A DNA stretch of 20,803 bases from a virus: positions 1 through 20,803 of IMG/VR virus record IMGVR_UViG_3300047476_000340; one strand, given 5' to 3'. Below are positions 1-20,803 of this stretch, one piece after another. The translations under genes were made by a program, and so were the position numbers. The notes beneath the pieces were generated by a model. The model was not told the origin of the DNA, did not search any database, and saw nothing but the letters and a program-made list of their open reading frames with translations. Position 1 is the stretch's first letter. Every line of letters begins with the position of its first letter.

Positions 1-207
1 AAACATTGCTGTTGAATTAGCAGCAAGTGCCACATCCTTAAAAATTTCAACTCCATCAAGAGTTATTGTGAATGTAGCAGCAGTTGCTGCAGTATTTGCA
101 ACCAAGATATTTGTTATAATTGCCGTAGTTGAAGCAGGCACTGTGTAAAGTGTCGTGCTTGTTGTTGCTGCTGCTGTTCTAGCCAGCGCTTTAGATGTTG
201 TAGCCAT
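1..207 (-). CDS. Small virion protein, paralogue of the 109-residue protein upstream (partial, C-terminus cut)
   Basis: An open frame starts at ATG 207 and runs off the left edge; 69 residues are visible, beginning MATTSKALART. The start has a GAAGGG ribosome-binding sequence about 10 bases upstream. The visible part aligns by eye with the 109-residue protein at 1190-1519: both start MATT.K.L, followed by a Thr/Ala-rich stretch, LYTV, a hydrophobic strand, an N.AAT segment and a second strand. This Ala/Thr/Val-rich pattern of alternating strands fits a small beta-sandwich. Its place at the end of a tail-fibre block suggests a distal tail, decoration or host-binding component, but no catalytic or binding residues can be named. 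The paralogy is seen in the sequence; the role is inference. Confidence 0.75.
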   Translation of the reverse strand, partial: MATTSKALARTAAATTSTTLYTVPASTTAIITNILVANTAATAATFTITLDGVEIFKDVALAANSTAMF

Positions 208-213
208 TAGTTA

Positions 214-417
214 CTACCCTTCAATATCGTTTCTGATTTCTCCATACTGAAATGGAGAGTTTTCAAGTGTTACTTCTATGATAATTTTGTCTAAAAATTC
301 AGACTGTGCTTCTTCAATGCTATCTGCAAAGCATGCGTCTTCTACTATTTTAGACTCTTTATTTATAATTGCAAACATTTTTACATCTGGTTTGTGCAAA
401 GAATCAATTAGAACCAT
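214..417 (-). CDS. Hypothetical 67-residue protein
   Basis: This is a small acidic protein (MVLIDSLHKPDVKMF...) that I do not recognise. It contains a hydrophobic strand followed by an Asp/Glu-rich helix-like region (residues about 25-45) and no membrane segment. The start at 417 overlaps the last 10 bases of the glycine-rich adhesin gene and has AAGGA about 11 bases upstream. An internal Met at residue 14 has no ribosome-binding site. It lies between the adhesin-like gene and the next small virion gene and is surely co-transcribed with them. Proteins of this size after an adhesin can be fibre chaperones, but nothing in the sequence proves that. Confidence 0.6.
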   Translation of the reverse strand: MVLIDSLHKPDVKMFAIINKESKIVEDACFADSIEEAQSEFLDKIIIEVTLENSPFQYGEIRNDIEG

Positions 418-1190
418 ACTCTTGCATATCCTTCACGACCAGCACCACCTGGGAAGTTTGTACCATTTGGGTTATAAGGATTAGGGTTGTAAGCACCGCC
501 TCCTCCGCCTCCGCAGGCTAGTGCAGTTGCATTTGTTCCTGGAGTTGCGCCTTGCGCACCACCATCCCACCGCTGACCTTGACCACCGTCGCCAGCACCA
601 GTACCGCCAGTACCGCCATTGCGAGCACCGTTAGCGTTAACGGATGAACCGCCACCGCCTCCTCCGCCAGAGCCAGTAAATGATAAGTATCCTGGTGTTG
701 AGAAAAGAGGAGTTCCGCTACCGCCAACTCCTTGAAAACCACCGTTGCCTCCAGGAGATGAACCACCGAATCCTCCGCCACCAGCAGAGCCACCACAACT
801 TCCACCTACACCAGCACCACCAACTACTCCACCCTTGCCGCCAAGGGCTGTAATGATGGTTCCAAATGTAGCATCAGAAATATAAGTATTTCCACCGTCT
901 CCGCCTGCACCGCCTGCTGGTCCAGCAGTTCCGCCAGTACCTACGTTAACAGTAATAGTTCCGTTACCACAAGCAAACTGACCAAATACGGCAGCGCCTC
1001 CGCCGCCTCCCCCACCACCAGTGTACTGCGCTCCGCCTGCTCCGCCTCCACCTGCACCTACAAGAAGTGCGTAGCCAATAAAGCCTGCGCCAAAACCAGA
1101 GTTAATGACAGTAGTAGTTGTAAGTTGTCCGCCACCTCGAAGAAGTGGTGCTGCTCCAGCAGTAGAAGGGTTAAGTTTAGTTACGGCCAT
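408..1190 (-). CDS. Glycine-rich tail adhesin-like protein
   Basis: This 260-residue protein is dominated by glycine. Runs of eight and seven glycines occur near residues 58-65 and 175-181, with many GG-x-GG blocks between residues 45 and 250. The N-terminal 30 residues are Thr/Ala-rich and lead into YALLVGAGGGGAGG, a strand that typically opens phage glycine-rich domains. The C-terminus closes with a short strand (GYARVWF). Three cysteines (74, 132, 226) lie inside glycine runs. Known glycine-rich phage adhesins, such as the gp38-type tip proteins of T-even-like phages, pack polyglycine-II helices and display variable loops that bind receptors, so host recognition is the likely role. The start overlaps the upstream stop in a TAATG junction. 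The family resemblance is strong; the receptor is unknown. Confidence 0.75.
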   Translation of the reverse strand: MAVTKLNPSTAGAAPLLRGGGQLTTTTVINSGFGAGFIGYALLVGAGGGGAGGAQYTGGGGGGGGAAVFGQFACGNGTITVNVGTGGTAGPAGGAGGDGGNTYISDATFGTIITALGGKGGVVGGAGVGGSCGGSAGGGGFGGSSPGGNGGFQGVGGSGTPLFSTPGYLSFTGSGGGGGGGSSVNANGARNGGTGGTGAGDGGQGQRWDGGAQGATPGTNATALACGGGGGGAYNPNPYNPNGTNFPGGAGREGYARVWF

Positions 1191-1519
1191 TATGAAATCT
1201 CGCTTCCGAAAGCATTGAATGAAAGATTGGCAGAAGAAGCATAAACTGTGATAATATCTGCTGCTCCCAAAGTAATTCCAATAGTAAGCATGGTTGAGTC
1301 ATTTGCTGCAACTGTGGAATCATAGGCAATATAATCTTCGTTTGAAATTGCTGCTCCAGCAATGCGGATTGCAATTCTATAAGTAGAAGAAGTTGCTGCG
1401 CGATTAGTTACAGCAATAGTTGATACTACTGCTGATTTACCAGCACCAACCGTATATAGGTCGGTGTTTGTTGTTGCGCTAGGAGCAACTTGTCCTAGTA
1501 CTTTATATGTTGTTGCCAT
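1190..1519 (-). CDS. Small beta-rich virion protein (distal tail or decoration)
   Basis: This 109-residue protein begins MATTYKVLGQVAPSA and has alternating hydrophobic strands, an N-R-A-A-T turn near residue 39, a YIAYDSTVAAND segment near residue 64, and the C-terminal pattern GITLGAADIITVYAS followed by LSFNAFGSEI. I recognise this as a recurrent small family in aquatic and actinobacterial phage structural regions. The pattern suits a compact beta-sandwich on the virion surface, but its function is not established to my knowledge. A GGGAG ribosome-binding site lies about 8 bases before the start, inside the end of the preceding small gene. The stop overlaps the adhesin start (TAATG). The partial gene at the left edge is a paralogue. 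Confidence 0.75.
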   Translation of the reverse strand: MATTYKVLGQVAPSATTNTDLYTVGAGKSAVVSTIAVTNRAATSSTYRIAIRIAGAAISNEDYIAYDSTVAANDSTMLTIGITLGAADIITVYASSANLSFNAFGSEIS

Positions 1520-1522
1520 TGG

Positions 1523-1660
1523 TTATGCTCCCATAGTCATTAGTGCTGTTGGTGTTGAATCTGGTAGTGGGATAGCAGCAATCGCTGCTGCCACTTCTGC
1601 ATCAGTAGCCTGCACTGTTGCAGTAGACGCAAGGTTTGCTAAATCGCGGGCTTTACTCAT
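1523..1660 (-). CDS. Small 45-residue protein following the tail fibre
   Basis: This short frame starts at ATG 1660, inside a TAATG overlap with the fibre stop codon, and ends with TAA three bases before the next ATG. The product begins MSKARDLANLAST, continues with a helix-like TDAEVAAAIAAIP segment, and ends LMTMGA. The overlapping start, the stop just before the next gene, and plausible amino-acid composition support a real gene. Its last residues echo the fibre C-terminus (IMTIMGAY), and both gene ends carry the same 12-base sequence. It may be a fibre accessory or chaperone, or a detached C-terminal piece of a fibre; both ideas are inference. Confidence 0.65.
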   Translation of the reverse strand: MSKARDLANLASTATVQATDAEVAAAIAAIPLPDSTPTALMTMGA

Positions 1661-1675
1661 TAGTATGCTCCCATA
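1524..1675. repeat. 12-base direct repeat at two successive gene ends (1524-1535 and 1664-1675)
   Basis: The sequence TATGCTCCCATA occurs exactly at both positions. Read on the minus strand it is TATGGGAGCATA, which encodes the final Met-Gly-Ala of each reading frame and also carries the GGGAG ribosome-binding site for the gene that follows. The repeat therefore joins a conserved protein end to a translation-initiation signal. Confidence 0.7.
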
Positions 1676-3972
1676 ATTGTCATAATATCTTGTTCTTGAT
1701 TTGCTGTTTGAACGCTTGTAATAGTTGCGTAAGGAGTTAAGTCTGGGTTAGGAACATCTGCCCACTCAAGACCAGTTGTTGTAGATGAGTTAGCCTTAAG
1801 GAACTTTCCATTAGTACCAACTGGCAACTTGCCAACAGTGTCTGCACCTGTACCAGCAAGTAAATCTCCCTTTGCATCAAACAAAGTTGGAGACAATACA
1901 TTTGCTAATTCAAATGGTGTGTAGGTAATAATCTCAAGAATGTCACCAGCAGCAAGTGCTGCAAGGCTGGAGATTGTTACACCATCTGTTGCTGTGTAAT
2001 CTGTTGTGCGCACAAGAAGTACGCCGTTAAGATAGACCTGCTCCTTACCTGGCATGTATGTAAGGGTTAGACCATTGTCGTCAAGACCTGACTTAGATAT
2101 TTCTCCGCCAGATGCTGTGTAACGATAGCGATAGATGTCTGATGTAGATGAGATAGACGCCCATCCAGAACCATCCCAAGCAAGCATTGCATTGGATACT
2201 GTGTTCCAGTAGATAGCGCCTGTAATAAGGGCATTGCCATCGTTATCTAGGGCTGGAGGGGTGCTCTTGGCTCCAAGGTAGCGGTCATCAAATGAGTCAT
2301 ATGCTGCCTCTGCTGCAGCCTGTGCTGCCTGCGCTGCTGCAGTTGAACCAGCAACTGTATCTACATATGCCTTAGTTGCAGCATCAGCGCTATTGGTAGG
2401 AGTACCAAGGTTTGTAACCTTGTGTGTGTTAGCATTCAAGTTACCAGCAAGTACGCCAGTAGTCTTGTTAAGGTATACACCAGTTAGGTCAACTGCACCA
2501 GTTGCTCCATCAACAGATAGAACTGAGTCTGTTGGAGTAAGGAGTTCGTTCCAGTTGCTAAGTAATGTTCCTGGAGTTGCTCGAAGAATAAATGACTTGT
2601 TAAGGTCTGAACGGATTGCAATATCGCCAATGCCTGAACCTGAAATTGCAAGCATCTGTGCCTCAGATGAGACTACAAATACTTCTGCAACAGCGGTTGA
2701 TGGAATATGGTCAAATGGAACTTTGCCGTTAGTATCAAGAGGAGCAATGCCGTTGGCAATACCCTTTTGAGATTCAAGGTAAGCAACGCTTACTGCATCT
2801 CCATTAGATGAAGCAAGGCCAAGGTTAGTTACCTTCTGTCCATTAGCAGATACTGGCGCTGTAGGCGCAGCCATCTGGTCAAGACGGTTAGTGCGTACCT
2901 GTGTGTCAAAGTCAGAAATAGTAGATGCTGGCTGAGTGCCTGTGTGATTAGCACGTGCATATGGGTTCACTGCCATCTTAGCCTGTGTAATTGTTCCATC
3001 TGCAATATCAGATGCTACAATAGTTCCATCCACTAAATCGGCAGATGTAATTGTTCCACCGAGATTCAACTTGCTCTTTGAGATAGCAGCAGTTGCAGAG
3101 ATATCAGCGTTAGCAATAGTTTCATCAGCGATATCGTTAGATGTAATGCTACCAGCAAGATTCAACTTGCTATAGGCAATAGCCGCGCTCGCTGAGATGT
3201 CACCATTAACAATGGTTCCATCGGCAATCTTTGCAGATGTGATGGCACTATCGGCAACCTTATCTGTTGTTACTGCTGAGTTAGCAATATCGCCAGTCGC
3301 AATAGTTCCGTCTGCAATCTTAGCGCTAGTAATAGCGCCGTCTGCAATGTCTGCTGTTGCAATGGTTCCGTCAAGAATCTTAGCAGAGGTAATAGCGCCA
3401 TCAGCGATGTCGCCTGCAGCGATTGTACCATCGGCAATCTTGGCTGATGTGATTGCTCCATCTGCTACCTTAGCAGTAGTGATGTTAGCGTCTGCTATCT
3501 TAGCAGTGGTAACATTTGCATCTGTAATCTTGGCTGTTGTGACTGCATTTGCTGCAAGCATCTGAGTAGATACTGTGCCAGTGTCGGTCACTTCAACTAC
3601 GTCAGTAAGAACAAGTCCATGTGCTGTGCCAGTTGTCTGGTTGATGTGCTCGTTAGCCTCACGGAAGTCACGACCAATACCCATGTGACGCACCTTTGCA
3701 GATGCTGTGTGAGCAATAGCCTGTGAGCCATCTTGCTGGCGAGCAATTGTAAGAGTGTTGCTTGAAGGCGCAGAAGGGGCAATAACATCTACAATTTCTT
3801 CAAGTGCTGTCTCAGGGTCGATGACAACGGTGAAGCGCTCTCCTGCTGCTGGCGTAATACCAGCAAGAAGGATGCTAGCATTTGCCACAGACATAGTTGT
3901 AGCACTTGACGTAAGCGCTGCTGTGAGGTAGGTCTCTTGCGAGATGGAGGAATATTTACGTACTGTTGGCAT
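1660..3972 (-). CDS. Tail fibre protein with decapeptide repeats
   Basis: This 770-residue fibre has a modular order. Residues 1-115 form an N-terminal domain (MPTVRKYSSISQETYL..., then QQDGSQAIAHTASAKV) likely to anchor to the tail. Residues about 141-332 are 10-residue repeats of the type ADG-[AT]-I-x-x-x-[KD]-I, expected to form an elongated beta structure. HTGTQPASTISDF at about 343-355 is a motif common in trimeric phage fibres. KVTNLG...DA segments occur twice, the second followed by ATKAYVD. Residues about 608-690 contain a YRYTASGGE...LNGVLLVRTTDYTAT domain seen in many phage tail proteins. The start has GAGGT about 9 bases upstream, inside the end of the neck-protein gene. The next gene starts in a TAATG overlap. 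Fibre identity is firm; the receptor is unknown. Confidence 0.9.
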   Translation of the reverse strand: MPTVRKYSSISQETYLTAALTSSATTMSVANASILLAGITPAAGERFTVVIDPETALEEIVDVIAPSAPSSNTLTIARQQDGSQAIAHTASAKVRHMGIGRDFREANEHINQTTGTAHGLVLTDVVEVTDTGTVSTQMLAANAVTTAKITDANVTTAKIADANITTAKVADGAITSAKIADGTIAAGDIADGAITSAKILDGTIATADIADGAITSAKIADGTIATGDIANSAVTTDKVADSAITSAKIADGTIVNGDISASAAIAYSKLNLAGSITSNDIADETIANADISATAAISKSKLNLGGTITSADLVDGTIVASDIADGTITQAKMAVNPYARANHTGTQPASTISDFDTQVRTNRLDQMAAPTAPVSANGQKVTNLGLASSNGDAVSVAYLESQKGIANGIAPLDTNGKVPFDHIPSTAVAEVFVVSSEAQMLAISGSGIGDIAIRSDLNKSFILRATPGTLLSNWNELLTPTDSVLSVDGATGAVDLTGVYLNKTTGVLAGNLNANTHKVTNLGTPTNSADAATKAYVDTVAGSTAAAQAAQAAAEAAYDSFDDRYLGAKSTPPALDNDGNALITGAIYWNTVSNAMLAWDGSGWASISSTSDIYRYRYTASGGEISKSGLDDNGLTLTYMPGKEQVYLNGVLLVRTTDYTATDGVTISSLAALAAGDILEIITYTPFELANVLSPTLFDAKGDLLAGTGADTVGKLPVGTNGKFLKANSSTTTGLEWADVPNPDLTPYATITSVQTANQEQDIMTIMGAY
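2977..3552 (-). repeat. Tandem 30-base (10-residue) repeats within the tail fibre
   Basis: About 19 consecutive decapeptide units encode I-A-D-G-[AT]-I-x-x-x-[KD]. Units ending SAK and units ending GD or AD alternate in much of the array, giving a 20-residue super-period. Toward the C-terminal side two longer related blocks start with ISASAAIAYSKLNL and ISATAAISKSKLNL. Codon use differs between units although the residues agree, so the array is old and kept at the protein level rather than a fresh DNA expansion. Confidence 0.85.
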
Positions 3973-3975
3973 CTG

Positions 3976-4875
3976 TTAGTACCTCGTATAGTGGACTCGG
4001 ATAGGATATAAATCACGAAGTTTCTTAGATTCTTCGGTGAGGCGTGTTGCATATAGATTCTGAATAAAGCGAGCAGTAGATGCTCCAGAACCATATTGAA
4101 GTTTTGTATCTGCCTGGTCTGCTTCTGCAGATGAATAGTTAAGGCGACCTGGGTCAATGAATGAGATAAGTCGTGATGCTGCGCCATACACGATTACATC
4201 CTTGCATGATGATGGAAGGCCAGTTACTGACTCAAACACATCGGCAGGATTTGAAAGGGTTGTTGGCTTCTTTGAGTAGAAGATTTGTACTGTGCGTCCT
4301 GCTGGAAGAGGCTCATAGATAGAGATAGTGTTTCCAGAATTAAACGCACCAACGTTAGCAACTGGGTCTTGTCTCCACCCCTTTACAGGGCTCCATTCCT
4401 TTGTTGGACCAGTACGCTCATAAGAAACAAAGAGAACCGTCTGGGCTTCTGCAGGTAGTTCGTATGCGGTCTTGACTGGGCTGAATGAGAATGTGTGGAC
4501 TCCCACACCAAAAAGATTTGGGAATACTGCGTCAATGGTGTCATTGATGGCACGCTTGACAGATGTGCGTGGGAATGTGGGTGAGATAACGGCACGTGAG
4601 CCAGCAGCATGAGGAGCCTTTACAGTACCCTGATACCCACGACCGTATGGAGGCACGACAGCCGTGCTTCCAATACGGTCATAGGAATCAAGCCAGATAA
4701 GTTCATCATCAATCTCAACTGTTCCCTTGCTAATCTGTGCAGCATTATCAAACTTGATTGATAGGGCAGAATTGGTGATATCTTCTATAATGTGTGTGGT
4801 ACGGTCCTGACGGAGTGTGTAGCCAGACAGATTGAAGAGAACCTCATCTACCAAGTTAGCATAGGTTGTTGTCAT
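3976..4875 (-). CDS. Neck / tail-tubular-like protein (head-tail connector region)
   Basis: This 299-residue protein lies directly upstream of the fibre. Residues 1-30 form a helix with LVDEVLFNLSGYTLRQDR; about 50-80 hold EIDDELIWLDSYDRIG; a PYGRGYQGT segment and H-x-A-G follow. The middle has FPRTSVKRAINDTIDAVFPNLFGV. The C-terminal third has GLPSSCKDVIVYGAASRL and ends EESKKLRDLYPIRVHYTRY. I recognise this as a conserved protein of phage structural modules. Its position between the capsid region and the fibre and its length fit a neck or short-tail tube component of a podovirus-like virion. The start has AAAGGAA just upstream, 17 bases after the previous stop. The structural role is likely; the exact part of the neck is inference. 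Confidence 0.7.
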   Translation of the reverse strand: MTTTYANLVDEVLFNLSGYTLRQDRTTHIIEDITNSALSIKFDNAAQISKGTVEIDDELIWLDSYDRIGSTAVVPPYGRGYQGTVKAPHAAGSRAVISPTFPRTSVKRAINDTIDAVFPNLFGVGVHTFSFSPVKTAYELPAEAQTVLFVSYERTGPTKEWSPVKGWRQDPVANVGAFNSGNTISIYEPLPAGRTVQIFYSKKPTTLSNPADVFESVTGLPSSCKDVIVYGAASRLISFIDPGRLNYSSAEADQADTKLQYGSGASTARFIQNLYATRLTEESKKLRDLYPIRVHYTRY

Positions 4876-4891
4876 GATTTCCTTTAATTAG

Positions 4892-5443
4892 TTACTTTAC
4901 TACTGTTGGCTTAATTGCTTTTACTGCTGCTCTTGTTGTCTTCACCTTTTGGAGGAGGGCAGCCTGGTTTGATGCTCCAGACTTCTTAGCAGCGTTGTAT
5001 GCCTTTTCTGCAGCCTGAACGCGCTTGATTGCTGCGTTCTGCTGCTTCAAGTAACTTCCCTGAATAGCATTGCTGCTCTTACGATTAGAAGTTCTTGTAG
5101 TAGAAGTTGGGCTTGAGTATGTCATTACTCCACCGCGAGCACGGCCAGTAGCATACTGAGTTGAGGTCGAAGTACCAGTTGGCTTCTTTGGTGTTGGAAT
5201 CTTAACGACTGAACCTGCGCGAGCAGCATCTGCTGTCTTGTAGCGAGCAGGTGCATTTGCACTACGTGCTGAATCTGCAGATGAATACTTTGCAGGATTT
5301 GCTGCTCCAACGCGCTTTGCGCCATACATACGTGTAAGTGCTTCACGCATTTCAGGGTTAGCGTTCTTGGCTCCAGCAAGAGCCTTAGTCATGCCCATCT
5401 TCTTGATTTTATCGATGGTTGCTTGCGATACTTTGATTGCCAT
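4892..5443 (-). CDS. Basic Ala/Lys-rich virion-associated protein with YxSADxAR motifs
   Basis: This 183-residue basic protein is made of low-complexity Ala, Lys, Ser and Thr. Residues about 5-47 (VSQATIDKIKKMGMTKAL ... RMYGAKR) match the adjacent 124-residue protein, so the two share a duplicated module. Two copies of a Y-x-[ST]-A-D-x-A-R motif follow at residues about 53-60 (YSSADSAR) and 68-75 (YKTADAAR). The C-terminal half is a Lys/Ala-rich helical region (LKQQNAAIKRVQAAEKAYNA) likely to be coiled-coil. The start lies two bases after the previous stop (TAATCATG) with only a weak ribosome-binding site, so translation is probably coupled. Function is unknown; a DNA-binding or virion-interior role is inference from composition. 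Confidence 0.75.
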   Translation of the reverse strand: MAIKVSQATIDKIKKMGMTKALAGAKNANPEMREALTRMYGAKRVGAANPAKYSSADSARSANAPARYKTADAARAGSVVKIPTPKKPTGTSTSTQYATGRARGGVMTYSSPTSTTRTSNRKSSNAIQGSYLKQQNAAIKRVQAAEKAYNAAKKSGASNQAALLQKVKTTRAAVKAIKPTVVK

Positions 5444-5445
5444 GA

Positions 5446-5820
5446 TTAGTAACCGCGACGTGCCTTGTCTGCACCAGAAATCTTGTAGTTAGGCGCCTTC
5501 TTCTTTGGTGTAGCAGTAGCCTTGTTACGAGCACCCTCTGGGCCATAGACCTTCTTCTTAGCCGCTTCCTGAGCCTTGACTGAGGATGTAACTGCAGCAG
5601 CAGCGCGCTTTGTACCGTACATACGGGCAACGCCTGTCTTGTATGCAGCAGATGCTCCGCCTGCAGACTTCTTGAGAGCAGCAGTCATGCCGTCCTTCTT
5701 AATCTGGTTGATGACAGCCTGTGATACTACTGTCTTCTTTGTTGCTACATCGCCTGTGCGACGTGCTGATGGCACTGCCTTCTTAGCGGTAACTTTTCCG
5801 CCTGTTACTGGTTGACGCAT
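5446..5820 (-). CDS. Basic Ala/Lys-rich small protein, paralogous to the next gene
   Basis: This 124-residue protein is rich in Lys, Arg and Ala. Residues about 32-76 (VSQAVINQIKKDGMTAAL ... ARMYGTKRAAAA) align with the start of the 183-residue protein downstream. The C-terminus, YKISGADKARRGY, resembles the YxSADxAR motif of that protein and of the 435-residue virion protein. The start at 5820 has a good AAAGGAAC site five bases upstream and follows a 56-base gap that carries a possible promoter. The highly basic composition and position among structural genes suggest a nucleic-acid- or capsid-interior-associated protein. No enzymatic motif is visible. Confidence 0.75.
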   Translation of the reverse strand: MRQPVTGGKVTAKKAVPSARRTGDVATKKTVVSQAVINQIKKDGMTAALKKSAGGASAAYKTGVARMYGTKRAAAAVTSSVKAQEAAKKKVYGPEGARNKATATPKKKAPNYKISGADKARRGY

Positions 5821-5844
5821 TTTATGTTCCTTTTCGTAGTTTAA

Positions 5845-5873
5845 TTTATAAGCAATGATTTATGGTTGAGCAA
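5845..5873 (-). promoter_or_regulatory. Possible internal promoter in the 5821-5876 gap
   Basis: On the minus strand, TTGCTC (5873-5868) is followed after 17 bases by TATAAA (5850-5845), then an AT-rich stretch and the ribosome-binding site of the 124-residue gene. The -10 matches the sigma-70 consensus at five of six positions; the -35 is weak at three of six. The -35 overlaps a small hairpin, TGGTTgctcAACCA (5876-5863), with a 5-bp stem and 4-base loop that follows the preceding stop codon. This is one of few AT-rich gaps in the window. The element is a candidate only. Confidence 0.3.
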
Positions 5874-5876
5874 CCA

Positions 5877-6161
5877 CTACCATTTAACTTTGTCCGCCCA
5901 ATATGCGGCACTCATTTTTCCCTTTGAGATGTTGCTTGCATGACGCGCCTTAAATGACTTACGACGTGCTGCATATGATGCAGACTCTCCCGCTTTTTTA
6001 GGTGAGCCTGATACGCCCTGTTGACCAAAGCGAATAGTTTTTACTTGGGTTCCAACCTTTGCTACAACTACGTGTGATTTGGTTGGATGGCTTGGTGTAC
6101 GCTTAGGCTTGTTATAGCCAGATACACCAGCGCGCTTGAGACGTGAATCTGTTTGTTTCAT
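5877..6161 (-). CDS. Small basic conserved phage protein (KARH...YWADKVKW family)
   Basis: This 94-residue basic protein starts MKQTDSRLKRAGVSGYNKPK and contains a KTIRFGQQGV segment, a SYAARRKSFKARHASNI segment and the C-terminal SAAYWADKVKW. The pattern IRFG ... RR-x-SFKARH ... K...YW...W recurs in small proteins of many aquatic phages, where the cognate is often near capsid genes. The Arg/His-rich centre and terminal Tyr-Trp are the conserved parts. No function is established that I know of. It overlaps the upstream 131-residue gene by four bases (ATGA), indicating coupled translation. A structural or nucleic-acid-binding role is inference. Confidence 0.8.
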   Translation of the reverse strand: MKQTDSRLKRAGVSGYNKPKRTPSHPTKSHVVVAKVGTQVKTIRFGQQGVSGSPKKAGESASYAARRKSFKARHASNISKGKMSAAYWADKVKW

Positions 6162-6553
6162 CTGAACTTTGCCGTCTTCTTTGCAATAGATTTTGGTTGC
6201 TTTACAAATTGCTTACCCTTGGCTGCACCAGCCCGCTTTGCAGCGGTGGTTTTAGCGTACTCAGAGGCCGATAGAGCCGCTCTAGCCTTCTTAGGTAGGT
6301 AACGCTCACCAGTAGCCTTTGGACCCTGTGTACTAGGCTTTCCTGACTTAGTTCCCCAGTATTCCTTAGTCCACTTAGAAAGTGACGACTGAGCCTTTGT
6401 CTTGCTACCTGAGTAACCACCACCAGCCTTCTTATAGGCTTGTGCCAGCAACTGCGCCTTACGCGCAGACCACTGACCTGGGTTGCCACCTTTAGAACCA
6501 GACATAATCTGATTCTTTAGGCGCTCCCTAAGCGCTGATTTGGTGTAAGCCAT
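6158..6553 (-). CDS. Small basic protein resembling DUF5872
   Basis: This 131-residue lysine-rich protein begins MAYTKSALRERLKNQIM. It contains SGSKGGNPGQWSARKAQLLA (about 18-37), then SLSKWTKEYWGTKSGKPS (about 57-74), GERYLPKKARAAL (about 82-94), and a C-terminal KGKQFVKQPKSIAKKTAKFR. The W-T-K-E-x-W-G-T-K-S-G-K and G-E-R-Y-L-P motifs match, from memory, a family (I believe Pfam DUF5872) found in phages and also in phycodnaviruses and other giant viruses of eukaryotes. The function is unknown. The start abuts the previous stop (TAA directly followed by ATG). Family recognition is fairly confident, though the accession is recalled and not checked. Confidence 0.8.
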   Translation of the reverse strand: MAYTKSALRERLKNQIMSGSKGGNPGQWSARKAQLLAQAYKKAGGGYSGSKTKAQSSLSKWTKEYWGTKSGKPSTQGPKATGERYLPKKARAALSASEYAKTTAAKRAGAAKGKQFVKQPKSIAKKTAKFR

Positions 6554-6829
6554 TTACTTCTTCTTGTTCATCTCTGCGAGTACCTTCTTGAGGTATGCGT
6601 CATACTGCTTGCTGTTCATAGCACCAGTGCCACCCTTGTTGGCATTTTCAATCTCGCGCTGCTTCTTTCTGCGCAATGCAACATCTGGGTCCATAAACTT
6701 AAGACCAGGCTTTGGTGTTGGCTTTGTACCCATGTTTGTCAACTTACCAATAGAGCCGCTATTCTTCTTTGGAAGAACCTTTACATTTGGCTTCTTTGTT
6801 GACTTTGGCTTTGGCATATTTGTGGCCAT
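6554..6829 (-). CDS. Small Lys/Pro-rich hypothetical protein
   Basis: This 91-residue protein has a Lys/Pro-rich, probably disordered first half (MPKPKSTKKPNVKVLPKK, then TKPTPKPGLKF) and a helical second half with DVALRRKKQREIENA and SKQYDAYLKKVLAEMNKKK. It starts within a TAATG overlap with the 53-residue gene and ends directly against the next start. I do not recognise a family. It belongs to the run of small basic proteins between the capsid gene and the neck gene. A role in DNA compaction or inside the capsid is possible but not shown by any motif. Confidence 0.7.
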   Translation of the reverse strand: MATNMPKPKSTKKPNVKVLPKKNSGSIGKLTNMGTKPTPKPGLKFMDPDVALRRKKQREIENANKGGTGAMNSKQYDAYLKKVLAEMNKKK

Positions 6830-6990
6830 TACATCTTCACCATTTTACGAGCAATCTTCTTTGCTCCACCCTTCTTCATAGGCTTTGTCTTAATCTTGCC
6901 GTACTCCATCATGCGCTCTGCGCGTCCCTCAGACTTCTCATGCTTACGCTTTGCTGCTGGAGACTTATACTTCTCACTCTTAACTGACAT
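6829..6990 (-). CDS. Very basic 53-residue protein
   Basis: ATG at 6990 overlaps the stop of the upstream H/H/C/C-protein gene, and the TAA at 6831-6829 overlaps the next start, so the frame is bounded on both sides by TAATG junctions. The product starts MSVKSEKYKSPAAKRKHEKS and has 15 Lys and 4 Arg in 53 residues, with K-x-K and KK pairs throughout and few hydrophobic residues. That composition suits binding to nucleic acid or another polyanion. It has no recognised domain. The tight fit between its neighbours makes it a credible gene despite its small size. Confidence 0.7.
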   Translation of the reverse strand: MSVKSEKYKSPAAKRKHEKSEGRAERMMEYGKIKTKPMKKGGAKKIARKMVKM

Positions 6991-7307
6991 TAGACCAACC
7001 CCACTTCTTTTAGTTTGCTTGCTGTTTGCTTAGTTATCTTCTTTGCGCTAACACCTGCAGTATCTGCGCTGTATGGAGTTCCCATTGCTTCGCTTGCAGC
7101 AGTTGCTTCTCTGATTGCCTTCATTGAAGTTCCAGCAGGCTGTATGCCCTGTGCTCTGGCATGTTCATAGGCTTTTAGTTCATTGTCCCAAGCCTTATTG
7201 CTAACGTTCTTAGTTGACTTGGCATCTCCTGGGCTAAGTTGTAGCCCCATAATCTTGCATCCAAAGCAACCATCTACATCCTCTGGATGTGTCTCCCTAT
7301 GCTTCAT
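6990..7307 (-). CDS. Small protein with N-terminal H/H/C/C putative metal site
   Basis: This 105-residue protein begins MKHRETHPEDVDGCFGCKIM. His3, His7, Cys14 and Cys17 form an H-x3-H-x6-C-x2-C arrangement that could bind zinc. The next part, LQLSPGDAK, then AWDNELKAYEHARAQGIQP, resembles a small family I recall from actinobacterial phages. The C-terminus is Lys/Ala-rich (SAKKITKQTASKLKEVGLV). It starts inside an ATGA overlap with the 84-residue gene and ends in a TAATG overlap. Metal binding is inferred from the spacing of His and Cys; the biological role is unknown, and the gene's placement just after the capsid gene suggests a virion or assembly function. Confidence 0.75.
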   Translation of the reverse strand: MKHRETHPEDVDGCFGCKIMGLQLSPGDAKSTKNVSNKAWDNELKAYEHARAQGIQPAGTSMKAIREATAASEAMGTPYSADTAGVSAKKITKQTASKLKEVGLV

Positions 7308-7558
7308 TCCACCGTCCTTACTGTGTACCCTGCTGCCTCTAGGTCAGCCTTTTCCGCAGCATCCACCTCATAGGTGATGCCACCAAGGTAGAACTTGTCA
7401 GATGCCTTTACCTCGTCTTCTGAGGCATATCGGACCTCGAAGTACTCTCCGTCCATCTTTAGCACTGAAACGCCCTTAACGAGCCTGTAGCGGCTGAATA
7501 GACGCCCTTCTGCGAGGGGTCCTTCACTCACTGTTGGAGTTTCAAATAGGTAGGTCAT
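7304..7558 (-). CDS. Small beta-rich hypothetical protein after the capsid gene
   Basis: This is an 84-residue protein starting MTYLFETPTVSEGP. A start 18 codons further upstream is open (7612), but the ATG at 7558 has a GAAAGGG site about 7 bases upstream and the extra residues would run back through the hairpin, so 7558 is preferred. Alternating strands (RLFSRYRLVKGVSVLKM, GEYFEVRYASE, KFYLGGITYEVD) suggest a small beta fold, ending AAGYTVRTVE. It resembles short proteins found after capsid genes in other actinobacterial-type phages. It could be a capsid-decoration or head-completion protein; that is inference. Confidence 0.7.
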   Translation of the reverse strand: MTYLFETPTVSEGPLAEGRLFSRYRLVKGVSVLKMDGEYFEVRYASEDEVKASDKFYLGGITYEVDAAEKADLEAAGYTVRTVE

Positions 7559-7588
7559 AGTTGCCCTTTCAAGTAACCTTACTGATGA

Positions 7589-7608
7589 GGCCAGAGTTAC
7601 CCCTGGCC
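7589..7608 (-). terminator. Hairpin after the capsid gene (attenuator or mRNA-end candidate)
   Basis: On the minus strand GGCCAG is followed by an 8-base loop and CTGGCC, 13 bases after the capsid stop codon. The stem is a perfect 6 bp, extendable by a G-T pair. No U-run follows, so it is not a standard intrinsic terminator; it may stabilise the 3' end of capsid mRNA or attenuate read-through. The fold was found by eye and no energy was computed. Confidence 0.4.
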
Positions 7609-7620
7609 CCACCCGTCAAA

Positions 7621-8613
7621 TTACTTTGTAGATGTAATCTTAATAAGTGACTGTGGACGGTAGAGTCCCCAGTTGAGGATACCGTGCCAGCCGACTGGAC
7701 GGAAACGGTTCAACTTGTCTGAGATGTTACCAAATTCAATCTTTGGCTCCTTCCAGACAGCCTCAGCAAGTGCCTGAGCGCCAAGAACATATGAGTTATA
7801 TGTTGTAACGCCAGATGTTGTTGAAGTTGTAACGTTTGGTGTCTCAATGAAACGAACACCTTCCCATGAACCAAGTTCGCCAGCAAGAAGTGCTGATGCA
7901 TCCTGGTAGTCATGTGGTGTACGCCATGTGTTTGCACCTGTCTCAGTACGCAACTGGTGTGAAACTTCTGGGTGGATGTAAGCAACATAGAATGCGCCGA
8001 AACGCTCCATTACGCCCTTTGAGCGGAACTTTGTTGTTGCTTCGCGGATTGCCTCACCTGACATGCCTGAGTTAGCAGCAGTTGAGCCTGTTCCACCGTT
8101 GATGTTTACGCCATCGTAGCGTCCCTGAACAGCCTTAACACCAGATGTAACTGTGTTAGCAAGGAGGTTGGCAGTTGTATCGAGAACAGCGCGAACACCG
8201 TTGTCGAGTGTCTTTGCCATGTTGAATGCGACTGCGTTAGCAATCCATGGGTCAACATCAGCAAGAGACATAAGTCCCAACTTACGTGTAGGGATTACAA
8301 CGCGACCAAACTCATCTTCCTCAACGTTGACGTAAGATGTTGCTGGCATTGCAACTGCATCTGGGTCAACAGCCTCTGAGAGACGTGCTGATGCGATGTC
8401 AGTTTCTGCAATATCGTTGTGGAACTGGAAGCGAACAGATGAGCCATTGTGTGTAAGGCTTCCTGGCTTCTTGTCAACGATTGCACGGAATTGTGGCTGA
8501 AGACGAAGATTCTTCTCGACGAGTTTGTCGTATGCCATTGTAACAAGGTTGGTTGCCAAATAATTTGGCGCACCGTCGACGCCTAAACCGGCGCCTGTGA
8601 AAATATCTGCCAT
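7621..8613 (-). CDS. Major capsid protein, N4-gp56 family type
   Basis: This 330-residue protein shows the pattern of N4-gp56-like major capsid proteins. The N-terminus has YLATNLVTMAYDKLVEKN; about 55-75 a SSVRFQFHND strand; about 97-115 VNVEEDEFGRVVIPTRKLGL (the extended arm region); then FGAFYVAYIHPEVSHQLR, a YQDASALLAGELGSWEGVRFIETP segment, and the C-terminal LNWGLYRPQSLIKI. Capsomers of this HK97-fold family form the icosahedral shell. It follows a scaffold-like gene in the classic order, with AAAGGA about 10 bases before the start. No long N-terminal delta-domain is visible in the protein, so any scaffolding seems to be supplied by the separate upstream gene. Identity is confident. Confidence 0.9.
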   Translation of the reverse strand: MADIFTGAGLGVDGAPNYLATNLVTMAYDKLVEKNLRLQPQFRAIVDKKPGSLTHNGSSVRFQFHNDIAETDIASARLSEAVDPDAVAMPATSYVNVEEDEFGRVVIPTRKLGLMSLADVDPWIANAVAFNMAKTLDNGVRAVLDTTANLLANTVTSGVKAVQGRYDGVNINGGTGSTAANSGMSGEAIREATTKFRSKGVMERFGAFYVAYIHPEVSHQLRTETGANTWRTPHDYQDASALLAGELGSWEGVRFIETPNVTTSTTSGVTTYNSYVLGAQALAEAVWKEPKIEFGNISDKLNRFRPVGWHGILNWGLYRPQSLIKITSTK

Positions 8614-8649
8614 GAGGCTGATATCCTTTCGTTAGAAGTTAAATGCGGA

Positions 8650-9135
8650 TTACTCACCGCGAATCATGGATAAGAAATCTTCGACAGAACCATCATGTTG
8701 CGCCATACGCGCCATCAAGTCATCTGCCGAAGCGGGTGAACCAGCACCTTCTAATGTTCTATCCATCTGACGAAGAGCATTTACATCTGAAGCATCAATC
8801 TGTTGCTTTTGTTCTAACTGAAGACCAAAGTCTTCTGCATTGTTAGAAAGCCATCCTTCGATTGCTTCTTCTGTTGGCTCAATGTCTGCTGGAATATACT
8901 TAGCGATACTCTGGCGTACACCCTTGGATGTCAAAACATCCTTAATTGCCCGTTCCTTCTGGCTCTTACTTAGTTCAGTAAGTTTTGATTCTGCTTCCAA
9001 TCGAGCCTTCTTCTCAGCCTTTAGTTGCTTTCGGAATTGCTTAATCAGTTCTGAATCGTTCATCTGTGAATAGTCGACCTGTACATCGTCGTCTTCATCT
9101 TCATCTGTCCAGAAGTTATCTCGGTTAGTGCTCAT
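8650..9135 (-). CDS. Scaffold-like capsid assembly protein
   Basis: This 161-residue protein is acidic at its N-terminus (DNFWTDEDEDDDVQVDYSQ). Residues about 28-62 form a heptad-like charged helix (SELIKQFRKQLKAEKKARLE and on), probably a coiled coil. The middle has KYIPADIEPTEEAIEGWLS, and the C-terminus is DDLMARMAQHDGSVEDFLSMIRGE. Size, charge, predicted helical character and position immediately before the capsid gene are those of phage scaffolding proteins, which nucleate and shape the procapsid and then leave or are degraded. The start has GGGAG nine bases upstream. The scaffold role is inferred from composition and place, as these proteins share little sequence. Confidence 0.8.
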   Translation of the reverse strand: MSTNRDNFWTDEDEDDDVQVDYSQMNDSELIKQFRKQLKAEKKARLEAESKLTELSKSQKERAIKDVLTSKGVRQSIAKYIPADIEPTEEAIEGWLSNNAEDFGLQLEQKQQIDASDVNALRQMDRTLEGAGSPASADDLMARMAQHDGSVEDFLSMIRGE

Positions 9136-9176
9136 GCACTTATCTCCCTTTTCTTGTTAGTTGGTTTCATACGCCT

Positions 9177-9200
9177 CAGTAACATCGGGGTGTGTTACTG
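9177..9200 (-). promoter_or_regulatory. Perfect 8-bp hairpin in the leader of the scaffold-capsid genes
   Basis: CAGTAACA and TGTTACTG flank an 8-base loop in the only sizeable gap (9136-9257) between large genes. No U-run follows, so intrinsic termination is unlikely; a processing or stabilising structure for the scaffold-capsid transcript, or a protein-binding operator, fits better. Two -10-like TATAAG and TATGAA elements lie nearby without convincing -35 partners. Nothing else is seen in this 122-base gap. Confidence 0.45.
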
Positions 9201-9257
9201 GCTCGTACTATCGGTCTTATACGCTGGATGGGGCCGACAGGTCCACCAGGATTCTAA

Positions 9258-10571
9258 TTAGAAGGACTGTCCCAATCCACCGCCAGAGTTAAGTCCATAT
9301 TGACTTACTCCTGACTGTCCTTGGAACGCTGCTTCTTCTTGCGCCTTAAGTCGCTTGCGACGCTCTGATTCCATCTTCATGAAGGATTCTTGTTCAAGTT
9401 CTGACTGGATAGTTGCTTTGTTAGCACTTGTCTCAGCAGACTTGTCATAGATACCAGCAAGTTTGACTGTTGGGTTCAGAGTTTCACTGACTGTCTGATA
9501 GGCAGTTGCTGCTAGTTGCTGAGCACCTTCTGGGCCGTAACCCTGTGCAATAAGTCCTGCAGCGAGTTTCTCTGTATTAGCCTTGTTGAAGGTAATACCA
9601 GAACCTGCACGGCGAACTGCTTCTGCAGCAATGCCAACAACTGCGGCATTCTGTGTGAGTGCTTCCTTGCCAATCTTAGGATTGAGGAAGAAATCTGTAA
9701 GTTGAGTAGCATCTGTGATGTACCCTGCCTTCTTAGCAGCCTCAATGTATGCTGGGTCTGCCTCAATTGAACGAAGACGAGCAAGGTTTGCACGTGCATC
9801 TAGGTCATCAACTGTTACGTTGTTCTTGGTGTATTCCTGCAGTGATTCCTTGCTCATGTACAATGCATTAAGGTTGTACTTAGTTACAACGCTCTTAGCG
9901 CCTTCTACGAAGTTGTAGAGTTCTGTGGCTGACTTAGGAGATGTAGCAGACTCATTGAGGTAGCCATATGCATCATAGAATGGGGAAGTTACCTTTGTTC
10001 CATCCTTGAGCGTGTACTCTTTGTTGTTAAGGTAAATCTCAACAGCGTTATCTACGTCACCATCTAGGTCATTGACCAACTTTGTGAGGAATGCTGTAGA
10101 TGACTCAATAATTGATGAGTTGTAGCCACGACCCTTAAGGGCTGCCTTCATAACTGCTACGTTAGTAGCGCTGTCAGCGCCTGCATTTGGGTCCTTGTAG
10201 TCTGGGTTAGCCACTGGTGTTCCATAGTAGAAGCCACCCTTGCCATCTGCAATCTTCTCACGGCGCATCTTTCCATCGCCAATGAGTTCAAATCCAGCAG
10301 ATGTACCAGCAGGTGTAAATGTTGTTGTGCCAGTTCCAGCACCGCCTGGTGTAGAACCACCAGTTTGTGTTGGGACAGGTGCTGGTGCTAGACCAAGAGC
10401 AGCGCGTTCTGCTGCTGTCAATGTCTGACCACCAGTGAGTTTTCTCAAAGCATCAGTGGTATTCACGGCAGGAGTAGCAGGAGCAGAATTAGTAACACGT
10501 GCTTTGTTTACTGCTGCATTAGCAGCCTTATTCTCGGCAGCCGTCATTCCTTCTTCTGGTGCTATTGCCAT
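9258..10571 (-). CDS. Helical virion protein, putative internal/ejection component
   Basis: This 437-residue protein has an Ala/Thr/Pro/Gly-rich, probably disordered first 100 residues (including TTDALRKLTGGQTLTAAERA), a mid-region of helices (about 140-300, with AVMKAALKGRGYNSS, LTKLVNDLDGDVDNAVEIYL, and LDARANLARLRSIEADPAYI), and a long helical C-terminus with ELEQESFMKMESERRKRLKAQ followed by a Gly/Ser/Gln-rich tail. The start overlaps the previous stop (TAATG). No catalytic motif or transmembrane segment is evident. Its company, a giant protein and a similarly sized helical protein, recalls the podovirus internal proteins that form the ejection channel. That role is inference; virion location is likely. 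Confidence 0.65.
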   Translation of the reverse strand: MAIAPEEGMTAAENKAANAAVNKARVTNSAPATPAVNTTDALRKLTGGQTLTAAERAALGLAPAPVPTQTGGSTPGGAGTGTTTFTPAGTSAGFELIGDGKMRREKIADGKGGFYYGTPVANPDYKDPNAGADSATNVAVMKAALKGRGYNSSIIESSTAFLTKLVNDLDGDVDNAVEIYLNNKEYTLKDGTKVTSPFYDAYGYLNESATSPKSATELYNFVEGAKSVVTKYNLNALYMSKESLQEYTKNNVTVDDLDARANLARLRSIEADPAYIEAAKKAGYITDATQLTDFFLNPKIGKEALTQNAAVVGIAAEAVRRAGSGITFNKANTEKLAAGLIAQGYGPEGAQQLAATAYQTVSETLNPTVKLAGIYDKSAETSANKATIQSELEQESFMKMESERRKRLKAQEEAAFQGQSGVSQYGLNSGGGLGQSF

Positions 10572-11878
10572 TATTTCAACCTATCCATAAGTGCCTGAGC
10601 AATGTTAATTGCTTCATTTTTCGCTTTAGCAGTCTTTCCGTAGCGTGGGTCTGCCTGCATAGCCTTCTGTATTTCGTAGTCGTTCATAAGACGGTATGAC
10701 TTATCAGGAGCCTGATAGTTAAGTGCCATCTTCAAAAATGAGTCATCTGCAGTTACTGGTGTCTCAAAGAACTGGGATGCTGCGTTGATGAGTGGCTCTA
10801 CATACTTGTTAGCATCTTCGCCAGCGCGTACATAATCAGCAATACCCATATACTTAGTCGCAGCAACTTCACGAATCTCAGCCTTCTTCTTGTCAAGAAT
10901 TGTCTTCGCTGTGTTTGCATCAGCGCTACCAATAACCTGCTGTAGGATAGGAGCAACTGTCTTCATATCTGGAGGAGTCTGATAGTTGTTCTTGTATGTA
11001 GCAGCGATATCATCGTAGATAGTCTTTGCTGCTCCACCAATCTGCTCTGGTGTTCCCAAGTCTGGGAACTGTCCTGAGAGGTATGTAGCCAAGAACTGTG
11101 ACTGTTCATCCTGGGTAAAGCCTTCACCAGGAGTCATGCTCTTAGTGTCGTTAGTAGCCTCATACTGGAGGATTCCCTCAGCATCACGCAACTGCTTACC
11201 TGTCTTAGGGTCAATAACCTTCTTGAAGGTAGTCTTAGTTGTAGTCGTAGTAGACTTAGTTTGACGCTGTAACTCAGCGTTGAATGCGTTACCAAACTTC
11301 TCGATAACTTCCTTTGTAGGATACATACCGTAAGCCTGGAAGTAGGCGTCATTTAGAGCCTGCTTAGAATCGCTGAAATCCTTCATCTGCAGAGCAGTTG
11401 AGATTTGCTTGTTGTACTTAGGTGTAGTATCAGGTTGCTTCTTAGCAGTGCCACCGCCAATACCACCAAGTTGTGATACTGTTTGGAGCCATGCAAGTGG
11501 GTCAGAACCGTTCTTGATGGCATCCTGTAGAGCCTTATCAAGGCCAGATGTATCTGCTGAATCATAGGTTCCTACTGGAACCTTACCCTTAGAGTATCCT
11601 GTAGAGCGTAGCAACTCCTGAACATATGTGCTCATAGAGCCTTTGCCAGTAGGCGAAGGAGTGTTGCTCCAGTTACCCATGATTGAAGCAAAGTACTTGC
11701 TCTTAAGAACTGGGTCCTGTGTCTGTACGAACTTGATATAGTTCTGTACGCCAGGGTTCTCAAGGCTTGACCATGGGTTAACTGGTGCTGCATATGCAGG
11801 ACTAGAAACAGGCGCAAATGAAGTAGCGGTGTTAGCCGCTCTCGCTGCATCAGCAGATGTGTATCGTGGTGTAGTCAT
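10571..11878 (-). CDS. Helical virion protein with N-terminal YTSADAAR motif
   Basis: This 435-residue protein starts MTTPRYTSADAARAAN. An alternative start eight codons earlier (11902) would lie inside the giant gene; the chosen ATG has GGAAGG about 6 bases upstream and begins right after the giant's stop codon. The first 55 residues are Ala/Pro-rich. The C-terminal half is helical, with TQDEQSQFLATYLSGQFPDL, DYVRAGEDANKYVEPLINAA, NDYEIQKAMQADPRYGKTAK and a last helix INIAQALMDRLK. The YxSADxAR motif at residues 6-13 recurs in the 183-residue protein. It sits between the giant and the 437-residue protein and probably works with them as an internal virion set. I do not recognise a named domain. 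Confidence 0.7.
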   Translation of the reverse strand: MTTPRYTSADAARAANTATSFAPVSSPAYAAPVNPWSSLENPGVQNYIKFVQTQDPVLKSKYFASIMGNWSNTPSPTGKGSMSTYVQELLRSTGYSKGKVPVGTYDSADTSGLDKALQDAIKNGSDPLAWLQTVSQLGGIGGGTAKKQPDTTPKYNKQISTALQMKDFSDSKQALNDAYFQAYGMYPTKEVIEKFGNAFNAELQRQTKSTTTTTKTTFKKVIDPKTGKQLRDAEGILQYEATNDTKSMTPGEGFTQDEQSQFLATYLSGQFPDLGTPEQIGGAAKTIYDDIAATYKNNYQTPPDMKTVAPILQQVIGSADANTAKTILDKKKAEIREVAATKYMGIADYVRAGEDANKYVEPLINAASQFFETPVTADDSFLKMALNYQAPDKSYRLMNDYEIQKAMQADPRYGKTAKAKNEAINIAQALMDRLK

Positions 11879-11879
11879 T

Positions 11880-14800
11880 TTAACCTTCCAACTGACTTGC
11901 AAATACTCCGTAGTACATACGTGAGAATGCAGGATTCTGTGCCATTAATGTTTCAGCAAGTGTGATAAGTTCATCTCTTGCCATAGTTGCGTATCCATTT
12001 GAGCCCTTAAGTGAGGCATAGTTAGATACGCCAATCTCGTTAAGGACACCCTGGAACTCAGTGAACTTCTCAAAGAACTGTGCTGTCTCTTCGTACACTG
12101 GTGATTGCTTGAGCGCTGGGTCTTGTAGTGCTTCCCCAATACGACCAATCTTCTCTGTACCAATGTTAGTTGTAATGAAGTCAGCAGGACGACCACCGAA
12201 GTTCTTATCGAGTTCGGCAATCTTTGACTGATACCAGAAGTCTGAGTATCCGCCAGCAATCTGCTCTTCTTCAATCTGGTCCTTGAGCATGGCATAAATC
12301 ATGCCTTCTGCCTCATTAGCCAACTCATTAGTGCTTAGAGCACGACGAGCACCAGTCTTTCTCTGCCAGTTGTTGTACTTCAATGAGAAGTTACCACCTG
12401 GAAAGAAGTAAGGAACTACGTCACCTGGGTTACGAGCAAACTTATCTGCAGCGCCAGGATTGTTGTTAAGGAAGTTCCAAGCATCGTCTGTACCACGTAC
12501 AGCAGATGTTGTGCCACCAAGAGCAATCATGAGGTTATTAGCACCAAACTGCTCTGCAAACTGCATAACAGACTTGCCGTAATCACCAGGGTTAGACTTA
12601 GAAATCTTATCCCATGCATCATAGAGCATTGTCATTGTCATGAACTGGACCTTGTTCTTTGGGTCCTTAATCTTCGCTACAACCTCATCTGATGGAGTTG
12701 CAGGAGAAATGCTCTGGAAGAATGCTGTAAGCAAACCTACTGACTTAGACATAGCACGTGCATCGTTGAATAGACGTGTACGTTCTGCATCGTTAGCAAA
12801 TGGGTTATCTCCATACTTGCCAGTAGATGCCAACTGTGCAGCCCAATCCTTGACACCACGCTCTACTGAGGCGGTATCTGCTGTGCCAAATGCAACCATC
12901 TTATTAAGCCAAGATGGAAACACGATGTCTCCAAGTTTCGTTGGCTGTCCAAAAGGTGTAACGATGTCACGAAGTACTTCGTATACAGGGCCAAACTTGG
13001 CATTAGAGCCAGTAACAGCAAACATAGCCTGTCCAGCAGGACCGATACCAGGAACCAGTGGGTTCACCTGACCAAATGCAAGGTTAAGTGACTGCACTGG
13101 CGCTGTAATCTGCATAGCAGATGCAGCATCGATATTCTTACCCGCAAGAGCACCAATCAAGTTACCAACAAGTGGCATCTTGAAGCGCTCTTCACCAGTT
13201 GCCTGGTCACGGTAGATAAATCCCTGGTTGTCATCATATGCCATACCAGCAACGTCATAGACTACGTTACTGCCCTCTTGTGTGGCAGCGCTGTAAGCCT
13301 TACCGAACTTGTATGCTGGTAGTGGGTTGCCCCAGAATAACTTATTCCATGTGGAAACTGTGTTAGCCTGTGCCTGTGCGAATGGTGCAACCAAACGCCA
13401 TGCATTAGCCCACTGACGCTGCTTTGCAGCATCGTAGAACAAGTCCTTGGTGTACTTAGAAGCCTCACGTGCAGACATCTGGTGGATAGTTTGCCACTTA
13501 GTTGTGGAGCCAGCACCGTACTCTGGGTTCTTAAGACGCTTCTTAAGTTCAGTTTCAATTACACGAAGTGTCGCATGCTTGCGACCTACAGTAATAACAC
13601 GTCCATTGACCTGCTTGCTGATTGGAGCAAGGTTCTGCTGAGCAGTACGCTGTACATACTTGAGGTCTTCTGTTGAAAGCATGCGAGCATACTTACCAAC
13701 ATGGTCCCAATAAGCCATTGTGTACTCAGGTCCAAAGTTCATCTTAGACTCAAGACGTGTTGCAAACTCAAAGAACTTATCTACAGCCTGTGTGATGGCC
13801 TTTGTGCCACCAACACCGCTTGTTACTTCACGTGCTGTAAGCACGCGTGAGTTAACTAGGTCTTCTGGCTTGAATACGTTCTTAAGTTGCGCTTCAAACT
13901 TCTTCTCAAGTGCTACAAGTTCGCGTGATGTCTTAGGGCCATCAAGCCATGGTGTAGAAATTGTGACAAGTTTGCCTGAGTCATCAGTAAATGATGCACG
14001 GCCATTGGCAATAATGTCAAGAACAACGTGTGAACGTGGACCTGTACCTGCTACAGAGCGAATCTGTGAGGCAAGTGTGTGCTCCTGTGCTTCATCAAAG
14101 AAGAATGTGTACACCTTATTGGCGTCAATGTTATCAGCAGCACCAGATAGTTCTGGGTTCTTGAGGAAAATCTGCTTGATAGATGGGTTCTTCTCAAAAG
14201 CACCAGTGACGTACTCACGAATAATGTTATCTGGCTTATCGTAGTTCTTGATAAGTCCATCTACAAATGCACGCTTTGTTGGTTCGTCTGCATTGTTGAT
14301 GACCAACTTAGCAATATCTGGGTTAAGTCTATCGCTAGCAAAGCGGTTCAGTGTAAATGCAAGACCCTTAAAGTAGTCGTCGCTCTCTGGACCAGTTACT
14401 CGGTAGTACTTAAAGATTTCAGAGTTCTTGTTAATGCGGTAGTCAGATACTGACTCAGAACGATGGTAGAAAGTCTGCGCTTCACGCCATGCCTCAAGGA
14501 ACTCACCCTCTGCCTCGTCTGACTTGAATGCAGTACCTGTGAGGTCTGTCTGATAGCGAGCAGAGCGAGCAGCCAACTTCTGTACAGCGTTACCGTTAGG
14601 GTTAGCCATTACCATTGCAGTAAACTGTAGTGGGTGGCTAAGAACGTTAGCGTGACCAGAGAGGAACTGACGCATCTGCATTTCTGCAATGTTACGTAGG
14701 ACATAAGAGACACGGAATACCAACTGTGCTGTACGCCATACATCGCCTGCTTCTTCTGCAAGAACCTTGGCAGCCTTAGCACCGTGGATAATCTTGTTCT

Positions 14801-17651
14801 TCTCAAAGTTCATGATTGTTCGTGCTACTTCTTTAGTATCTGGAAGATACACAAAGTTGTTAAGCAACTGGAACTCATGCATAGCACTAGGAAGAGGAAC
14901 AGACTCTGTGCCATTGAATATAACTGCAGGCACAGTATCTTCTGCAATGTGGTTTACAGAGTATGAAGTCTTAATGTTCTTATCTGTGTTACTTAAGCGG
15001 ACAGAATCCTTAAGTGTCTTGAGGTCATCTCCATCAAGGCCAAGACGCTTGCCAATCAACTCGTTGAGTTGAACTGTCATGCCTTCTACGATTGCAGCAC
15101 GTTCCTGATTGCTTCCAGCATTAAATAGAGCACGTGATGTGTCCTGAATCAGTTTCTCCTGTGCGCCCTTGCCAATAGAAGCCTTTACGCCAGTAGAAGA
15201 AATCCAGTTTTCAACGCCATTGACAAGACCAGTGGTATCGCCAAGGTTGAGAGCAGTAGAACGTACAAAGAATCGGTTGTAACTACGCTCAAGTGTCTCT
15301 GCCATCTTAAATGGCACAAGGCTTACTGGGTCAACAAGGCGACCTAGTGGGTTAGCAGTTAACTTACCAGCCTGAGCACGTAGTGACATAGAGCGGAAGA
15401 TGTTAGGGTCTGTATTCTCAGCACCAAGGTGTGTGAGGAATGCCTTAAAGACGTCATCAGCACTCTTTGCATCTGTAAGATTCTTGACCATATCTGCATC
15501 AAGTTTCTTGCCAAAATAGTTGTGAATCTTGTAGGCATCTGTCTCGTCAGCGATAACCTTTGCAATCTCCTGGAAGTTACGTCCAAGAAGATACTGCAAT
15601 GGCTTGCTAAAGTCTGTACCTAGTTCGCCAGCGTATTCTTCTGTCAAACCTACCTGATGACGGAGATACTCAATTACTGTATCTTCCTTGTTCACCTTAA
15701 GGTTGAGGAACTTGTCTAGTCCTACGCTATCTGGGTCGTTGAGAACCTTCTGTAGCAATTCTGGGTCATTGTCGACAAGTTCACGCCAGAGCGATACTTC
15801 CTTAGTTGTCTGGTCATAATCCTTGAGTGTCTGCTCTGCGCGAGCAGCAGCAGCACGTGTACGCTCCAACTTGACAGTTGGCTCTTCAAGTGAGCCCAAG
15901 AACTTGAGCATATTAGGGCCAAGGTTAGTTGGGTCTGCAACCTCTGCAGCGGCCATAGCAACCTGTGCTGGGCGAGCACTAATCTTGTCAACGCCCTTGT
16001 TCACAATGCTAAATCCACCTGTTTCGCCGTAGATAGCGCGAACATTCGCAAAGCCATCTACCTTCCAGATTTCGTTAATCATGTCGTTGAGCACTGACAT
16101 TGCTTCTGGGTTCTTGAATTGTGATGCCTTGGCAATAAGTTCTGCCATAGGAACCATAGAATCTTCTACGTAGCCCTTGAACATGAAACCGTCGAATGAC
16201 TTACCTTCATCTGAAAGACCACGGTATAGGTCATCCATAGCCTGACGTGTAGCAGGAGACTGTGTGAAATCTGCAGCAGTCTCTTCAATACGTGCCATTA
16301 GGCTAGCGCGCTTTGCAATCTCTGCATCGCGTACATTCTTAGGAGCATCAGCAAAGTCATCTGCTAAGTCGTATAGTTTGAACTTGTAGTTTTCTTTTCC
16401 AGTAACTACGAACTCATCTAACTTATGTACACCAACTGAAATCTTTCCAGCCTCTGGAATCTCGTCAAAGAGGAACCATCCGTCAAAGAATCCACCTGTG
16501 TTAGTAAAGTCTGCAGAGAGTTTATCAACTGCAGATGTCATCTCACCAGATGCCACCTTTGGGTGTGTTACAAACCAGTTAGCAACGTTTGCTGGGTCTA
16601 GTGTAGCATTATCTACGCCAGCACCGAAGTAGACCTGCTCTTCTGTGGCAAGAAGTTTCTTAGCATTACGTGCTTCTGCACGGACAATGTGAGCATTCTG
16701 CTCTTGCGCTTCAAGAACCTTCTTGTTGTAGCGGTTAGCAGTACGCTTGCGTACAGCAGGAGAGAGCAAATCTGACTCTTCTGCAAGTTTAGTAACCTCA
16801 TCGATAATCTCTGAGTTTGGCTTAAAGCCACCAGCACGGACAGCATCCTTCATCTTTGTGAACTGCTTGCCCTTGCCAAGTACCTTTGTGGCAGCACCAG
16901 GACCGAGGTATGTTGTTGGGTCGAGAGCGATGTTAAGTGTCGCGTCTACAAGACCTGACATAATCTTATAAGCAGTTGTATCTGGTCCTTGACCAAGAGA
17001 CTTTGCTGTGTAACGGCCAATTGTAAATGATTCGCCGTAAATCTTACCGTAAGCACCCATGGCCTTAGCCTGTGCTTTACCTACCTTGGTCTCAGGTGTA
17101 ATGAAGAATCCTGAACCCTGGTTAGACCAGTTACGTACAAGTTGTCCAAGTTGAGTAGACTCACCAGCAATACCTTGTGTAAAGTCCTTGATGAGTTGCT
17201 GTGTTGGTACACCCTGTGTAAGGTCACGTGTCATGACTGTTGCAAAGTCATAGATAGAACGAAGGCCAGCAAAGCCTACGCGAGATACACCCTTGAATGG
17301 GTCCCATACAACGTTCTTGACTGCATCAGAAATCTCGCCAATAAAGCCACGCTTCTTCTCAACAGTTGCCTTAATGTTATCAACGTTGCGAGCATCACGC
17401 TTTAACTGTGCAATACCATCATAAGATGTAATCTTGTCGATTCCAGGCGTGCTTGAGTTGAGCCCAGAATTGACCATCGCCATAACCAAGTCCTTACTCA
17501 TACCTGGATACTTAAGCGAAATGTCGTTAAAGTTAGTTAACTTATCAGGAGTAAGATTGCTGTACGCAATTTGTACATTGCGTTTCATCGCATCCCGATT
17601 GTTCTGCTGCAGAAGTTTTTGCGCAGGAGTTAAGTATTGGTTTTCTGCCAC
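11880..17651 (-). CDS. Giant virion protein, putative ejected internal protein
   Basis: This 1923-residue protein takes up over a quarter of the window. The start codon is GTG (17651), overlapping the previous stop as TAGTG, with GAAGAGGG six bases upstream. It is mostly helical. The N-terminal 300 residues include WDPFKGVSRVGFAGLRSIYDF and LDPTTYLGPGAATKVL. Near residue 970 is a WRTAQLVFRVSYVLRNIAEMQMR segment (quoted part: RVSYVLRNIAEMQMR). Around residue 1415 is WRLVAPFAQAQANTVSTW, followed by GFIYRDQATGEERFKMP, VNPLVPGIGP and PSWLNKM. This PFA...TW / PG-x-GP / PSW order recurs, from memory, in very large virion proteins of aquatic podovirus-like phages. No lytic or protease motif is certain. 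Ejection into the host with the DNA is the favoured role, by inference; tape-measure function is less likely. Confidence 0.7.
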   Translation of the reverse strand: MAENQYLTPAQKLLQQNNRDAMKRNVQIAYSNLTPDKLTNFNDISLKYPGMSKDLVMAMVNSGLNSSTPGIDKITSYDGIAQLKRDARNVDNIKATVEKKRGFIGEISDAVKNVVWDPFKGVSRVGFAGLRSIYDFATVMTRDLTQGVPTQQLIKDFTQGIAGESTQLGQLVRNWSNQGSGFFITPETKVGKAQAKAMGAYGKIYGESFTIGRYTAKSLGQGPDTTAYKIMSGLVDATLNIALDPTTYLGPGAATKVLGKGKQFTKMKDAVRAGGFKPNSEIIDEVTKLAEESDLLSPAVRKRTANRYNKKVLEAQEQNAHIVRAEARNAKKLLATEEQVYFGAGVDNATLDPANVANWFVTHPKVASGEMTSAVDKLSADFTNTGGFFDGWFLFDEIPEAGKISVGVHKLDEFVVTGKENYKFKLYDLADDFADAPKNVRDAEIAKRASLMARIEETAADFTQSPATRQAMDDLYRGLSDEGKSFDGFMFKGYVEDSMVPMAELIAKASQFKNPEAMSVLNDMINEIWKVDGFANVRAIYGETGGFSIVNKGVDKISARPAQVAMAAAEVADPTNLGPNMLKFLGSLEEPTVKLERTRAAAARAEQTLKDYDQTTKEVSLWRELVDNDPELLQKVLNDPDSVGLDKFLNLKVNKEDTVIEYLRHQVGLTEEYAGELGTDFSKPLQYLLGRNFQEIAKVIADETDAYKIHNYFGKKLDADMVKNLTDAKSADDVFKAFLTHLGAENTDPNIFRSMSLRAQAGKLTANPLGRLVDPVSLVPFKMAETLERSYNRFFVRSTALNLGDTTGLVNGVENWISSTGVKASIGKGAQEKLIQDTSRALFNAGSNQERAAIVEGMTVQLNELIGKRLGLDGDDLKTLKDSVRLSNTDKNIKTSYSVNHIAEDTVPAVIFNGTESVPLPSAMHEFQLLNNFVYLPDTKEVARTIMNFEKNKIIHGAKAAKVLAEEAGDVWRTAQLVFRVSYVLRNIAEMQMRQFLSGHANVLSHPLQFTAMVMANPNGNAVQKLAARSARYQTDLTGTAFKSDEAEGEFLEAWREAQTFYHRSESVSDYRINKNSEIFKYYRVTGPESDDYFKGLAFTLNRFASDRLNPDIAKLVINNADEPTKRAFVDGLIKNYDKPDNIIREYVTGAFEKNPSIKQIFLKNPELSGAADNIDANKVYTFFFDEAQEHTLASQIRSVAGTGPRSHVVLDIIANGRASFTDDSGKLVTISTPWLDGPKTSRELVALEKKFEAQLKNVFKPEDLVNSRVLTAREVTSGVGGTKAITQAVDKFFEFATRLESKMNFGPEYTMAYWDHVGKYARMLSTEDLKYVQRTAQQNLAPISKQVNGRVITVGRKHATLRVIETELKKRLKNPEYGAGSTTKWQTIHQMSAREASKYTKDLFYDAAKQRQWANAWRLVAPFAQAQANTVSTWNKLFWGNPLPAYKFGKAYSAATQEGSNVVYDVAGMAYDDNQGFIYRDQATGEERFKMPLVGNLIGALAGKNIDAASAMQITAPVQSLNLAFGQVNPLVPGIGPAGQAMFAVTGSNAKFGPVYEVLRDIVTPFGQPTKLGDIVFPSWLNKMVAFGTADTASVERGVKDWAAQLASTGKYGDNPFANDAERTRLFNDARAMSKSVGLLTAFFQSISPATPSDEVVAKIKDPKNKVQFMTMTMLYDAWDKISKSNPGDYGKSVMQFAEQFGANNLMIALGGTTSAVRGTDDAWNFLNNNPGAADKFARNPGDVVPYFFPGGNFSLKYNNWQRKTGARRALSTNELANEAEGMIYAMLKDQIEEEQIAGGYSDFWYQSKIAELDKNFGGRPADFITTNIGTEKIGRIGEALQDPALKQSPVYEETAQFFEKFTEFQGVLNEIGVSNYASLKGSNGYATMARDELITLAETLMAQNPAFSRMYYGVFASQLEG

Positions 17652-18076
17652 TACTTACCCTCTTCGTTGAATGCTTCTACAATCATTGCCAACTGAGCAT
17701 TCTCAGGATTAGCAAGGAGAAGAGCACGTGCAAGTGCAGAACCATTGTCTGGTGATGCAACTGGAGTACGAAGAATGCTTGAATCGCGACCTGGGCCTCC
17801 AGGAGCACCATCTGATAGAGGTGTACCCTGTGAACCAGGAGCAAAAATGTCTACATTAGGAAGTGATGCCATACGCGGTGCTGGTTGAGCACTCTCTGCT
17901 GATGCAGTGATTGGCATTGGAGCAGCATTTGCTGTCTCTGCAATCGCTGTACGAGCACCATAATTGCCACCTGTAGCCTTGTCGAGACGAGCATTACGCT
18001 GAACGCGTTGAGCCATGCCACGGTCTACGCGCTTGGCTCCCTTGCCAACACCAGATACAGGCGCAATATTTGACAT
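17651..18076 (-). CDS. Small Ala/Pro-rich hypothetical protein
   Basis: This 141-residue protein starts MSNIAPVSGVGKGAKRVDRG with a strong AGGAG site five bases upstream. Residues 10-45 are basic (RVQRNARLDKATGGNYGAR), the centre is Ala/Pro/Gly-rich and probably disordered (about 45-105), and the last 30 residues form a helix (SALARALLLANPENAQLAMI). It lies between the protease and the giant protein and its stop codon overlaps the giant's GTG start, so their translation is probably coupled. It has no recognised domain. It could be a chaperone or partner of the giant protein, or a substrate of the protease; both are guesses from position. Confidence 0.65.
   Translation of the reverse strand: MSNIAPVSGVGKGAKRVDRGMAQRVQRNARLDKATGGNYGARTAIAETANAAPMPITASAESAQPAPRMASLPNVDIFAPGSQGTPLSDGAPGGPGRDSSILRTPVASPDNGSALARALLLANPENAQLAMIVEAFNEEGK
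17658..17665 (-). promoter_or_regulatory. Ribosome-binding site that fixes the GTG start of the giant gene
   Basis: On the minus strand GAAGAGGG ends six bases before GTG at 17651. It lies within the end of the 141-residue gene. This is the only clear site for initiation near the junction and supports GTG, not a later ATG, as the start. Confidence 0.7.
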
Positions 18077-18084
18077 TTGTACTC

Positions 18085-18672
18085 CTAGTTAGTAAACTGT
18101 GTTTCAATAACAATCGGTGGTGCGCAATATGCGTTCCACTGGCAAGCAACCTCAATTGATTTCTTGATAATTGCCTTAGCCTTCTTTGGGTCATCTTTGC
18201 ACTTATCAATACCAAGTGCTACTGCCGCACCTAGTGCGATTGGCCCACCGCTTCCAGCGGTATAGATATTACGAATATCTCTATCCCATCCATAATCGGA
18301 TGCAATAGGATATATAATTCCTTGAACTGATACAAGAAAGCCTGAATCCATCCATGCTGCTTCGCCTTCCCACTTAGCATCGTATCCACCTTCAATGAAG
18401 TGGTCACGAAGTTGTGGGATAAACAACTGAGTCATGAACTGGTCTAACTTCTCGACAGTCGTAAATCCTGGCGGTTGAGGTGGTATCCATCCTTGCTGTA
18501 GCAAGTTACCACCACGTGTAGCACCGCAGATTGCGAAGAGGTAATCCTCTTCTTCATCCCATGTTACTTTGGGATTTGCAAGAACAAACATATCGCCAGA
18601 TTCCTCTGTCGCACGTGAGTCCGCACCAATAATGGAGAAACCATTACCTTGGAATCCAACTAATACAGTCAT
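18085..18672 (-). CDS. Proteasome/HslV-type Ntn-hydrolase protease, candidate prohead protease
   Basis: This 195-residue protein reads MTVLVGFQGNGFSIIGADSR at its start. After loss of the initiator Met it exposes Thr1. Asp17 lies in GADSRAT, and Lys34 (NPKV) takes the place of the family Lys33, so the Thr-Asp-Lys set of the proteasome/HslV (MEROPS T1) fold is present. ICGATRGG matches the HslV GFAGGTAD region, and AGSGGPIALGAAVALG (Ser140, mature numbering) matches the HslV GSGGPYAQAAARAL region. The C-terminus IEVACQWNAYCAPPIVIET fits the closing helix and strand. Length is close to HslV (about 175). No propeptide is visible. It lies between portal and other head genes, where tailed phages usually keep the maturation protease; no HslU- or Mpa-like ATPase is seen here. 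Protease fold is confident; the prohead role is inference. Confidence 0.85.
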   Translation of the reverse strand: MTVLVGFQGNGFSIIGADSRATEESGDMFVLANPKVTWDEEEDYLFAICGATRGGNLLQQGWIPPQPPGFTTVEKLDQFMTQLFIPQLRDHFIEGGYDAKWEGEAAWMDSGFLVSVQGIIYPIASDYGWDRDIRNIYTAGSGGPIALGAAVALGIDKCKDDPKKAKAIIKKSIEVACQWNAYCAPPIVIETQFTN

Positions 18673-18690
18673 TGTCCGTCCCCTATTTGA

Positions 18691-20436
18691 TTACTGTAAT
18701 CCGCCTAATATTTGCTCTAGTCCCATTGGGGCTTGAGGTTGTTGAGGGACCCCACCAGAAGGTTGTCCAGGAGTTGCTGGGGACGGGGGCGCATTCTCAA
18801 CTGGGCCTTGTGTGCCTGGTGGGGCCATCTCTGGCTGCTCCTGCTGCTGTGGTTGCTCTTGTGGAGTAAATACAGCAAGGGCAGCATTCTCGAGTGATTC
18901 CCCGTCACGCCGACGCTTGATAACGTCAGCAATATTTTGAATTAACTTGCTTGGGTCTGCACCTTGAGCAGTCATAGCAGGGATTGCCTGCGCTGTCGCG
19001 GTGATAGAGGCAAGCAAGTTCTCTCTCATCTTTTCAACTTCGATGTTCTGTTCTTCAATGGATACGTTAATATTCCATGGAAGTTCATTACGAATGAAAC
19101 TCTTCGATACAAGGTCTGCACCAAGTGATTGAAGTGAGAAAATCAAAGCGCGAGAAGGGTCTAAACCAGCCATCAAGCCGTAGCGCACTTCAATAGAAGT
19201 GTCGCCCTTAATATCCTTGCTTGGCTTATATGTTATCTCATAAGGAGTGCCTTGTGCAAGTCCTTTGATATTCTTCTTTTCATCGAATAGGAGTTCATCC
19301 ATTTCGAAGCACAACTTGAGTACATCTTCGAGAGCCTCAGCAAGGACAGTTTGACCTGCCTTAATCTGAGAATCGAATGCACCAAGTAGTGCTTGTACAC
19401 CTTGACCAGTAATAATACTGGCGTCGATGTTACCTGTTCTGCCTTCTGGATAGCGAGCACCGAGTCTAAGTTCGGATTGGAGTGCTGATTGCTCCTGGAA
19501 AGCAGCAGCGGGAACGTCCAAACGGACACGCCCGACACCTTGTGGTTGGTCTGTACGAATAATCGCATCTGGACCCATTGGCATATCAAGAACATCGTTA
19601 GGAACAACGAGAGGTGCTTGAATTGACTTTTCAGCAAGTTCCATTGCAAGGTTTGCAAAGCGGGAACGTGCTAGTTGTACGTAAAGAACATCATCAAACT
19701 GGCCACGTGCTTCACCATCCAGGGAAGGACGCTGTGCAACTACCACAGTCATCTTGCCCATGAGGTTCTTAGCGCGTGATAAAACTAGATTTTTACGAGT
19801 TGGAACAAAGAGAACAATCTGGTCCTTGTCCATGTAGCGAACAACTTCTACATCCTGTAGCATGTTCTGGTCATATCCAAACTGACCAAGCAGTTGCAAT
19901 GCATATTCTGGGTAGTCGTTGACAAGTTCACCGAGTGTCTTGTTGTAACGCTTTGCATAAGCGATGCAACGACCAAAACGGTCAAACTCTGGGTATGCGC
20001 CAATTGGGTCTTCGATACGGATGCGTGGCATCTTAGTCTCGAAGTCAGGCTCTACGTGGATTGGAAGGAAGCCATAAGAGAACCACTGGTCTGAACCAGG
20101 GTACATCTGTGACTGCAGACGTGACATTGTGACATAGCAGTTAGCAATCATTGTACGCTTGTCAGCAAATGCGCGTGAAGCGTCATTGTTGGTCTTGGCT
20201 GCAGGGCAGTTGAATGAAGGAAGAGGAGCAAGTACCTCAGAGAGGTCACGTGCTGCTACGTCAATGAAGTTAGCAGTCATTGAGACTGGCATATCTTCTG
20301 GGAAGAAGTCTGAGAACAGAGTTCCTAATTGACCCTTGCGAACTGCAAGTACATTGGACATGCGGTTATCACGTTCGCGGGCGCGTTCTTTCATCGCCTC
20401 AAAGCGACGTGCTACTCCAGCAATATCTAATGCCAT
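18691..20436 (-). CDS. Portal protein
   Basis: This 581-residue protein follows the terminase and has portal-like features. The N-terminal helix is MALDIAGVARRFEAMKERAR; PVSMTANFIDVAARDLSEVL follows near residue 50; the middle includes RFGRCIAYAKRYNKTLGEL and the clip/stem-like region; about 330-390 has IDASIITGQGVQALLGAFDS and VLAEALEDVLKLCFEMDELL. The last 60 residues are Pro/Gln-rich and probably disordered. A start 10 codons earlier (20466) would overlap TerL; ATG 20436 has GAGG and AGGA sequences at suitable distance and is preferred. The dodecameric portal is the DNA gate and motor dock at one capsid vertex. Identity rests on position, size and these segments. Confidence 0.85.
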   Translation of the reverse strand: MALDIAGVARRFEAMKERARERDNRMSNVLAVRKGQLGTLFSDFFPEDMPVSMTANFIDVAARDLSEVLAPLPSFNCPAAKTNNDASRAFADKRTMIANCYVTMSRLQSQMYPGSDQWFSYGFLPIHVEPDFETKMPRIRIEDPIGAYPEFDRFGRCIAYAKRYNKTLGELVNDYPEYALQLLGQFGYDQNMLQDVEVVRYMDKDQIVLFVPTRKNLVLSRAKNLMGKMTVVVAQRPSLDGEARGQFDDVLYVQLARSRFANLAMELAEKSIQAPLVVPNDVLDMPMGPDAIIRTDQPQGVGRVRLDVPAAAFQEQSALQSELRLGARYPEGRTGNIDASIITGQGVQALLGAFDSQIKAGQTVLAEALEDVLKLCFEMDELLFDEKKNIKGLAQGTPYEITYKPSKDIKGDTSIEVRYGLMAGLDPSRALIFSLQSLGADLVSKSFIRNELPWNINVSIEEQNIEVEKMRENLLASITATAQAIPAMTAQGADPSKLIQNIADVIKRRRDGESLENAALAVFTPQEQPQQQEQPEMAPPGTQGPVENAPPSPATPGQPSGGVPQQPQAPMGLEQILGGLQ

Positions 20437-20443
20437 TGTAATC

Positions 20444-20803
20444 CTATTCCTCTTCGTATTCACCAAACTCGTACTCGTTTACATTCACAATGTAACGAGA
20501 TTTTACTTGTCTCTTTGTAGCCCATCGGTTCGCACTATATGTAGTACCACTGCGAGTTACGTTAATTACTTCACGTGCTCTTAGTTCACAGAACCAAAGT
20601 GCCATCACGCAGTCTGTTTTACCCTTAGTTTCAGGAGACCAAGTAATCAACTGCTGAATAAGGGACTTGATTCCCTCTGAACCTTCCTGTGAAGGAAGTT
20701 CCATGAGGTTATCATCTTGATGTTCGTTGTCACGTACAGAACCAAAGAGTCCTGCCATGGCAGCAACACCAAATGCTGTGTCCCATTTATTCTTACCAGT
20801 GAA
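20444..20803 (-). CDS. terL: Terminase large subunit, C-terminal end (partial)
   Basis: The frame is open to the right edge and ends at 20444; 119 residues are visible. It reads FTGKNKWDTAFGVAAMAGLF at the edge, then SLIQQLITWSPETKGKTDCV followed by MALWFCELRAREV. The T-x-K-x-K-W-D...G-V...M...L-F segment and the D-C-V-M-A-L-W-F segment are hallmarks of the C-terminal nuclease domain of phage terminases; the Asp before VMALW is the usual third metal-binding acid. The ATPase domain (Walker motifs) lies outside the window. An internal Met at 20758 is not the start. The enzyme cuts concatemeric DNA and pumps it into the prohead through the portal encoded next. The C-terminus ends in an acidic YEFGEYEEE tail. 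Confidence 0.85.
   Translation of the reverse strand, partial: FTGKNKWDTAFGVAAMAGLFGSVRDNEHQDDNLMELPSQEGSEGIKSLIQQLITWSPETKGKTDCVMALWFCELRAREVINVTRSGTTYSANRWATKRQVKSRYIVNVNEYEFGEYEEE

Follow-up and report, generated by a model that had tools for sequence, protein, structure and literature searches.

The window analysed here, the whole 20,803 bases of the IMG/VR virus record IMGVR_UViG_3300047476_000340, carries a set of head and tail genes. From its right end the order is portal, a 195-aa Ntn (proteasome-like) protein (18085..18672, minus strand), a 141-aa protein, a giant protein of 1923 aa (11880..17651, minus strand), a 435-aa protein, a 437-aa protein, a scaffold-like 161-aa protein, the capsid, a run of small genes and the tail proteins. 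Five basic proteins (pI 10.4-11.2) are encoded within the small-gene run, between the capsid and tail genes. The capsid shares approximately 42% identity with its counterpart in Streptomyces phages of the Beephvirinae, a member of which, Abafar, has a podovirus morphology (PMC11536984). The lineage also matches E7 and F5, two cultured Planktophila phages, in the portal, capsid, scaffold and other head families (PMC10202952), and WhiB was found in 7 of 9 searched records that bear the peptide tag described below. Together, these features indicate a freshwater actinophage group, and the host of the window phage would accordingly belong to the same order as those of E7 and F5. This phage group is large and widespread in freshwater metagenomes.

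Three protein families of the region, here called A, B and R, are relevant to the tag. Family A is represented by the 435-aa protein, a putative ejection protein (10571..11878, minus strand), and family B by the 437-aa protein (9258..10571, minus strand). Family R comprises small, strongly basic proteins (median pI 10.9) with a common "KVSQATIDKIKxMGM..RMYG" domain, and includes a very basic 183-aa protein (pI 11.0; 4892..5443, minus strand), made of the RMYG domain and a tag-bearing linker, and its 124-aa paralogue (5446..5820, minus strand; 51% identity over 45 aa). PHROGs and Pfam searches of the R proteins returned nothing useful, and none of 27 pattern matches in a genome collection could be confirmed as a bacterial homologue. 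A tblastn search of isolated phages with the 435-aa protein gave zero matches. By hhalign, family A shows homology in its C-terminal part to the C-terminal parts of gp11 (probability 96, E 3.8e-9) and gp12 (probability 94, E 1.3e-7) of phage Immanuel3. No convincing match to PDB structures was obtained for A and R (best Z 6.1 and 7.6). Since the N-termini of gp11 and gp12 are enzymes, an NlpC/P60 peptidase and an SLT transglycosylase, the N-terminus of A represents a variable slot. No Pfam enzymatic domain, including any peptidoglycan hydrolase, was found in the 435- and 437-aa proteins of the window, and the slot can accommodate a short tag as well as an enzyme acting on the cell wall. Gene position and homology suggest that the tag carriers are virion proteins.

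The tag is present in three copies in the window, all on the minus strand: YTSADAAR at residues 6-13 of the 435-aa protein (11840..11863), and YSSADSAR and YKTADAAR at residues 53-60 (5264..5287) and 68-75 (5219..5242) of the 183-aa protein. A sequence-only reading of this DNA had described it as a short Y-x-[ST]-A-D-x-A-R motif, to which it also assigned YKISGADKAR in the 124-aa protein (residues 112-121) and YSADTA in a 105-aa protein (residues 79-84). All five peptides were located where that reading had placed them, and the last two were rejected as members of the pattern, because they are not conserved among relatives. Outside the window YKISGADKAR is seen only in one essentially identical contig (L013), and nearly all relatives have FDANT or YDANT at the column of YSADTA, with YSADT or FSADT kept in near relatives only. 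Across 19 window proteins Y.[ST]AD.AR is matched strictly three times, and the mean number of matches in 2000 shuffles that preserve composition is 0.001; for the looser core [ST][AP]D.AR, likewise with three matches, the mean is 0.04 and none of the 2000 shuffles reached three.

Relatives were gathered from 2.9 million virus contigs and their 17,432 ORFs were scanned for the core, which refined the tag to [ST][AP]D.AR, usually preceded by YK or AK. In family R, 99 matches were found in 54 of 116 distinct proteins, each tagged protein having one to three copies, most of them internal and some N-terminal; in family A the tag is present in 16 proteins, with the S/T at residue 4-10 in all 16, these counts taking in related sequences and not independent events. 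One B protein (L089) opens with two copies at its N-terminus, unlike the untagged 437-aa protein of the window, and the remaining three B matches are one internal ITADPAR in related proteins that looks like a chance match. The tag is also carried by three small basic proteins whose genes occupy the place of the 91-aa gene of the window. By contrast with these carriers, no match was obtained in the portal, capsid, scaffold and giant families or in seven others. Shuffled sets contain approximately 0.05 matches each versus 15-62 observed. The motif is thus present in relatives and far more frequent than in shuffled Ala-rich sequence, the two points on which the sequence-only reading had made it depend, and a chance occurrence in Ala-rich sequence was rejected on the shuffles together with the absence from other families. 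When the entire virus collection was searched with a degenerate pattern for YK[ST]ADxARA, 30 stretches were returned, most of them in the carrier families of this lineage, and this number is an undercount, since the pattern omits the Arg codons AGA and AGG. The tag is not obligatory, as it is missing from around half of the R proteins and from most A proteins. A coupling of its presence in A and R within one genome was not clearly seen, nor did any gene among 14 genomes prove restricted to the tag-bearing ones, as a candidate receptor might be.

The tag is conserved as a peptide. Synonymous codons agree only at the rate that codon usage predicts, both between families (24 of 51 codon pairs identical, 21.0 expected) and within the 183-aa family (58 of 120, 50.3 expected), which bears out the earlier remark that the match is kept at the protein level and leaves a DNA-level gene conversion between copies unsupported. 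In pairwise alignments of R linkers, identity is 77% in the motif columns versus 43% elsewhere, the columns being those picked by the motif itself. The full profile is [YA]-[KR]-[ST]-[AP]-D-[AES]-A-R-A-A-A, in which the invariance of D, A and R follows from the way the search was built, while the choice between A and P and between A and E was left open by it. The succession of S/T, A/P, D and A/E is typical of the way in which an N-capped helix begins. In the AlphaFold models of both window carriers a short helix is present at the tag, at residues 56-62 in the 183-aa protein and 10-14 in the 435-aa protein, in each case within a stretch of pLDDT below 50. Residues 1-32 of the 435-aa protein all fall below this value and its N-terminus is predicted to be disordered, while the model of the 183-aa protein consists of a folded RMYG domain followed by a disordered linker that carries the tags.

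These features may be best explained by a docking or encapsidation peptide resembling the capsid targeting sequence (CTS) of T4 and binding a conserved head component, a reading to which we give a probability of roughly one half. The tag, [YA][KR][ST][AP]D[AES]AR, would be a short linear docking element located in disordered N-terminal tails or linkers, which would fold, probably upon binding, into a short helix N-capped by the S/T, with A/P in the first turn followed by D and A/E. It would attach the 435-aa and sometimes the 437-aa putative ejection proteins, as well as the small basic RMYG proteins, to one head component, for which the scaffold, major capsid protein and portal are candidates, so that the tagged proteins would be taken up during head assembly. 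The sharing of the tag by non-homologous families, its absence from core structural families, its N-terminal position in A, its conservation as a peptide and the short helix within disordered regions argue for this function, as does the second mobile peptide described below, whereas the internal location of most R copies, unlike known N-terminal targeting sequences, argues against it, together with the many untagged A and R proteins and the lack of a clear coupling between tags in A and R. Among the functions listed in the sequence-only reading, a targeting or docking role is supported by the retention of the motif in relatives, its confinement to certain families and its location in disordered regions; cleavage by the Ntn protein is not.

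Comparable arrangements are known from other phages. The internal proteins of T4 have little in common except an N-terminal capsid targeting sequence, which directs them into the precursor head (PMC3012670). Similarly, one short peptide is common here to the unrelated families A, B and R, presumably also internal, and lies at the extreme N-terminus in 16 of 16 A carriers and in one B carrier; however, it also occurs internally and repeated in the small basic R proteins, and in genomes with no detected prohead protease. This likeness is one of arrangement, and membership of the T4 class is not claimed. In phage P1, DarB has an N-terminal capsid targeting signal that truncations map to residues 6-10, and 30 residues suffice to send a reporter into the capsid (PMC9024508). 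The near-N-terminal position is similar to that of the tag in A, but the P1 case concerns one large protein, whereas several unrelated families of another phage lineage are involved here. Finally, N-terminal modules of ejection proteins, for example peptidoglycan hydrolases, are swapped between proteins in T7- and P22-like podoviruses (PMC8954989). The Immanuel3 homologues of A, with their NlpC/P60 or SLT N-termini, fit this scheme, and A shares with them the C-terminal structural domain of a podovirus ejection protein, the N-terminal hydrolase domain being absent in the window. The swapped units described here, on the other hand, are peptides of around 8-12 residues that are also present in small basic proteins, and the comparison of A and B with T7 and P22 proteins is one of module swapping.

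The main rival to head docking is a contact among the tag-bearing proteins themselves, which we consider unlikely. The peptide would bind the RMYG domain or other tagged proteins, or help the basic proteins to condense DNA, and the R proteins would then self-assemble around the packaged DNA and hold A and B. The strong basicity of R, with one to three tags adjoining a folded domain, and the tagging of small basic proteins at the position of the 91-aa gene are consistent with such a role; the tag itself is nearly neutral in charge, however, and no confident packing of it on the RMYG domain is seen in the model of the 183-aa protein. E7 and F5 also speak against it. Their DNA is approximately 96-98% identical on either side of an 8-kb region that comprises the giant, A-position and B genes, an island given as hypothetical proteins by the original authors (PMC10202952). 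Both phages share the head genes and one tag-bearing R protein, with MAKSADAARAAAM, whereas the motif is absent from both of their giant/A/B cassettes, so the tag is kept in R without a tagged A or B. As the same tagged R protein accompanies differing, tag-free cassettes, the partner of the tag more likely lies in the core shared by E7 and F5 than in the swapped cassette, which favours docking to a conserved head component.

It is rather improbable that the copies have no common function and derive from low-complexity modules shuffled between virion genes, or from convergent helix starts in Ala-rich tails. A mosaic structure is visible in the R proteins, and there are several other recurrent peptides, which fits such shuffling, but the excess over shuffled sets, the invariance of D, A and R despite diverged codons and the absence of the tag from other proteins of the same genomes are difficult to reconcile with it.

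Slightly less probable still is a proteolytic processing signal, at which a phage or host protease would trim N-termini and cut the basic proteins during maturation. The targeting sequences of T4 are removed by the prohead protease, and the Ntn gene lies between the portal and 141-aa genes in the window, E7, F5 and some relatives, a position that lends the idea some appeal. By protein search this gene is present in 9 of 47 records. A profile built from these matches and the E7 and F5 homologues found no match in five tag-bearing records (G003, G016, G018, G027 and G040), which are 37.6-42.6 kb long and possibly incomplete, the isolates being around 39 kb; conversely, one record (G008) has the Ntn gene and no detected tag. 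The earlier suggestion that the tag is a cleavage site of the Ntn protein is therefore disfavoured, and was rejected as an account of all carriers. Searches with working controls found no prohead protease of the S78 or ClpP-like type in nine tag-bearing records, and a host protease might act instead; the search for S77 (the T4 gp21 family) had no positive control. Least probable is an action after ejection, in which the tag, lying in the variable slot at the N-termini of A and B, would assist within the host or at its cell wall: the enzymatic domains in this slot of Streptomyces phage homologues and the LysM-like sequence recognized by eye at the start of A in L235 and of B in L253 point in this direction, but the copies within linkers of small basic proteins would be left unexplained.

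The tag is not the only peptide of this kind. In an unbiased comparison, R sequences with the domain removed share 37 six-letter words with A N-termini, versus 3.8 expected (maximum 7 in 50 shuffles), and nearly all of this excess is due to [ST][AP]D.AR and [KR]YVGSMFVPD. The latter opens A in four genomes (MAG[KR]YVGSMF) and is also present in R linkers; at least one other peptide, YVGSMFVPD, moves between the tag-carrying families. Word sharing between R and B (39 versus 24.8 expected, shuffle maximum 39) shows no significant excess; GTPFGQA, NFTYG and MMxDGG are leads only, and the sharing of GTPFGQA and others with B rests on inspection. Tentatively, a small code of interchangeable docking peptides might hop between small basic head proteins and ejection-protein N-termini, allowing unrelated cargo to attach to a conserved receptor in the head even as its genes are exchanged wholesale, an extension that we regard as possible yet doubtful. 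Its candidates would be at least [ST][AP]D.AR and [KR]YVGSMFVPD, and possibly GTPFGQA, NFTYG, MMxDGG and SPRxAER.

Detailed knowledge of how phages pick internal proteins for loading is limited to very few systems. The tag provides a compact and testable candidate for a loading signal, with two cultured relatives, E7 and F5, at hand. If it works as in T4, it would help to explain how whole ejection cassettes are swapped between near-identical phages, and it could serve for loading proteins into actinophage heads.

The peptide [KR]YVGSMF[VI]xD is the second one common to the N-termini of A, the 435-aa family of putative ejection proteins, and to the linkers of R, the small basic RMYG-domain proteins, and it is an exchangeable peptide. 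It is found in the A N-termini of four related virus records (G021, L054, L055 and L083) and in the R linkers of eight (G020, G027, L059, L077, L081, L123, L128 and L136), where a single R protein holds at most two copies. A relative of the motif [ST][AP]D.AR with changed charge, [ST][AP][RK]xAER, repeats within the R proteins of some genomes; it lies in the R linkers of L095, L097, L098, L107, L212 and L221, and also in small proteins of L065 and L082 encoded at a different position from R.

By inspection only, and as a set that is not significant, more short peptides seem to be common to R proteins and the N-termini of B, the 437-aa family: GTPFGQA (in G030, L244 and L250), NFTYG (L028, L030, L241, L248 and L252) and an MMxDGG-like peptide (L088, L042, L115, L186 and L063). 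In some relatives, the N-terminal slot of A (L235) and of B (L253) holds, as judged by eye, a LysM-like sequence.

The R gene has moved. In the cultured Planktophila phages E7 (L186) and F5 (L185) it lies directly upstream of the portal gene, between terminase and portal, whereas at most other loci it is placed after the gene for a 94-aa basic protein (5877-6161 in the window). This protein is strongly conserved far beyond the lineage, with 64-79% identity in roseophages and cyanophages, and no Pfam family was found for it. The gene for the proteasome-like (Ntn) protein, flanked by the portal gene and a 141-aa gene, is present in only part of this actinophage lineage (window 18085-18672, minus strand; E7 7500-8033; also G008, G038 and L036). 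A 2021 survey reported its AAH class of such proteins in no Actinobacteria-specific phage (PMC8665760).

E7 and F5 are 96-98% identical outside one differing island of 8 kb, located at 8727-16928 in E7 and at about 8551-16222 in F5. This island corresponds to the putative ejection cassette, composed of the giant protein (1923 aa in the window), A and B, and represents a natural swap of the cassette between two phages from one host strain.
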